NCBI RefSeq assembly: GCF_003590835.1
Contig: NZ_QYUQ01000002.1
Span: 2,604,001-2,668,000, forward strand
DNA length: 64,000 nucleotides
Source: Noviherbaspirillum sedimenti
GTDB taxonomy: Bacteria > Pseudomonadota > Gammaproteobacteria > Burkholderiales > Burkholderiaceae_D
Direction of reading: 5' to 3'
Under the pieces are notes generated by a model. It saw only the letters and a list, made by a program, of their open reading frames with translations, had not been told where the DNA came from and did not search any database. This document shows positions 1 through 64,000 of the stretch, one piece after another (positions within the stretch are counted from its first letter, which is position 1; every line of letters starts with the position of its first letter). Made by a program: the position numbers and the translations under genes.

Positions 1-106
1 CCTGCCGCACGCCTTCGGCGTTCAGCGCGATATCCAGGTGGCCCTGCAGGCGGCGTTCGGTATTCCAGTCGGTTTCGCCGTGGCGGATCAGTAGTATCTC
101 GGTCAT
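1..106 (-). CDS. histidine phosphatase family protein (partial, N-terminus only)
   Basis: Only the first 35 codons lie inside the window; the rest runs off the left edge. The visible N-terminus reads [15 protein letters not shown], the RHGE phospho-acceptor signature of the phosphoglycerate mutase/histidine phosphatase superfamily. The histidine would be the phosphorylated catalytic residue. The gene starts 7 bp after the stop of the PEBP gene on the same strand, so they are probably co-transcribed behind tyrS and dtd. The substrate cannot be told from this fragment. Confidence 0.85.
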
Positions 107-113
107 GCGGCGC

Positions 114-755
114 TCACTTGCTCAAGACGGGGTTCAGGGTATAGCTGCCGGACCATTGCGCCTGCGCCAGGACGTGTCCTGCCATCGCCGCGCGCACATC
201 GGCGCCGGTGAACTTGCCTTCGACCGGCAAGCGGGCGAGATCCAGCGCATACAGGGTGAAAACATAGCGATGCGCGATGGCATCGTTCCATGGCGGGCAA
301 GGGCCGTCGTAGCCGTGGTAATCGCCGGCCATGTCCGGGTCGCCGGCAAACCAGCCGGTGTAGTCGTTGATGCCATGCCGTGCTGGCGCAAGCGCGGGGT
401 CAGCGATCCCCGGGCCCGGCTTGCCGCGCGGCGTCACGCCATTGCTGCAGGCGCCGGCTTCGATGCCAGCCAGTTGCGGCGGCAGGTCCACCAGCACCCA
501 ATGGAAGAAATCCACACGCGGCAAATCCGCCGGCACGGTGCGGCCTTCCTGGTTGACATCCTCGCCGCGCGACGGCACATCTGGATCGTGGCACACCAGC
601 GCCAGCGAGCCGGTACCCGGCGGCAGGTCGCTCCAGGCCAGATGCGGATTTTTATTCGAGGACAAGGTCACATGGGCCAGCGGATCGATTACGCAAAAGG
701 CGTATTCACCCGGGATGACAGCGCCGTCATGAAAGGAATTGCTCCAGAATTTCAT
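114..755 (-). CDS. YbhB/YbcL family Raf-kinase-inhibitor-like protein (PEBP fold)
   Basis: A 213-aa protein of the bacterial phosphatidylethanolamine-binding family. Visible family features are the LVCHDPDVP segment (residues about 50-60), [10 protein letters not shown] (about 80) and [11 protein letters not shown] followed by [11 protein letters not shown] near the C-terminus; the DPD and GPCPP-x-HRY blocks line the anion-binding pocket in this family. An upstream in-frame extension exists to 854, but the ATG at 755 is preceded by a good CAGGAG and begins the conserved MKFWSNSF sequence. Its biological role is generally unknown. It lies between dtd and the histidine phosphatase gene in a minus-strand run starting at tyrS. 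Confidence 0.9.
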
Positions 756-858
756 GCGATTCTCCTGTAAGGAAAGGTCTTGACGTCCTGCTTTCGCAAA
801 ACAAACATACCAAAAACTTGCGCGCGGCGGCTTGACCCAGGTGGGTAATCGCAAAGAT

Positions 859-1314
859 TCAGCGCGGCGGGGCCACTTGCAGCCAGAAGGTCACCGGACC
901 GTCGTTGACCAGCGTCACCTGCATGTGCGCACCGAAACACCCGGCTTGCACTCGCTGCGCACCATGGCGGCCCTGCGCCCGGCGCACCACGTGATCGAAC
1001 AGGCGCCGCCCGTCTGCCGGCGCAGCGGCCGGCGTAAACGAGGGGCGCGTGCCGGAACGGGTATCTGCCGCCAAGGTAAATTGCGGCACCAGCAGCAAGC
1101 CGCCGGCCACATCCTCGACACTGCGGTTCATGCGTCCGGATTCGTCGCCGAATACGCGGTAAGCCAGCGTCTTGGCCAGCAAGGCATCGGCTTCTTTTTC
1201 AGTGTCGCCACGTTCGGCGCACAACAGGACCAGCAAGCCGGCATCGATGGCGCCAACGACCTCGCCATCGACACTGACGCTGGCTTGCGCCACGCGTTGC
1301 AGCAGTGCGATCAT
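859..1314 (-). CDS. dtd: D-aminoacyl-tRNA deacylase
   Basis: A 151-aa cytosolic editing enzyme that hydrolyses D-aminoacyl-tRNA (notably D-Tyr-tRNA) to free tRNA. It begins MIALLQRV and shows the family blocks [19 protein letters not shown] (about 77-85, the SQFTL-type motif) and the C-terminal NDGPVTFWL with the Gly-cisPro pair that excludes L-amino acids. Length matches the family (about 145-150 aa). The start at 1314 is preferred over the longer frame because homologues begin at MIALLQRV. It starts 10 bp after tyrS, a sensible functional pairing: TyrS can mischarge D-Tyr and Dtd removes it. Confidence 0.96.
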
Positions 1315-1324
1315 GGCAGGCGCC

Positions 1325-2563
1325 TCAGGCCAGCGTGACGCGGGCGAACTTGCGCTTGCCAACCTGCAGCACGAACGCGCCGGCATCCACCTTCAGGCCC
1401 TTGTCGCTGACGACGGCGCCATCGATGCGCACGCCGCCCTGCTCGACCATGCGCAAGGCCTCCGAAGTCGACGCGCACAGGTTGGCTTGCTTGAGCAATT
1501 GCCCGATGCCCAGCGGCGCACCGGCAAGACTCACATCCGGAATCTCGTCGGGAATGCCGCCCTTGGCGCGATTGTCGAAATCGGCCAGCGCATCGCCGGC
1601 GGCCTGGGCCGAATGGAAGCGCGTGACGATTTCCTGCGCCAGCAGCACCTTGATGTCGCGCGGATTGCGACCTTCTTCGGCACTCCGCTTGAAAGCGGCG
1701 ATCTCTTCCAGCGGGCGGAACGACAGCAATTCATAGTAACGCCACATCATGTCGTCGGAGATGCTCATCACCTTGGCGAACATGGTGTTGGCCGGCTCGG
1801 TGATGCCGATGTAGTTGCCCTTGGACTTGGACATCTTTTCCACGCCGTCCAGGCCTTCCAGCAGCGGCATGGTGAGAATGCATTGCGGCTCCTGGCCGCT
1901 TTCCTTTTGCAGCTCGCGGCCCACCAGCAGGTTGAATTTCTGGTCGGTGCCACCCAACTCGAGATCCGAGCGCAGCGCCACCGAGTCATAGCCTTGCATC
2001 AGCGGGTACAGCAGTTCGTGCACCGAGATCGGCGTGCCGGCCTTCAGTCGCTTGGTGAAATCGTCACGCTCGAGAATGCGCGCCACCGTGTATTTGGCCG
2101 CCAGCTGGATCATGCCGGCAGAGCCGAGGGCGTCGCACCATTGCGAGTTGTAGCGGATCTCGGTGCGCTCCTTGTCGAGCACCAGACTGGCTTGCGCAAA
2201 ATAGGTACGGGCGTTCTGCTCGATCTGTTCTTTCGTCAGCGGCGGCCGGGTGATATTGCGCCCGGATGGATCGCCGATCATCGAAGTGAAGTCGCCGATC
2301 AGGAAAATCACCTGATGCCCGAGATCCTGCAACTGCCGCAGCTTGTTCAGGACTACGGTGTGGCCCAGATGCAGATCTGGCGCGGTCGGATCGAGACCCA
2401 GCTTGATGCGCAAAGGCTTGCCGGTCTGTTCGGCGCGCACCAGTTTCTGGATGTAATCGGATTCGATGAGCAATTCGTCAACGCCGCGCTTGGTGATCGC
2501 CAAAGCTTGCCTCACGGCATCAGATAATGCAGAAGATTGCTGCGGCGCAGCAGGATCAATCAT
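1325..2563 (-). CDS. tyrS: tyrosyl-tRNA synthetase
   Basis: A class I aminoacyl-tRNA synthetase that charges tRNA-Tyr. Motifs seen: [19 protein letters not shown] (HIGH-type HLGH), [21 protein letters not shown] (KMSKS loop) and a C-terminal S4-like RNA-binding segment ([15 protein letters not shown]). This is the TyrRZ-like subtype. The frame is open to an ATG at 2599, but the ATG at 2563 has a close Shine-Dalgarno (TAAGGAC) and gives 412 aa, nearer the family length, so I prefer it. It heads the minus-strand tyrS-dtd cluster and is divergent from the M23 peptidase gene across about 140 bp that must hold both promoters. Confidence 0.96.
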
Positions 2564-2723
2564 GTCCTTATTACCAGTCAATTTCAAATTTCCAGTCATC
2601 TGTATAAACTTCGTTTGAGAATCTTTCCTGGCTAGGTATAATCACCGATCGCCCCTCAACATTGCTGCCAATCAAATAACAGCAAAAACCAGGGAAAGAA
2701 AACGGTTGATTTTAACTGATTGC

Positions 2724-4091
2724 ATGTTCTCTAGAGATAAATTGATCAACATGGGCACAAGCGCCAAGCAGCTGTTCGGTTCTACCCGCAAGTCCCGCAT
2801 CGTGTCTTATTCGGCACTGGTGCTGGCCGTGTGCGCATTTGGCGCCGCTGGTGTTGCGCCAATGGCGCCGGACGCCGCCGACCTGCCGGTAAAAACGGTC
2901 GCGCTGGAACTGGCCTTGCCAGATCTGCAAAGCCAGATCGCCGCCCATCAGGAAGCCCCTGAATATTACGTCCGCGAAGAAAAAGTCCGCGCTGGCGACA
3001 GCCTCGCCACGCTGCTCAAACGCCTGGGCGTGGACGATGCGGCCGCCGCCGAGTTCATCAAGACCGACCATGCGGCCTACCAGGTATTGCAGCTCAAGCC
3101 CGGCAAGCAAGTCCAGGCGCAGACCGACACGGACGGTCAGCTGCAATGGCTGCGCACGACGCTGGGCAATGGCCGCGACGCTGCCAGCAACCTGATGATC
3201 CAGCGTGCCGGCGACGGGTTCACGGCGAAACAGACCCCGGCAGCCCTGGAAAAGCGGGTGGAAATGCGCAGCGGCGAAATCCGCTCATCGCTGTTTGCCG
3301 CCACCGACCTGGCGCTCATCCCGGACAATGTCGCCACGCAAATCGTTGACATGTTTTCCACGGACATCGATTTCGCTTCCGACCTGCGCCGCGGCGACCA
3401 CTTCAACGTGGTCTATGAAACTTTCTGGCAAGGTGGTGAATACATCCGTGCCGGCCGCGTACTGGCCGCGGAATTCGTCAATGGCGGACGCCCCTACCAG
3501 GCAGTCTGGTTCGACGAGCCGGGCAGCAGCCAGGGCGGCGGCTATTTCGGTTTCGACGGCAAGTCCCTGAAAAAGGCGTTCCTGAAATCGCCGCTGGAAT
3601 TCTCCCGGATATCTTCGGGCTTTTCGATGCGCAAGCACCCGATTTCGGGCAAGTGGAAGGCGCACAAGGGTGTTGATTTCGCCGCCGTGACCGGCACGCC
3701 GATCCGCGCCGCAGCCGATGGCGTGGTCCAGTATGTCGGCGCCCAGGGCGGCTACGGCAATGTCGTGGAAATCAAGCACTGGGGTAATTATTCGACCGCC
3801 TATGCGCACATGAGCCGCTTCGCCAGCGGCATCCGCAAAGGCATGAAAATCAACCAGGGCGAACTGATCGGCTATGTCGGCAGCACTGGCTGGTCCACCG
3901 GTCCGCATCTGCACTATGAATTCCGCGTCAGCAATGTCGCGCGCGACCCGATGGCAGTCGACATGCCCACGACCCAGCCGCTGGCCGGGGCAAACCTGCA
4001 ACGCTTCCGCAGCGTGGCCTCGGACATGCTGCATCGTTTCGCCCTGCTGAATCCGGCTGGGACCGATACCCGCCTGGCCGCAATCAAGTAA
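2724..4091 (+). CDS. M23 family metallopeptidase (MepM/OapA-like)
   Basis: A murein endopeptidase predicted to cleave peptidoglycan cross-links in the periplasm. Architecture: a short cytoplasmic N-terminus, one membrane/signal segment (SALVLAVCAFGAAGVAP), a LysM/OapA-like region (VRAGDSLATLLKRLGV), then a C-terminal LytM (Peptidase_M23) domain. Zinc-site motifs are HKGVDFAA and HLHYEF, with AHMS between them. The start is uncertain: TTG 2706, ATG 2724 and ATG 2751 are in frame and none has a strong Shine-Dalgarno. The domain order resembles E. coli MepM. It is followed by anmK, so peptidoglycan cleavage and recycling genes are adjacent. Confidence 0.92.
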   Translation: MFSRDKLINMGTSAKQLFGSTRKSRIVSYSALVLAVCAFGAAGVAPMAPDAADLPVKTVALELALPDLQSQIAAHQEAPEYYVREEKVRAGDSLATLLKRLGVDDAAAAEFIKTDHAAYQVLQLKPGKQVQAQTDTDGQLQWLRTTLGNGRDAASNLMIQRAGDGFTAKQTPAALEKRVEMRSGEIRSSLFAATDLALIPDNVATQIVDMFSTDIDFASDLRRGDHFNVVYETFWQGGEYIRAGRVLAAEFVNGGRPYQAVWFDEPGSSQGGGYFGFDGKSLKKAFLKSPLEFSRISSGFSMRKHPISGKWKAHKGVDFAAVTGTPIRAAADGVVQYVGAQGGYGNVVEIKHWGNYSTAYAHMSRFASGIRKGMKINQGELIGYVGSTGWSTGPHLHYEFRVSNVARDPMAVDMPTTQPLAGANLQRFRSVASDMLHRFALLNPAGTDTRLAAIK

Positions 4092-4122
4092 GCGGGATCG
4101 CCGCGCCCGGCGGCGGCCCCGG

Positions 4123-4178
4123 AAAAAACCGTTCGTGACCCAAGGCTTGTAAAATCAAACCTTCATGAACGGTTTTTT
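4123..4178 (+). terminator. long inverted repeat between the M23 gene and anmK, overlapping the annotated anmK start
   Basis: AAAAAACCGTTCGTG (4123-4137) pairs with CATGAACGGTTTTTT (4164-4178): 15 bp with one G-U pair, a 26-nt loop and a T-run on the 3' side. It looks like an intrinsic terminator for the M23 transcript, but the 3' arm contains the ATG at 4165 that would start anmK. Either anmK begins at ATG 4180, or the hairpin also masks the anmK start. Confidence 0.6.
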
Positions 4179-5373
4179 TATGCCCCCACAAGCTTCCTCC
4201 TCATCTTTGTATATCGGCCTGATGTCCGGCACCAGCCTGGATGGCGCCGATGGTGTTCTCGCCGCCTTCCCCGCCGATTATCGTGGTGGCCCGATCGAGA
4301 CCTTGGCCAGCGCGTATATCGCCTTCCCACCGGAGCTGCGGCGCGACATGCTGGCGCTGCAAGCGGCCGGCAATGATGAGATCCACCGTGAAGCCCTGCT
4401 CGCCAATACCCTCGCCAGCCACTATGCCGCCTGCGTTGTCAGTCTGCTGACGCAGGCGGGGGTGGCGCCGCGGCAGGTCGCGGCCATCGGCGTGCATGGC
4501 CAGACCATCCGGCACCGCCCGGAACTGGGCTATACCCGCCAGACCAACAACCCCGCCCTGCTGGCCGAATTGACCGGCATCGATGTGGTCGCCGACTTCC
4601 GCAGCCGCGACATCGCCGCCGGCGGCCAGGGTGCGCCGCTCGTGCCCGCCTTCCATCAGGCGGTATTTGCCGCTGCCGATACGGTGAGAGTGGTCGCCAA
4701 CATCGGCGGCATCAGCAACATCAGCGTGCTGCCGCCACGAAGCGGGGACGCCAACCCGGTTATGCCCAGCGCGCCAGGCACGCCAGGAATAATCGGCTTC
4801 GATACCGGCCCCGGCAATGTCCTGATGGATGCCTGGATCGGCCTGCACCAGGGTCTGGCGTATGACAGCAATGGCGACTGGGCGTCCAGCGGCAGGGTTT
4901 TGCCAACCCTGCTGGACGCCTTGCGCGACGAAGCATTTTTCAGCCTGGTGCCGCCCAAAAGCACCGGCCGCGACTTGTTCCACCTGGAATGGCTGCGGCA
5001 GAAACTCGCTGCAGCCGAGATGACCGGCACCACACCCCCCCCCCAGGATGTGCAGGCGACCCTGGCATCCTTTACTGCCACCACCCTGGCCGACGCCATT
5101 GCCAGTCATGCCCCGGGTGCCGCTGCCGTCTACATCTGCGGCGGCGGCGCCTGCAATGCGCATCTGCTGCTGCAACTGCAAAGCGCCCTGGCGCAACACC
5201 ATATGCACATCGCAGTCGACTCCACCGCGGCGCTGGGCATGCCGCCCAACCATGTCGAAGCACTCGCCTTTGCCTGGCTGGCGCAGCGCTTTTGCCTGCG
5301 TCAGCCAGGCAACCTGCCGGCGGTCACCGGCGCCCGGGGCGACCGCATCCTGGGTGCGCTGTATCCGGCCTGA
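4165..5373 (+). CDS. anmK: anhydro-N-acetylmuramic acid kinase
   Basis: A cytosolic kinase that opens and phosphorylates 1,6-anhydro-MurNAc to MurNAc-6-phosphate in peptidoglycan recycling. Clear motifs: LYIGLMSGTSLDGADG (N-terminal phosphate-binding loop), VHGQTIRHRP, RSRDIAAGGQGAPLVPAFH, NIGGISNIS, GFDTGPGNVLMD and ICGGGACNAHL, in the ASKHA-type order. 402 aa from ATG 4165 or 397 aa from ATG 4180; neither has a Shine-Dalgarno. A TAAAAT at 4150-4155 would put a transcription start within a few bases of ATG 4165, so a leaderless mRNA is possible. It sits directly behind the M23 murein peptidase. Confidence 0.95.
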   Translation: MNGFFMPPQASSSSLYIGLMSGTSLDGADGVLAAFPADYRGGPIETLASAYIAFPPELRRDMLALQAAGNDEIHREALLANTLASHYAACVVSLLTQAGVAPRQVAAIGVHGQTIRHRPELGYTRQTNNPALLAELTGIDVVADFRSRDIAAGGQGAPLVPAFHQAVFAAADTVRVVANIGGISNISVLPPRSGDANPVMPSAPGTPGIIGFDTGPGNVLMDAWIGLHQGLAYDSNGDWASSGRVLPTLLDALRDEAFFSLVPPKSTGRDLFHLEWLRQKLAAAEMTGTTPPPQDVQATLASFTATTLADAIASHAPGAAAVYICGGGACNAHLLLQLQSALAQHHMHIAVDSTAALGMPPNHVEALAFAWLAQRFCLRQPGNLPAVTGARGDRILGALYPA

Positions 5374-5422
5374 GCCATGCGGCCATTCGGCGGCGAACCT
5401 GCGATGCGCATACAGCGGACGC

Positions 5423-5450
5423 AAAAAAAGCGCAGACTACGCTGCGCTTT
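5423..5450 (-). terminator. intrinsic terminator of erpA
   Basis: Read on the minus strand, AAAGCGCAG (5450-5442) and CTGCGCTTT (5435-5427) form a 9-bp stem around a 6-nt loop, followed by a seven-T run (A-run 5423-5429). It lies 19 bp beyond the erpA stop. Confidence 0.85.
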
Positions 5451-5468
5451 GTGCGAGAGCAGAAAAGC

Positions 5469-5819
5469 CTAAGCCGAGAACGACGAGCCGCAACCGCAGG
5501 TGGTGGTGGCGTTCGGGTTCTTGATGACGAATTGCGCACCTTCCAGGTCGTCCTTGTAATCGATTTCAGCGCCCACCAGGTACTGGTAGCTCATCGAATC
5601 GATCAGCAATTGCACGCCGTTCTTGGACATGGTGGTGTCGTCTTCGTTGACGATTTCATCGAAGGTAAATCCGTACTGGAATCCGGAGCAGCCGCCGCCC
5701 TGCACGAATACGCGCAACTTCAGGTCGGGATTGCCCTCTTCCTCGATCAATTGCGCGACCTTGCTGGCGGCGCTGTCGGTAAACACGATCGGTGCGGGCA
5801 TTTCTGTGATGGCATTCAT
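5469..5819 (-). CDS. erpA: iron-sulfur cluster insertion protein ErpA
   Basis: A 116-aa A-type carrier that receives Fe-S clusters and inserts them into apo-proteins, including those of isoprenoid synthesis. The three cluster-ligand cysteines are visible: [11 protein letters not shown] (residue about 44) and the C-terminal TTCGCGSSF pair. The FDEIVNEDD segment and overall length fit ErpA better than IscA. A strong intrinsic terminator follows, and a bactofilin gene on the same strand lies 58 bp upstream, so erpA probably has its own promoter there. Confidence 0.95.
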
Positions 5820-5877
5820 GACTTACTCCTACTGGAAACGTTACGGCAGATGCAGCATTATAACCCGATACAAATAC

Positions 5878-6285
5878 TCAGGTATTCGTGCCGACCAGCT
5901 TGGCCGGCGCCGCCAGTTTCAACACCGGCTCTTCCACCTGGTCATGCGTCAGCTTGCCGGACACGAGGGCGCCGCCATGCATTTCCAGCGCCTTGTAATT
6001 GACATCGCCGGTAATGCGCGCCTTCGGTTGCAATTCCAGCAACTCGCAGGAATAGACTGATCCGTTGATCTGGCCATTGACCACGAGGTGCGCCGCGCGC
6101 ACCTCGCCCTCGATCACCGCATGTTCGGAAATCACCAGCATGCTGGCCAGGCTCGGATCGGCGATCACATTGCCGCGGATATGGCCATCGATACGCAGCC
6201 CCCCCTTGAAATGCAGGTTGCCCTCGATTCTGGTGGATAAGCCGATCAGGCTATCGATGGTGCTTTTGCTTTTGCTGCCAAACAT
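5878..6285 (-). CDS. bactofilin family polymer-forming protein
   Basis: A 135-aa bactofilin (DUF583/polymer-forming cytoskeletal). The sequence is a run of short beta-helix-like repeats rich in Gly/Val/Ile (IEGNLHFKGGLRIDGHIRGNV, then VISEHAVIEGEV, HLVVNGQINGSV), flanked by short tails, as expected for filaments that scaffold cell-wall or envelope factors. The start at 6285 is set by MFGSKSKS and a clean AAGGAG Shine-Dalgarno; the longer frame upstream is not family-like. The gene upstream encodes a coiled-coil membrane protein only 22 bp away, so they are likely co-transcribed and may act together. Confidence 0.92.
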   Translation of the reverse strand: MFGSKSKSTIDSLIGLSTRIEGNLHFKGGLRIDGHIRGNVIADPSLASMLVISEHAVIEGEVRAAHLVVNGQINGSVYSCELLELQPKARITGDVNYKALEMHGGALVSGKLTHDQVEEPVLKLAAPAKLVGTNT

Positions 6286-6307
6286 GATGGCACTCCTTTG
6301 ACAATTT

Positions 6308-7078
6308 TTACGGCTTGGCCGACTGTTGCGCGCGCAACTGGCCTTTTTCAAGAATGCGCGCCTGCACGGCTTGCAAGGTGACGCCTTCCGGCAAGCTCAA
6401 CATTCCTTCCAGCCGCTGATAATGCCGGAAGCCGAGCTTGAACTTATCGCTTTCGCCTGATTTGCTGTCAGGGAAAATTATCATAGCACTTTTCCCATCG
6501 CGCACCACGCTCACCGCCAATTGCAAGTTTCCGGCAAATTCACGGTCTCCCTTACCGCCTTGCATCACTAATAAGCGATATTTCAATTGATTTGGCGCAA
6601 TCATCTCGGTAGTCAGGCGGCGAATCGTAATCCCTTGCGCACCTGTGCTGGCTGGCAACAAGCTTTCAAAGAATGCCAGGTCTTCCTTCAGGCGCGCATT
6701 TTCGGTCACCAGGTTTTTGACTTGTGCCGCCAGTTGCGTTTGCGCGGAACGCTCGATCTGCAACTGGCTCCCGGCGGCATCGACGCTGCCGGCATAGCGA
6801 TCGCGCTCGGCGCTTGCCTGCGCAAGCTGCTCGCGCAACTGGCGCACGTCATCTGCGCCAACCCCGCTGACACCGCTGCCACGCCCGGCAAGACTGCGCC
6901 CCAGATCGTAGGTAGCCAGGGCGATCGCACCGGCCAGGCCCAGCACAACCGTCACCAGCAAGAGCCGCAGCGGCCACGGCAGATGGCGCCGGATGCTGAC
7001 CCTGGGCGCGGCGACCGACAGGCGCCGGCGCCACAGCTTCATGCGCAGCGATGGCCCGAACAGTTTCCTCAGACTCAT
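6308..7078 (-). CDS. coiled-coil inner-membrane protein (DUF6776-like)
   Basis: A 256-aa protein of unknown function. A basic N-terminus (residues 1-35) precedes one transmembrane helix (about 36-56, LRLLLVTVVLGLAGAIALATY). A heptad-like coiled coil follows (about 75-140, many Leu/Gln/Glu/Arg), then a C-terminal globular part containing YRLLVMQGGKGDREFAGNLQL. The layout predicts a type II membrane protein with most mass in the periplasm. It resembles a family seen next to bactofilin genes in Burkholderiales (from memory, not verified). It lies 22 bp upstream of the bactofilin, suggesting a membrane anchor or partner role; that role is inference. Confidence 0.75.
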   Translation of the reverse strand: MSLRKLFGPSLRMKLWRRRLSVAAPRVSIRRHLPWPLRLLLVTVVLGLAGAIALATYDLGRSLAGRGSGVSGVGADDVRQLREQLAQASAERDRYAGSVDAAGSQLQIERSAQTQLAAQVKNLVTENARLKEDLAFFESLLPASTGAQGITIRRLTTEMIAPNQLKYRLLVMQGGKGDREFAGNLQLAVSVVRDGKSAMIIFPDSKSGESDKFKLGFRHYQRLEGMLSLPEGVTLQAVQARILEKGQLRAQQSAKP

Positions 7079-7096
7079 GAACGGGATACGCGCCGC

Positions 7097-8140
7097 TTAC
7101 GGCAACACCGGCACATGCGCCAGGCCGGTTTTTTCATCCAGGCCGAACAGGATATTCATGCATTGCACGCCCTGGCCGGCTGCGCCCTTGACGAGATTGT
7201 CCTCGACTACCAGGATCACCAGCAAGTCGCCGCCGCCGGGGCGATGCACGGCGATGCGCAGCATGTTCGAGGCGCGCACCGAACGGGTCTCCGGATGGCT
7301 GCCGGCCGGCATGACATCGACGAATCGCTCGCCTTTGAAATGATTTTCATACAAGGCCTGGAAATCGGTATCGCGCGCTTCCGGCAGGATGGTCGCATAC
7401 AGCGTCGAATGGATACCGCGGATCATCGGCACCAGATGCGGCACGAAGGTCAGGCCAACCTTGCGCCCGGCGATGGCCTGCAGCCCCTGCACGGTTTCCG
7501 GCAGATGGCGATGACCCTTGACGCCATAAGCCTTGAAATTATCCGAAGCTTCCGCCAGCAGGGAGGAAATCTCGCCCTTGCGGCCAGCCCCCGACACGCC
7601 GGACTTGCAATCGGCGATCAGCGCGGATTCATTGACCAGCGGCTTGCCCTGCGCCAGCAAGGGCGCAAAGCCCAATTGCATGGAGGTTGGATAGCAGCCG
7701 GGCAAGCCGATCAGGCGCGCCTGCTTGATCGCTTCCCGGTTCACTTCCGGCAAACCATACACGGCTTCGCGCAGCAAGTCCGGGCAGGAATGCGGCATGC
7801 CGTACCATTTTTCGAATTCGGCGGTGTCTTTCAGGCGGAAATCGGCTGCCAGGTCGATGACTTTCACGCCGGCCGCCAGCAATTCCGCCGCCTGCGCCAT
7901 CGCCACGCCATGCGGCGTAGCAAAAAACACCACGTCGCACTCCGTCAGCTTCGCCTTTTCCGGCGCGGAAAAGGCCAGCGAGACATGGCCGCGCAGCGAG
8001 GGGAACATGTCCGCCACCGGCAAGCCGTCTTCCTTGCGCGACGTGATGGCGGCCAATTCCACCTCAGGATGCGCCGCCAGGATACGCAGCAATTCCACGC
8101 CGGTATATCCGGTACCACCAACAATGCCAACCTTGATCAT
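7097..8140 (-). CDS. argC: N-acetyl-gamma-glutamyl-phosphate reductase
   Basis: Reduces N-acetylglutamyl-5-phosphate to the semialdehyde with NADPH, third step of arginine synthesis. Motifs: [18 protein letters not shown] (Rossmann nucleotide loop), [23 protein letters not shown] with the catalytic Cys, and HRHLPE. The ATG at 8140 is preferred (AGGAAATT Shine-Dalgarno, MIKVGIVGG), giving 347 aa, typical for the long ArgC type. It starts 18 bp upstream of the DUF6776-like gene on the same strand. Confidence 0.96.
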
Positions 8141-8190
8141 AATTTCCTCACGCTTCAACAAGCCAGTATTTTACGAGAAGTCGGTGGCAA

Positions 8191-10416
8191 TCAGCCACGC
8201 TTGCTTACCCAGAACTGGTACATCCCGGCGAAAATAGCCGGATTTTCTTCTTCCACCACCTCCCAGTTGGCCAGCGAATCACAGGCCGGGTTGCCCGGGA
8301 AGCGGGCCAGATAGCGGTTGCGGGTTTCCGGATTGGAAAATTCAAAACCCAGGAATTGCAGGCCGAGCTGGTCGAGACAGGCTGCAATTTCCAGCGGCGA
8401 ATAGACATGCTCCTGCACATGAAAGATCAGGTCGCGGCAAGCGCTGGTGCTGTAAAAATCCGGGCTGATGGCAATGTCGCCGATGTCGATGCCGCTACCG
8501 CCCTGCATCACGTCGCGCCGGAAGCGGCTGATACCTTCGCGTGTGGCAGCATAGCCTTTTTGCACCACCAGTTCCCGCAGCGCGCTCACCTCGCGCCGCG
8601 CGCGACGGCTGTACAGGCCGATGTTCATGTAGCCGTGCGGGCGCAGCAATCCCGTCAGCACGCGCCAGCCTGCCAGCGGGTCACGCATGTGATGCAAGAC
8701 GCCGCTGCAGACAATCAAGTCGAACTTCTGCTCCAGCGCACCCAGCTCCAGGATATCGCCATGGCGGAAATCGATATCCGCAACGCCGAATTCCCGCGTC
8801 GCCCGCATGGCATAGGCAAGACTGGTCTTGCTGATATCGACAGCGAGCATGCTGGCATGTGCGAAGGCTTGTGCAACCTGGAAGGCGTCGCTGCCGGTGC
8901 CACAGCCCGCGACCAGGATATCCGGCGCCGCCGGCAACCGCTCCGGCAAAGAAAAGTGCGGCAGGCGCTGGTGCAGGGCTTCGCGCAGCGGCTGCGCAAT
9001 GCCAGGCTTGCCGCGCCGGCGCCAGCGCGGATAGGGGTTTTCTTCATATTGCTGACGCACCGCTTGCGAAACCGCATCGGTCACTCCGCTCACGCCGGGG
9101 ATCAGCGCCTTGATACGCTCCTCTTCAAGCAGCTGGCGCAACTGGCGCTCGAAGAGCAGTTGCATATATCCCTGCGGCCAGTTTGCCGACAGGATTTTCG
9201 CTGCGAAGGGGGCGCGATACAGGGCTTGGTAGCAAGCCAGCAGCGCCAGCTTGATGACCGGGCAAGTGGCCTGCTGATCCAGGACGCCGGCAACCTTGGA
9301 CGTCAGGGCGGCGAGCACCTCCTGCTCTTGCGGCGTCACCGTATAGAGGTATTCGTTGGCGAAACATTGCAGGGCCAGTGCGCAGGCGAAACGCTCAAGC
9401 GCTGGCACGTCGGCCGCCGGTCCAGCCGACTCTTCTCGCGAGGCCGCCGCCAGCATGACTTGCCGCGCCAGCGTGAGCAACCGCTCCAGCCGGTAGTCGG
9501 TAATCAGGCTTTGCTCCAGGAGCGCCAGCAGCAGCGGCATTTCTACCAGGGGTCGCAAACTGCCGTCGGCCAGTGCCGCGGCGATCCGGGCCACACCACC
9601 TTGCGGGTCGTTTGCTGCAGCCAGCAGCGGCTGCACCTGGGGATCGCTACAAACGATGGCAGTCGTCATCCGTTCCAGCTTTTGTGGATCCAGCACATTC
9701 TTGTCGAAGGCACGCAGCAGCAAGTCCCGATCGACCAGCGTCAAAGCGTCTTCGCTCAATAATTCCAGGATGCCGGCATACAGGTGCCAATGGCCGTCCT
9801 CGTCAGACCGGATCTGCAACAAACGCTGACAGCACAGCAAGGCTTTCTTGAGTTCGCCCTGCCCCTGCAACAGCCTGGCCAGCGCCAGCAAGGCTTCGAC
9901 GTAATCGGGCTTGAGCGACAAGGCCTGCTGGAACGCGGCAATGGCGTCGTCTGGCCGGCCCAGCGCATGCAGGGTCAAGCCCAGGTTGTGGTGCGCTTGC
10001 GGGTAATCGGCTTTTGCCGCCAGCGCCCGGCCAAAGCAAGCCTCGGCCTCAACCAGTCGCCCCATGGCGCGCCAGGCTTCACCCAGGTTGCTGTGCGCTT
10101 CGGCGAAGTCCGGCTGCAGTGCCAGCGCCTGGCCGATCATCTCCACTGCCTGGGCGTGGCGGCCAGTCTGGTGCAACAGCACACCGAGCAGGTGCAGCGC
10201 ATCGACATCGGCCGGGGCCAGCACCAGCGCCTGGCGATAGATCGGCTCCGCTGCGGAGAGTTGGCCGTGCTGATGGTGTGAGAGCGCCGCTTGCAGGACC
10301 TGGCGGGCATTTTCGCGCCCTGCTGGCGGCGCTGCCGGCTCGCGCAGAGCGCAGCATTGCTTGTATTTTTTGCCGCTGCCGCATGGGCAGGGATCGTTGC
10401 GGCCGATTCTGTTCAA
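8191..10416 (-). CDS. SEC-C / TPR / SAM-dependent methyltransferase fusion protein
   Basis: A 741-aa three-part protein. Residues about 4-22 form a SEC-C zinc motif (NDPCPCGSGKKYKQCC). About 30-200 are tetratricopeptide repeats (A-x-Y/F-x-Q-A-L-x-L-x-P-D spacing repeated, such as AIAAFQQALSLKPDYVEAL). About 490-600 are a class I methyltransferase core: DILVAGCGTGSD (motif I), LAVDISK (motif II) and DLIVCSGVLHHMRDP. I chose the TTG at 10416, which has GGA 8 nt upstream and opens with the SEC-C sequence; an ATG at 10479 is in frame but lacks a Shine-Dalgarno. TPR-methyltransferase fusions of this kind modify proteins or glycans, but the target here is unknown. Confidence 0.82.
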   Translation of the reverse strand: MNRIGRNDPCPCGSGKKYKQCCALREPAAPPAGRENARQVLQAALSHHQHGQLSAAEPIYRQALVLAPADVDALHLLGVLLHQTGRHAQAVEMIGQALALQPDFAEAHSNLGEAWRAMGRLVEAEACFGRALAAKADYPQAHHNLGLTLHALGRPDDAIAAFQQALSLKPDYVEALLALARLLQGQGELKKALLCCQRLLQIRSDEDGHWHLYAGILELLSEDALTLVDRDLLLRAFDKNVLDPQKLERMTTAIVCSDPQVQPLLAAANDPQGGVARIAAALADGSLRPLVEMPLLLALLEQSLITDYRLERLLTLARQVMLAAASREESAGPAADVPALERFACALALQCFANEYLYTVTPQEQEVLAALTSKVAGVLDQQATCPVIKLALLACYQALYRAPFAAKILSANWPQGYMQLLFERQLRQLLEEERIKALIPGVSGVTDAVSQAVRQQYEENPYPRWRRRGKPGIAQPLREALHQRLPHFSLPERLPAAPDILVAGCGTGSDAFQVAQAFAHASMLAVDISKTSLAYAMRATREFGVADIDFRHGDILELGALEQKFDLIVCSGVLHHMRDPLAGWRVLTGLLRPHGYMNIGLYSRRARREVSALRELVVQKGYAATREGISRFRRDVMQGGSGIDIGDIAISPDFYSTSACRDLIFHVQEHVYSPLEIAACLDQLGLQFLGFEFSNPETRNRYLARFPGNPACDSLANWEVVEEENPAIFAGMYQFWVSKRG

Positions 10417-10535
10417 GTGGATTCCAGGGAAAATAGTGGGCGACGTGATAATGCAATGGCTAAACTTGTAGCGCCCCATGCGGGGGAGCTATTTTCTGTA
10501 TTTTATCGCCGGGCTGCAGTGACTACTTATCCATA

Positions 10536-10940
10536 TTAATCGGGATATTGGCGGATGCAGCTCCCAGAACGGCGGGAATATGGGAGATCAAGTCCGCCCT
10601 CGATGGCAATGCGCCCTTCACTGACCATTTCGACCTTGATCGGGATTCCATCCACCTCAAGCACGGTTCGAATACCGTACCGGTCCGCACGAACTTCGCG
10701 CAGATGCTTGATCGGTTCTGTCAATAATTGCCCAAGGTCTTGGGAAACGGTATTGCGCAATAGCCGATATCCATCGTTGGAAGCGCACAAGAAATCGATA
10801 TCTACAGACTCCCTGTATTCATCGAGGGAAAGCACAATGGCAGTGCCGCCGCCAAAATAACACTCGGCTTCTTGTAACAAATCACGATTGAATGCGTGGA
10901 GTACTTTGGCGACCCGCTGGTGATGTGGTCGCTTAAACAT
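10536..10940 (-). pseudogene. nucleotidyltransferase AbiEii/AbiGii-toxin-like protein, C-terminally truncated
   Basis: 134 aa with an intact nucleotidyltransferase signature: FGGGTAIVLSLDEYRESVDIDFL, the GG(S/T)A and D-x-D metal-binding motifs of the AbiEii (DUF1814) family. The family is usually well over 200 aa; here similarity fades after IEGGLDLPYSRRSG and the frame stops soon after, so the C-terminal half is missing. The start overlaps the stop of the 67-aa gene upstream by 8 bp, an antitoxin-toxin-like arrangement. It could be a decayed toxin or a remnant left by deletion. Calling it a pseudogene is inference from length. Confidence 0.65.
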
Positions 10941-11136
10941 TCAAGACCCCATGGCCGTACTGCCGAATCAGACGGTCGATCAACTGCTGCTCTTTTCGAT
11001 CCAGCATGGCCTCATCCACGTAGCGCCAGTTGCGCTCATACATGGCAAGGACTTCGTCTTCTTCGACAAGATCATCTTCCCTGCGATTCCAGGCAATCAG
11101 TCGAAGCTGGGGATAGTCGGCAAGACGTAGCGGCAT
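10933..11136 (-). CDS. small hypothetical protein paired with the AbiEii-like gene
   Basis: 67 aa, charged, beginning MPLRLADYPQLRLIAWNRR and containing a YERNWRYVD motif. I recall proteins of this type directly upstream of AbiEii-like nucleotidyltransferase genes in betaproteobacteria, so it is a candidate partner or antitoxin; I cannot verify the family here. It overlaps the downstream gene by 8 bp, which argues for translational coupling. No DNA-binding helix-turn-helix is evident. Confidence 0.7.
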   Translation of the reverse strand: MPLRLADYPQLRLIAWNRREDDLVEEDEVLAMYERNWRYVDEAMLDRKEQQLIDRLIRQYGHGVLNV

Positions 11137-11256
11137 GGCATGCTTTCATTGCGATAGACGGGCCCGTACAGTGTAACCGCAGGGAAGCGCGTCTGCAAAG
11201 TCACGTGCTTACGGACTGGCAATCCCACACGCCCGCAATGATTCAAATAATACGCG

Positions 11257-11284
11257 AAAAAAAACGGGCGCCGAAGCGCCCGCT
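11257..11284 (-). terminator. intrinsic terminator of porin 1
   Basis: On the minus strand, CGGGCGC (11282-11276) pairs with GCGCCCG (11271-11265) around a UUCG tetraloop, followed by an eight-T run (A-run 11257-11264). It lies about 50 bp past the porin stop. Confidence 0.9.
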
Positions 11285-11334
11285 TTTCTTGTCAAACTAC
11301 GACATTCTGCTTGTCAGGGGAAACCCCTGGACAA

Positions 11335-12468
11335 TTAGAAGGTGTGGTGAATGCCGACACCGAAGGTCGAAGCGGTTTCGCCAGCAACCGGAGCAGTACC
11401 GGTGAAGGTGGTGCCTGCCAGGAACGGCTGGTAAGCGCCGTTACGGTCGTTGTCCAGGCGGCTATAGAACACGCCGACGTTGGTGCGCTTGGACAGGGCC
11501 TGGTCATAGCCCACGGTGTACATCTTGGCGCCCGAATCAGTCACGCCGGTACGATCGCCAGCCTTGGTGAAGCTGGCCATGACGGTGCCGTTGCCGATGG
11601 CATAGCTAAGCGGGATCGACCATGCGGTACGGGAAATCTTGCCACCAAAATTGGCGCCGGCGGCAACAGGCTGAACTTCAGCCCGGTCAACGCCGAGGCC
11701 AACCTTGAAGCCGGCGAACTTGTAGGAACCCGAGAAACGCAGTTGCTGGACGTCAGCACCGGTGCCGCCTTCAACTTCAGCGTCCCAGTAGGCCAGGTTC
11801 AGGTACAGCGGGCCGTTGGCGTACGCGCCTTGCAGGAAGTATTCCTTGCCATCGTTGTAGTTCGGATTGCCCGCGGTAACAACGCCTTCGTTGCTAAGGC
11901 CGCCAGCAGCAGCGATACCGACGGTGCCGCTGAAGCCGCTGATGTTCGGCGTACGGTAGGTGATCGAGTTGAGGCGGCGGGTGGTGTCCAGATAGCCCGC
12001 GCCGGTTTGATCGAACACGTTGAAGGTAGCCAGCATGCTGGTCGGGATCGAAGCAACGGTGCCGGTGCCGGTAATCAATTCGGTAGTCAATCCCTGGGTT
12101 GACATCCAGGTGTGCTTACCCAGGGTCACTTGGCCGAAGTCGCCCCTCAGGCCGACGAAGGTGTCGCCGTTGCCCAGACCGTTGCCGGTAGCGCCTTGAG
12201 CAGTGCCGACGTCGGTGTTGAAACGGTTTTCCACGTAGAACAGGGCTTTCAGACCGCCGCCCAGATCTTCAGTACCGGTCAACCAGAAACGCGAGTTGAA
12301 GTCGTCGTCGATGCGCAGTTCGTTGCTGGTTTGGCGAGCGGTGCTGCTGATCTTGTAGCTCTTGATGTTGGCGCGAATAACGCCGCCGATCGAAACATTG
12401 GTCTGTGCTTGAACGGTACCGGCAGCGAAGGCGCCCAGAACTGCGAGTGCGAGTAGCGATTTTTTCAT
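11335..12468 (-). CDS. Gram-negative porin (porin 1)
   Basis: A 377-aa outer-membrane trimeric porin of the betaproteobacterial Porin_4 type. Signal peptide MKKSLLALAVLGAFAAGTVQA, then alternating beta-strands ending in the outer-membrane terminal pattern (GVGIHHTF, aromatic last residue). Typical internal blocks are SRFWLTGTEDLGGGLKALF and the late YTVGYDQALSKRTNVGVFY. The start at 12468 is set by the signal peptide and a GGAGAAAT Shine-Dalgarno. It is single-cistron with its own terminator. A paralogue in opposite orientation lies at 29930-31102, with nearly identical DNA blocks. Confidence 0.96.
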   Translation of the reverse strand: MKKSLLALAVLGAFAAGTVQAQTNVSIGGVIRANIKSYKISSTARQTSNELRIDDDFNSRFWLTGTEDLGGGLKALFYVENRFNTDVGTAQGATGNGLGNGDTFVGLRGDFGQVTLGKHTWMSTQGLTTELITGTGTVASIPTSMLATFNVFDQTGAGYLDTTRRLNSITYRTPNISGFSGTVGIAAAGGLSNEGVVTAGNPNYNDGKEYFLQGAYANGPLYLNLAYWDAEVEGGTGADVQQLRFSGSYKFAGFKVGLGVDRAEVQPVAAGANFGGKISRTAWSIPLSYAIGNGTVMASFTKAGDRTGVTDSGAKMYTVGYDQALSKRTNVGVFYSRLDNDRNGAYQPFLAGTTFTGTAPVAGETASTFGVGIHHTF

Positions 12469-12721
12469 TAATATTTCTCCGAGAGTTGTGAAGCTAAAGT
12501 TGTTTTGTTGCATCCAGCAAGGCCACTAGTGGAAACGTCCCTGCCGGCACTTCTAATCCTATTGGTCAAGAAGCTATGTGCCATTTCAGCAAAATCCGGC
12601 ACCCAGGGCAAAGCAATTTTGGTTTTTATGGCAATATGGCGAGGGTTGTGTCGCTTCGGTGCAACAATTCATTTCTAATAGATAAGCCTCTGACAACGTT
12701 AGTTAAGGAAGTGTCAACGAA

Positions 12722-13348
12722 ATGCGCGGACTCGACAAATTCATCATCGGCCTGGATGGCGCCTTGCGAACCGTGGCCGGCATCACCGCTGCCGGACGGC
12801 CGAACCCGGCGCGCGGGGCGCCCGAAAGTGTGCTGGATACCGCCGAGCGCCGCCACAGCGCGGGCCTGATGCGGGTGAATCACGTCGGCGAAGTGTGCGC
12901 GCAAGCGCTGTACGCTTCACAAGGACTGTTCGCCAAAAACGACGCTGTGCGACAACAATTCGAGGTTTCACAACGGGAAGAGGAAGACCACTTGGCATGG
13001 ACCGCGCAGCGCCTGCGCGAACTCGATTCGCGCCCCAGCCTGCTGAATCCACTCTGGTATGCCGGCGCTTTCGCCATCGGCCTGGTCGCCGCACGCCTGG
13101 GCGATGCGCAAAGCCTGGGGTTTGTGGTGGAAACCGAGCGCCAGGTCGAGGCGCACTTGAACAGCCACCTGGACCTTCTACCGGCCGAGGATGCCAAGTC
13201 GCGCGCCATTGTCGAACAAATGCGCCAGGATGAGGTGGCGCACGGGGCCGCGGCCAATGGGCTTGGCGCAGCCAGCTTGCCGGCGCCAGTGCAGCTGGCC
13301 ATGCGCGGCATGGCCAAGCTCATGACATCGACAGCCTATTATTTATAG
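12722..13348 (+). CDS. coq7: 2-nonaprenyl-3-methyl-6-methoxy-1,4-benzoquinol hydroxylase
   Basis: A 208-aa di-iron hydroxylase of ubiquinone synthesis that adds the last ring hydroxyl. The paired-helix di-iron ligands are visible as [34 protein letters not shown] and RQDEVAHG (E-x2-H type motifs, residues about 52-185). Length fits the bacterial Coq7 family. It is the only gene on the plus strand here, flanked by porin 1 (divergent) and an OsmC gene (convergent, stop codons 2 bp apart). Confidence 0.95.
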
Positions 13349-13350
13349 CC

Positions 13351-13794
13351 TCATGCCGCTTGCGGCGCCGCATCATCTTCGACGATCTCGAAGGAATGCG
13401 TCATTTCAGCGGTTTTTTCCAGCATGATCGAAGCGGAACAATATTTTTCGTGCGACAGCTTGATTGCCCGCTCGACCAGGTTGGATTTCAGGTTGCGGCC
13501 GCGAACGATGAAGTGGAAGTGGATCTTGGTAAAGACTTTCGGGTCTTTTTCGGCACGCTCCGATTTCAGGCTGACATCGCAACCGCGGATGTCCTGACCG
13601 CTTTTGCGCAAGATAAGTACCACATCGTAGGCAGTGCAGCCCCCCGTGCCGGCCAGCACCACTTCCATCGGGCGCGGCGCCAGATTGCGCCCGCCCCCTT
13701 CAGGGGCTCCATCCATCGCCACTACATGGCCGGAACCGGTTTCCGCCAAAAAAGTCATCCCGGACAAGCCGGCCCAGCGCACTGTGCATTCCAT
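13351..13794 (-). CDS. OsmC family protein
   Basis: A 147-aa OsmC/Ohr-fold protein, predicted thiol-dependent peroxidase. It contains RPMEVVLAGTGGCTAYDVVLILRK with the first conserved Cys and SHEKYCSASIML with the second, the two redox-active positions of the family. It resembles the YhfA-type OsmC branch more than Ohr. ATG 13794 opens MECTVRW; a TTG at 13812 is in frame but would overlap the likely AGGA ribosome site. No neighbouring regulator is seen. Confidence 0.92.
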   Translation of the reverse strand: MECTVRWAGLSGMTFLAETGSGHVVAMDGAPEGGGRNLAPRPMEVVLAGTGGCTAYDVVLILRKSGQDIRGCDVSLKSERAEKDPKVFTKIHFHFIVRGRNLKSNLVERAIKLSHEKYCSASIMLEKTAEMTHSFEIVEDDAAPQAA

Positions 13795-13848
13795 GGTCGA
13801 TCCATTCCTCAATTAAGTGCCATTATTGTAGCTGTTCTCGCCGGCTGA

Positions 13849-14035
13849 ATAAGCAAGGGCAACAGTGACGATTGTTGCGAAAAAGATTTCAAAAGAGCAG
13901 GAATTGCGGCGAAATTGCTACGCCGCAGCAATAATCGAAGAACTCATCTCAATTTACAAGTGATTGAATTTAAACAATAAAAATATTTCACCTGAATGGG
14001 AATTGATTTATCCGGATGTAAATTGCATAATTTTC
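13849..14035. other. AT-rich non-coding stretch upstream of the predicted sRNA
   Basis: No credible ORF. One imperfect palindrome (TGCGGCG ... CGCCGCA, near 13906-13930) is present but lacks a T-run. The stretch is clearly more AT-rich than the flanking genes, as expected for a promoter-bearing region. Confidence 0.5.
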
Positions 14036-14064
14036 TTGCATTGCACAATAAGCTTACCTACACT
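14036..14064 (+). promoter_or_regulatory. sigma-70-type promoter of the predicted sRNA
   Basis: TTGCAT (14036-14041), a 17-bp spacer, then TACACT (14059-14064). This predicts a start near A14071, just before a short stem-loop and a C/U-rich segment. Confidence 0.6.
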
Positions 14065-14070
14065 GGTTTC

Positions 14071-14179
14071 ATCGATTGCGGGTGTTTATTCAAAACGGAT
14101 GCAATCAAGCTTTGTCTCCTCCACCCTCCTCCTTTGGCGTGGATTTCAGCCCGAAGCCTCATTGCTTCGGGCTTTTTTT
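14071..14179 (+). ncRNA. candidate trans-acting small RNA with anti-Shine-Dalgarno motif
   Basis: A predicted transcript of about 109 nt between a sigma-70 promoter and an intrinsic terminator, containing no convincing ORF. The 5' part can form a stem GATTGC (14074-14079)/GCAATC (14101-14106). A pyrimidine-rich stretch, CTCCTCCACCCTCCTCC (14116-14132), is complementary to Shine-Dalgarno sequences and would be single-stranded. The 3' end is the terminator hairpin. This three-part layout is typical of regulatory sRNAs that block ribosome binding. It is distinct from the rplM promoter, which starts at 14210. No known family is recognised. Confidence 0.6.
14148..14179 (+). terminator. intrinsic terminator ending the predicted sRNA
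   Basis: AGCCCGAAGC (14148-14157) pairs perfectly with GCTTCGGGCT (14164-14173) around a 6-nt loop and is followed by a seven-T run (14173-14179). No protein gene upstream on the plus strand needs it: the nearest, coq7, ends 800 bp earlier with a minus-strand gene in between. Confidence 0.9.
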
Positions 14180-14209
14180 ATGCCGGCCGAAACCCGATGG
14201 GCATAGAAT

Positions 14210-14239
14210 TTGACGGCAAGCCTTTGAAAAGGCTATAAT
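14210..14239 (+). promoter_or_regulatory. sigma-70 promoter of rplM-rpsI
   Basis: TTGACG (14210-14215), an 18-bp spacer and a consensus TATAAT (14234-14239). The start would be near 14246, leaving a 5' leader of about 105 nt before rplM. That is long enough for ribosomal-protein feedback, though I recognise no defined leader motif. Confidence 0.8.
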
Positions 14240-14352
14240 TTTCGGTTCTTTCATTTGCTCAGAAAGAAGATAACAAGGTCGAGTCCGCAAAACGCTGCTG
14301 TTGGGCAAGCGGAACCGCCATTATTGAGCATTTATCCCATTAGGAAGTCATC

Positions 14353-14781
14353 ATGAAAACCTTCTCCGCAAAAGGCCACGAGGTCCAGCGCGATTGGTTC
14401 GTGGTTGACGCGACGGACAAAGTCCTCGGACGTGTTGCCAGCGAAGTGGCACTCCGACTGCGCGGCAAGCACAAACCCGAATTCACTCCGCACGTCGACA
14501 CGGGCGATTTCATCGTCGTGATCAACGCAGGCAAGTTGCGCGTTACCGGCACCAAGGCCCTGAACAAGAAGTACTACCGTCACTCCGGTTATCCGGGCGG
14601 TATCTACGAAACCAATTTCGAGAAAATGCAAGCGCGTTTTCCCGGTCGCGCGCTGGAAAAAGCCGTCAAGGGCATGCTGCCCAAGGGCCCGCTCGGCTAC
14701 GCGATGATCAAGAAGCTGAAAGTGTACGCGGAAGCCTCCCATCCGCACGCTGCCCAGCAACCCCAAGCACTCGAACTGTAA
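14353..14781 (+). CDS. rplM: 50S ribosomal protein L13
   Basis: A 142-aa ribosomal protein; early 50S assembly factor. Signature sequences are [50 protein letters not shown] and [25 protein letters not shown] good GGAAG lies upstream of ATG 14353. It is followed 9 bp later by rpsI, the near-universal bacterial pair. Confidence 0.99.
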
Positions 14782-14790
14782 GGAACGGAC

Positions 14791-15183
14791 ATGATCGGTA
14801 ACTACAACTACGGAACCGGCCGTCGCAAGAGTGCAGTGGCGCGCGTGTTCATCAAGGCAGGCAGCGGCAAGATCACTGTCAACGGCAAACCGGCTTCGGA
14901 ATATTTTTCGCGCGAAACCGGCCTGATGGTGATCCGTCAGCCGCTGGAACTGACCAGCAACCTGGAAACGTTCGACATCATGGTCAACGTCCATGGCGGC
15001 GGCGAATCCGGCCAGTCGGGTGCTGTGCGTCACGGCATCACCCGCGCCCTGATCGATTACGATGCAGCGCTGAAACCGGAACTGTCGAAAGCCGGCTTCG
15101 TTACCCGCGATGCACGTGAAGTCGAGCGTAAGAAGGTCGGCCTGCGCAAAGCACGTCGCGCAAAGCAATTCTCGAAGCGTTAA
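14791..15183 (+). CDS. rpsI: 30S ribosomal protein S9
   Basis: A 130-aa ribosomal protein whose C-terminal tail contacts P-site tRNA. It begins [22 protein letters not shown] and ends with the invariant [12 protein letters not shown] tail. AAGGAAC precedes the ATG. Second gene of the rplM-rpsI operon; a strong intrinsic terminator follows. Confidence 0.99.
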
Positions 15184-15203
15184 TTCTCACGCTTTGCAGC
15201 ACC

Positions 15204-15236
15204 AAAGCCGCCAGGTTCGCGCCTGGCGGCTTTTTT
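15204..15236 (+). terminator. intrinsic terminator of rplM-rpsI
   Basis: GCCGCCAGG (15207-15215) and CCTGGCGGC (15222-15230) form a 9-bp stem around a 6-nt loop, followed by TTTTTT (15231-15236). The flanking AAA/TTT extends the stem, so it could also slow transcription from the convergent minus-strand gene. Confidence 0.92.
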
Positions 15237-16048
15237 CATGCCGCGCGCCGCGGTGGACGAAATACCTGCCGGTCGGCATAGAAATCCGCATCCTGCCCAG
15301 CGCACCAGCCGGGCACACCAAGCACGGGCAAGGGCGTGAAATCGCCTGTGCGCAAACCGTCTTGCAATTGCCGTGTGATCGTATCGTCTATCCATGCGCA
15401 CTGTTGTGGCCGGGATAGTGAAAAGAACCCCGCATCCGCCGGCACCACCCAGGTGTGTGCGGTGATCGCTTTGTAGGGGGCGACCAGTTTTTCCATCAGG
15501 GCGTGGCCGAACAGGAAAATTTCAACGGAATTGCCGAACGCCGGCCGCTGTTCCAGCAAGGTTTCTTGCCAGCGATGGGCGCGCAAGGCGTCAACCCACT
15601 GCGGATCAGAGCACACCAGCAAGGCTGCATTTTCATCGAAAATCGTCGCCGCATCGCGCAACTTGCCGCGCGCGCCGCCTGGCTTGTCTTCGGTAATGAC
15701 GCGTGCCGCCCGGCTGGTGATTTCCGCTGCCTGCAAGGCATTCAATTGTTTTTTGATGGTCGGAAAGGTAAGCCAGACCAGCGCATTGAAAAAATCATGC
15801 AGGTTGTCGCGGGTCGGCACACCGCCGGTCGCGCCGATGAATTCCTCATAAGCGACGCCAGCCGGCAGATCGGCTTGCGGCACGAAACGGATCGGCAAGC
15901 CACGCTGGTTGCAAAGCCCTGCGGCATGCGCGGCATCGTTCAGGGCGGCGCGCCAGTCCGGCGCGGCCAGGATGGGCTGTGCGCTTGGCCGCAATAACGA
16001 TAGCCACGGCCTTTCCCAATCAATCTGCTGCAGAAAAGGCGCCGCCAT
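15236..16048 (-). CDS. DUF3025 domain-containing protein
   Basis: A 270-aa protein of unknown function. It carries the DUF3025-like block PTRDNLHDFFNALVWLTFPTIKKQLNALQ (residues about 78-106; only part of the run is diagnostic) and RAHRWQETLLEQRPAFGNSVEIFLFGHALMEKL. No signal peptide is evident, so it is probably cytosolic. It lies 22 bp after pyrC on the same strand, suggesting co-transcription, but pyrimidine metabolism is not implied by its sequence. Confidence 0.85.
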   Translation of the reverse strand: MAAPFLQQIDWERPWLSLLRPSAQPILAAPDWRAALNDAAHAAGLCNQRGLPIRFVPQADLPAGVAYEEFIGATGGVPTRDNLHDFFNALVWLTFPTIKKQLNALQAAEITSRAARVITEDKPGGARGKLRDAATIFDENAALLVCSDPQWVDALRAHRWQETLLEQRPAFGNSVEIFLFGHALMEKLVAPYKAITAHTWVVPADAGFFSLSRPQQCAWIDDTITRQLQDGLRTGDFTPLPVLGVPGWCAGQDADFYADRQVFRPPRRAA

Positions 16049-16070
16049 CGATGCTGGCCGGTCGGTCCGC

Positions 16071-17141
16071 TTAGGCCAGCTTCCAGGCTATCGTCTCGCC
16101 GGCGTTCAGCGGCACCAGGCTGGTCTCGCCGAAGGGCAATTCGACTGGCAAGGTCCAGGCTTCGCGCGTCAGGGTCACGCTGCCGGCATTGCGCGGCAAG
16201 CCATAAAACGCCGGGCCATTGAAGCTGGCAAAGGCTTCCAGCTTGTCGAGCGCCCCGGCGGCATCAAAGGCTTGCGTATACAGTTCCAACGCATGCAGCG
16301 CAGTGTAGCAGCCGGCGCAACCGCAGGCATGTTCCTTCAAGCCCTTTGGATGCGGCGCCGAATCGGTGCCGAGGAAAAATTTGGCACTGCCGGACGTGGC
16401 CGCCTTGACCAGCGCCAGGCGATGCTCTTCGCGCTTCAGGATCGGCAGGCAATAGTAATGCGGGCGGATGCCGCCCTTGAAAATCTCGTTGCGGTTGTAC
16501 AGCAAGTGGTGGGCCGTGATGGTGGCGCCGACAAAACGATCGGCCGCCGCCACATAATCGGCAGCCTCGCGTGTGGTGATGTGCTCGAACACCACTTTCA
16601 GTTCAGGCAAGGCCTGGCGCAAGGGCTGCATCACCCGTTCGATGAACACAGCTTCGCGGTCAAACACATCGACCGCCGGATCGGTCACCTCGCCATGCAC
16701 CAGCAGCGGCAGGCCCAGTTCCTGCATCACTTCCAGGGTCTTGTAGCACTTGGTCAGGTCGGTCACGCCGGCGTCCGAATTGGTGGTGGCGCCGGCCGGG
16801 TAAAGCTTCAACGCGTGGATGAAACCGCTGTCCTTGGCACGGCGGATTTCATCGGCCGGGGTGTTGTCAGTCAGGTACAAGGTCATCAGCGGTTCAAACT
16901 GCAGGCCGGCCGGCAGCGCCGCCAGGATGCGCGCGCGGTAGGCGGCGGCCTGTTCAGTGGTGGTCACGGGCGGTTTCAGGTTCGGCATGACGATGGCGCG
17001 CGCGAACTGCCGCGCGGTATGCGGCAAGACATCGGCGAGAACCGCGCCATCGCGCAGGTGCAGGTGCCAGTCGTCGGGACGGGTGATGGTGATGCTGACG
17101 GGAAGGTTTGCTGGGGTAGGCATGGCGGCTCGCTGGCTCAT
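16071..17141 (-). CDS. pyrC: dihydroorotase
   Basis: A cytosolic zinc enzyme cyclising carbamoyl-aspartate to dihydroorotate in pyrimidine synthesis. Class II PyrC motifs: [10 protein letters not shown] (metal His pair), [20 protein letters not shown] with the carbamylated Lys, [19 protein letters not shown] and [23 protein letters not shown]. The frame starts at 17141 (356 aa); ATG 17123 is an equally plausible start, giving 350 aa. It is followed at 22 bp by the DUF3025 gene. Confidence 0.96.
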
Positions 17142-17228
17142 TCTGTCGAGCCGCCATTTTACCTTTCCTGCACCGTTCCTGCCCCCTTCCGCGCGACGGT
17201 CGGACGGCCGGCGCGGACCAGCGCCGCT

Positions 17229-18515
17229 TCAGGGATACAGGCCGCGCATCTCGTGCGCCTGCAATACCCGGCTGCAGCCGACGATAAAGGCGGCAGTGCG
17301 CAGCGACACTTTGCGCTCTTCGGCCAGTTGCCAGACGGCGGCAAAGGCTTCGCGCATGATGCGCGTCAGGCGCTGGTTGATTTCATCCTCGGTCCAGAAA
17401 AAGCTGGAAAAATCCTGCACCCATTCGAAATAGCTGACGGTGACGCCGCCGGCGTTGGCGATCACATCCGGCACAATCAACACGCCCTTGTCTTGCAGGA
17501 TGTCGTCGGCGGCCGGCGTGGTCGGGCCATTGGCGCCTTCGACAATGATCGAAGCGCGGATGACATGGGCGTTGGCCGCGGTAATCTGCTGCTCCAGCGC
17601 CGCCGGCACCAGGATATCGCAATCGACCGCCCAGAAGGCGTCCTGCTCCGGCAGGGTGTCGGCGCCGGCAAACCCGGCCACCGTGCCGCTTGCAGCCGCA
17701 TGCACCAGCAGCGCAGCGGTATCCAGTCCGCTGTCGCGCACCACCGTGGCCAGATGGTCCTGCACCGCGACAACCTTCGCGCCGGCTTCGGCGAACAGAC
17801 GCGCGGCGACGCCGCCCACATTGCCGAAACCCTGGATGGCGATGCGTGCCCCGCCGATCGCCAGCCCGCTCCTCGCGGCGGCCTCGCAAGCGACCACGAA
17901 CAAGCCACGCCCGGTAGCGGCCTGACGCCCGAGGCTGCCACCCAGCGACACCGGCTTGCCGGTGACCACGCCCGATACTGTATTACCCGCGTTCATGGAA
18001 TACGTATCCATCATCCAGGCCATGACTTGCTCGTTAGTATTGACGTCAGGCGCCGGGATATCCTTGGTCGGGCCGATGATGATGCCGATCTCGCTGGTGT
18101 AGCGCCGCGTCATGCGCTCCAGCTCGCCGCGCGAAAGGGTCTTTGGATCGACCCGGATGCCGCCCTTGGCGCCACCATACGGCACATTCACTGCGGCATT
18201 CTTCACCGTCATCCAGGCCGCCAGGGCCATCACTTCCGACAAGGTGACACTCTGGTGGAAGCGCACCCCGCCCTTGCCCGGGCCGCGCGCGGTATTGTGC
18301 TGCACCCGGTAACCTTCGAAATGGGCGATGCTGCCATCGTCGCGCCGGATCGGCACATCCACCGCCAGGATCAGCTTGGGGCGTTTCAGGGTTTCCACCA
18401 GGGGCGCCAGCGCGCCGAGATAAGGCGTGACGCGATCGATCTGCTCGAGATAGACGCCCCAGGGGCCGATGTCATGCTGGGTCAGGTAGCTGGGGATTTG
18501 ATGGGAAGTGGGCAT
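17229..18515 (-). CDS. Glu/Leu/Phe/Val dehydrogenase (glutamate dehydrogenase)
   Basis: A 428-aa NAD(P)-dependent glutamate dehydrogenase interconverting glutamate and 2-oxoglutarate plus ammonia. Motifs: [18 protein letters not shown] and [16 protein letters not shown] (substrate and catalytic Lys region), [20 protein letters not shown], then a Rossmann segment [17 protein letters not shown]. Length fits the small hexameric class. ATG 18515 has a strong GGAGGAG Shine-Dalgarno; the longer frame is not family-like. Which cofactor it prefers is not decided by the sequence. Confidence 0.94.
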
Positions 18516-18623
18516 GTGTCTCCTCCGTGGTCCGCTGCGTCGATCTTGAACCCGCAAACTTCAACCCACCCATCTTAGCAAGGATACGGCCGCCATGGCC
18601 GCCGTCGTCCTTGTCCCGGGTAT

Positions 18624-20498
18624 TTATGCAACAGCGCTGGAAGCGCCCGAAGTGCCGATGTCGGCATCGGCGCTCGCCTCGCCGGCAGCAGGCGCCGTTT
18701 GCGCCTGCTGCCTGGCCCACATTTGCGCATACACGCCTTGCGCCGCCAGCAAGCCGGCATGCGTGCCGCGCTCGACGAGCCTGCCGTGGTCCAGCACCAG
18801 GATTTGCGCGGCATCGGCGATGGTCGACAGGCGATGCGCGATCACCAGCGTGGTGCGGTCTTTGGCGATCTCTTTCAACTGCGCCTGGATCGCCTGTTCG
18901 GCGCGGGAATCGAGCGCCGACGTCGCCTCGTCGAAAATCAGAATCGCCGGATTTTTCAATAATGTGCGGGCGATGGCCACGCGCTGCTTTTCACCGCCCG
19001 ACAATTTCAGGCCGCGCTCGCCCACCATGGTGTTGTACCCTTCCGGCAGCGAGACAATGAAATCATGGATCGCCGCCGCCCGCGCCGCGGCGACGATATC
19101 CTCATGCGACGCGCCTGGCTTGCCATAGGCAATGTTGTATTCGATCGTATCGTTGAACAGCACGGTATCCTGCGGCACGATGCCGATCGCCTGACGCAGC
19201 GAGGCTTGCGTGACATCGCGCAATTCCTGGCCATCGATGGTGATGCGGCCAGCCTGGATATCGTAAAACCGGAACAAGAGGCGCGCCAGCGTCGACTTGC
19301 CGGAACCGCTGTGGCCGACCACTGCGGTGGTCGTGCCGGCGGCGATGGTGAAATCGACATCGGCAAGAATCTGGCGATTGCTTTCATAAGAAAAATTGAC
19401 ATGCTCGAAACGCACTTCGGCGCCGACAATCACCAGTGGCCTCGCATGCGGCGCATCGGCCACTTCGCGCTCCTGCTGCAACAGCGAAAACAGGCGATCC
19501 ATGTCGGCCAGGCTCTGCTTGATTTCGCGATAAATCACGCCAAGGAAATTGAGCGGGATATACAACTGGATCATGAAGGCATTCACCAGCACCAGATCGC
19601 CCAGACTCATGCTGCCATCGATCACGCCGCTGGTGGCGCGCCAGAGAATCAGGGTCACGGCCGCCGCAATGATCAGCGACTGCCCGGTATTCAGCAGCGA
19701 GAGCGAGGTTTGCGACTTGACTGCCGCATTTTCATAGCGCTGAAAGTCCTGATCGTAGCGCCGCGCCTCGAGCTCTTCATTGCCAAAGTATTTGACCGTT
19801 TCATAATTGATCAGCGAATCGATGGCCTTGGTATTGGCTTTCGAATCCAGCTCGTTCATGCTGCGCCGGAAATGCGTGCGCCACTCAGTCACCACGACGG
19901 TGAAAGCGATATAGGTGACCAGCGCGCCGGCGGTAATCACGGAAAACCAGATATCGTATTGCAGCACCAGGTAGCCGATCACCAGGCCGATTTCAATCAG
20001 GGTCGGCAAGATGGAAAACAGCGTGTACGACACCAGCGAAGATACGCCGCGCGTGCCGCGCTCGATGTCGCGCGTCATGCCGCCGGTTTGCCGGTTCAGG
20101 TGGAAGCGCAGCGACAGCGCATGCAGGTGGCGAAACACTTGCAGGGCAATCGTGCGCACCGCGCGCTGGGTCACCCTGGCGAACACGAATTCGCGCAATT
20201 CGGTAAACAAGGTGGTGGACAGGCGCAACAAGCCATACGCCAGCAGCAAGCCGATCGGCAGCGCCAGCAACGCGCGCGTTTGTCCGGGGCCGAGCGTGAG
20301 GTGATCCACCAGGTGCTTCAGGACCAGCGGCACGCCGACATTGGCCAACTTGGCGCCGACCAGGAAAGCCAGCGCCAGCATGACCCGCCCCTTGTACGCC
20401 CACAGGTACGGCAACAGGGTCTTGATGGTGGTCCAGTCACGGCGCTGGTGGCTGGACGGCATGACGGGAGCTGGCTCGGAATTGGAATTGCGTCGCAT
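18624..20498 (-). CDS. ABC transporter ATP-binding protein/permease (Atm1/HMT1-type)
   Basis: A 624-aa half-transporter with fused membrane and nucleotide-binding domains. N-terminal six-helix exporter domain (residues about 25-320), then ATPase: GHSGSGKSTL (Walker A), LSGGEKQRVAIARTLL (signature), ILIFDEATSALD (Walker B) and the VIAHRLSTIADA switch His. Segments such as DSLINYETVKYFGNEELEARRYD and GVSSLVSYTLFSILPTLIEI are typical of the Atm1 subfamily, which exports glutathione-linked sulfur or metal conjugates. It is probably a homodimer in the inner membrane. Confidence 0.93.
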   Translation of the reverse strand: MRRNSNSEPAPVMPSSHQRRDWTTIKTLLPYLWAYKGRVMLALAFLVGAKLANVGVPLVLKHLVDHLTLGPGQTRALLALPIGLLLAYGLLRLSTTLFTELREFVFARVTQRAVRTIALQVFRHLHALSLRFHLNRQTGGMTRDIERGTRGVSSLVSYTLFSILPTLIEIGLVIGYLVLQYDIWFSVITAGALVTYIAFTVVVTEWRTHFRRSMNELDSKANTKAIDSLINYETVKYFGNEELEARRYDQDFQRYENAAVKSQTSLSLLNTGQSLIIAAAVTLILWRATSGVIDGSMSLGDLVLVNAFMIQLYIPLNFLGVIYREIKQSLADMDRLFSLLQQEREVADAPHARPLVIVGAEVRFEHVNFSYESNRQILADVDFTIAAGTTTAVVGHSGSGKSTLARLLFRFYDIQAGRITIDGQELRDVTQASLRQAIGIVPQDTVLFNDTIEYNIAYGKPGASHEDIVAAARAAAIHDFIVSLPEGYNTMVGERGLKLSGGEKQRVAIARTLLKNPAILIFDEATSALDSRAEQAIQAQLKEIAKDRTTLVIAHRLSTIADAAQILVLDHGRLVERGTHAGLLAAQGVYAQMWARQQAQTAPAAGEASADADIGTSGASSAVA

Positions 20499-20624
20499 TA
20501 CGGGAAGGAAAAACGATCAGAATGGTTTATGCTTGGACAAACAAGCGATGAAATACATCCATTCTATCAATCCCTGCCACTGCGATGGCCGCGATTGAAA
20601 AACTGAAATTACTGGAAAGACCGA

Positions 20625-21029
20625 ATGTCGAACGAACAGCGCACCACCCTACCACCAGGAAAAATGCCGGAATTGCGCGTTCTGCCGATGCCGGCCGATG
20701 CCAACATCCATGGCGACGTATTTGGGGGCTGGATCATGGCGCAAGTCGACATTGCCGGTTCGCTGCCTGCGGCGCGGCGCGCCAATGGCCGGGTCGCTAC
20801 GATTGCAGTGAATTCCTTTCTTTTCAAACACCCGGTATTCATCGGGGATGTGCTGACTTTTTATGCGGACATCGTCAAGGTCGGCAAAACATCGATCACT
20901 GTCAACGTGGAAGTGTATGCCGAGCGCAACCGCCTGCAGGCGGAAACGGTCAAGGTCACCGAAGCCACGCTGACTTACGTGGCCACCGACGAAGAACGCA
21001 AGCCACGCACCTTGCCGGTTCTGGACTAG
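20625..21029 (+). CDS. acyl-CoA thioesterase (YciA-type hotdog)
   Basis: A 134-aa single-hotdog thioesterase. It shows PADANIHGDVFGGWIMAQVDIAG (catalytic Asp region), the GxVFGGW family motif and FKHPVFIGDVLTFYADIVKVGKTSI. This matches YciA, which hydrolyses short- to long-chain acyl-CoAs in the cytosol. A GGAAAG precedes the ATG. It faces fadD on the opposite strand, so acyl-CoA formation and hydrolysis are encoded side by side. Confidence 0.93.
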   Translation: MSNEQRTTLPPGKMPELRVLPMPADANIHGDVFGGWIMAQVDIAGSLPAARRANGRVATIAVNSFLFKHPVFIGDVLTFYADIVKVGKTSITVNVEVYAERNRLQAETVKVTEATLTYVATDEERKPRTLPVLD

Positions 21030-21055
21030 CCCACCCGCTCCAAACGCTACGTCCG

Positions 21056-21082
21056 AAAAAAACCACCGGTCAGGCAGGCGGT
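21056..21082 (-). terminator. probable weak terminator of fadD
   Basis: On the minus strand, ACCGCC (21082-21077) pairs with GGTGGT (21067-21062) with one G-U pair, a 9-nt loop and a seven-T run. The stem is short, so termination may be partial. Confidence 0.5.
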
Positions 21083-21128
21083 CTTGGGGGCTGGCGGATC
21101 AGACCGGAGCCCGGCCCGATCCTGACAA

Positions 21129-22811
21129 TCAACCCGTTTTCTGTTCGTCGCGCAACTCCCGGCGCAGGATCTTGCCGACGTTGGTTTTCGGCAGCGCATC
21201 GCGGAATTCGATGAATTTTGGCCGCTTGTACCCCGTGAACTGCTGCTTGCAATAATCCATCAATTGTTCCACCGTCAGCGATGGATCCTTGCGCACCACA
21301 TACAGCTTGACTGCCTCGCCGGAATGGGGGTCAGGCACGCCGACGCAGGCGCATTCCAGTACGCCGGGATGTTCGGCAACCACGCCCTCGATTTCATTCG
21401 GATAGACATTGAAACCGGATACCAGGATCATGTCCTTCTTGCGGTCGACGATACGAACATAACCGCGCTCATCCATGATACCAATGTCACCGGTCTTGAA
21501 AAAACCGTCCGGCGTCATGGCTTTGGCGGTTTCGTCCGGACGCCGCCAGTATCCCGCCATGACTTGGGGACCACGCACGGCGATTTCGCCGGACTGCCCC
21601 ACCGGCACGGCATTGCCGGCATCATCGAGCATGACAACTTCAGTGGAAGGGAACGGTAAACCGATCGTGCCGCTGAACTCCTTGGCATCGGCCAGGTTGC
21701 AGGTCACCACCGGTGACGTTTCCGACAAACCATAGCCTTCAGCAATGGGACATCCGGTGATTTTGATCCACTGGTCGGCTACCGCCTTTTGCACCGCCAT
21801 GCCACCGCCAACGCTGATCTTCAGCGCCGAAAAATCCAGCTTGGCAAATTCCGGATTGTTCAACAAGCCGTTGAACAACGTATTTACCGCAGGAAGCATG
21901 TTGAAGCGGTATTTCGACAGCGTCTTGATGAATCCCGGAATATCGCGGGGATTGGCGATCAGGATGTTGAGCGCACCGATACGTGTGCCCAGCAAAAAGC
22001 AGGTTGTCAGCGCGAAGATATGGTAAAGCGGCAATGCGCACACCATCACGACTTGCTCAACCTTCGGCGCCTTGTCCAGTCCGGGCGCCAGCCACACATC
22101 CGACTGCAGCACATTGGCCAGCACATTACGATGCAGCAAAGTCGCGCCTTTGGCGATGCCCGTAGTACCACCGGTATATTGCAGAAAAGCGATATCGTCC
22201 TGGGTCAAGCTCACTGGACGCAAATTCATGCGCGCGGCATCGGCCAGGGCCTTGTTGAAAGATACCGCGCCCGGCAATGCATAGGACGGCACCATTTTCT
22301 TGACATGGCGTACGACGAAATTGACCAGCATGCCCTTGGCACCGCCGAGCAGTTCGCCCATGCTCGCCACCACCACATGCTTGATCTGGGTTTTGGCGAT
22401 CACTTGCTGCAGGATATGCGCAAAATTTTCCAGGATGACGATCGCTTCAGCCCCGGAATCGACCAACTGGTGTTCCAGTTCACGTGGCGTATACAAAGGA
22501 TTGACATTGACTACAATATAGCCGGCACGCAATACCGCAGCCATCGCCACCGGATATTGCAATACATTGGGCATCATGAGGGCTACGCGCGCACCTTTTT
22601 GCAATCCCCTGGATTGCAACCACGCCGCCAGCTTTTTCGACATCGCATCGACTTCGGCGAACGTGATGGTCTTGTCCATGCTGACAAAAGCATCGCGCGT
22701 CGCATATTTTTGGAATGACTCTTCTAGCAGGTGAACCAGGGAATGATACTGACCCAGGTCAATTTCGGCAGGAATTCCAGCAGGGTAAGATTTTAGCCAA
22801 AACTTGTCCAT
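21129..22811 (-). CDS. fadD: long-chain fatty acid--CoA ligase
   Basis: A 560-aa adenylate-forming enzyme activating free fatty acids to acyl-CoA for beta-oxidation, peripheral to the inner membrane. Motifs: QYTGGTTGIAKGATLLHRN (AMP-binding P-loop), EGYGLSETSPV, GFFKTGDIG, and DRKKDMILVSGFNVYPNEIE (FACS linker signature), ending with GKILRRELR containing the catalytic Lys. The start MDKFWLKSYPAGIPAEID is FadD-typical with AAGGGC upstream. Confidence 0.96.
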   Translation of the reverse strand: MDKFWLKSYPAGIPAEIDLGQYHSLVHLLEESFQKYATRDAFVSMDKTITFAEVDAMSKKLAAWLQSRGLQKGARVALMMPNVLQYPVAMAAVLRAGYIVVNVNPLYTPRELEHQLVDSGAEAIVILENFAHILQQVIAKTQIKHVVVASMGELLGGAKGMLVNFVVRHVKKMVPSYALPGAVSFNKALADAARMNLRPVSLTQDDIAFLQYTGGTTGIAKGATLLHRNVLANVLQSDVWLAPGLDKAPKVEQVVMVCALPLYHIFALTTCFLLGTRIGALNILIANPRDIPGFIKTLSKYRFNMLPAVNTLFNGLLNNPEFAKLDFSALKISVGGGMAVQKAVADQWIKITGCPIAEGYGLSETSPVVTCNLADAKEFSGTIGLPFPSTEVVMLDDAGNAVPVGQSGEIAVRGPQVMAGYWRRPDETAKAMTPDGFFKTGDIGIMDERGYVRIVDRKKDMILVSGFNVYPNEIEGVVAEHPGVLECACVGVPDPHSGEAVKLYVVRKDPSLTVEQLMDYCKQQFTGYKRPKFIEFRDALPKTNVGKILRRELRDEQKTG

Positions 22812-22979
22812 GTATGCCCTTGTCTCTCTTTATAAGTATTTGCCAATTGCACCGATTGCCGAACAACTTGCTATTGTTCAAACTCGATGCTAGCGGGCGA
22901 AGCTTTCAGGTGCAAGTGTTTTAGGCAATATTCGATCAATTTTCCTATTCACGCAAGAATATTGCGGTGCGGCACATTA

Positions 22980-24089
22980 CTAATGATTATGGGCCAGCAG
23001 TCCCTCGCCTTCGGCCATGACGGCCTGTCCAGGGGCGGGAATGACGGGCACCAGGCCCGCCAGGCGCTGAGACCGTTGCGACTGGTCCAGCGCCGCAAGC
23101 GTACGCACCGCCGCATAAAATTTGCCGAGGTCTTTTTCCTGGTGCAGCAAGGCGCGGAATCCCGGCACGAAGTCATGATAGGTTGCCACCAGCGCCAGAT
23201 GGGCATTGTTCAGCGGCTCGGCAAACCAGCGGTCGTAGCCGGCATAGCCGCCCCAGCCTTGCTTCAATGTCCGATAGTCCTCTTGCATGGACTGGAAAAT
23301 CTGCATTTTGTTGGTGTTTTTCTGCTGGTCGCTGGCAGTGCTGGCGTAATTGGCTTGCAGCGCCTGGCGCGTCTTCAGCAACAGCGCCAGGAAATCCTGC
23401 TTGCGCGCCGTTTGCGCACGGTAGCCGGCCCGCATTTTCTCGTCCCCATAGGTGTCAAGCCAGCGCTCCACACCGACCTCCTCGACCGCGACTGCGAAGG
23501 ATTCATTGAAACGAGAATCGCCGGGCACATAGGCAACCTGATGCGCCAGTTCATGGAACATCAGGCGCGCCAGTTCCGCTTCGGGATACTCGACGAAAGT
23601 CGACAATACCGGATCGTCGAACCAGCCCAGGGTCGAATAGGCGGGTACGCCGGAAATCTGGACATCGTAATGCTCGCTGCGCAGTGCGGCGGCATAGGTC
23701 TGCGCCTCTTCCTTGCTGTAATAACCGCGATAATTTACGCAACCCGCAATCGGAAAACACCATTGCCTTGCCTGCAGCGACAGCGTTGGCGTGGCCACGA
23801 CATTCCACAAGACATAAGGTCGCTTCAATTCAGCATAGGTGGTGAAAGTGCCATTGTCCGGCAAGCCCAGCGTATGCGCGGCAAAGTGGCGTATCTCCTT
23901 GACCCTGGCCAGCCGGGCTTTCAGCTTGTCGGCTGCCGCCGGATCCGCCAGCCAGTCATCGATCGGCCGGGCCTGCGCCATCAATGAAAGCTGGCCTTGC
24001 GCGGCCTGCACGAAATAACCCAGCTGGGTGCAACCGCCAGCAAGCATCGCCAGTCCGCACAACAAACCGATCCGCCACTTTTTAACCAT
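22980..24089 (-). CDS. predicted lipoprotein aminopeptidase (COG4324 type)
   Basis: A 369-aa predicted metallo-aminopeptidase anchored as a lipoprotein. A signal peptide ends in the lipobox LAGGC (Cys about residue 19). The zinc motif HELAHQ lies in ARLMFHELAHQVAYVPGD, followed by NESFAVAVEEVGVERWL with the third-ligand Glu. This matches the putative aminopeptidase family (Pfam Aminopep). ATG 24089 is chosen for its lipoprotein signal and the GGAGCAAGG Shine-Dalgarno. It is transcribed alone, divergent from the M20 gene. Confidence 0.88.
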   Translation of the reverse strand: MVKKWRIGLLCGLAMLAGGCTQLGYFVQAAQGQLSLMAQARPIDDWLADPAAADKLKARLARVKEIRHFAAHTLGLPDNGTFTTYAELKRPYVLWNVVATPTLSLQARQWCFPIAGCVNYRGYYSKEEAQTYAAALRSEHYDVQISGVPAYSTLGWFDDPVLSTFVEYPEAELARLMFHELAHQVAYVPGDSRFNESFAVAVEEVGVERWLDTYGDEKMRAGYRAQTARKQDFLALLLKTRQALQANYASTASDQQKNTNKMQIFQSMQEDYRTLKQGWGGYAGYDRWFAEPLNNAHLALVATYHDFVPGFRALLHQEKDLGKFYAAVRTLAALDQSQRSQRLAGLVPVIPAPGQAVMAEGEGLLAHNH

Positions 24090-24323
24090 GCCTTGCTCCA
24101 CTCCTGACAACAAAAACCGCAAAATTCCGTCTATACCGTGATTGGCCCAGCACTTCCCCTTTAATGAGACTTACACAGCCGAAAAAGTTCAGCCGTCAGG
24201 AAAAACCAAGTCGAAGCTTGTCAAAAGCGCAGCCGGCGGGCGACGGGTGGCGGCACAGTAGCGTAATATATATGCAAACACCACGAGCAAACCGGAGGCG
24301 GATCGACAGGCCCGCTAATACTT

Positions 24324-25550
24324 ATGTCACTGCCCGCGCCGGCAACAGCCATGAAATTGATCGATTCCATACTAGAGTCCCAGAGCGAACTACGGCAAAT
24401 CCGGCATGACATCCACGCCCATCCCGAACTCGCATTTGAAGAGAAGCGCACCGCCGGCGTAGTGGCGCAAAAACTGGGCGAATGGGGCATACCGGTATTG
24501 CGCGGCCTTGGCGGCACCGGCGTGGTCGGCATACTCAGGAATGGCGCAAGCACACGGGCGCTGGGCCTGCGCGCCGACATGGATGCGTTGCCACTCCAGG
24601 AAATCAACAGTTTCCCGCATGCGTCGCGCCATGCCGGCAAGATGCACGCCTGCGGCCACGACGGCCATACCGCAATGCTGCTGGGTGCTGCCCGGCACCT
24701 GGCCCGGCAGCGCGATTTCGACGGCACCATCTACCTGATTTTCCAGCCGGCGGAAGAAGGCGGCGGCGGCGCCCGGCGCATGATCGAAGACGGCCTGTTC
24801 GAGCAATGCCCGATGGATGCCGTATTCAGCCTGCATAACTGGCCTGGAATACCGGCTGGCCAATTCGGCGTGGTGCCCGGCCCGATGATGGCATCCTCGA
24901 ATGAATTCGAAGCCGTCATCCGCGGCAAGGGCGCCCATGCCGCGCAGCCGCACAAGGGCATCGACCCGATCATGGTGGCGATGCAGATCGCGCAGGGCTG
25001 GCAAACCATCATCTCGCGCAACCGCAACCCCCTTGAGGCCGCCGTACTGTCGATTACCCAGATCCACGCCGGCAGCGCCACCAATATCATTCCCGACGAA
25101 GCACGCATGATCGGGACCGTGCGCACCTTCAGCACTGCCACGCTGGACATGATCGAAGCGAGGATGGAACAGATCGCCGCCCATACTGCGGCGGCCTTCG
25201 AGGCGCAGGTCGATTTCCGCTTCCAGCGCAACTATCCCGCCCTGGTCAACCACGCGCGCGAAACTGCGTTTGCCGTCGAAGTACTGCAAGCCATGGTCGG
25301 TGCGGAACAAGTCGACACCGCAGTAGAACCGACCATGGGGGCGGAAGACTTCGCCTTCATGCTGCAGGAAAAACCGGGCTGCTATGTCTTCCTCGGTAAC
25401 GGCGAAGGACAGCACCGTGCCGCCGGCCACGGCCTGGGGCCATGCAACCTGCACAACCCCAGCTACGATTTCAACGATGAACTGCTGCCGATCGGCGCCA
25501 GTTACTGGGTGCGGCTGGCGCAAGCCTGGCTGGCCCGGCCAGCTGCGTAA
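24324..25550 (+). CDS. M20 family amidohydrolase/carboxypeptidase
   Basis: A zinc-dependent amidohydrolase of the M20D group (hippurate hydrolase/N-acyl-amino-acid hydrolase type). Motifs: LRADMDALPLQE, HACGHDGHTAMLLGAARHL (first zinc ligands), IFQPAEEGGGGARRMIEDGLF (catalytic Glu pair), GKGAHAAQPHKGIDP and TMGAEDFAFML. Substrate is not decided; auxin-conjugate and hippurate hydrolases look alike. Start alternatives are ATG 24324 (408 aa) and ATG 24351 (399 aa); the latter begins MKLIDSILESQ, closer to homologues. It converges with the DUF3047 gene, stops 3 bp apart. Confidence 0.92.
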   Translation: MSLPAPATAMKLIDSILESQSELRQIRHDIHAHPELAFEEKRTAGVVAQKLGEWGIPVLRGLGGTGVVGILRNGASTRALGLRADMDALPLQEINSFPHASRHAGKMHACGHDGHTAMLLGAARHLARQRDFDGTIYLIFQPAEEGGGGARRMIEDGLFEQCPMDAVFSLHNWPGIPAGQFGVVPGPMMASSNEFEAVIRGKGAHAAQPHKGIDPIMVAMQIAQGWQTIISRNRNPLEAAVLSITQIHAGSATNIIPDEARMIGTVRTFSTATLDMIEARMEQIAAHTAAAFEAQVDFRFQRNYPALVNHARETAFAVEVLQAMVGAEQVDTAVEPTMGAEDFAFMLQEKPGCYVFLGNGEGQHRAAGHGLGPCNLHNPSYDFNDELLPIGASYWVRLAQAWLARPAA

Positions 25551-25553
25551 GCG

Positions 25554-26330
25554 CTACCGGTTCTGCGACAGCAGGCGGATATCGCCATACCAGGCTTCCA
25601 CCGTCTCGCCGGTATAGTCGCTGTCGGTGAGGATGCCGACGCCAATCAGGCGCCCTGGCTTTTCGCCATAGGCGTGCTCGAAATCCTCGACGATGTTGCG
25701 CTCGAACTCGCGCCACTTGCCAATGGCGTCAGTTCCACTCTGCACAACCACGCTGCGGATCCGGCTGGAACGCTTGTTCTGCCTGATGGTGCCAGCCGGT
25801 TCATTGCCATGCCACTCGTACATCAGGGTCGCGTAGGGAAAATCGTGCCCGGTAATCAATTTGGCGGTTTCGAACTGGATCTGTTCGGAAAACGACAGCT
25901 CGCCCTTGTCGCCGTCGAAGCCCAGGATGATGCGAGCCGGCGCATCCTCCATCAACTCCTGCGCCTGCACGATGCGTTCCCCCAGGCTGCCGATCTTCCA
26001 CTGCCAGCGCAGCAACGGCTGCTCGCGCGGTTCGATGCTGACGTGCTGCATCAGTCCCGACGAAGCATTCGCCGACAGCGCGCGCAGCACCGTCCGCTCC
26101 TGTTCCGCGACCAGACTGTAATCGGTGCGCTTCTTCTGCTTGAAGATCACCATCGGCTGCCAGCCCTGCGGCAGCCCGCCCGCCGGGCCGCCGGAGAACA
26201 TTGTCAGACGGTCGGCCAGCGGTTGCGCCGGCGCAGCCGCACCATCCTGCGACGCCTGTTCCGCCGACGGGTTGGATACGCAGCCGCCAATTGCCAACGA
26301 CATCGCCAGTAACACACCAATTCGCTTCAT
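25554..26330 (-). CDS. DUF3047 domain-containing lipoprotein
   Basis: A 258-aa protein with a lipoprotein signal (MKRIGVLLAMSLAIGGC, Cys 17) and a DUF3047 body: LLRWQWKIGSLGERIVQ, DAPARIILGFDGDKGEL, LMYEWHGNEPAGTI and the terminal IGVGILTDSDYTGETVEAWYGDI. The W-x-W-K and D-x-D-x-T-x2-x-A-W-Y-G-D blocks suggest a beta-sandwich, possibly carbohydrate-binding-like. Function is unknown. Start 26330 is set by the signal peptide. Confidence 0.85.
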   Translation of the reverse strand: MKRIGVLLAMSLAIGGCVSNPSAEQASQDGAAAPAQPLADRLTMFSGGPAGGLPQGWQPMVIFKQKKRTDYSLVAEQERTVLRALSANASSGLMQHVSIEPREQPLLRWQWKIGSLGERIVQAQELMEDAPARIILGFDGDKGELSFSEQIQFETAKLITGHDFPYATLMYEWHGNEPAGTIRQNKRSSRIRSVVVQSGTDAIGKWREFERNIVEDFEHAYGEKPGRLIGVGILTDSDYTGETVEAWYGDIRLLSQNR

Positions 26331-26382
26331 AGGTTTCAATTTTCTCGTACGGTGATCTGAAAAACGGCAGGTCCGGCCGCCA

Positions 26383-27294
26383 TTAAGGCAACTGGTCCGG
26401 CCGGGTGCCAACCCGCACGCCCGGATTGATGCGCTCCAGTGCCAGCAGTGCTGCCGACTGGTCGGCTAGCGGCAGCGCGGCAAGAATGCTGCGGTAGCGC
26501 TCGGTTACCAGTTCTGTGACCGGCAGACGAATGCCGGCGGCAACAGCCGCGACCAGGACGTTTTCCAGGTCCTTGGTCTGGCTCTTGACTTGGCCGCCCG
26601 GGAGGAAATTGCGCTCCAACATGCGTTGCCCATGCACTTCCAGGATACGGCTCTCGGCAAAACCGCCACGGATTGCCGCACGCACCGCCACCGGATCGGC
26701 GCCACCGGCCTGTGCCAGCAGCAGGGCTTCGGCAACGATGTTGAGAGTCCCGCCGACGATCAGCTGGTTGCACAATTTGGCCAGCTGGCCGCAACCCGCC
26801 GGCCCGACCAGAGTGGGCCGGCCCAGCACCTGCAACAACGCCTCGACCCGAGCGAAATCCTGCTCGGCGCCCCCCGCCATGATTGCCAGGCTGCCCGCTT
26901 CGGCGCCTACCACGCCACCCGAAACGGGCGCATCGATGAAGGCCACGCCCAATGCCTGCAGTTTGGCGTGCAGCGCCTGCGCTTCGGCTTGCCGGGTCGA
27001 ACTCATGTCGATCACCAGCATCCCGGTGCGCAAGCCGGCCGCGGCCAGGTCGATGACTGCGGCCACCGCCGCGCCGTCCCCCAGCATGGTGATGACGATA
27101 TCGGCCTGGCTGGCCGCTGCCGCTGGCGTATCGGCGACGTTGGCACCCAACCCCTCCAGTTCCATGGCCTTGGCTGGCGTACGGTTCCATACGGTGAGCG
27201 GATATCCCGCCCGCAGCAGCCGCGACGCCATCGGCTGGCCCATCAGGCCAATTCCCAGAAACGCCACGCGCACCGGCGATGTTGTTGCCTTCAT
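26383..27294 (-). CDS. NAD(P)-dependent beta-hydroxyacid dehydrogenase (3-hydroxyisobutyrate dehydrogenase family)
   Basis: A 303-aa cytosolic reductase. N-terminal Rossmann VAFLGIGLMGQPMASRLLRAGY (G-x-G-x2-G), then FIDAPVSGGVVGAEAGSLAIMAGG (substrate loop), and the catalytic Lys in GCGQLAKLCNQLIVGG. Members reduce tartronate semialdehyde, 3-hydroxyisobutyrate, succinic semialdehyde or glyoxylate, and the sequence does not decide among them. ATG 27294 has AAGGAAATTC upstream. It is divergent from glpK across 141 bp. Confidence 0.92.
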   Translation of the reverse strand: MKATTSPVRVAFLGIGLMGQPMASRLLRAGYPLTVWNRTPAKAMELEGLGANVADTPAAAASQADIVITMLGDGAAVAAVIDLAAAGLRTGMLVIDMSSTRQAEAQALHAKLQALGVAFIDAPVSGGVVGAEAGSLAIMAGGAEQDFARVEALLQVLGRPTLVGPAGCGQLAKLCNQLIVGGTLNIVAEALLLAQAGGADPVAVRAAIRGGFAESRILEVHGQRMLERNFLPGGQVKSQTKDLENVLVAAVAAGIRLPVTELVTERYRSILAALPLADQSAALLALERINPGVRVGTRPDQLP

Positions 27295-27435
27295 GAATTT
27301 CCTTCTCTGTTCGGGTTGTACCGCGAAATGCTGCAGTATCATCACAAAAAGCACGTCCGATGTCGATAGCCGGCAAGGCTGAATGGCCGTCGTTGTGGTC
27401 AGCAGCGCACATTGTCAGGTTTGATTGGATCCCCC

Positions 27436-29031
27436 ATGCCGCAATACATACTCGCGCTGGATCAGGGCACCACCAGTTCACGCGCCATCCTGTTCGATCA
27501 TGGCGGGCACATCCGCGGCTGCGCCCAGCAAGAGTTCCGGCAGATATTCCCGCAGCCAGGCTGGGTCGAGCACGATGCCAATGAAATCTGGGAAACCCAG
27601 CTCGCGGTGGCACGCCAGGTTCTGCGCGAAAATCAGCTGTCGCCCGCCGCAATTGCCGCCATTGGCATCAGCAACCAGCGCGAAACCACCGTGCTCTGGG
27701 ACCGCGTCACCGGCAAACCGGTCGCCAATGCCATCGTCTGGCAAGACCGGCGCACGGCCGCCGCCTGCGACGCGCTGCGGCAACGGGGCCTGGCCGATCT
27801 GGTGCAGGCCAAGACCGGCCTGGAGCTGGATGCCTATTTTTCCGCCACCAAGATTCAATGGCTGCTGGCGCATGTCGCAGGCGCCCGAGAGCGCGCAGAG
27901 CGCGGCGAACTCGCCTTCGGCACGATCGATTCCTGGCTCGCCTTCAAACTGACCGGCGCGCATGTCACCGACACCAGCAATGCCTCGCGCACCATGCTGT
28001 TCAACCTGCACAGCCTGCAGTGGGATGATGAACTGCTCGAGCTGCTGGATATTCCACGCGCCATCCTGCCGACCGTGGTCCCCGCCAATGCCAGGATCGG
28101 CCACTGCCACCCGGATTGCTTCGGCGCACCGGTGCTGCTGGCAGGCCTAGCCGGCGACCAGCAGGCAGCCACTTTCGGCCAGGCCTGCCACCACCCCGGC
28201 ATGGCCAAAAATACTTACGGCACGGGCTGTTTCATGCTGATGAATACGGGACATACTGCCATCCGCTCGCAAAACCGCCTGTTGTCCACTATCGGCTGGA
28301 CGCTCGAGGGGCGGTCGGGTGCCGACACCACCTACATGCTGGAAGGCAGTGTCTTCATGGCGGGTGCCACGATCCAGTGGCTACGAGATTGTTTGCAAAT
28401 TATCCAGCACGCATCCGAGGTGGAAGCCCTGGCCGGGTCGGTGGCCGACACTGGCGGCGTCATGCTGGTGCCGGCATTCGCCGGCCTCGGCGCGCCGCAT
28501 TGGGATCCCTATGCGCGCGGCACCCTGGTCGGCATGACCCGCGGTACCGGGCGCGCGCATATTGCGCGGGCGGCGCTGGAAAGCATCGCTTACCAGACTG
28601 CCGACGTACTGCAGGCCATGCAGGCCGATTCCGCGCTGCCCCTGAGTGAGTTGCGGGTCAATGGCGGAGCCGCCAGCAACAACCTTCTGATGCAATTCCA
28701 GGCCGACATTCTGGGCGTCCAGGTGGTGCGGCCAGCCGTGACCGAAACGTCGGCGCTCGGGGCGGCCTATCTGGCCGGTCTCGCGGTCGGCTTCTGGTCG
28801 TCACCGGAGGAATTGGCCACGCACTGGAGCATGGAACGGCGCTTCGAGCCCGCCATGGCTGCGGCGGAGAGCCAACTGCGACTGGCCAACTGGCGGCGCG
28901 CCGTCGAGCGATCCAAGGCGTGGCAATTTGACAATTCATGGTGGTTTTTATGCCCTGGATCATACTCAATGTGCGACGATCAGATTACTTTGTTATTTGT
29001 GAAATACCGACGTATTCCCTATCTTGAATGA
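27436..29031 (+). CDS. glpK: glycerol kinase
   Basis: Phosphorylates glycerol to glycerol-3-phosphate. FGGY motifs: [78 protein letters not shown] and [20 protein letters not shown] 27436 starts [11 protein letters not shown]. The protein is 531 aa, about 30 longer than usual: homologues end near AVERSKAW, while here the frame continues through an AT-rich tail with no family similarity (last ~33 residues). No glpF or glpD is adjacent. Confidence 0.95.
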
Positions 29032-29134
29032 CGCCATCAAAAAATTGCCATTTGCAAATATCTTTAATTTTTCGCAAATACGCTGCGTCAGACTTTCACC
29101 ATACTGTCTGAAAAAACTAATTGGGGAGGGGAAA

Positions 29135-29686
29135 ATGGCTAATTATCATCAGCGCTACACGCAATGTGCACTTTTCGCGCTATTCGTTTCCCTGCTTGCC
29201 CAGCACAGCCTTGCGCATGCAGCCTCCCGCTATGACCTAATGCCAACCGGCCAGATCAAAGTCGGCCGACTCGGCTTTCAATCGAAGTGGCAATCCCAAT
29301 GGTTGCAAAGCAAGGAGAGCTATCTGGGCGGCTACTGGGATGCCGCGCTATCCCGCGACTTATCGCCCGTCCCGCAAAACCTGCCCGGCTATTCCCCGAC
29401 AACTCAGGATCTCGGATTAGCCGCGGTATTGCGCTATCAACGCAATGACGGCAGCGGATTTTATGCGGAAGCCGGAACCGGACCGCAATACCAGTCGATT
29501 TCCTACAACCTGGCTGGTCGCCCGCAAGGCAGCCGCTTCGCCCTCAACACCCTGGCGGGTGTGGGCTTCGTCTGGAAAAATGGCGTGGATCTCGGCTTCA
29601 AGGCCATGCATGTCACGCGCGGGCAAGGTCGGGATGGCAATGAAGCCGCGAGCATGGTCGGTGTCGGCTTGCAGTATCGCTGGTAG
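29135..29686 (+). CDS. acyloxyacyl hydrolase-like outer-membrane protein (PagL-like, altered active site)
   Basis: A 183-aa protein with a signal peptide (cleavage after AHA, about residue 30) and a small beta-barrel pattern: KVGRLGFQSKW, YLGGYWDAALS, LRYQRNDGSGFYAEAGTG, and VGVGLQYRW at the end. The layout matches PagL lipid A 3-O-deacylases. The catalytic H-x-S-N of the family (HFSNGG-like) reads MHVTRGQ here, so the nucleophilic Ser is replaced by Thr and the Asn by Arg. A strong GGGGAGGGGAAA precedes ATG 29135. It may be inactive or altered in activity. Confidence 0.7.
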   Translation: MANYHQRYTQCALFALFVSLLAQHSLAHAASRYDLMPTGQIKVGRLGFQSKWQSQWLQSKESYLGGYWDAALSRDLSPVPQNLPGYSPTTQDLGLAAVLRYQRNDGSGFYAEAGTGPQYQSISYNLAGRPQGSRFALNTLAGVGFVWKNGVDLGFKAMHVTRGQGRDGNEAASMVGVGLQYRW

Positions 29687-29855
29687 GACATAGTGCACTC
29701 TGCACACCTGGGCACTTATTGGATAAAGGCCAGAGCAGTCTGCACAAATTATGTGCTAGACGCAGCCTAACCGGTGCAGCCTGGCCATCCCTTTCTGGCG
29801 ACATGCCAGCACTGGCATTCCCTAAAAAACCACTTCGCAAGCTCAAGGAGAACTA

Positions 29856-29933
29856 ATGTCGCTACTGAAGGTAAAGGCAGCTTTTGCTTCACAACTTAAT
29901 TTTTGCGTTTCAATTTTAATAATATCCAAATGA
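29856..29933 (+). CDS. 25-codon upstream ORF overlapping the porin 2 start
   Basis: ATG at 29856 has an excellent Shine-Dalgarno (AAGGAG, 29846-29851). Its TGA (29931-29933) overlaps the ATG of porin 2 (29930) in an ATGA junction. The porin itself has no Shine-Dalgarno, so its translation may depend on coupling to this ORF. The 25-aa product looks hydrophobic and unremarkable. It could instead be the remnant of the porin's own original leader. Not a recognised family. Confidence 0.5.
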   Translation: MSLLKVKAAFASQLNFCVSILIISK

Positions 29934-31102
29934 AAAATTCACTACTTGCGCTCACCATCCTGGGCACTTGCGCGACAACTGTTCAAGCACAGAGCAATCT
30001 TACGATCGGCGGCGTACTTCAAGCCAATGTGAAGAACTACAAGATCAGCAGCACTACTCGCCAAACCAGCAACGAACTGCGCATTGACGACGACTACGCT
30101 TCGCGCTTCTGGCTGTCCGGTACTGAAGATCTGGGCGGCGGTCTGAAAGCCCTGTTCTACGTGGAAAACCGTTTCAACACCGACGTTGGCACTGCTCAAG
30201 CAGCTACCGGCAACGGCCTGGGCAATGGCGAAACTTACGTCGGCATGAAAGGCCACTGGGGGCAAGTCACTGCCGGCAAGCATTCATGGATGTCAACCCA
30301 GGGCTTGACTACAGAGTATGTGTCCGCCTCCGGCAACTTGCTCGCCGTGCCGACCAGCATGCTTGCAACCTACTCCATTCTGAATCAGGCGGTCGGCAAT
30401 CTGGATACCACTCGTCGCGCCAATTCGGTCACTTACCGTTCGCCGGTCATTAGCGGCTTCAGCGGTATGGTCGGCATATCCACTGCCAGCGCTGCCAATG
30501 AAGGCACCGTTAACGGCAGGAACGATTACAGTGATGGCCGCGAATACTTCCTGCAAGGTGCCTACGCCAACGGCCCGCTGGCGTTAGCGCTGGCGTATCG
30601 CGACTTCACTGCGGAAGGGCGGGGCTCCTTCGTCACGAATGCCGGCGTCACGGCCTTTGTTCCCGGCACCGATGACAAGCAGTTGCGATTTACTGGCTCC
30701 TACAAGTTCGGCAGCCTCAAGTTGGGCATGATGGCCGACCGCGCCACTCGGGAAGCCGTCGGTGGCAGCAAGTCTTCTCGTACCGCATGGTCAATCCCGG
30801 TCAGCTATGCCATCGGCAACGGCACCATCCTGGGCAGCGTCACCAAGGCTGGCGACCTGTCTGTCGGCCATGCTGGCCTCGCGGCCAGCACTGGCAACGA
30901 TAGCGGCGCCAAGATGTACACCGTGGGCTACGACCAGGCCCTGTCCAAGCGCACCAACGTCGGCGTGTACTACAGCCGACTGGACAATGATGCGAACGGT
31001 GTCTATCAACCCTTCAATGCGGGCACTTCCTTCACCGGATCGAGTCTGGTCGCTGGCGAAACCGCTTCGACTTTTGCTTTGGGCGTAAAACACACCTTCT
31101 GA
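29930..31102 (+). CDS. Gram-negative porin (porin 2)
   Basis: A 390-aa outer-membrane porin, paralogue of porin 1. Signal peptide MKNSLLALTILGTCATTVQA, mature start QSNLTIGG, C-terminal ALGVKHTF. It shares long blocks with porin 1 (RQTSNELRIDDD, TEDLGGGLKALFYVENRF, GAKMYTVGYDQALSKRTNV) but differs in loops, with an insertion around GRGSFVTNAGVTAFVPG. No Shine-Dalgarno precedes ATG 29930; an overlapping upstream ORF may drive initiation. A strong terminator follows. Confidence 0.95.
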   Translation: MKNSLLALTILGTCATTVQAQSNLTIGGVLQANVKNYKISSTTRQTSNELRIDDDYASRFWLSGTEDLGGGLKALFYVENRFNTDVGTAQAATGNGLGNGETYVGMKGHWGQVTAGKHSWMSTQGLTTEYVSASGNLLAVPTSMLATYSILNQAVGNLDTTRRANSVTYRSPVISGFSGMVGISTASAANEGTVNGRNDYSDGREYFLQGAYANGPLALALAYRDFTAEGRGSFVTNAGVTAFVPGTDDKQLRFTGSYKFGSLKLGMMADRATREAVGGSKSSRTAWSIPVSYAIGNGTILGSVTKAGDLSVGHAGLAASTGNDSGAKMYTVGYDQALSKRTNVGVYYSRLDNDANGVYQPFNAGTSFTGSSLVAGETASTFALGVKHTF

Positions 31103-31144
31103 TTGTCCAGGGCTTGCCCCAGACGCAGAAGGTCGCAGTCTGAT

Positions 31145-31172
31145 AAAAATGGGCGCTACGGCGCCCATTTTT
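31145..31172 (+). terminator. intrinsic terminator of porin 2
   Basis: AAAAATGGGCGC (31145-31156) pairs perfectly with GCGCCCATTTTT (31161-31172) around a TACG loop. The symmetric A/T flanks make it bidirectional. Confidence 0.92.
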
Positions 31173-31327
31173 CAAACCGGGTGCTTACGTGGAAACCATG
31201 TGTTAGCTGATTCGAATGGCCCCTGCGGCAGAGCAAGGCAGCCTGAGGCAAGAAGTCGCCCCGATGGGGCCGCGGTGCAGAAGGTGCCTATCGCGGAACA
31301 GGAAGCAATGTCACGCACCGAAAATCC

Positions 31328-31368
31328 AAAGCGAAACGCCCCACGCTCTTTCGAGGGTGGGGCGTTTC
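31328..31368 (-). terminator. intrinsic terminator of the rRNA operon
   Basis: GAAACGCCCCAC (31333-31344) pairs with GTGGGGCGTTTC (31357-31368) and an inner CTC/GAG extends the stem. It lies about 10 bp past the 5S gene on the minus strand, with only a broken T-run after it. Confidence 0.8.
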
Positions 31369-31378
31369 TGGGGTAATA

Positions 31379-31493
31379 GCCTGACGATGACCTACTTTCA
31401 CACTGGTTGCAGCACTATCATCGGCGCGAAGTCGTTTCACGGTCCTGTTCGGGATGGGAAGGGGTGGTACCAACTTGCTATGGTCATCAGGCA
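31379..31493 (-). rRNA. rrf: 5S ribosomal RNA
   Basis: About 115 nt. On the minus strand it begins TGCCTGATGACCATAGC and contains GGTACCACCCCTTCCCATCCC and CCGAACAGGACCGTGAAACG, the universal 5S core, ending GGTCATCGTCAGGC, which pairs with the 5' end. It is the last gene of the rRNA operon. End points are set by the terminal helix and are good to a few bases. Confidence 0.95.
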
Positions 31494-31657
31494 TAACTTG
31501 TAGTGTCGCTTGTGGTGCCCGTTGACCTGGGCATCGCAAACAACGCAATCCGGGAAGAAGCAATAGTTCAGGGTACTACTTAATATTGGCGGTTGTGATT
31601 GCCAGAATCGATCATGGCATACACAGCTTACTCATCATCTATAACATCAAGGTTATA

Positions 31658-34532
<2,875 letters not shown>

Positions 34533-34831
34533 CTATAACGTTGATCTCTCGGTTTGTTCCCATTCCAAGAGACGTCATAGAGTTATTCTGAGTTTGTTGC
34601 GTTTGCCGTAATCCAGCCATTCTCGCTTGCGCGGGAACGCTTTCATACTTCGATGATTGATACAATCACAACCCACCAGTCTTTCCAATGCATTCCTGCA
34701 TCAGGCCAACTGATAAATTTCTTTACTATTACTTCTTCCAGATTGTTAAAGAACAAAACAGCCAATGGTCTTCTAAAAACCAAACCAGAGTCTCGTCATA
34801 CTGACTGACTGTGGTTTGACCTTTGTGAAAC
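34533..34831 (-). other. 23S-tRNA spacer with boxA antitermination site
   Basis: The spacer between tRNA-Ala and 23S. A boxA-like element TGTTCTTTAACA (complement of 34744-34755) lies about 210 nt upstream of 23S, where rRNA antitermination signals usually sit, and the 5' arm of the 23S processing stem is at its end. No other gene is seen. Confidence 0.6.
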
Positions 34832-34907
34832 TGGTGGAGGTTGACGGGATCGAACCGACGACCCCCTGCTTGCAAAGCAGGTGCTCTCCCAGCTGAGCTA
34901 AACCCCC
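34832..34907 (-). tRNA. tRNA-Ala (anticodon TGC)
   Basis: 76 nt including an encoded CCA. The minus strand reads GGGGGTTTAGCTCAGCTGGG through CTGCTTTGCAAGCAG (anticodon TGC) to GGTTCGATCCCGTCAACCTCCACCA; the acceptor arms pair. It lies in the 16S-23S spacer next to tRNA-Ile, the common arrangement. Confidence 0.97.
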
Positions 34908-34914
34908 GTATTCC

Positions 34915-34991
34915 TGGTGGGTCTGGTTGGGCTCGAACCAACGACCCCCGCGTTATCAACACGGTGCTCTAACCAGCTGAGCTACAGACCC
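34915..34991 (-). tRNA. tRNA-Ile (anticodon GAT)
   Basis: 77 nt including CCA. The minus strand reads GGGTCTGTAGCTCAGCTGGT through GTGTTGATAACGC (anticodon GAT) and ends GGTTCGAGCCCAACCAGACCCACCA. It is 7 bp upstream of tRNA-Ala within the rRNA spacer. Confidence 0.97.
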
Positions 34992-35094
34992 GCTTGATCA
35001 GACCTCAATTGCCCCGTGGTGCTGCGGGCACTGTTTTCTGTTCTCTTCAACTAACAGACCGATAAGTGTGAGCGCTCAACTTGCATGCATACTC

Positions 35095-36630
<1,536 letters not shown>

Positions 36631-36892
36631 AATCTCTGTTTTGTGTCCTTGCGGACAGGTTCCGAAGAACCGTCGCTCACTCAAAATACTGACAGGATCA
36701 ATCCTTGCGGACTGACCTATTTTCTTCTGTGCGAGCACTTGATATTTTAAGCTTGACGCTGGTTACCCAGCGCTGCACTCCATCAAGCGCCCACACTTAT
36801 CGGCTGTTAATTTTTAAAGAACTTGGTTTCTGCTCCGCCGTGTTATCAGCGTCGCTGCGAAGCGTTGTGTTCGTCAGCAGCAGAAAGATGAG

Positions 36893-36921
36893 ATTATGAC
36901 GTACTTTGAAGATTTCGTCAC
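36893..36921 (-). promoter_or_regulatory. probable rRNA operon promoter
   Basis: On the minus strand, GTGACG (36921-36916), a 17-bp spacer and CATAAT (36898-36893): each hexamer is one base off consensus. It gives a leader of about 255 nt before 16S. Further promoters may exist. Confidence 0.55.
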
Positions 36922-36957
36922 TACCCTTTTTCAGGGCAGTCTCACTTGAGACTCTCG

Positions 36958-36991
36958 CTCGGCACCCAAACTTTGAAATTCAGGTGCCGAG
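36958..36991 (-). terminator. strong inverted repeat after the enoyl-CoA hydratase gene
   Basis: CTCGGCACC (36958-36966) and GGTGCCGAG (36983-36991) form a perfect 9-bp stem with a 16-nt loop, starting 12 bp past the hydratase stop. A T-run is lacking, so it may be a terminator of another kind or protect the mRNA 3' end. Confidence 0.45.
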
Positions 36992-37003
36992 CCCGCTATT
37001 CTA

Positions 37004-37780
37004 CTACTTATTCGCAAAGTTGGGGGGACGCTTTTCGATAAAGGCGCGCATACCCTCTTTCTGGTCTTCGGTGCCGAATGTACTGTGGAACAGGCGCCGC
37101 TCGAATTGCACGCCCTCCGCCAGCGTGGATTCATAGGCACGGTTGATCGATTCCTTGACCATCATAACGATTGGCAACGACATCCCGGCGATGACAGTCG
37201 CCGCTGCAATTGCCTCGTCAATCAATTTATCCGCTGCAACGATACGCGATACCAGGCCGGCACGCTCGGCTTCGGCTGCATCCATCATGCGCGCCGTCAG
37301 GCACAAATCCATGGCCTTGGCCTTGGATACAGCCCGCGGCAGGCGCTGAGTACCGCCGGCACCGGGAATCGTCCCCAACTTGATTTCGGGTTGGCCGAAT
37401 TTGGCGCTGTCGGCGGCGATAATGAAGTCGCACATCATGGCCAGCTCGCAGCCGCCGCCGAGGGCATAGCCTGCGACCGCAGCGATCACTGGCTTGCGGA
37501 TGCGGCGAATCTGCTCCCAGTTGCGGGTGATGTAATCGCCCTTGTAGGCATCCATGTAACTGTAGCCGGCCATGGCGCCGATGTCGGCACCAGCGGCGAA
37601 GGCCTTTTCGCTGCCGGTCAAAACGATGCAACCAATCGCCTCATCAGCATCGAATTTTTGTAAAGCGATGCCCAACTCATCCATTAACTCATCGTTAAGC
37701 GCATTCAATGCTTTCGGGCGATTCAGGCGAATCAGGCCGACCTTGCCCTGCACTTCCACGAGGATATTCGCGTACTCCAT
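37004..37780 (-). CDS. enoyl-CoA hydratase
   Basis: A 258-aa crotonase-fold enzyme hydrating trans-2-enoyl-CoA in beta-oxidation. Motifs: [16 protein letters not shown], the oxyanion-hole [29 protein letters not shown], and [22 protein letters not shown] with the two catalytic Glu positions (E in the GGGCELA and PEIKLG segments). AAGGAG precedes ATG 37780. It ends close upstream of the rRNA promoter region, on the same strand. The exact chain-length preference is unknown. Confidence 0.95.
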
Positions 37781-38038
37781 CAGTTCTTCTCCTTATTTAC
37801 ACAGCATTAGCAAAATGTGATTTCCATGATTGTAGGCGATTGCACGTCGGGAATCGAGTTTGCGCAATCCGCCCGACGAACTGTCGTAACTTTTTGTGGC
37901 CGGTCAATTCGTGCATAGCCAGAACCCCTACCATCAGAAGCACTTTACTTATTTATCCGAAACCTAACAAATGCCGTGTCAAGTGGGTGGTCTCCTCGCG
38001 CTGCCGGCTTGCCAGGTGTACTGATCGGCCCTGCTCCC

Positions 38039-38437
38039 ATGTCATTTCATTTTTGGCTGTCTAAAATCTCTTCTGGCGCGACCTACATGGATGCCTTGCA
38101 TCATGATGTTATGGTGGCCTTGATGCGGCTGAGTACGGGAGTGGATCGGGAATTCCGCGAAGGCTACGATACCTTGTTGCACAAGGTGGAACGCATCTTC
38201 CGCGCGGAAGAGCGCTGGATGGAGGAAATCGGCTTTCCAGAATTAAAACACCACCGAGAGCAGCATGCCAGCATCCTGAGCGACCTGCTTCACGGCCGCG
38301 CGAGGATTGCTGGAGGTGACACCCAGTTCGGACGCCATATCATTGAAAATTTACTGCCGGAATGGCTACTTCTTCATTCGTCGACCATGGATAGCGCACT
38401 CGCCAGGGAATTGCGGGTGGCGACGCTGGCGCACTAG
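38039..38437 (+). CDS. hemerythrin-domain protein (bacteriohemerythrin)
   Basis: A small protein of about 132 aa predicted to bind O2 at a di-iron site. Ligand pattern: DALHHDVM (first His), LLHKVERIFRAEERWMEEIGFPELKHHREQHASIL (His, Glu, His, His region) and LPEWLLLHSSTMDSAL (last His and Asp). ATG 38039 (MSFHFW) is the likely start; longer and shorter starts are in frame and no clear Shine-Dalgarno distinguishes them. It stands alone on the plus strand, converging with mltA. Confidence 0.85.
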   Translation: MSFHFWLSKISSGATYMDALHHDVMVALMRLSTGVDREFREGYDTLLHKVERIFRAEERWMEEIGFPELKHHREQHASILSDLLHGRARIAGGDTQFGRHIIENLLPEWLLLHSSTMDSALARELRVATLAH

Positions 38438-38464
38438 CGGCGCCTTATGGCGACGCCAGGACGG

Positions 38465-39646
38465 TCAGCGCGCAGCTGGCATTTTTGGCAAGAGCACCCA
38501 CATCCGGCCAGCCTGCTTCATTTTCCCCGCACTCTCACCAGCCGCAGCACCATAACCCCAGAAAAAATCGGCGCGCACTGCACCACGGATCGCGCCGCCA
38601 GTATCTTGTGCCAGCATCAGGCGCTGTAACGACTGGCCGGAATTCGGCCGGGTAGTTGCCAGGAAGACCGGCGCGCCAAGGGGAATGAATTGCGGATCGA
38701 CAGCGATCGAGCGCTGCGAGGTGAGCGGCACACCCAACGCGCCCTTTGGCCCCAGCTGCGGGTCAGGCAGCTTTTCTTCCCTGAAAAAGACATAGCTGGG
38801 ATTTGCATTCAGCACTTCCTGTCGGCGCGCCGGGTTGGCAGCAACCCAGGCCTTGATGCTTTGCGCCGAGGCTTGGGCGAGCGTCATTTCACCTTTGTCG
38901 ACCAGGTAACGGCCAATCGATTTATAGGGATGGCCGTTTTGGTCGGCATAGGCCACCCGTACGGTTTCCTTGCTATCGGCCAACTGGACACGACCAGATC
39001 CCTGAACCTGCAGGAAGAAGGCTTCCACCGGGTCATCGACCCAGAGCAATTCCTTACCGGACAGGGAATTGGCTTGTTCCATGCCCCCGCGCGAAAGATA
39101 CGGGACGACCTTGCGCCCGATCACCTTGCCGCGCAGGCGCATGTTTTTCAATTCCGGATAAAGCGTCCCCATATCGATCACCAGCAAATCATCCGGCACG
39201 CCATGCAGCGGCGTCTGATAGGGTCCGCCTCGCTTGCGGGCACCGCGCAACAGCGGTTCGTAATAACCTGTCATCATGCCATTTTCGCTGCCATCGGCGT
39301 TGGCAACCCGGTGCGGCACCAGGAAACTCTCCAGGAATACGCGGATGGCATTGGCATCGGCCGCATTGACGTCGCGGGCGATTTCGCAAGGCTCTTTCCA
39401 GTCGGGTTTTTTAATCAGGACCTGGCACGAAACCAGGAAAGCCGGCCAGGCCTGGCGCAAATCGTCCTCTTGCCAGCCCGGCAGATCGGCAAAGGCGACC
39501 GGCTTGAGGGTTTCGACTGGAACCGGCTTGGCCGGCACAGGCTCAGGCAACCCCGGCCGGGTTTCGGGCGGAACAGTGGTGCACGCCAGCAAGCCGAAGG
39601 CGACGCAAAACGTGGATACGAGTAAACTGAGACGGTTATATTTCAT
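38465..39646 (-). CDS. mltA: membrane-bound lytic murein transglycosylase A
   Basis: A 393-aa outer-membrane lipoprotein cleaving the MurNAc-GlcNAc bond to form 1,6-anhydro-MurNAc, the substrate route to AnmK encoded at 4165. Lipobox LLAC at Cys 22. MltA domain: GMMTGYYEPLLRGA, VQGSGRVQL; then the C-terminal 3D domain with ADFFWGYGAAAGESAGKMKQ. It starts only 14 bp from the small membrane-protein ORF on the other strand. Confidence 0.95.
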   Translation of the reverse strand: MKYNRLSLLVSTFCVAFGLLACTTVPPETRPGLPEPVPAKPVPVETLKPVAFADLPGWQEDDLRQAWPAFLVSCQVLIKKPDWKEPCEIARDVNAADANAIRVFLESFLVPHRVANADGSENGMMTGYYEPLLRGARKRGGPYQTPLHGVPDDLLVIDMGTLYPELKNMRLRGKVIGRKVVPYLSRGGMEQANSLSGKELLWVDDPVEAFFLQVQGSGRVQLADSKETVRVAYADQNGHPYKSIGRYLVDKGEMTLAQASAQSIKAWVAANPARRQEVLNANPSYVFFREEKLPDPQLGPKGALGVPLTSQRSIAVDPQFIPLGAPVFLATTRPNSGQSLQRLMLAQDTGGAIRGAVRADFFWGYGAAAGESAGKMKQAGRMWVLLPKMPAAR

Positions 39647-39660
39647 GATGGGTCAAAACA

Positions 39661-39804
39661 ATGTGGCTGTTGCTGCTGGAGGCCGGCGTGGCCTTGTTTC
39701 TTCTGGTATTTATCGTGTGGTGGACCATGCCGTCGGCAAAAAAGCCAAATCCGCCCGCGCAGAAGCGGGAAGAACTGGCGTCATCGAAAGACCAGGAATC
39801 CTGA
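39661..39804 (+). CDS. small single-pass membrane protein (47 aa)
   Basis: A short ORF too small for usual cut-offs: MWLLLLEAGVALFLLVFIVWW forms one hydrophobic helix, followed by a Pro/Lys/Glu-rich hydrophilic tail (KKPNPPAQKREELASSKDQES). The codon use and the helix-plus-charged-tail design argue for a real gene. It is divergent from mltA with 14 bp between starts, and its TGA abuts the TGA of apaG on the other strand, the two stops forming the palindrome TGATCA (39802-39807). No strong Shine-Dalgarno. Function unknown. Confidence 0.6.
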   Translation: MWLLLLEAGVALFLLVFIVWWTMPSAKKPNPPAQKREELASSKDQES

Positions 39805-40179
39805 TCAGTGCAAGGTGCGCGGCAAGGATAAAACAAATTCAGGAATCTTGACGGTGAATTGCTCGCCGTCTTCGGCAACGCAAAAATATTCGCCGGCCAT
39901 TGAGCCTTGCGGGGTTTTGAGGGTGGCGCCGCTGGTGTATTCGAATTGTTCGCCCGGCTGCAGCAAGGGCTGCTGGCCGACGACGCCGAGTCCGCGCACT
40001 TCTTCGATCTGGTTGGTGGCGTCGGTGATGACCCAGTGACGGGAAATCAGCTGAGCCGCTACCGTGCCGGTGTTTTTGATCGTGATCGCATAGGCGAACG
40101 CGTATTTGGAACGGTCGGGTTCGGACTGGTCTTCCAGGTGGCGCGTGCGCACCGATACCGTCATTTCATAAGATGCCAT
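39805..40179 (-). CDS. apaG: Co2+/Mg2+ efflux protein ApaG
   Basis: A 124-aa ApaG-fold (fibronectin III-like) protein. It reads TVSVRTRHLEDQSEPDRSKYAFAYAITIKNTG, LISRHWVITDATN, VRGLGVVGQQPLLQPGEQFEYTSGATLKTPQGSMAGEYF, all diagnostic. ATG 40179 with CGAGGAATGT gives the family length; the longer frame upstream is spurious. Its physiological role is uncertain despite the traditional name. Convergent with the small membrane-protein gene. Confidence 0.95.
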   Translation of the reverse strand: MASYEMTVSVRTRHLEDQSEPDRSKYAFAYAITIKNTGTVAAQLISRHWVITDATNQIEEVRGLGVVGQQPLLQPGEQFEYTSGATLKTPQGSMAGEYFCVAEDGEQFTVKIPEFVLSLPRTLH

Positions 40180-40336
40180 ACATTCCTCGGTGATCCGCCT
40201 CATGCAGTTCGTGCAAGTTTGGCGTGTTTGCGATGCAAACCATGCAAATTCATTAAATGATTGCACACCAAATTCCGCCATGATGCAAGGAATTATCGCA
40301 AGCACGGCGGTAAAATAGCGGATTCTTTGAAAGACC

Positions 40337-41008
40337 ATGATCATGCCAAGCTACCGTATCGCTCCCAGCATCCTGTCGGCCGACTTTGCCCGCCTCGGCG
40401 AAGAAGTCAGGAACGTCGTCGCCGCCGGCGCCGACATCATCCATTTCGACGTGATGGATAACCATTACGTGCCGAACCTGACGATCGGACCGCTGGTCTG
40501 CCAGGCAATCCGCCCGCACGTGGAAGTGCCAATCGACGTGCACCTGATGGTCAAGCCGGTGGACCGCATCATTCCCGACTTCGCCAAGGCTGGCGCCAAT
40601 ATCATCACTTTTCATCCGGAAGCTTCGGAACATATCGACCGCAGCCTGCAACTGATCCGCGACCATGGCTGCAAGGCCGGCCTGGTATTCAACCCGGCCA
40701 CGCCGCTGCATTACCTTGATCATGTGATGGACAAGCTCGACATCATCCTGATCATGTCGGTCAACCCGGGTTTTGGCGGCCAGTCCTTCATTCCGCAGGC
40801 GCTGCAGAAGATCGCCGCGGTACGCCGGCTGATCGATGATTCGGGGCGCGACATCATGCTGGAAGTCGACGGTGGTATCAAGATCGAGAATATCGCCGAG
40901 GCGGCGCGCGCCGGCGCCGACACCTTCGTCGCCGGCTCGGCCATTTTCGGCAAGCCGGATTACAAGGGCGTGATCGACGCCATGCGCCGCGAACTGGCAC
41001 CCGCATGA
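40337..41008 (+). CDS. rpe: ribulose-phosphate 3-epimerase
   Basis: A 223-aa TIM-barrel enzyme interconverting ribulose-5-P and xylulose-5-P. Motifs: [68 protein letters not shown] and [12 protein letters not shown]. Its stop overlaps the gph start (ATGA, 41005-41008), so translation is coupled. First gene of an operon running into trp. A second ATG two codons in is an alternative start. Confidence 0.97.
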
Positions 41009-41697
41009 CGGCGCGCGACCCCATTCTGCTGAGCGGCATTCGCGCCGCCATCGTCGACCTGGACGGGACCATGGTCGATACGGCGCCGGATTTCCATGTG
41101 GCGATCAACCGCATGCGCGCCGACCTGGGACTGGCGCCACTCGATATCGAGACCATCAAGAATTTCGTCGGCAAGGGCACGGAAAACCTGATGCGGCGGG
41201 TGCTGGCGGTCGATTATGCGGCAGACCAGGCCGAGCAGCATTTCGACGCTGCCCTGGCGTCCTACCAGCGGCATTACGTGGCCATCAACGGCGAATACAG
41301 CAGCGTCTATCCGGAGGTCCGCGAAGGCCTGGCAGCGTTGCGCGACAAGGGCTTGCGACTAGCTTGCGTGACCAACAAGCCGCTGGCATTCGCGCTGCCC
41401 CTGCTGGAAAAGACCGGTTTGCGGGCGTATTTTGAAATTGTCTATGGCGGCGATTCCTTCCCGAGGAAAAAACCCGATCCACAGCCGCTGCTGCAGGTGT
41501 GCGCCGATTTCAGCCTAGCGCCGCCGAAAGTGGTGGCCATCGGCGATTCATCCAATGATGCGCTGGCGGCGCGCGCCGCGGGATGTCGGGTATTGAACGT
41601 GCCTTATGGTTACAATCATGGGCAAGCTGTACATGAAATCGATTCGGATGGTATAGTTTCCTCGTTACTTGAAGCATCTCAACTCATTTCTGCATAA
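41005..41697 (+). CDS. gph: phosphoglycolate phosphatase
   Basis: A 230-aa HAD hydrolase dephosphorylating 2-phosphoglycolate, a by-product of DNA repair or oxygenase activity. HAD motifs: [13 protein letters not shown] (motif I), [16 protein letters not shown] (II), and [14 protein letters not shown] ... [18 protein letters not shown] (III/IV). Coupled to rpe by a 4-bp overlap. Only 10 bp separate its stop from the Trp-rich leader ORF, placing gph at the head of the trp attenuator. Confidence 0.95.
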
Positions 41698-41706
41698 TTC
41701 AACCGC

Positions 41707-41793
41707 ATGTTCCTCGTCAAAAAACGTGACATCGCACCGCCCGGCACCTTCGAGGCCTGGCTATGGCGACGCTGGCAATTCCAGGCACTGTAA
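41707..41793 (+). CDS. trpL: trp operon leader peptide (28 aa, Trp-rich)
   Basis: A 28-codon ORF between gph and trpE, below the usual size cut-off. It carries three TGG codons within six positions (Trp 18, 20, 23; 41758, 41764, 41773), then TAA at 41791. Downstream lies an intrinsic-terminator hairpin (41804-41836) before trpE. This is the classic arrangement of ribosome-mediated attenuation: when Trp-tRNA is scarce, the ribosome stalls at the TGG run and an alternative fold should prevent termination. No strong Shine-Dalgarno. Recognised by architecture, not by sequence homology. Confidence 0.75.
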   Translation: MFLVKKRDIAPPGTFEAWLWRRWQFQAL

Positions 41794-41803
41794 GCCTGCT
41801 GCC

Positions 41804-41836
41804 GCCGACCATTTTGCATGGTTGGCAACGTTTTTT
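41804..41836 (+). terminator. trp attenuator hairpin
   Basis: GCCGACCAT (41804-41812) pairs with ATGGTTGGC (41818-41826), 9 bp with one G-U, a 5-nt loop, then AACG and TTTTTT (41831-41836). CAGGC (41782-41786) can pair with GCCTG (41794-41798) across the leader stop, an alternative fold suggesting antitermination. Confidence 0.7.
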
Positions 41837-41891
41837 GACACAAATCCCGCGCTGTTGCCTGTCCGTTCTACAATAGCGCCTGGAGAGGACC

Positions 41892-43388
41892 ATGACCGAA
41901 CTCGAATTCAAATCGCTGGCCACGCAAGGCTATAACCGCATTCCCCTGATCGCCGAAGCCCTCGCCGACCTGGAAACTCCACTCACGCTCTACCTGAAAC
42001 TGGCACAGCCACAGCAGGCTGGCAAAAACTCCTTCCTGCTCGAATCGGTGGTGGGCGGCGAACGCTTCGGCCGCTATTCCTTCATCGGCTTGCCGGCCAC
42101 CACGCTGCTGCGCAGCTTCGGCCAACGTACTGAAGTGGTGTGCAATGGCGAAGTGGTGGAAAGCCATGAGGGCAATCCGCTCGAATTCATCGCGCAATTC
42201 CAGTCACGCTACAAGGTGGCGATCCGCCCCGGCATGCCGCGCTTTTGCGGCGGCCTGGCCGGCTACTTCGGCTACGATGCGGTACGCTACATCGAGAAAC
42301 GCCTGGAACACGGGGCGCCGCCGGATGACCTCGGCTTGCCGGAAATCCAGCTGCTCGTTACCGAGGAACTGGCGGTGATCGACAACCTGTCGGGCAAGCT
42401 CTACCTGATCGTGTATGCCGACCCGTCCCGGCCGGAAGCCTATAGCAAGGCTCAGCAGCGCCTGAAGGACTTGCGCGCCATGCTGCGGCGCGCAGTGGAT
42501 GCGCCGGTAACCTCAGCATCGGTGCGCACCGAATCGGTCCGCGATTTTGCCAAAGAGGATTTCCTCAAGGCCGTGGCCAAGGCCAAGGAATACATCATGG
42601 CGGGTGACCTGATGCAGGTGCAGGTTGGTCAGCGCATCCGCAAGCCTTATGTCGATGCGCCGCTGTCGCTGTACCGGGCGCTGCGCTCGCTGAACCCTTC
42701 GCCTTACATGTATTTTTACAATTTCGGCGACATGCAGATCGTCGGCGCTTCGCCGGAAATCCTGGTGCGTAACGAAGCCACCCCGGATGGCAAGAAGAAA
42801 GTCACGATCCGCCCGCTGGCCGGCACCCGCCCGCGCGGTTCGACGCCGGAACTCGACCAGCAGCTGGCGAAGGAATTGCTGGCTGACCCCAAGGAAATCG
42901 CTGAGCATGTGATGCTGATCGACCTGGCGCGCAACGATATCGGCCGCATCGCCGAAATCGGCAGCGTACAGGTCACCGACAAGTTCGTGATCGAAAAGTA
43001 TTCGCACGTGCAGCACATCGTCTCGAATGTCGAGGGCACGCTGAAACCGGAGATGTCGAACCTGGATGTGCTGAAGGCCACTTTCCCGGCCGGCACCCTG
43101 TCAGGCGCGCCGAAGGTGCGGGCGATGGAACTGATCGATGAACTGGAGCCGACCAAGCGCGGCATCTATGGCGGCGCCTGCGGCTACCTGTCCTTCGGCG
43201 GCGAAATGGACCTGGCGATCGCGATCCGCACCGGCGTGCTCAAGGATGGCATGCTGTATGTGCAGGCGGCAGCCGGCGTGGTGGCCGATTCTGTGGCCGA
43301 AATGGAATGGCAGGAAACCGAGAACAAGGCGCGCGCGGTATTGCGCGCGGCCGAGCAGGTGCAGGACGGACTGGATGGAGGAAACTGA
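41892..43388 (+). CDS. trpE: anthranilate synthase component I
   Basis: A 498-aa enzyme converting chorismate plus ammonia to anthranilate, first committed step of tryptophan synthesis. LLES at residues 49-52 and [10 protein letters not shown] form the tryptophan feedback site. Catalytic domain blocks are [42 protein letters not shown] and [32 protein letters not shown] precedes ATG 41892. The upstream attenuator adds transcriptional control to the enzyme-level control. Confidence 0.98.
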
Positions 43389-43389
43389 G

Positions 43390-43953
43390 ATGCTGCTGAT
43401 GATCGACAACTACGATTCCTTCACCTATAACCTGGTGCAGTATTTCGGCGAACTGGGCGAGGATGTGCGCACCTATCGCAACGATGAAATTACCCTCGAC
43501 GAAATCGCGAAGCTGAATCCGGCGCGCATCTGCATTTCGCCCGGCCCCTGCACGCCGCACGAGGCCGGCATTTCGGTGCCGGTGCTGCAGCATTTCGCCG
43601 GCAAGCTGCCGATCCTCGGCGTGTGCCTGGGGCACCAGAGCATTGGTGCCGCTTTTGGCGGCAAGGTGGTGCGGGCCCAGCAAGTCATGCATGGCAAGAC
43701 ATCTTCCATCGAGCATACCGGCGTCGGTGTTTTCAAAGGCCTGCCTAATCCGTTCACCGTGATTCGCTACCACTCGCTGGCAATCGAGCGCGCCTCGCTG
43801 CCGGATTGCCTGGAAGTGACGGCCTGGACGGAGGATGGCGAAATCATGGGCGTGCGACACAAGGAATTCGCCATCGAGGGCGTGCAGTTTCACCCGGAAT
43901 CGATCCTGTCCGAACATGGCCACGCGCTGTTGAAGAATTTTCTGACAAGCTGA
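43390..43953 (+). CDS. trpG: anthranilate synthase component II (glutamine amidotransferase)
   Basis: A 187-aa class I glutamine amidotransferase supplying ammonia to TrpE. Motifs: [49 protein letters not shown] with the nucleophile Cys, and GVQFHPESI with catalytic His and Glu. ATG 43390 is 1 bp after the trpE stop, with GGAGGAAAC upstream. It may also serve para-aminobenzoate synthesis as PabA, as in many bacteria. Confidence 0.97.
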
Positions 43954-43954
43954 G

Positions 43955-44317
43955 ATGCGCGCCCTGCTTGCCTGTGTCCTGCTGCTGGCTGCTGCTGCCG
44001 CCAGCGCCGGCGCACTGGAAACCTGCCAGGCGCAGAAGCAGGCGGCAGAGGCCGTGCAATTGTGCGTCGAAACCGCGCAATTGCACTCGACCAATGCATT
44101 GCGCAAGCTGAGCGCGGCGACGCGCGCGGCGATCCGCAACAAAACCCAGGGAGGCGGTCGCCCAGGTCTTCTGCGCGAATATCGTCAACTGGAAGCGCGC
44201 CATGTGCGCGAACGCAATACCCTGTGTCGCAGGCAGACAGCAGCGCTGGAACGCATTGCTTGCGTGGCGGACATGAACGAGGCGCATGGCGCACAACTGT
44301 CGCGCCTCGCGGAATAA
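43955..44317 (+). CDS. secreted Cys-containing hypothetical protein within the trp operon
   Basis: A 120-aa protein with a clear signal peptide (MRALLACVLLLAAAAASAGA, cleavage about residue 20). The mature part is helical and rich in Ala/Gln/Arg, with four Cys (in ETCQAQ, QLCVET, TLCRR, IACVAD) that could form two disulfides in the periplasm. The Cys spacing and Lys/Arg-rich helices faintly resemble LprI/DUF1311-type proteins, but I do not claim that family. It starts 1 bp after the trpG stop and ends 118 bp before trpD, so it interrupts the pathway genes in the same transcript. Confidence 0.7.
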   Translation: MRALLACVLLLAAAAASAGALETCQAQKQAAEAVQLCVETAQLHSTNALRKLSAATRAAIRNKTQGGGRPGLLREYRQLEARHVRERNTLCRRQTAALERIACVADMNEAHGAQLSRLAE

Positions 44318-44435
44318 AGGCGATTCCGACGTGAATCGCTGCCGGCGCGGTGTCAGTCCCGCTGCAGGCAACCAGGCTGCAATGCCTGCCGGTCTTGACC
44401 GGGAAATTTAATCGAAATGATTTTTAGGAGTCGCC

Positions 44436-45473
44436 ATGTCCATCACACCACAAGAAGCGCTGTCACGCTGTATCGATCACCGTGAAATCTTCCACGACGA
44501 AATGCTGTCGCTGTTCCGCCAGATCATGAGCGGCGAGATGTCGCCGGTGATGATCGCGGCGATTACCATGGGCTTGCGGGTCAAGAAGGAAACCGTCGGC
44601 GAGATCGCCGCCGCTGCCCAGGTGATGCGCGAGTTCGCCACCAAGGTCGAGGTCGCCAATCCCGACCAGCTGCTCGATATCGTCGGCACCGGCGGCGACG
44701 GCGCCCATACGTTCAACATCTCGACGACCGCGCTGTTCGCGGTGGCCGCCGCCGGCGGCCAGGTCGCCAAGCATGGCGGACGCAGCGTTTCTTCGTCGTC
44801 CGGCAGCGCCGATGCCATGGAAGCGCTGGGCGTGCATATCAACCTGAAACCGGAACTGGTGGCGCAGTCGATCGAGAAAACCGGTATCGGCTTCATGTTC
44901 GCACCCAATCACCACGCGGCGATGAAACATGCGGCGCCGGTGCGCAAGGAACTGGGCGTGCGCACCATTTTCAACATCCTCGGACCGCTGACCAACCCGG
45001 CCGGCGCCGCCAATATCCTGATGGGCGTGTTCCATCCCGACTTGGTGGGAATCCAGGTGCGCGTGCTACAGCGCCTGGGCGCCAAGCGCGCCGTAGTGGT
45101 GTGGGGTCGCGACAACCTGGATGAAGTCACGCTGGGTGCCGGTACCATGGTGGGCGAACTGATCGATGGCAAAATCCGCGAATATGAAATCCATCCAGAA
45201 GATTTCGGCCTGCAAATGGCGGCCACGCGCAACCTGAAAGTCGCCAGCGCGGCCGAATCGAAAGTAAAAATGCTCGAGGCGCTGGACAACCAGCCGGGTG
45301 CGGTGCGCGACATTGTCGCCCTGAACGCCGGCACGGCCCTGTACGCCGCCGGCTTGGCCTCTTCGATCGCCGAAGGCCTGGCGAAGGCGCAGGCAGTGCT
45401 GGCTTCCGGCGCGGCGCGCGCCAAGATGGAAGAATTCGTGAAGGTCACGCAAGAACTGAGCCGCGCGGCTTGA
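44436..45473 (+). CDS. trpD: anthranilate phosphoribosyltransferase
   Basis: A 345-aa enzyme transferring phosphoribosyl from PRPP to anthranilate. Motifs: [28 protein letters not shown] and [22 protein letters not shown] (PRPP-binding), [23 protein letters not shown] and [23 protein letters not shown] precedes ATG 44436. It follows the small secreted-protein gene and is followed 36 bp later by trpC. Confidence 0.98.
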
Positions 45474-45509
45474 ACGCCCGCCTATCCCTAAATCTAGATT
45501 GCATCTGAC

Positions 45510-46310
45510 ATGTCTGACATTCTGAACAAAATCCTGGCGGTCAAAGTTGACGAAGTCGCCGCCGCCAAGAAATACCAGGACTTCGCCAGCCTGCGGCGCG
45601 AAGTCGAAGGCAACCAGGAATTGCGCGCCGACTTGCGCGGCTTCGAGGCAGCATTACGCGCCAAGATCGCTGCCGGCCGCGCTGCCGTGATCGCTGAGGT
45701 AAAAAAGGCGTCACCCTCCAAAGGCATTCTGCGCGCCAACTTCGATCCGGCCGAAATCGCCGCCAGCTATGCGCAACATGGCGCGGCTTGCCTGTCGGTG
45801 CTGACCGATGAACAGTTTTTCCAGGGCAAACCGGAGTACCTGCAGCTGGCGCGCAAGGCATGTGCACTGCCTGCCATGCGCAAGGATTTCCTGATTGATC
45901 CCTATCACGTATACCAGGCGCGCGCCCTCGGCGCCGACTGCATTCTGCTAATTGTCGCCGCACTCGACCATGGCCTGATGGCGGAGATGGAAGCCTGCGC
46001 CCACGAACTGGGCATGGGCGTACTGGTGGAAGTGCACGACGCCGATGAATTGAACGCGGCGCTGCGCCTGAAGACCGCCATGCTGGGCGTGAACAACCGC
46101 AACCTGCGCACCTTCGAGACGTCACTGCAAACCACCCTGGATTTCCTGCCGCGCATCCCGCCCGACAAGCTGGTGATAACGGAATCGGGCATCCTCGCGC
46201 CGGATGATGTCAAGCGCATGCGCGACGCCAACGTGAATGCCTTCCTGGTGGGCGAGGCGTTCGTGCGCGCGCCCGATCCGGGACTGGAACTGAGCCGCCT
46301 GTTCGGCTGA
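45510..46310 (+). CDS. trpC: indole-3-glycerol phosphate synthase
   Basis: A 266-aa TIM-barrel enzyme making indole-3-glycerol phosphate. Motifs: [24 protein letters not shown] with the catalytic Lys, [59 protein letters not shown] and ITESGI. Stand-alone TrpC without a fused TrpF domain. Last gene of the cluster; trpF, trpB and trpA are not in the window. Its stop faces the M61 gene 4 bp away. Confidence 0.98.
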
Positions 46311-46314
46311 TCCC

Positions 46315-48111
46315 CTACCGGCTCAGCCAGGCCGCGCGCAAGCGGGCGGCTGCGGCCGGCTTCATTTGTGCCGACAGGCTTGCCTGCGGCGCGTCATCGG
46401 CGGCCAGGGTCGCCTCCACGCTGAACAATTCATCGCGCCGGAAGGCGTGGATGGTGACCGTGTCGCCGATGCGCAGGCGCGCCAGCAATTTGTCGAGATT
46501 GCCGGCGTTCACGCGCAAGCCATCGAGCGCCACCAGCAGGTCACCCGCAGACAGCCCGGCCCGGTGGGCGACGCCGCCTTCATACACATTGGCCAGCTTG
46601 CAATCGTTACCGTCCTTTGTCGTGCGCACGCCCAGCGCCGGCTTTGCCTCCTTGCGATCATCAGCCAGGATCACGCCGAAAGGCGCCAGCAGTTTTGCCA
46701 GCGGCAGGTCATCGGTGCCGTGCACGAAGCTGCGCAAGACGCGCTTCAGCGACAGGCCGGTGGCTTCGTCGAACAGCGCTTCGACCTCGGCTTCGGTGAT
46801 GCCGCGGCCGGCTTCCGGCCCATCGCCATAAAAATCGCGGCCATAGCGCTGCCACAGGATGCGCATGACGTCGTCCAGCGATTTTTTTCCTTTGCTCTGG
46901 CCTCGGATGGTCAGATCGAGCGCCAGCCCGATCAGCGAACCCTTGGTGTAATAGCTGACGATGGCGTTCGGCGCATTCTCGTCCTGGCGATAATACTTTA
47001 CCCAGGCATCAAAGCTGGATTCGGCCACGGTTTGCTTGCTGCGGCCGCCGCCGCGCAAGACGCCGTTGACGGTTTTCGCCAGCAGCTTGAAATAATCCTG
47101 TTCGTCGATCAGGCCGGCGCGCACCAACGTCAGGTCATCGTAATAGCTGGTAAAGCCTTCGAACAGCCACAACAGCGAGGTATAGCTTTCCACCCGCAAG
47201 TCATAGGGAGCGAAGGCGGCCGGCTTGATGCGCTTGACGTTCCAGGTGTGGAAATATTCGTGGCTGCACAAGCCGAGGTAGGTGCGGTAGCCGTCGCTCA
47301 TTTCCTTTTTTCCGAGTACCGGCAGGTCCGCGCGCGAGCAGATCAGCGCAGTGGAAGCACGGTGCTCCAGGCCGCCATAACCGTCGCCCACCGCCAGGGT
47401 CATGAAGACATAGCGCGCCATCGGCGCATGCCGGCTTTTCGGCTCGAACATGGCAATCTGCGCTTCGCAGACTTTTTTGAGGTCAGCGGCCAGACGCGGC
47501 ATATCGAGGTTGGGCACGCGGCCAGTGATGACGATATCGTGCGGCACGCCATGCGCCTTGAATGTCGCCAGGGCGAAGTTACCCATTTCGACCGGATGAT
47601 CGATCAGTTCATCGTAGTTGGCGGCGACATAGGTGCCGAAACCGTAACGCCGGGCCTTTAGTTCGTGCAAGGAAGTCGCCACGCGCCAGTTCCGGCAAGC
47701 TTCCTCTTCCGGGCGCCGGATATCGACCACATGGGGCGCATGTTCCTGGCCCAGCACGCGCAGGAAGACACTGGTGCCGTTGAAAAAACCATGGGTCTGG
47801 TCCAGATGGGCGGCGCGCACCGACAAGTCCCAGGCATACACATCATAGTGGAGCGTCAGCGGCCCGGCGCAGGGCGCTGCCTGCCAGCTGTGCTTGTCGA
47901 GCTTTTGCAGCGGGATCGCTTTGCCTTGCGCTTCGGCGCGGACGTGCACAATGTTGCGGGAAAATTCGCGGATCATGTAACTGCCCGGGATCCACGCCGG
48001 CAGGGAAAACACTTGGCCGTCGACGTCCGGAGCGGCGACTGTCAGGGTAATTTCGAACAGATGGGCGGCCAGGTCTTTCGTCGCGATGGTGTAGTGGATG
48101 TTTTTTTTCAT
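46315..48111 (-). CDS. M61 family metallopeptidase with PDZ domain
   Basis: A 598-aa glycyl-aminopeptidase-like protein. An N-terminal beta-rich domain (to about residue 180) precedes the catalytic domain with zinc motif SHEYFHTWNVKRIKP (HExxH about residue 283) and LWLFEGFTSYYDDL (Glu ligand). A C-terminal PDZ domain (about 500-580) begins at GVILADDRKEAKPALGVRT with GGVAHRAGLSAGDLLVALDG. No signal peptide is obvious, suggesting a cytosolic location. The family is poorly characterised. Confidence 0.93.
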   Translation of the reverse strand: MKKNIHYTIATKDLAAHLFEITLTVAAPDVDGQVFSLPAWIPGSYMIREFSRNIVHVRAEAQGKAIPLQKLDKHSWQAAPCAGPLTLHYDVYAWDLSVRAAHLDQTHGFFNGTSVFLRVLGQEHAPHVVDIRRPEEEACRNWRVATSLHELKARRYGFGTYVAANYDELIDHPVEMGNFALATFKAHGVPHDIVITGRVPNLDMPRLAADLKKVCEAQIAMFEPKSRHAPMARYVFMTLAVGDGYGGLEHRASTALICSRADLPVLGKKEMSDGYRTYLGLCSHEYFHTWNVKRIKPAAFAPYDLRVESYTSLLWLFEGFTSYYDDLTLVRAGLIDEQDYFKLLAKTVNGVLRGGGRSKQTVAESSFDAWVKYYRQDENAPNAIVSYYTKGSLIGLALDLTIRGQSKGKKSLDDVMRILWQRYGRDFYGDGPEAGRGITEAEVEALFDEATGLSLKRVLRSFVHGTDDLPLAKLLAPFGVILADDRKEAKPALGVRTTKDGNDCKLANVYEGGVAHRAGLSAGDLLVALDGLRVNAGNLDKLLARLRIGDTVTIHAFRRDELFSVEATLAADDAPQASLSAQMKPAAAARLRAAWLSR

Positions 48112-48127
48112 TTCAGGGATTCCAATG

Positions 48128-48172
48128 AAAAACCGCCATGGCGCCGAAATCGTCTTCCGGGCGCCATGGCGG
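48128..48172 (-). terminator. intrinsic terminator of dsbC
   Basis: CCGCCATGGCGCC (48133-48145) and GGCGCCATGGCGG (48160-48172) form a perfect 13-bp stem around a 14-nt loop. Transcribed from the minus strand it ends in TTTTT (48128-48132). It lies about 26 bp past the dsbC stop, close to the M61 gene start. Confidence 0.88.
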
Positions 48173-48198
48173 CAGGCATTAAAGAATGAAGCGGGCGA

Positions 48199-48924
48199 TT
48201 ACTTGATCGACGCGAGCTTGGCTTCGATCGCTTTCAGATCGACTGCGCCCGGAATGCGCGAGCCATCGACGAAGAAGATGGTCGGCGTGCCGGTGATTTT
48301 CAGTTGCTGGCCGAGCGCGAGGATCTTGTCATTCGGGTTGGCCAGGCAATTGTCCGGCGCGGCAGCCGGCGCCTTGTTGTTCAGCATCCAGTCATCCCAG
48401 GCTTTCTGGCGGTCGGCGCTGCACCAGACATTCTTCGATTTCACCGCCGAATCCTCCGACAGGATGTTGTACATGAAGGTATAGACCGTCACGTTGTCCA
48501 TGTCTTTCAGGGTGTGGCGGAAGCGCTTGCAGTAGCCGCAATTCGGGTCTTCAAAGATGGCGATGACGCGCTTGCCATTGCCCTTGACCATCTTGAGCGC
48601 TGAATCGAAGGGCAGATCGGCAAACTTGACCTTGCTGATCTGGTCGACGCGCGCCTTGGTGTAGTCTTCGTAGGTGGCGGTGTCGATGACGCGGCCGACG
48701 AACAGGTATTGCGCTTTCTTGTCGGTGTAGAGGATGTCGTTGGTATCGGTGCGAACTTCAAACAGACCGGAATACGGCGTTTTTGTCACCGACACCACCT
48801 TGGCGCGGTCGCCCAGGCGGGGTTCAATCAGTTTTTTGACCGAGGCTTCTTCCGCGCTCTGTGCGAAGGCCGATACGCAGGTGATGCTGAACAAGCCGAT
48901 TGCGGCCAGTTTGATACTTTTCAT
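48199..48924 (-). CDS. dsbC: thiol:disulfide interchange protein DsbC
   Basis: A 241-aa periplasmic disulfide isomerase. Signal peptide MKSIKLAAIGLFSITCVSAFA, N-terminal dimerisation domain (EASVKKLIEPRLGD ... GLFEVRTD), then the thioredoxin-like domain with active site EDPNCGYCKRF and the cis-Pro loop GTPTIFFVDG. Two extra cysteines (VWCSAD, PDNCLA) match the second structural disulfide of DsbC. A 13-bp hairpin terminator follows. Confidence 0.96.
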   Translation of the reverse strand: MKSIKLAAIGLFSITCVSAFAQSAEEASVKKLIEPRLGDRAKVVSVTKTPYSGLFEVRTDTNDILYTDKKAQYLFVGRVIDTATYEDYTKARVDQISKVKFADLPFDSALKMVKGNGKRVIAIFEDPNCGYCKRFRHTLKDMDNVTVYTFMYNILSEDSAVKSKNVWCSADRQKAWDDWMLNNKAPAAAPDNCLANPNDKILALGQQLKITGTPTIFFVDGSRIPGAVDLKAIEAKLASIK

Positions 48925-48955
48925 GTAGGTTCCTAATCCAGGTGCGCTGCCGCCA

Positions 48956-50152
48956 TCAGGGCTGGCGGCCCAGCGCGTGGGAAATCAATTGCCTTTTCAG
49001 GAAAGGCAAACGGTCGACGAAGTTTAATCCAAGATTGCGCGCCACGCGCAGCGGCGCGAAGTCGCTGGCGAACAGGCGCTCCAGGCCGTCGGTGGCCAGT
49101 TGCATGAGCAGGATATCTTCCTTCCTGGCGCGGGCATAACGCGCCAGCACACGGGCATCGCCGCAATCGCGCTGTGGTTCGCGCTCGGCCAGCACTTTCA
49201 TGAGGCCCGACACATCGGCGAATCCCAGGTTCATGCCATGTCCGGCCAGGGGATGCACGACATGCGCAGCATCGCCGACCAAGGCCACACGCGGCGCGGT
49301 GATCGCATGCGGGCGGATCAGCGCCAGAGGGAAAGACTTGACCGCTTCCGGTTGCAGCGGCGTCAGGTGGCCGAGCGGTCCGGCGCAATAATGCCCGAGG
49401 CGCTGCGCCAGTTGTTCCAGCGGCTCGGCCAGCAGGCGCTGTGCCAGCACTTCCGGCGCCGACCACACCAGCGACACACGCTCGCCCGGCAAGGGCAACA
49501 GGGCGACAATGCCCTCGTCTGACGTAAACCATTGATAGGCCACGCCGCGGTGCGGCTTTTCACAAACGAAGTTGGTGACGATCGCACGCTGGCCATAGGG
49601 ACGGTAATCCATGCCGATCTCGCACTGGTGACGTACCCAGGAATGGGCGCCGTCGGCGCCGACCAGCAGAGATGCCGCGAGCGTGTCGCCGTTATCCAGC
49701 GCCACCCGCGCAACATCGGCATCGGTGTGCAGGCGCACCGCGGGGCCGCTCACCATTTGCACGTTCGAAGCAAATTTCAGGGCCGCATCCAGCGCCTGGT
49801 TCAGGTTGGCATCCTCGACGATCCAGGCCAGTTCGCCCACCCGCGCGCCATAGGAATCAAATTGCAGATGGCCGGCATGTTCGGCGCCATCGCCGCTGAT
49901 ATCCATGGCATCGACTGGCGCGACCCGATCGGCATGCAAGGCTTCCCATACTTTCACGGAGGATAACAATGTATGGGCGACATGGTTGACGGCATACACG
50001 CGCACGTCCCAGGGCGCATCCGCCGCGCCCGAGGACGGGGCAGCTAGGCCGCACAACAGGCTGACGCGCAGGCCGGCTTGCGCCAGTCCGAGGGCGGCGA
50101 CCTTGCCGATGACGCCATTGCCGATGATACAAACGTCGGTTTGCAAATGCAT
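48956..50152 (-). CDS. UbiH/UbiF/VisC/COQ6 family FAD-dependent hydroxylase
   Basis: A 398-aa flavin monooxygenase of ubiquinone synthesis. FAD motifs: CIIGNGVIGKVAALGLAQAG (dinucleotide loop), the middle LVGADGAHSWVRH (DG motif), and ALVGDAAHVVHPLAGHGMNLGFADV (GD motif, family signature). Which ring position it hydroxylates (UbiH, UbiI or UbiF type) cannot be told here. ATG 50152 begins MHLQTDVCIIGNG; longer starts add an unrelated tail. Coq7 in this window serves the same pathway. It is divergent from tRNA-Phe. Confidence 0.92.
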   Translation of the reverse strand: MHLQTDVCIIGNGVIGKVAALGLAQAGLRVSLLCGLAAPSSGAADAPWDVRVYAVNHVAHTLLSSVKVWEALHADRVAPVDAMDISGDGAEHAGHLQFDSYGARVGELAWIVEDANLNQALDAALKFASNVQMVSGPAVRLHTDADVARVALDNGDTLAASLLVGADGAHSWVRHQCEIGMDYRPYGQRAIVTNFVCEKPHRGVAYQWFTSDEGIVALLPLPGERVSLVWSAPEVLAQRLLAEPLEQLAQRLGHYCAGPLGHLTPLQPEAVKSFPLALIRPHAITAPRVALVGDAAHVVHPLAGHGMNLGFADVSGLMKVLAEREPQRDCGDARVLARYARARKEDILLMQLATDGLERLFASDFAPLRVARNLGLNFVDRLPFLKRQLISHALGRQP

Positions 50153-50246
50153 GAGATTAGGTGCCGTCAAGAGGGTTGAATGTGCTGCTGCCACGGCTCT
50201 CATTATAGCGGCAGCGGTTTTTGAAGCCTATTTTTCATACAGCACT

Positions 50247-50274
50247 TTGCGGAAACAAATAGTTTTGCTATACT
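50247..50274 (+). promoter_or_regulatory. promoter of tRNA-Phe
   Basis: TTGCGG (50247-50252), a 16-bp spacer, TATACT (50269-50274), and about 10 bp to the tRNA 5' end at 50285, a typical short tRNA leader. Confidence 0.7.
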
Positions 50275-50284
50275 TGCGCGTCTT

Positions 50285-50360
50285 GGCCTGGTAGCTCAGT
50301 CGGTAGAGCAGAGGATTGAAAATCCTTGTGTCGGTGGTTCGATTCCGCCCCGGGCCACCA
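50285..50360 (+). tRNA. tRNA-Phe (anticodon GAA)
   Basis: 76 nt with encoded CCA: GGCCTGGTAGCTCAGTCGG ... GAGGATTGAAAATCCTTG (anticodon GAA, 50318-50320) ... GGTTCGATTCCGCCCCGGGCCACCA. Acceptor stem GGCCTGG/CCGGGCC pairs with one G-U. Its 3' part from 50314 recurs at 58887 and 60029, showing it as an integration site; the gene is intact because the incoming element restored the 3' half. Confidence 0.98.
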
Positions 50361-50361
50361 A
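50316..50361 (+). repeat. att-like direct repeat, copy 1 (tRNA-Phe 3' half)
   Basis: 46 bp identical to 60029-60074: TTGAAAATCCTTGTGTCGG onwards through GGGCCACCAA. It runs from the anticodon loop through the CCA end. The AGGATT-GAA-AATCCT anticodon stem-loop provides the small inverted repeat usual for tyrosine-recombinase core sites. Confidence 0.9.
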
Positions 50362-50374
50362 GAATATACCTCGC

Positions 50375-50404
50375 AAAACGCCAATCCATCGTGATTGGCG
50401 TTTT
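50375..50404 (+). terminator. intrinsic terminator after tRNA-Phe
   Basis: AAAACGCCAATC (50375-50386) pairs with GATTGGCGTTTT (50393-50404) around a 6-nt loop. It lies 14 bp past the tRNA and is probably supplied by the inserted segment, since a different hairpin follows the second att copy. Confidence 0.85.
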
Positions 50405-50707
50405 CGTTTCCAGAACTTGCAGTCCTTGGCTCCGGTCCATCTCCGGCTCGACAAGTGCTCACCGCTTTGATCGGAAGTCCTGTCCGAATCGTCCAAGTAG
50501 CCGTCGCGCCCGACGAGGGATGCCATTGACGTCGCTACGCCCGATCAACGAGTTCTGCGTTGACGCGCCCTAATATCCCCACCATACTCACTGCCACGTT
50601 AAACTTGGGCAACATTTGCCTTTTCCATACTAAGATCGCCTAGGACCTACTAAGAGGCCCGAGGTTTGTTACACGTAAATTCCGCCTCACGAGCAAAGCA
50701 AAGCACC
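50405..50707. other. left end of the island, no gene recognised
   Basis: Between the tRNA-Phe terminator and the modification gene I see no ORF of merit and no integrase, although integrases usually sit at this end of tRNA-borne islands. Presumably it contains the promoter of the restriction-modification operon. Confidence 0.5.
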
Positions 50708-53158
50708 ATGGCACGTATCGAAGAAAAAATAGCCGAGATTACAGATTCCGCACTCCGCTTAAGCATTGCAGAGGAAGTCGCAAATCTAAAAAAACACACT
50801 CGATTCGGACTGGTCTTTGAAGAACACCAGCCAGAGTTTGTACCCGTCTATGGTAAAAAGATTAAGCGGGGGGAACGCGTTGCCAAGAAAACAGGTGATT
50901 TGACGGTAATTTGGCGAGTAGTCGCGATTAAAAATGGACAGGCCCTTTGCGAGCTAGAAATAGGTAGTCAAGGAATAGCTGGGGATCGCGAAACATTCCC
51001 CGTCGAGCAATTAGTGATCATTCGCAGCATGGGTGAGCCTATTTATCCATCGCTGACACCTGTCGATTCGGTAATAAATGGAGACCCATCGCTTCCCCAC
51101 CATGTTTTAATCGAGGCGGACAATTACCACGCCCTGCAACTGTTACTTTTCCCTTACGAGCGAAAAGTAGACTGCATCTACATCGATCCCCCATACAACA
51201 CAGGGGCACGGGACTGGAAATACAACAACGATTACGTTGATGACAACGACTCGTGGCAGCACAGCAAATGGCTGACTTTTATGTCCAAGCGCCTCCGGCT
51301 GGCCAAGCGGCTGTTGAATCCTGATTCCGGCGTATTGATCGTCACGATCGACGAACATGAGGTTCACCACCTAGGTTGCCTGCTGGAGCAGGAGTTTCCT
51401 GATGCGACCATGCAAATGGCGACAATCGTGATCAATCAGAAAGGTGTCGCGCAAGGCGGTTTGTCGCGGGCGGAAGAATATGCCTTATTCGTTTTCATGC
51501 CGAACGCAAATGTTCCACCAGCTGCGGACGACCTCTTATCACCCGACCGTGCTGACAACAAACGATTTCGCAACCCGCGCTGGGAATGGCTTTTGCGCGG
51601 TGGGACTAACTCACGGCGAGAGGATCGACCAGGGTTATTTTTCCCTGTTCATGTCGACCCCGCTACGCGCACGATCGTCAGCATCGGCGAGCCACTACCG
51701 CTTGACCAGCGGCCTGACCAGGGAACGGTGGACAACACGGTCGCCTGGCCTTTTCGCACCGACGGCACATTGGGAAATTGGCGTGTTAGCCCACCGACTT
51801 TGCGAACTCTTCTTGCTAAAGGATACGTCAAACTGGGGGGTTACGATGAAGCTCGCAAAACTTGGACGATTCTGTATCTGGGCCAGAAGGCACAGCGCCA
51901 GATCGACGAAGGTGCAATATGCATTGTAAGTCGCGACGCGACAACAAACGCGGTAGCGCTTGAGTACGTCGCAGGCGAACAACGATCAATAAAGACCGTT
52001 TGGCATCGCGCTTTACACGACGCTGGCACATACGGATCTAGTTTCTTGCGCAATATTCTTGGGGAAGGCGGACGTTTTGCGTTCCCAAAATCCATCTATG
52101 CAGTGCGGGATGCCGTTGCCGCCGTGGTGCGAGATAAGCCCAATGCGCTTCTGGTCGATTTTTTCGCTGGGAGCGGAACCACGCTTAATGCCGTTAACCT
52201 CCTTAACGCCACGGACGGCGGCCAGCGCCAATGTATTTTGGTGACCAATAATGAGGTTTCCGAGGAAGAGTCCCGAAGCCTGACTGCTCAAGGATTGCAG
52301 CCGGGCCAGGACGAATGGGACCGGCACGGAATATGCCGATCTGTGACATGGCCGCGCTCAAAATTTACAATTCGCGGCGAACGCGACGATGGTACGTCGC
52401 TGCCCGGCGACTACATTACCGGTAAGCAGGTCCCGCGCGATAAACCCCGCAATATTCGTCAATTAGGATTTGTAGAAGGTCGCCATCTGACGGTACCGCA
52501 ACGCAAACAAGTTGCCGCTCTATTGCCCAATGTGCCCCAAAACAAGGTTGATGACGCACCTTGGCTCCTTAATGATGACATGGCTGTCTCGATTTTGTGG
52601 GACATACAACATGCATCGACTTGGCTGGAAGAGTTAGGTGAAGCTGACCACGTGACCGAGATTTTTGTTGTCACCATGGAAAATCGTGTCTTTACTCGCC
52701 TTAAAACCGAAATAATCGAATTGCTTGGGGCGCAGGTTGTCAGTGAGGACGAAAAACGGCCCCTGGCTAACGGCTTTGCGACCAACCTAGAATACTTCCG
52801 GTTGGATTTTCTCGATCCGCAAGAAATACAGATGGGCCGCCAGTTTGCTGCCGTTTTGCCGGTGTTATGGATGATGGCTGGGTCGCGTGGCGCGCGCCCG
52901 GCCCCACCTGACGAGCATGCCCCATGGTTGCTACCCGACGGTTGTCCATTCGCTGTATTAATGCAGGAAACGCGCTTCAAGGAATTTGTACGCCATGTGG
53001 ACCACCGGGCAGACCTAACGCATGTGTTTATCGTCACGAATTCGCACGATACGGTGCATAAACTGCGGCGTGAATGGCCAGAGCTGCATGTTGTGCAGCT
53101 ATACAAAGACTATCTCGAAAATTTCCGTATCAATTTGTCAGAGAACTCTACCCTATGA
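50708..53158 (+). CDS. type III restriction-modification system, DNA methyltransferase subunit (Mod)
   Basis: An 816-aa adenine methyltransferase subunit that recognises a short asymmetric site. Motif IV YIDPPYNTG at about residues 158-166 precedes motif I DFFAGSGTTLNA near residue 485, the beta-class order typical of Mod subunits. DEHEVHHLGCLLEQEF (about 215) is also a typical Mod segment. A long central region should hold the target-recognition domain. ATG 50708 (MARIEEKIAEITDS) is preferred over a TTG at 50666. The stop overlaps the Res start by 4 bp (ATGA), so both are translated together. DNA here is visibly less GC-rich than the core genes. Confidence 0.92.
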   Translation: MARIEEKIAEITDSALRLSIAEEVANLKKHTRFGLVFEEHQPEFVPVYGKKIKRGERVAKKTGDLTVIWRVVAIKNGQALCELEIGSQGIAGDRETFPVEQLVIIRSMGEPIYPSLTPVDSVINGDPSLPHHVLIEADNYHALQLLLFPYERKVDCIYIDPPYNTGARDWKYNNDYVDDNDSWQHSKWLTFMSKRLRLAKRLLNPDSGVLIVTIDEHEVHHLGCLLEQEFPDATMQMATIVINQKGVAQGGLSRAEEYALFVFMPNANVPPAADDLLSPDRADNKRFRNPRWEWLLRGGTNSRREDRPGLFFPVHVDPATRTIVSIGEPLPLDQRPDQGTVDNTVAWPFRTDGTLGNWRVSPPTLRTLLAKGYVKLGGYDEARKTWTILYLGQKAQRQIDEGAICIVSRDATTNAVALEYVAGEQRSIKTVWHRALHDAGTYGSSFLRNILGEGGRFAFPKSIYAVRDAVAAVVRDKPNALLVDFFAGSGTTLNAVNLLNATDGGQRQCILVTNNEVSEEESRSLTAQGLQPGQDEWDRHGICRSVTWPRSKFTIRGERDDGTSLPGDYITGKQVPRDKPRNIRQLGFVEGRHLTVPQRKQVAALLPNVPQNKVDDAPWLLNDDMAVSILWDIQHASTWLEELGEADHVTEIFVVTMENRVFTRLKTEIIELLGAQVVSEDEKRPLANGFATNLEYFRLDFLDPQEIQMGRQFAAVLPVLWMMAGSRGARPAPPDEHAPWLLPDGCPFAVLMQETRFKEFVRHVDHRADLTHVFIVTNSHDTVHKLRREWPELHVVQLYKDYLENFRINLSENSTL

Positions 53159-55677
53159 AATTGGAACTCAAAGACTTTCAAGATGATGCGGTCGATCAGC
53201 TCATCAAAAAGCTGAACCCCGCAAAACGCGAGGTGGCCGAAGGCGGCGACCGCCAAGCGGTGATTTTGGCGGCGCCTACTGGCTCGGGCAAAACGGTTAT
53301 CACTGCGGCGCTGATTGAAGAAATTTTGACGGGTTCAGACCGCTTTGTCGCGGAACCGGACGCGGTATTTTTGTGGCTCTCAGATCAACCTGTGCTGAAC
53401 GAACAATCCAAAAAGCGCATTGCCTCGGCATCCACAAAGTTGGGCAACAGTGATCTTATCATTGTGGACACCGACTTTGATCGGCAAACGTTTATCGGCG
53501 GTAAAGTCTACTTCATCAACACACAAAAATTGGGCAAGGATAAGCTGCTAACTTCGGGCCGTGGTGACAAACGCGCCTTTACTATTTGGGAAACCATCAG
53601 TAATACGGCAAAAGCGAAAAAAGACCGGTTTTACTTGATCATTGACGAGGCACATAGAGGCACCAAGGTTAACCGCAATGATGAAGCAACGCGCCAGACC
53701 GTGATGCAGAAGTTCGTCAAAGGATCTGAGGGAGAAATACCCGCCATAGACCTCATCCTGGGAGTGTCCGCCACACCGCAACGCTTTCAACAACTGATCG
53801 ACGGGCAAAGCAACCGGACGCCGCGCAAATGCGAGGTGAATCCACTGGACGTACGAGCCTCGGGTTTGCTGAAAGACCGCATAATGGTTTTTCACCCGAG
53901 TGAGGCGTTCCCGACAGATACCACGATGTTGCGCGCTGCAGTTCAGCAGTGGCGAAATATGGGAGTCCAATGGCAGGAATATACTCAAGAGCAGGGCCTA
54001 CCACCAATGCATCCGGCGCTGATCATTCAAGTGCAAGATGGCAGCGGCGATGGCTTGTCACGTACTGACTTAAACGAGGTAATCGCCACGATCGAGAAGG
54101 AGATCGGGCCAATTGACCCCATCCACATCGCCCATTGCTTCGAGCACGATACGCCGATTTCCGTCAACGGCGTGTTGATCCGCAAGATTGACGCGTCACG
54201 AATCCAGGAAGAAACGAATATTCGTTTCATCCTGTTCAAGATGGCACTGACCACAGGCTGGGATTGCCCGCGCGCCGAAGTGATGATGTCATTCCGAACA
54301 GCCCAAGACGACACCCTTATTGCCCAGCTTATCGGGCGGATGGTCCGCACACCACTAGCGCGTCGCATTGAGGGAAGCGAAATTCTGAACACGGTTTCGC
54401 TGTACCTACCCCACTACGATCAAGAGGGATTAACACGCGTTGTCAACCATCTAAAGCAAGGCGACCCGATGGAGCTTCCACCTACTGACGTGGAAGATGG
54501 CGCAAAAATGGTCACGTTCACGCGCGCCTCGAATATGGATGAAGCATTTGAAGCACTCACTAGCCTGCCGACTTACCGTGTGGAGCGAGTACGAAAAGTA
54601 TCTAACACGCGCCGCCTGATGGCACTATCACGTCTTCTAACGACCATGCATGAAGTAGACATGAGTGCGTGGGACGATTCCAAGAAGCTGGTGATCGATA
54701 CGCTGGACGCCGAACTTGCGCGACTAAAAGGCGACGATCCAAACTTCGACGCAAAAGTTAAAGGTTCAGGTCAGATCACGCTGAACGCTGTGATCGTCGA
54801 ACAAGGTACATGGAAGGAAACTCATGGCCAAACGCTTACAGTTGCACTCGACGAGAAAAACATCAACGACCTATTCAATCGCGCTGGGCAACGCCTAGGC
54901 GAAGGATTGCACCTTGACTATTGGCAGACACATTACGATCAAGACGAGGCCGCTGAAATGCCTAGCCGCTCTCGGCTTGAGCTTTTCTTGATGCTGCAAG
55001 ACGAGAAGACATGGAAGACGCTCGAAGCAGTCTGTGGCGCTCGTTGCGAGGCATTACTGAAACAAAATAAAGCTGCAATAAAAAAACTGACGACAGCAGA
55101 GCAAGAGGACTACAACAAGGTGCAGCAAATAGCGAAGGAGCCTGAAGCACTGTCCTTCCTTCCCCCCACCGAAATCATGCAATCAATTGACGCCAAAGAC
55201 CCGGCATTTCGGAATTACGATCAGCATCTGTTTGTCGATGCCAAGGAGAATTTCACAGCGGCGTTGAATACTTGGGAGCATCTAGTTATCGCTGCTGAAA
55301 TCGCGCAAGAGGATTTGGTCGGCTGGCTGCGCAATATTCCGCGTAAGCCCTGGGCATTGTCGCTGCCCTATGAACAGGCTGGTGAAGATAGGCCGATGTA
55401 TCCGGATTTTCTGGTCGTACGACGCGAGGCAGATGGAATGGTGGTAGACATTTTGGAACCGCATTCGCCTGCACTGTCCGATAGCTACGCCAAAGCAAAA
55501 GGCTTGGCGCAGTTCGCGGCAAAACACAAGATGAGTTTTGGCCGTATCGAATTGATTCGGCTTGAAGGGAACGAAATCAAGCGGCTTGATTTAATTGACG
55601 TTGAGATTCGCAAGAAGGTGTTGGCGGTCGATAGTAATGCCGGGCTGGATTTGGTGTTTGGTATCGTTAATTCATGA
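53155..55677 (+). CDS. type III restriction-modification system, helicase/endonuclease subunit (Res)
   Basis: An 840-aa SF2 helicase with nuclease domain. APTGSGKT (Walker A, residues about 40-47), LIIDEAHRGTK (DEAH, about 162), LGVSATPQRF (motif III) and TTGWDCPRAEVMMSF ... LIAQLIGRMVRTP (motifs V-VI). Near the C-terminus YPDFLVVRR ... VVDILEPHS (about 748-770) resembles a PD-(D/E)xK nuclease core, but the usual E-x-K position reads LEPH, so catalysis by the standard lysine is doubtful. ATG 53155 overlaps the Mod stop. With Mod it should form the restriction complex. Confidence 0.9.
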   Translation: MKLELKDFQDDAVDQLIKKLNPAKREVAEGGDRQAVILAAPTGSGKTVITAALIEEILTGSDRFVAEPDAVFLWLSDQPVLNEQSKKRIASASTKLGNSDLIIVDTDFDRQTFIGGKVYFINTQKLGKDKLLTSGRGDKRAFTIWETISNTAKAKKDRFYLIIDEAHRGTKVNRNDEATRQTVMQKFVKGSEGEIPAIDLILGVSATPQRFQQLIDGQSNRTPRKCEVNPLDVRASGLLKDRIMVFHPSEAFPTDTTMLRAAVQQWRNMGVQWQEYTQEQGLPPMHPALIIQVQDGSGDGLSRTDLNEVIATIEKEIGPIDPIHIAHCFEHDTPISVNGVLIRKIDASRIQEETNIRFILFKMALTTGWDCPRAEVMMSFRTAQDDTLIAQLIGRMVRTPLARRIEGSEILNTVSLYLPHYDQEGLTRVVNHLKQGDPMELPPTDVEDGAKMVTFTRASNMDEAFEALTSLPTYRVERVRKVSNTRRLMALSRLLTTMHEVDMSAWDDSKKLVIDTLDAELARLKGDDPNFDAKVKGSGQITLNAVIVEQGTWKETHGQTLTVALDEKNINDLFNRAGQRLGEGLHLDYWQTHYDQDEAAEMPSRSRLELFLMLQDEKTWKTLEAVCGARCEALLKQNKAAIKKLTTAEQEDYNKVQQIAKEPEALSFLPPTEIMQSIDAKDPAFRNYDQHLFVDAKENFTAALNTWEHLVIAAEIAQEDLVGWLRNIPRKPWALSLPYEQAGEDRPMYPDFLVVRREADGMVVDILEPHSPALSDSYAKAKGLAQFAAKHKMSFGRIELIRLEGNEIKRLDLIDVEIRKKVLAVDSNAGLDLVFGIVNS

Positions 55678-55772
55678 TTACTACTAGGCTCACTGCGAAA
55701 CGGGCGGGGCGCATCTAATACCCAGCCCGCCTTGCCTTCCGCCACTTCCCTTAATATGTGCAAGTCACAACA

Positions 55773-56351
55773 TCAGTCACCCAATCGGAATGCGGGCAAT
55801 GCTAGCAGGCGAACCGCCATGCTGACCGCAAAGGTGGCATCAAGTAGCAAATGGGTCTGCGCAGAAAGCGCTGATCCCAAGGCCCGCCGCGAAAGATTTG
55901 ACAGATCATCGATATTTCGAAAGTGGGAAAGTGGATTTCGCAGGTCCATCAGGCGTCGCAAATCATCGACATCGTTCTGACTTAATACGCCCCTCGCGAG
56001 ACACCGACGCAGCGTCTCCTGGAACGAAATCTTTTTCGGAAGCTCTTCAGCCTGAATACCCAACACAAGTTCTGCGGCAAGCACGTGTTCAGCGAGACCT
56101 TGGCATAGCATCACGGTCGCCACATAATTGCCGTGAACAAAACTAGCCCGTGCTTCGATCCACGCCGCGTAAGCCGTCTCTCCTCCTGGTAGCATTGTTC
56201 CGGTTGATCCCAGAACCCCGGAAAGATCGGAAAGCTGATGAAAACGCGCGACCTTGCCGCCGAGATCATCGTGCAAATCCGCGAGCAGCACTCGCACAAC
56301 CTCAATATCATTTAGCGGAGACAGTAACTTGCCCTGCGTGCCATCAGCCAT
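55773..56351 (-). CDS. HEPN-like hypothetical protein
   Basis: A 192-aa mostly helical protein. Residues about 118-142 contain DDLRRLMDLRNPLSHFRN, whose R-N-P-L-S-H fits the R-x4-H catalytic signature of HEPN ribonucleases, preceded by a helix with ALVMLCQ/LAEHVLAAEL character like DUF4145 proteins. HEPN domains occur in many toxins and anti-phage proteins. It is convergent with the restriction gene (96 bp apart) and no obvious partner is adjacent on its strand. The nuclease role is inference. Confidence 0.6.
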   Translation of the reverse strand: MADGTQGKLLSPLNDIEVVRVLLADLHDDLGGKVARFHQLSDLSGVLGSTGTMLPGGETAYAAWIEARASFVHGNYVATVMLCQGLAEHVLAAELVLGIQAEELPKKISFQETLRRCLARGVLSQNDVDDLRRLMDLRNPLSHFRNIDDLSNLSRRALGSALSAQTHLLLDATFAVSMAVRLLALPAFRLGD

Positions 56352-57069
56352 AGTGTCTCACTTCAAAGTTTGTAGTACAAGCAAGCAAGCAATTTGATTC
56401 TATCAGACAGGCTTTGTGGCGCGTACTGCCATCGCGAAAAATGAGGTTACGCGCTCGCGGGCCAGTCCCCAATCAACCGCAATTTGCCGCACATATTATT
56501 TTGACGGTTTACCCCAACCAAAGCCCAAGCCATCACAAGGTCTTGGGCTTTTTCCATTCAGGATCAGAAAAAAGAAATCCCACCAATGATGAAAGTTACC
56601 GCAAGGCCGACCTGGGAATGGTCGAGCAACAACAGCTGCGCACGATCTACTGAGAGGCGAGCAATCAGCATTCCTGCTTCACCGCCTGATACCCGAAGAA
56701 GCATAGTCGATGAACCCTGCCCTGCCTGCTTGCGCCAACGCGCAGAGCAGTCGGGGCATCATCACAACGACGCGCCCGTCATCACTCCTCCTGACGCTAC
56801 GCGAGATCTCTCGTTCCGGTGCGCAAGAATCGACCGAATCGACAATCGACCGAAGCCACGCCGCCTCGATAGTTGCCCCATCGCGTTCTGTGATCTATGC
56901 TCAAGCGCACAAGCCGTTCCGACCATCATTGTGGGGGCGCGCACCGACTGTAAGGGGTACCATCGGCTGCGGACGTAAGCATCGCCGTCTCAAGTGGTCG
57001 TTGTGGGTACAATGCGCAGACTGCAGCACGCCACAGTTCCGAATCAAATTGCCAACGAAAGAAAATGTG
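56352..57069. other. 718-bp gene-poor interval inside the island
   Basis: No convincing protein gene: the frames open here lack Shine-Dalgarno sites and family features. One feature stands out: an intrinsic terminator (56521-56554) on the plus strand with no plus-strand gene before it. The rest may be the remnant of lost genes plus the promoter of the protease gene. Confidence 0.5.
56521..56554 (+). terminator. orphan intrinsic terminator in the island
   Basis: AAGCCCAAG (56521-56529) pairs with CTTGGGCTT (56542-56550) around a 12-nt loop and runs into TTTTT (56549-56553). It follows about 170 bp with no ORF, so it may end a small RNA or a deleted gene. Confidence 0.7.
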
Positions 57070-57903
57070 ATGTCAGAAATCAAGACAGCTGGTGAACTGG
57101 GCACTGAACTTGGGGAGCATTGCTTAGAAGTCGCAAAAGATAGATTTAAGGAAGCCATTCGACCTATATATTGCAGCACAGCCCAAGGCACGCCAGTACA
57201 TGAGGGGTCCTGCGTACTGCTTAAGATCGACGGAAAACATGTGCTCCTGACAGCCTCCCATGTTATCGATGCACATAAGATTAATGACACCACACTCTAT
57301 GTCGGTGGCGAACATTCGTTGCTGAAGATAGAGGGTGAATTTTGGGCTACTGAGGCCAAAGCGGGAAACCGGCTGAAGGATCGGTACGACTTCGCAGCAT
57401 ACCTAATGCCTGATAAGTTCGTTACGGATATGGGCAATGTTCAATACATCTCGCAGGACGAGATCGCTCCGGATAGGACGGACCATCATGGCCGTCTTTA
57501 CTCGATCATCGGGTACCCGAACACAAAGAACAAGTCCATCGACAGAAAAAATTATTCTGTGCAGTCAATCAGATGGCATTATTTCTCCACTCATCAGGAT
57601 AGCCCTGACCTACTGAAGAAGCTCAGCGTAACCGGGGAGGACCATATATTTGTTGGCTATGACAGGAAGCAATCGAAAGATTCAAACGGGATACTTGTCG
57701 GGTCTGTTTCGACTCGCGGCGTGAGCGGTGGTGCTGTTTTTGATTTGGGTAACTTCGCCAATCCTACGAACTATGCGCGCGATGTCAAATGCACCCCGCG
57801 TCTTGCCGGAATTTTCATCGAATTCCATCACGAGCACCATGCCACTGTGACGACGAAAATAGGGGTCATCCTAAAAGCCCTTCGAGCTTGCGAGGTCACA
57901 TAG
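57070..57903 (+). CDS. trypsin-like serine protease
   Basis: A 277-aa protein with the trypsin-fold catalytic triad: His 64 in LLTASHVID, Asp 107 in DRYDFAAYL, and Ser 219 in RGVSGGAVFDLG (G-x-S-G-G). No signal peptide, so the protease should act in the cytosol. ATG 57070 is the first good start (MSEIKTAGELG); a longer frame reaches 56710 but is a poor coding sequence. The next gene encodes a protein with a strongly acidic tail, 176 bp on. Cytosolic trypsin-like proteases are known as effectors in some anti-phage systems, but no known system is recognised here. Confidence 0.8.
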   Translation: MSEIKTAGELGTELGEHCLEVAKDRFKEAIRPIYCSTAQGTPVHEGSCVLLKIDGKHVLLTASHVIDAHKINDTTLYVGGEHSLLKIEGEFWATEAKAGNRLKDRYDFAAYLMPDKFVTDMGNVQYISQDEIAPDRTDHHGRLYSIIGYPNTKNKSIDRKNYSVQSIRWHYFSTHQDSPDLLKKLSVTGEDHIFVGYDRKQSKDSNGILVGSVSTRGVSGGAVFDLGNFANPTNYARDVKCTPRLAGIFIEFHHEHHATVTTKIGVILKALRACEVT

Positions 57904-58079
57904 TTCGGTTGGCGCTTGACTCTCCGCCCAAGGAAAGTTAACGACTTTGCCCTGCTTGCGCTGCCGCACCAGCACCATGGCATGGGCGCCGAGAAGACAT
58001 ACGGTCCACACGGGTTCAGTGCTAACATTGAACGTCCACGATCCAGTCAAGGCAGTGAAAAATCATACAGGAGGAACTC

Positions 58080-58538
58080 ATGTCGGAACGCAACGGTACA
58101 GCCAATCTACTGGCCCAAGTCAAAGCATTTCGCGAACTCAAAGACGATTACAGTCCAGAGGTCGCAGAAAGCCTGACCTCAAAGAATCTCCAACGAAATG
58201 ACGTTGATGCCTCCGTAACTGATGTTAAGGGATGGGCAAAAATTAATGAGGCTGCACTGCAAGGCCGCCTAGATATTCCAACTGAGATCACAATTGCAGA
58301 AGGAAAAGCTGCAATTGCTGCCGGGACCGCCATCGACCAACTTGCCGCAGTTTCAGTCGTCGTAGATGAGCAAGAAAGCGCTCAAGACGACGCTGGTGAC
58401 GATCAAGATGACGCTGATAGTGACGAGCAAGATGACAATGAGGTCTCAACTGTAGATGACCTGTATGGATATGATAATCCCGAAGATAACGAGGAAGCTG
58501 CCTTCGATGACGTCCTCAAAATCCAAGAAAATTCTTAG
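58080..58538 (+). CDS. hypothetical protein with acidic C-terminal tail
   Basis: A 152-aa protein of unknown family. The start is secure: AGGAGGAACTC precedes the ATG. Residues 1-95 are mixed and probably folded (TITIAEGK-like segment, helix-rich). From about residue 97 the chain is almost only Asp/Glu/Gln/Ser (DDAGDDQDDADSDEQDD), ending LKIQENS. Acidic tails act as DNA mimics, chaperone tails or unfolded substrates, none proven here. It follows the protease gene on the same strand in the same island segment and may be its partner or substrate. Confidence 0.75.
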   Translation: MSERNGTANLLAQVKAFRELKDDYSPEVAESLTSKNLQRNDVDASVTDVKGWAKINEAALQGRLDIPTEITIAEGKAAIAAGTAIDQLAAVSVVVDEQESAQDDAGDDQDDADSDEQDDNEVSTVDDLYGYDNPEDNEEAAFDDVLKIQENS

Positions 58539-58886
58539 TACCCAGATCACCCTGCGTGAATGCGGATTGTCTCTTGCCGGTCTTTTCCTATTATTCTCAA
58601 GGGCAGATGGATCTGTGGCGAAACCGTCGCACCAGAAAGACACCTCGCTCTACGCTCCCCGGCATGTGATAACCGGCCAGTCCGTGGCCGGTCATCGTGC
58701 AAATTTCAGGGCGGCAGCTACTTTAATGTCCCTTGAAGAAAATCCGTATTGCCAGGGAGGACTGCGGCGCGATGGGCAACCGGAACTTGCGACGGATTGT
58801 ATCGGCAACAAACTATGTTAAATTGACGACCAGTAGCACAACCTTGGTCCGACAAACTGACGGTGTGGCAACACGGGCGCCCCAAA
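58539..58886. other. 348-bp interval before att copy 2
   Basis: No credible gene. It includes a perfect 8-bp hairpin ACCGGCCA/TGGCCGGT (58672-58692) without a T-run, which could end the acidic-tail transcript, and then AT-richer sequence leading into the att copy. Confidence 0.5.
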
Positions 58887-58937
58887 GATTGAAAATCCTT
58901 GGGGCGGTGGTTCGATTCCGCCCCGGGCCACCAAGAA
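58887..58937 (+). repeat. att-like direct repeat, copy 2 (variant of tRNA-Phe 3' half)
   Basis: 51 bp matching 50314-50364 except two changes: TGTC reads GGGC right after CTTG. No tRNA 5' half precedes it, so it is not a tRNA gene. The preceding CGCCCCAA mirrors TTGGGGCG after the anticodon, making an extended palindrome over 58878-58906 centred on GAA. Confidence 0.9.
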
Positions 58938-58942
58938 AATCG

Positions 58943-58980
58943 AGCACTTAGCCCAGCCCGCAAGGTTGGGCTAAGTGCTT
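58943..58980 (+). terminator. hairpin terminator following att copy 2
   Basis: AGCACTTAGCCCA (58943-58955) pairs with TGGGCTAAGTGCT (58967-58979), and an inner GCC/GGT adds three pairs with one G-U; TT follows. It sits in the same position relative to the att copy as the tRNA-Phe terminator, but with unrelated sequence. Confidence 0.75.
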
Positions 58981-59160
58981 TCCGGAGTCTGTGTCACCCG
59001 ATTCGGGAAATACTCGGGTTATCTTGCTGCTGCAGTCATTCCGATTTGCCCGCCCATGCGCCAAGAAAAAATGCTTTATTTGGTCACGCCTTGTTAAAAA
59101 TAGCCCGTAACCCGCATCAGAAACAGATTTTGATAATTTTAGCGTGCTGGCAAATGGCAT

Positions 59161-59553
59161 TTACGGCAGTTCAACAATAGGGTGAGTTTCCAGCGTCCTG
59201 GCACACTTCACGAAAGCCTTGTCGAACGTCTTGAACCCGGTTTCTTTTGCACTCATAGCCAAGTGCAACGCATCGCCAAAGTCCATGCCACCTTCATACC
59301 AATGTAAGGTATATGCCAGCGCATCAAGATTCTGTGGTTTGAAATTTTCTAACCCGCACAATAAGCGAATTGATTTGGCAATTTCTGCCCGTTCGCAATC
59401 ACAACACTCCAGAACCCAAACCAATTCCAGAAATACAGTAATGGGCGCGGTGCAAGCTTCTGAACCATGCAGCAATTTTTCGGCTATATCGGCCTGTGCC
59501 GGCGAATCGTTCAGCAGATAACGAGCGAGGATGTTGGTATCAAGTGCGATCAT
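59161..59553 (-). CDS. vapC: PIN-domain toxin (VapC family)
   Basis: A 130-aa ribonuclease toxin. PIN-domain acidic residues are in IALDTNILARYL (first Asp), PITVFLELVWVLE (Glu), and MDFGDALHLAMSAKE and KTFDKAF (later Asp residues). VapC toxins cleave initiator tRNA or other RNAs. It starts 12 bp after the antitoxin stop, in antitoxin-toxin order. It lies in the small segment between att copies 2 and 3. Confidence 0.9.
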   Translation of the reverse strand: MIALDTNILARYLLNDSPAQADIAEKLLHGSEACTAPITVFLELVWVLECCDCERAEIAKSIRLLCGLENFKPQNLDALAYTLHWYEGGMDFGDALHLAMSAKETGFKTFDKAFVKCARTLETHPIVELP

Positions 59554-59565
59554 CGGGACGGCACC

Positions 59566-59832
59566 TCACTTACTTGCATCGTCTTGCGCCTTGAGCCGGG
59601 CCTTAATGCTGGCCTTGATATCGACATCATCGGGGATCTGCCTGCCCCGCTTGGCAAGGAAGCCCCGCACCTCTCTCGCCGTAACCCTAGGGAATAGCGT
59701 TGTCGGGGTGAGCGTTAAGCCTGTCGCTGTCATGCTGATAACAAATTCTGTGCCGGGCGGCAGGTGGAGGTTATCCCGAATGTTTTTCGGGATAACGATT
59801 TGGCCTTTGCTGGATAGTTTGACGGTTTCCAT
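59566..59832 (-). CDS. vapB: AbrB-type antitoxin (VapB family)
   Basis: An 88-aa antitoxin. The N-terminal swapped-hairpin AbrB domain VKLSSKGQIVIPKNIRDNL binds DNA; the C-terminal half (from about residue 50) should wrap around VapC. An inverted repeat just upstream (59847-59871) is a likely autoregulatory operator. First gene of the pair. Confidence 0.9.
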   Translation of the reverse strand: METVKLSSKGQIVIPKNIRDNLHLPPGTEFVISMTATGLTLTPTTLFPRVTAREVRGFLAKRGRQIPDDVDIKASIKARLKAQDDASK

Positions 59833-59846
59833 GTCGCACCTTGTTT

Positions 59847-59871
59847 GCGGTAAGTCTTGGCATCTTACCGC
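59847..59871 (-). promoter_or_regulatory. candidate VapBC operator palindrome
   Basis: GCGGTAAG (59847-59854) and CTTACCGC (59864-59871), a perfect 8-bp inverted repeat with a 9-bp spacer, 15 bp upstream of the vapB start. A second short repeat ACGCA-g-TGCGT follows at 59875-59885. AbrB-type antitoxins bind such sites. Confidence 0.65.
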
Positions 59872-60028
59872 AATACGCAGTGCGTACCAAGCGGACGTGT
59901 TATTACATGAAAATTCGTTCTACAATTCCAAACTCCCCCGCGCCGGCAAAGGCTTTGCGAGAAGGGAGGATCATGCTTTTGTAGAATGAATTGTTTAAGC
60001 CTTTGAATTGCTTAGTGAATGGGAAGAC

Positions 60029-60074
60029 TTGAAAATCCTTGTGTCGGTGGTTCGATTCCGCCCCGGGCCACCAA
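60029..60074 (+). repeat. att-like direct repeat, copy 3 (tRNA-Phe 3' half)
   Basis: 46 bp identical to 50316-50361. No tRNA 5' half precedes it. It should mark the junction with native chromosome; GC-rich core genes resume at 60284. Confidence 0.9.
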
Positions 60075-60110
60075 ATTCAAAGGCCACCCCGATCGCGGTT
60101 GGGCTTGTCG

Positions 60111-60121
60111 CCCCCCCCCCC
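60111..60121 (+). repeat. 11-C homopolymer tract
   Basis: Eleven consecutive C between att copy 3 and the response regulator gene, the longest homopolymer noticed in the window. It is non-coding and prone to slippage or base-calling error. Confidence 0.9.
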
Positions 60122-60283
60122 GGAAATAGCTACCTCCCCTCCTCGAACAAGCGTGGCTGCAAACAATCTGTTGCGCGGAACATGTTAAATATTGTCAACA
60201 AGGAATTAACAAATTCCCTGTACCGGTAAATCTTGGTAGATTAGAAGCATTCCAAGATTAAAACCAAAACCGGGGCAATTGTT

Positions 60284-60973
60284 ATGCGTATCGCAGTACT
60301 GGATGATGACCACAGTCAGACCGACCTGGTGTGCCAGGTGCTGAAATCGGCCGGCCACACCTGCTATCCCTTCCAGAGCGGCAAGGAGATGCTGAACCAG
60401 TTGCGTCGCGAAAGCTTCGACTTGCTGATCATCGACTGGCAAGTGCCTGACCTGAGCGGCCCCGAGGTTTTGCAGTGGGCGCGCGAAAAACTTTCCGCCA
60501 ACCTGCCGGTGCTGTTCATGACCAGCCGTTCGGGCGAGGATGACATCGTCGCCGGGCTTGCGGCCGGTGCCGACGATTACATGATCAAGCCGATTCGCCG
60601 CGGCGAACTGACCGCGCGGGTACAGGCGCTGCTGCGGCGCGCCTATCCGAACCAGACCAGCGCCGAACAGATCCAGTTCAGCCAGTTTGTGTTCGAACCG
60701 CGCACCGGCCGCCTGACCGCCAACGGCCAGGCGATCGAGGTAACGCAGAAGGAATTCGACCTGGCGCTGCTGTTTTTCCGCAACCTGGGCCGGCCGCTGT
60801 CACGCGCCTATATCCTTGAGGCAGTCTGGTCACGGGATGTCGACATCCCGTCGCGCACCATGGATACCCATGTCTCGCGTGTGCGCAGCAAGCTACAGTT
60901 GCGTCCGGAAAATGGATTTCGGCTGGCGCCAGTGTATAGTTACGGCTATCGTCTGGAACAGATAACCGAATAA
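60284..60973 (+). CDS. OmpR/PhoB-family response regulator
   Basis: A 229-aa two-component regulator. Receiver domain: acidic pocket DDD (7-9), phospho-acceptor Asp 51 in LLIIDWQVPD, and Lys in DDYMIKPIRRGEL. The C-terminal winged helix (about 130-225) ends with TMDTHVSRVRSKL ... YSYGYRLEQ. It is the first gene after the island and is followed by the FecR-LysM and CHASE2 genes, which probably supply signal sensing. Confidence 0.94.
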   Translation: MRIAVLDDDHSQTDLVCQVLKSAGHTCYPFQSGKEMLNQLRRESFDLLIIDWQVPDLSGPEVLQWAREKLSANLPVLFMTSRSGEDDIVAGLAAGADDYMIKPIRRGELTARVQALLRRAYPNQTSAEQIQFSQFVFEPRTGRLTANGQAIEVTQKEFDLALLFFRNLGRPLSRAYILEAVWSRDVDIPSRTMDTHVSRVRSKLQLRPENGFRLAPVYSYGYRLEQITE

Positions 60974-61038
60974 AGCGCTGACCAAACGCATCCAGGCTAC
61001 AAGGCTGGGGGGTTTGCAAGCTGCGCAGGGGAGCCAGC

Positions 61039-62433
61039 ATGCGCACTATCGTCCTTCAATTCTTCCTGATGCTGTTTCTGGCAAGCGGGTTGCCGGCGGC
61101 GTCGGCCAACCCGGCCAACGCCGAGCAAATCACGGTCAACCGCGCCAGCATCGTCTATGCCACGCGTGCCGGCGACACGCTGATGTCCATTGCCGAGCGT
61201 TTCACGACCCGGATCGACAACTGGCACGCGCTCAGCAAGACCAACAATATCGGCAGCGATACCGCGATACCCATTGGCACGCCGATCACGATTCCGGCAG
61301 ACCTGCTGCAGGACGAGCCCAGCGAAGCCAGGGTGATTGCGCTTTCCGGCAGCATCACCGCCAGTTCGCAAGAGGGCAAACAGCTGCTGCTCGGCCTGGG
61401 CGCGAAAATCACCGAAGGCATGCAGATCGATACCGGCAACAACAGCTTCCTGACGCTGGAATTGCCCGACCAGTCGCGCATCTCCCTGCCGTCGAACAGC
61501 CGCATCCGCATCGCCAAACTGCGCATGGCGCGCTATACCAAGAGCCCGCGCACGGAAATCCTGCTCCTCAACGGCAAGATCGAATCCAGGGTCGCGCCGC
61601 TGGAACAGAACAAGGGACGCTTCGAGGTGCGCACGCCGATGGCGGTGGCGGGCGTGCGAGGCACCCAGTTCAGGGTCGGCTTCGGCGCCAATGGCATGGC
61701 CACCGAAGTATTGTCGGGCAAGGTCGAGGTGGCCCGCCCGAACAGCCGGGACAAGCAGAACCTGCATGGCGGCCAGGGCAATATCACCAACGCCAGGACG
61801 GTCGGCAAGCCGGTCGAATTGCTGCCGACGCCACAACTGGCCGGCGCGCCTGTGCGCCAGGACCAGAATGGCGCACAGTTCGTGCTGACCCCGGTGGCCG
61901 GCGCCCAGGCTTACCATGTCCAGGTCGCCACCGACCAGGAAGCGAAAAACATCATACTGGAAGGCCATGCCAAAGGCACCAGGATGAAGCTTGACGGCCT
62001 GCCCAACGGCAGTTATTACGCACGCGTCTCGGCGATCGACAAGCTGGGCCTGGAAGGCCCTGCCAGCACCCATGCCTTCACGCTTGGCGCAGCCCAGCCT
62101 GCGGCAAGCGGCCCGGCGCCCGCCGCGCCCACGGTCGAAGCCGGCGAATCCCGGCAGCTGGCGTTGCGCTGGAACGGCGCCCCTGGCCAGCAATTCCTGG
62201 TGCAGGTAGCGCGCGACCCGGCGTTTTCCTGGCTGGTCTATACCAGCAAGACCACGGCTCCGGAAGCGCGCTTCCCGCGCCCGGCATTCGGCACCTATTA
62301 TGCGCGGGTGCAGGTCAACAATCCGGATGGCAGCGCCAGCCCCTATTCGGCAGCCCAGCCCTTCGTGGTCACCGACCAGTGGATCATCCATGATGGCAAT
62401 CCGATCAACGCCAGGAGCGGCACGGCACGCTGA
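61039..62433 (+). CDS. LysM- and FecR-domain periplasmic protein
   Basis: A 464-aa exported protein. Signal peptide (about 1-23), a LysM domain (YATRAGDTLMSIAERFTTRIDNW, about 40-65), then a FecR domain with FEVRTPMAVAGVRGTQFRVGF (about 195-215) and two fibronectin-like repeats (YHVQVATDQ, FLVQVARDP). The LysM suggests peptidoglycan binding. FecR domains otherwise sense or relay signals with sigma factors, but here the partner gene encodes a CHASE2 protein. It lies 65 bp after the response regulator. Confidence 0.9.
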   Translation: MRTIVLQFFLMLFLASGLPAASANPANAEQITVNRASIVYATRAGDTLMSIAERFTTRIDNWHALSKTNNIGSDTAIPIGTPITIPADLLQDEPSEARVIALSGSITASSQEGKQLLLGLGAKITEGMQIDTGNNSFLTLELPDQSRISLPSNSRIRIAKLRMARYTKSPRTEILLLNGKIESRVAPLEQNKGRFEVRTPMAVAGVRGTQFRVGFGANGMATEVLSGKVEVARPNSRDKQNLHGGQGNITNARTVGKPVELLPTPQLAGAPVRQDQNGAQFVLTPVAGAQAYHVQVATDQEAKNIILEGHAKGTRMKLDGLPNGSYYARVSAIDKLGLEGPASTHAFTLGAAQPAASGPAPAAPTVEAGESRQLALRWNGAPGQQFLVQVARDPAFSWLVYTSKTTAPEARFPRPAFGTYYARVQVNNPDGSASPYSAAQPFVVTDQWIIHDGNPINARSGTAR

Positions 62434-62459
62434 GGCGCGCACGGCAACAATCGCTTTCC

Positions 62460-64000
62460 ATGACATCCAACTGGCTCTCCCCCCTGGTGCGGCGCCTCGC
62501 GGTACGCGAATGGCTGTCAATCCTGGCCGCGATGGTGCTGCTGGCGGGCGGCCTGGGCTGGCAAAACGGGCTGGGGCGACTGGACCAGACCTTGTATGAC
62601 CAATTCATCTCCCAGAGCGGACGACCGGCGCGCGACGATATCCTGATCGTCTCCATTGACGACTATAGCCTGGCCCAACTGGGCCGCTGGCCGTGGCCGC
62701 GCACCCTGCACGCCGAACTGATCGGCCAGATCGCCGCCGCCAGACCGCGCGCCATCGGCCTGGACGTGATCATGTCCGAACCCGAGCTGACGCAAGCCGG
62801 CGGCGAACGCTCCGGCGACCTGGCGCTGGCCGATGTGCTGAAGCAGAACCAGCGTACCGTGCTGCCGGTCGTGATGACCAATGCCGGCGCCGGGCTGAGC
62901 GCAGCTTTGCCGGCGCCTGACGTCGCCAAGGGCGCGCGCGCCTTCGGCCACATCAATCTCGAACATGACAACGACGGCGTGGTGCGCAGCACCTACCTCT
63001 ACGAAGGTCAGAACGGCGTGTGGTGGCCGCATTTTTCACTGGCGCTGCTGCAACTGGCCAATGCCGGCACCCCGGGTGACGGATTGCGCAACGCCAGCGT
63101 GCAGCCCGAGGCGCCGATCGACGGCAAACCGATCAGATTCGGTCACTGGCAGCGCAGCAACCAGTTGCATATCCCGTTTGCCGGCAATAACGGCCATTTC
63201 CGCTCGATTCCCTACGTTTCGGTCTTGCGCGGCGAAGTCCCGCCGCAATTCTTCACTGATAAATATGTGCTGATCGGCGCCACCGCCATCGGCATGACCG
63301 ACTCCTACCCGACGCCGGTATCCGGCGGCGCCGGCGCCATGGCCGGCATCGAGATCAATGCCAACATCCTCGCCAGCCTGCTCGATGGCGAGGCAATCGC
63401 CATCGCCAAACCCTGGCAGGCGGCGCTGTTTTCCGTCCTGCCGGTGCTGGTGGCGCTGTTCGGCTACTTCCTGCTGTCGCCGCGCCTGTCACTGCTGCTC
63501 AACGCCGGCATGCTGCTGCTGACGGTGGCCGCCAGTTATTTCGCCCTGCGCATGGGCGTCTGGTTCGCACCGACGGCAGCCTTGCTGACCCTGCTGATCT
63601 CCTACCCTCTCTGGAGCTGGCGGCGACTGGAAGCGGCGATCGATTACCTCGGGCAGGAATTCATGCGCCTGGACCGGGAACCGCATGTGTTGCCCGAACT
63701 CGCCAGCAGCGACACGATCATCGAAGACGTGCTGGAACGCCGCATGAACGCCATGGAAAATGCGGCGCGGCGGGTACGCGACCTGCGCCAGTTCATTTCG
63801 GATAATCTCGACAGCCTGCCGGATGCGACCCTGGTCACCAATGTGGACGGTCACGTCCTGCTGGCCAACAAGCACGCCAACCAGTACTTCGCACTCGCCG
63901 GCCACCAGGATGTCCAGGGCGCCATGCTGCCCTACCTGTTTTCTTCGCTGGCCGCGCCGGAGCCGATCAACCAGACCATCAGCACGCGTTTCGACTGGTG
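62460..64000 (+). CDS. CHASE2-domain sensor protein (partial, C-terminus beyond window)
   Basis: 513 codons are visible with no stop. N-terminal membrane helix (LSILAAMVLLAGGLGW), then a periplasmic CHASE2 domain (about 35-300: LDQTLYDQFISQSGRPA, DDILIVSIDDYSLAQLGRWPW, GLDVIMSEPE, VLIGATAIGMTDSYPTPVSGG), then three membrane helices (about 320-385). After these comes a cytosolic part with PAS-like sequence LPDATLVTNVDGHVLLANKHANQYF. A kinase or cyclase output domain is expected but lies outside the window. ATG 62460 is 26 bp past the FecR stop. The cognate regulator is probably the gene at 60284. Confidence 0.88.
   Translation, partial: MTSNWLSPLVRRLAVREWLSILAAMVLLAGGLGWQNGLGRLDQTLYDQFISQSGRPARDDILIVSIDDYSLAQLGRWPWPRTLHAELIGQIAAARPRAIGLDVIMSEPELTQAGGERSGDLALADVLKQNQRTVLPVVMTNAGAGLSAALPAPDVAKGARAFGHINLEHDNDGVVRSTYLYEGQNGVWWPHFSLALLQLANAGTPGDGLRNASVQPEAPIDGKPIRFGHWQRSNQLHIPFAGNNGHFRSIPYVSVLRGEVPPQFFTDKYVLIGATAIGMTDSYPTPVSGGAGAMAGIEINANILASLLDGEAIAIAKPWQAALFSVLPVLVALFGYFLLSPRLSLLLNAGMLLLTVAASYFALRMGVWFAPTAALLTLLISYPLWSWRRLEAAIDYLGQEFMRLDREPHVLPELASSDTIIEDVLERRMNAMENAARRVRDLRQFISDNLDSLPDATLVTNVDGHVLLANKHANQYFALAGHQDVQGAMLPYLFSSLAAPEPINQTISTRFDW

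Follow-up and report, generated by a model that had tools for sequence, protein, structure and literature searches.

At the tRNA-Phe gene of Noviherbaspirillum sedimenti, we found two inserts without an integrase, both of which terminate in a repeat of the 3' half of the tRNA, and we consider it somewhat probable that these are mini-islands (cassettes) mobilised in trans by integrases that target tRNA-Phe and belong to other elements. In the window (the whole stretch of 64,000 nucleotides that was analysed), the intact tRNA-Phe(gaa), the target gene, lies at 50285–50360 (+). ARAGORN called it together with a degenerate tRNA-like sequence (58862–58933), of which only the intact gene counts as a tRNA at the Rfam gathering score. 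A repeat finder placed in-register copies of the 3' half at 50314–50367, 58887–58940 (94%) and 60027–60080 (87% over 54 nt), spaced by 8573 and 1140 nt and bounding segments of approximately 8.5 kb (unit B) and 1.1 kb (unit A). The second copy (58887–58937, +) forms the junction of units B and A and has two mismatches, both within the tRNA; the third (60029–60074, +; 46/46 nt match) forms the outer junction with the chromosome. A 32-nt core searched with up to three mismatches matched the 5.04-Mb genome three times, always at this locus (reversed control, 0), and GC content was approximately 46–57% for 50.3–60.2 kb, against approximately 56–67% on the flanks. A candidate fourth copy hidden within unit B was rejected—without gaps, the 45-nt 3' half matched at no more than 24/45 positions on either strand, and 20 one-strand shuffles gave 21–25.

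A same-genus genome (L057) has an empty site, with a response regulator approximately 210 nt beyond the tRNA-Phe, and the sequence 3' of the third copy resembles that of the empty site by eye. The locus shares several features with tRNA-targeted islands: the target tRNA is restored, its displaced 3' fragment lies at the far end and a relative is unoccupied. The integrase of such islands is missing here. These data uphold the initial annotation, which had described three 3'-half copies dividing an AT-richer insert into two segments and had suggested looking for empty sites in relatives. Its proposal of successive site-specific integration is well supported by the empty site, a sharp edge at the anticodon loop and hairpins behind both the tRNA and the second copy.

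Unit B opens with a terminator-like hairpin and a sequence of approximately 85 nt that recurs in similar form at the left ends of many units elsewhere (50361–50445, +; folding energy of a 60-nt piece, −17.6 kcal/mol, z −3.9). It encodes a DNA methyltransferase, Mod of type III restriction–modification (50708–53158, +; PF01555; PADLOC MTase_III PDLC03645, E = 3.7e-136), adjacent to a Res-like helicase of type III restriction enzymes (53155–55677, +; PF04851, E = 2.7e-17), as expected of a type III system, with Res matching the PADLOC models only weakly (REase_III, best 2.6e-10). A 192-aa protein without a Pfam family follows (55773–56351, −); it has an R-x4-H motif, read by eye, which we take to be that of HEPN proteins, and the source name is HEPN for 1 of its 120 listed homologues. 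The remaining cargo comprises a trypsin-like peptidase (57070–57903, +; PF13365 under the curated cut-off, with some homologues named trypsin-like) and a 152-aa acidic protein of no family (58080–58538, +). The unit closes with a right arm (58565–58886, +), of which 58565–58876 aligns over 325 nt, at approximately 70% identity, with the right end of a unit that carries a retron in a different genus (L086).

Unit A starts with a strong hairpin identified by folding (58942–58980, +; 53-nt piece, −31.4 kcal/mol, z −6.4), which fails the T-run rule of our own terminator test and presumably served as the tRNA terminator until the arrival of B. Its cargo is a candidate PIN-domain (VapC-like) toxin (59161–59553, −; PF01850, E = 6.6e-9) adjoining a candidate AbrB/MazE-type antitoxin (59566–59832, −; PF04014, TIGR01439), a predicted VapBC-type pair; no other recognisable gene was seen in the small segment, in agreement with the initial description of a lone toxin–antitoxin pair. 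The right arm (59911–60028, +) aligns over 120 nt, at 77% identity, with the right arm of a unit from a different genus that carries other cargo (L048). The left end had no match among other units, either as a left-end query or in the comparison of 57 segments described below; the membership of A in a wider pool of units therefore hangs on one 120-nt right arm, which lowered our confidence in the cassette reading. The window cargo itself had only distant matches in the fetched relatives (mod in L196, peptidase in L071 and vapC in L074).

The reported lack of tyrosine and serine recombinases in both segments also held. None of the 23 PF00589 matches in the genome falls within the locus (the nearest is approximately 102 kb upstream of the tRNA), the single PF00239 match is located elsewhere, and a tblastn search with 48 integrases (E ≤ 0.01) turned up no integrase remnant in the two segments. 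A genome-wide search for a matching integrase, as suggested at the outset, yielded no helper for tRNA-Phe among the 18 of 23 PF00589 places viewed in context, and the four integrases seen next to a tRNA had Arg, Ser, Ser and Leu tRNAs as neighbours. When the three best hits listed for each query were considered, matches of more than 100 residues between integrases of this genome and the 48 from fetched loci were at most 33% identical, and higher identities (36% and 41%) covered just 58–70 residues of an interrupted gene. Neither arm queries nor plasmid and phage searches found the window arms attached to an integrase; the pieces matched within 58600–60300 looked like nothing but tRNA matches (best 15 of 40 plasmid records), and a scan of a viral collection for the 3' half returned one contig (L231), which has a seemingly intact tRNA-Phe and a 242-aa tyrosine recombinase. 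The genome does encode what we take to be XerCD-like and integron-type integrases, the latter approximately 102 kb from the tRNA, so that a resident chromosomal recombinase might move the units; given that the copies correspond to tRNA halves whose edge centres on the loop and that nothing seen ties either enzyme to tRNA-Phe, we regard this as highly improbable.

Many such units occur in relatives, which was not visible from the window alone. We surveyed 34 genomes from 13 genera, mostly picked for extra tRNA-Phe copies, and compared 57 segments between 3' halves. Pairs more than 16 kb or less than 100 nt apart (for example, a 36-kb island in G020, with an integrase), copies that were the last in their fetched stretch, and 5' fragments, were dropped; four segments in stretches without an intact tRNA-Phe were kept (one in G008, two in G076 and one on contig C8 of G080). 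A tyrosine integrase was absent from 50/57 segments by our own profile, a fraction that is not a family-wide rate because of how the genomes were chosen; these units had a median length of 2.6 kb, and 43/50 were ≤5 kb. Cargo in the surveyed units frequently consisted of a single defence system or of between one and a few metabolic genes (of 93 listed proteins, 30 were chosen for Pfam and 10 for PADLOC). Some tRNA-Phe segments of relatives do carry integrases (7/57), with a median of 12.4 kb; integrases occur in such segments of G031, G315, G130, G292 and G265. In ten of the genomes, all 92 curated PF00589 matches lay outside the arrays, which comprise 21 segments (coordinates compared by eye).

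Two other tRNAs served as controls in a set of 28 genomes. With a cut-off of E ≤ 1e-12, copies of the 3' half alone numbered 47 for tRNA-Phe (27/28 genomes; one full-length degenerate row was not scored as a 3' half), 5 for tRNA-Arg(ccg) (4/28) and 2 for tRNA-Leu(taa) (1/28). This comparison gives a contrast and not a rate, because extra tRNA-Phe copies were the reason for choosing these genomes and no more than 13/28 were matched by the tRNA-Leu probe. In a less selected sample, at least 10 of 35 same-family genomes had a 3'-half copy at E ≤ 1e-14.

The ends of these units point to a defined crossover zone. Across 62 copies at ≥85% identity, the left edge was sharp—tRNA position 31 matched in 36/62, position 32 in 55/62 and position 33 in 60/62—suggesting that crossover takes place in the anticodon loop TTGAAAA (positions 32–38). 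The 12 nt left of the loop matched the inverted right half-site at a mean of 5.5/12, compared with 2.7–3.6 at eight other offsets and a value reached by 0/5000 shuffles; part of this signal, at positions 22, 23 and 28–31, consists of the tRNA's own letters. A terminator-like hairpin stood within the first 100 nt of 53/57 segments and in 26/550 internal pieces in our own test, which we used together with folding; the hairpins at unit starts were not listed by a standard terminator tool. The left end was common to a unit of unrelated body in 47/57 segments (45/50 without and 2/7 with an integrase), including unit B and excluding unit A. The right ends of both window units recur in units of other cargo that lack an integrase; in the set of nine right-arm matches, three link units otherwise different in sequence and six pairs share sequence beyond the arm.

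Such ends might also allow spread by RecA-dependent homologous exchange through the tRNA 3' half and the left end, with no integrase needed after a unit first formed. The alike left ends, extending to approximately 85 nt in the longer matches and giving approximately 130 nt of homology together with the 3' half, would suit this route. The half-site-like left flank and the sharp loop edge nevertheless argue for a tyrosine recombinase, at least at formation; units in stretches without tRNA-Phe (contig C8 of G080, and G076) are not explained by tRNA homology alone, and unit A has no shared left end. We consider homologous exchange improbable.

Sequence identity points to movement of related units across species and genera. 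A Lamassu unit was 93.2% identical over 3357 nt between two species whose flanking core gene was 81.7% identical, and an intergeneric stretch was 91.0% identical over 1023 nt (core gene, 74.5%). Some units in relatives thus seem to have moved between genera, with one core gene as yardstick, a thin basis for the claim.

The main rival to trans mobilisation is decay: A and B would be former autonomous integrase islands that lost the integrase after insertion and persist as fixed remnants (strict CIMEs), a route described in a review (PMC5704250). Loss does occur. One unit holds an integrase relic (G087), another a truncated integrase (G040, counted among the seven integrase-bearing segments), and the G031 array holds two islands 93% identical over 6.4 kb, one of which lacks the integrase; the greater length of integrase-bearing segments and the unshared left end of unit A also fit decay. 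Conversely, neither window unit has an integrase relic, integrase-less segments recur (50/57) and are in some cases closer between lineages than the core gene, and both window right arms recur in integrase-less units of other cargo. On balance, decay appears unlikely, although it is the strongest of the alternatives. The initial annotation had left the choice between a helper in trans and a deleted integrase. For the pool, the comparative data (the 50/57 segments without an integrase, ends common to units of different cargo and movement between lineages) favour the helper, with the qualification that none was found in this genome and that loss is also real.

Under trans mobilisation, unit A with its PIN/AbrB pair would have arrived first, and unit B, with type III restriction–modification, the HEPN-like protein and the trypsin-like peptidase, would then have inserted between the tRNA and A. 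Each unit would be built of a tRNA-Phe 3' half followed by a hairpin, then the cargo, and finally a right arm ending beside the loop, so that every insertion would restore the tRNA and exchange its terminator. Units may be excised as circles and inserted by tyrosine integrases with tRNA-Phe specificity from other elements, and cargo could thereby pass among betaproteobacterial genera without its own recombinase; the window's own units would once have been mobile in this way, without an integrase. More tentatively, and short of what we would call probable, tRNA-Phe may be the attachment site of an integron-like system, in which circulating units of mostly 1–5 kb use the 3' half as recombination site, bring their own replacement terminator, often carry one defence or metabolic function and rely on trans-acting integrases of passing elements, forming an expandable library without a resident recombinase.

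This reading bears on how small integrase-less islands spread. If units this small need only a tRNA half, a terminator and an arm to move, a single tRNA gene would be a cheap port through which genera exchange defence genes and others, and most such units would escape island finders that rely on an integrase. The system lends itself to direct tests, as its ends and crossover zone are defined and relatives supply candidate helper integrases.

We compared the locus with known systems as described in the available parts of the cited papers. Additive flexible genomic islands are reported with tRNA-Lys repeats in Ca. Methylopumilus (PMC10872708), with tRNA-fragment repeats and intergeneric cassette transfer in Ca. 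Actinomarinales (PMC7771536) and in Alteromonas (PMC4119200). As in those islands, variable cassettes are added at a tRNA and separated by repeats of its 3' part, here between species and not strains; unlike in those accounts, the anticodon loop is pinpointed as the edge, the ends of different units are set side by side, the segments lacking an integrase are counted and a single defence system is the cargo of several units. Tycheposons (PMC10872708, also named in PMC11389934) likewise have cargo units bounded by a tRNA, but span 4–200 kb with a tyrosine recombinase (PMC10872708), whereas the window units contain none and most integrase-less units are ≤5 kb. CALINs, integron cassette arrays without an integrase (PMC11389934), are similar in being arrays of short cassettes dependent on an integrase in trans—a dependence that is somewhat probable here—and differ in that our repeats are tRNA-Phe halves. 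CIMEs are cis-mobilizable elements formed by accretion and seen as decayed ICEs or IMEs (PMC5704250); like them, the window units stand in tandem with attL and attR kept, no integrase and no transfer gene among matched families (some proteins are unmatched), an arrangement that in CIMEs is movable by a neighbour's integrase. As to an origin by decay, no integrase relic or transfer gene was recognised in the window units, G087 and G040 do show relics, and unlike units share ends. Under the cassette reading, the window units would be a variant form of additive islands and CIMEs as already known.

Three copies of the tRNA-Phe 3' half were expected in the window from the initial annotation and are present: one within the intact tRNA-Phe (50285–50360) and two further ones at 58887–58937 and 60029–60074, with no other such sequence in the 5.04-Mb genome (32-nt core, ≤3 mismatches). 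They delimit the two segments that had been proposed, 8,528 bp directly after the tRNA (unit B) and 1,095 bp next to the chromosome (unit A), both with a lower GC content than the surroundings, as had also been noted. With its left flank and two substitutions, the second copy can be folded by ARAGORN into a tRNA-like structure (58862–58933; anticodon GAA); this stretch scores below the Rfam gathering score for tRNA.

Unit B encodes a type III methyltransferase with a Res-like helicase, a trypsin-like peptidase (Pfam match below cut-off), a 192-aa protein carrying what we take to be a HEPN-like motif, and two products without a family: a 152-aa protein and a 121-codon frame (58456–58821) that overlaps the right end sequence (arm) of the unit. 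The 192-aa protein and the methyltransferase may travel together, since the jgi contig entries of their homologues (94% and 76%, respectively) are both 20,518 bp, assuming that this is one contig. Unit A encodes a PIN protein and an AbrB-type protein. In another genus, a 25% homologue of the peptidase lies directly behind a tRNA-Phe 3' half (L071:8059–8799).

An empty site was found in the same genus (L057), where a FAD-monooxygenase gene, tRNA-Phe and a response-regulator gene follow one another with a tRNA–regulator gap of about 210 nt. In the window, the insert is likewise bordered by the monooxygenase and regulator genes, and the sequence from the third copy to the regulator resembles its L057 equivalent by eye. 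Two further genomes of the genus have gaps of 0.8 and 1.7 kb without a 3'-half copy; in a further one (L059), the regulator gene was not found within the 13.6 kb fetched. Unit A is probably older than unit B, because insertion at the tRNA displaces earlier units outward and unit A adjoins the chromosome. This order is supported by the hairpins that follow the tRNA (−17.6 kcal/mol) and the second copy (−31.4 kcal/mol), which none of 200 shuffles matched, whereas the sequence following the outer copy shows no such stability (189/200 shuffles fold at least as well). A run of about eleven C lies just behind the outer copy (about 60107–60120); at this place the empty site carries a terminator-like hairpin.

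We assembled 57 segments from 34 genomes of 13 genera (12 in the window's family), mostly at loci of genomes with extra copies; at least 10 of 35 same-family genomes have a 3'-half copy. Fifty segments lack a tyrosine integrase by a profile built from the window genome's integrases, and 43 of these are ≤5 kb; the seven with an integrase, one of them truncated, have a median length of 12.4 kb. A curated PF00589 search of ten genomes, whose arrays hold 21 of the 57 segments, gave 92 matches, none inside the arrays by coordinates. One genome (G303) has five consecutive units of 1.2, 1.1, 3.3, 4.0 and 1.4 kb. Cargo in relatives (of 93 listed proteins, 30 scanned with Pfam and 10 with PADLOC) includes Lamassu LmuB with a Cap4 nuclease, a type II-A retron, AbiEi/AbiEii, a zeta toxin, NACHT-Mrr, an OLD-like ATPase, a UvrD-like helicase and an RmrA-like protein, and is not always defence: photolyases, Mqo, an amidase, an alcohol dehydrogenase, and SOUL, glyoxalase, HDOD and LtrA proteins also occur, and several scanned proteins matched no family. 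A TnpA/TnpB-like pair, of the IS200/IS605 kind by eye, lies at L097:4622–6300 in a unit otherwise resembling one of G167. Copies without an intact tRNA-Phe in the fetched stretch (L075, L076, L077, L085 and L097) suggest rearrangement or second-site insertion.

The segments have defined ends. Taken over 62 copies, agreement with the tRNA rises sharply at position 32, the first anticodon-loop base (36, 55, 60 and 59 matches at positions 31 to 34), and the 12 nt left of the loop are closer to the inverted right half-site than eight other offsets are. A terminator-like hairpin starts 53 of the 57 segments, against 26 of 550 internal pieces. The left end (first 100 nt) is shared with a unit of unrelated body in 47 of 57 segments, unit B among them (45/50 integrase-less versus 2/7 integrase-bearing, with genus and class confounded). 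Right ends are shared in nine pairs, six of which share more than the arm. The three otherwise different pairs are unit A with an L048 unit encoding an HTH-HATPase-DUF4325 protein (77% over 120 nt), unit B with a retron-bearing L086 unit (sole strong common stretch, the last 325 nt, 70%), and neighbouring L063 units, one Fic-like by eye and one AbiE.

Several stretches are more alike than the flanking core gene: the Lamassu unit of G303 and G268 (93.2% over 3,357 nt with differing neighbours; core gene, 81.7%), an HDOD-bearing stretch shared between genera (91.0% versus 74.5%), a TetR/GST-like stretch, so named by eye (83.7% versus 76.0%), and a photolyase-related gene (80.1% versus 68.3%). 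Unless one core gene misleads, these identities indicate that integrase-less units moved after the lineages parted. A 6.6-kb segment of G016 includes pieces found as separate units in G117 and G268.

Our main reading is that integrase-less cassettes are moved in trans by tRNA-Phe-targeting integrases; its chief rival is decay, through loss of the integrase. The reported lack of recombinases in the window's segments held: the nearest of 23 PF00589 matches in the genome lies about 102 kb from the tRNA and the single PF00239 match about 340 kb away, and tblastn with 48 integrase queries (E ≤ 0.01) detected no integrase trace in either segment. Integrase loss does occur in such units, given a 57-residue relic in G087, a truncated integrase in G040 and an array in G031 that mixes islands with and without integrase. 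Against movement in trans, unit A shares its left end (first 100 nt) with no other of the 57 segments, relatives have diverse-looking integrases at tRNA-Phe, and no helper was found in the genome regions searched. The surroundings of 18 PF00589 matches (of 23), fetched as 13 regions, show no integrase beside tRNA-Phe; four integrases there adjoin other tRNAs, Arg(ccg), Ser(cga), Ser(gga) and Leu(taa). An integrase that presumably resembles integron integrases, judging by motif, is encoded some 52 kb before the start of the window (G000:C2:2551910–2552512; L002, L228); its neighbour is a 303-aa tyrosine recombinase whose family has three copies.

In named genomes, a pattern scan gave 112 stretches with a tRNA-Phe 3' half that lacks the GG of the tRNA itself in front of it; none of the 80 loci listed had an intact tRNA call there. 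Arms recur at Polynucleobacter and Rhodobacteraceae copies. Polynucleobacter and relatives carry tRNA-Phe arrays (L232–L245) in which some segments encode a 188/189-aa tyrosine recombinase that others sharing their arm lack. In P320, P322, P329 and others of these, additional short repeats comprise just the last 25–30 nt of tRNA-Phe, spaced roughly 0.5–4 kb. Rhodobacteraceae copies (L106–L185) span many genera with a few recurrent arms; at some of them (L109, L113 and L148), at least two integrase genes lie close by. Among the entries listed in our literature search, none concerned integrase-less tRNA-Phe cassettes in the window's family, which does not prove their absence in print. As far as the consulted portions of the sources describe them, the nearest known kinds are additive islands with tRNA 3' repeats (PMC10872708, PMC7771536, PMC4119200), CIMEs (PMC5704250) and CALINs (PMC11389934).
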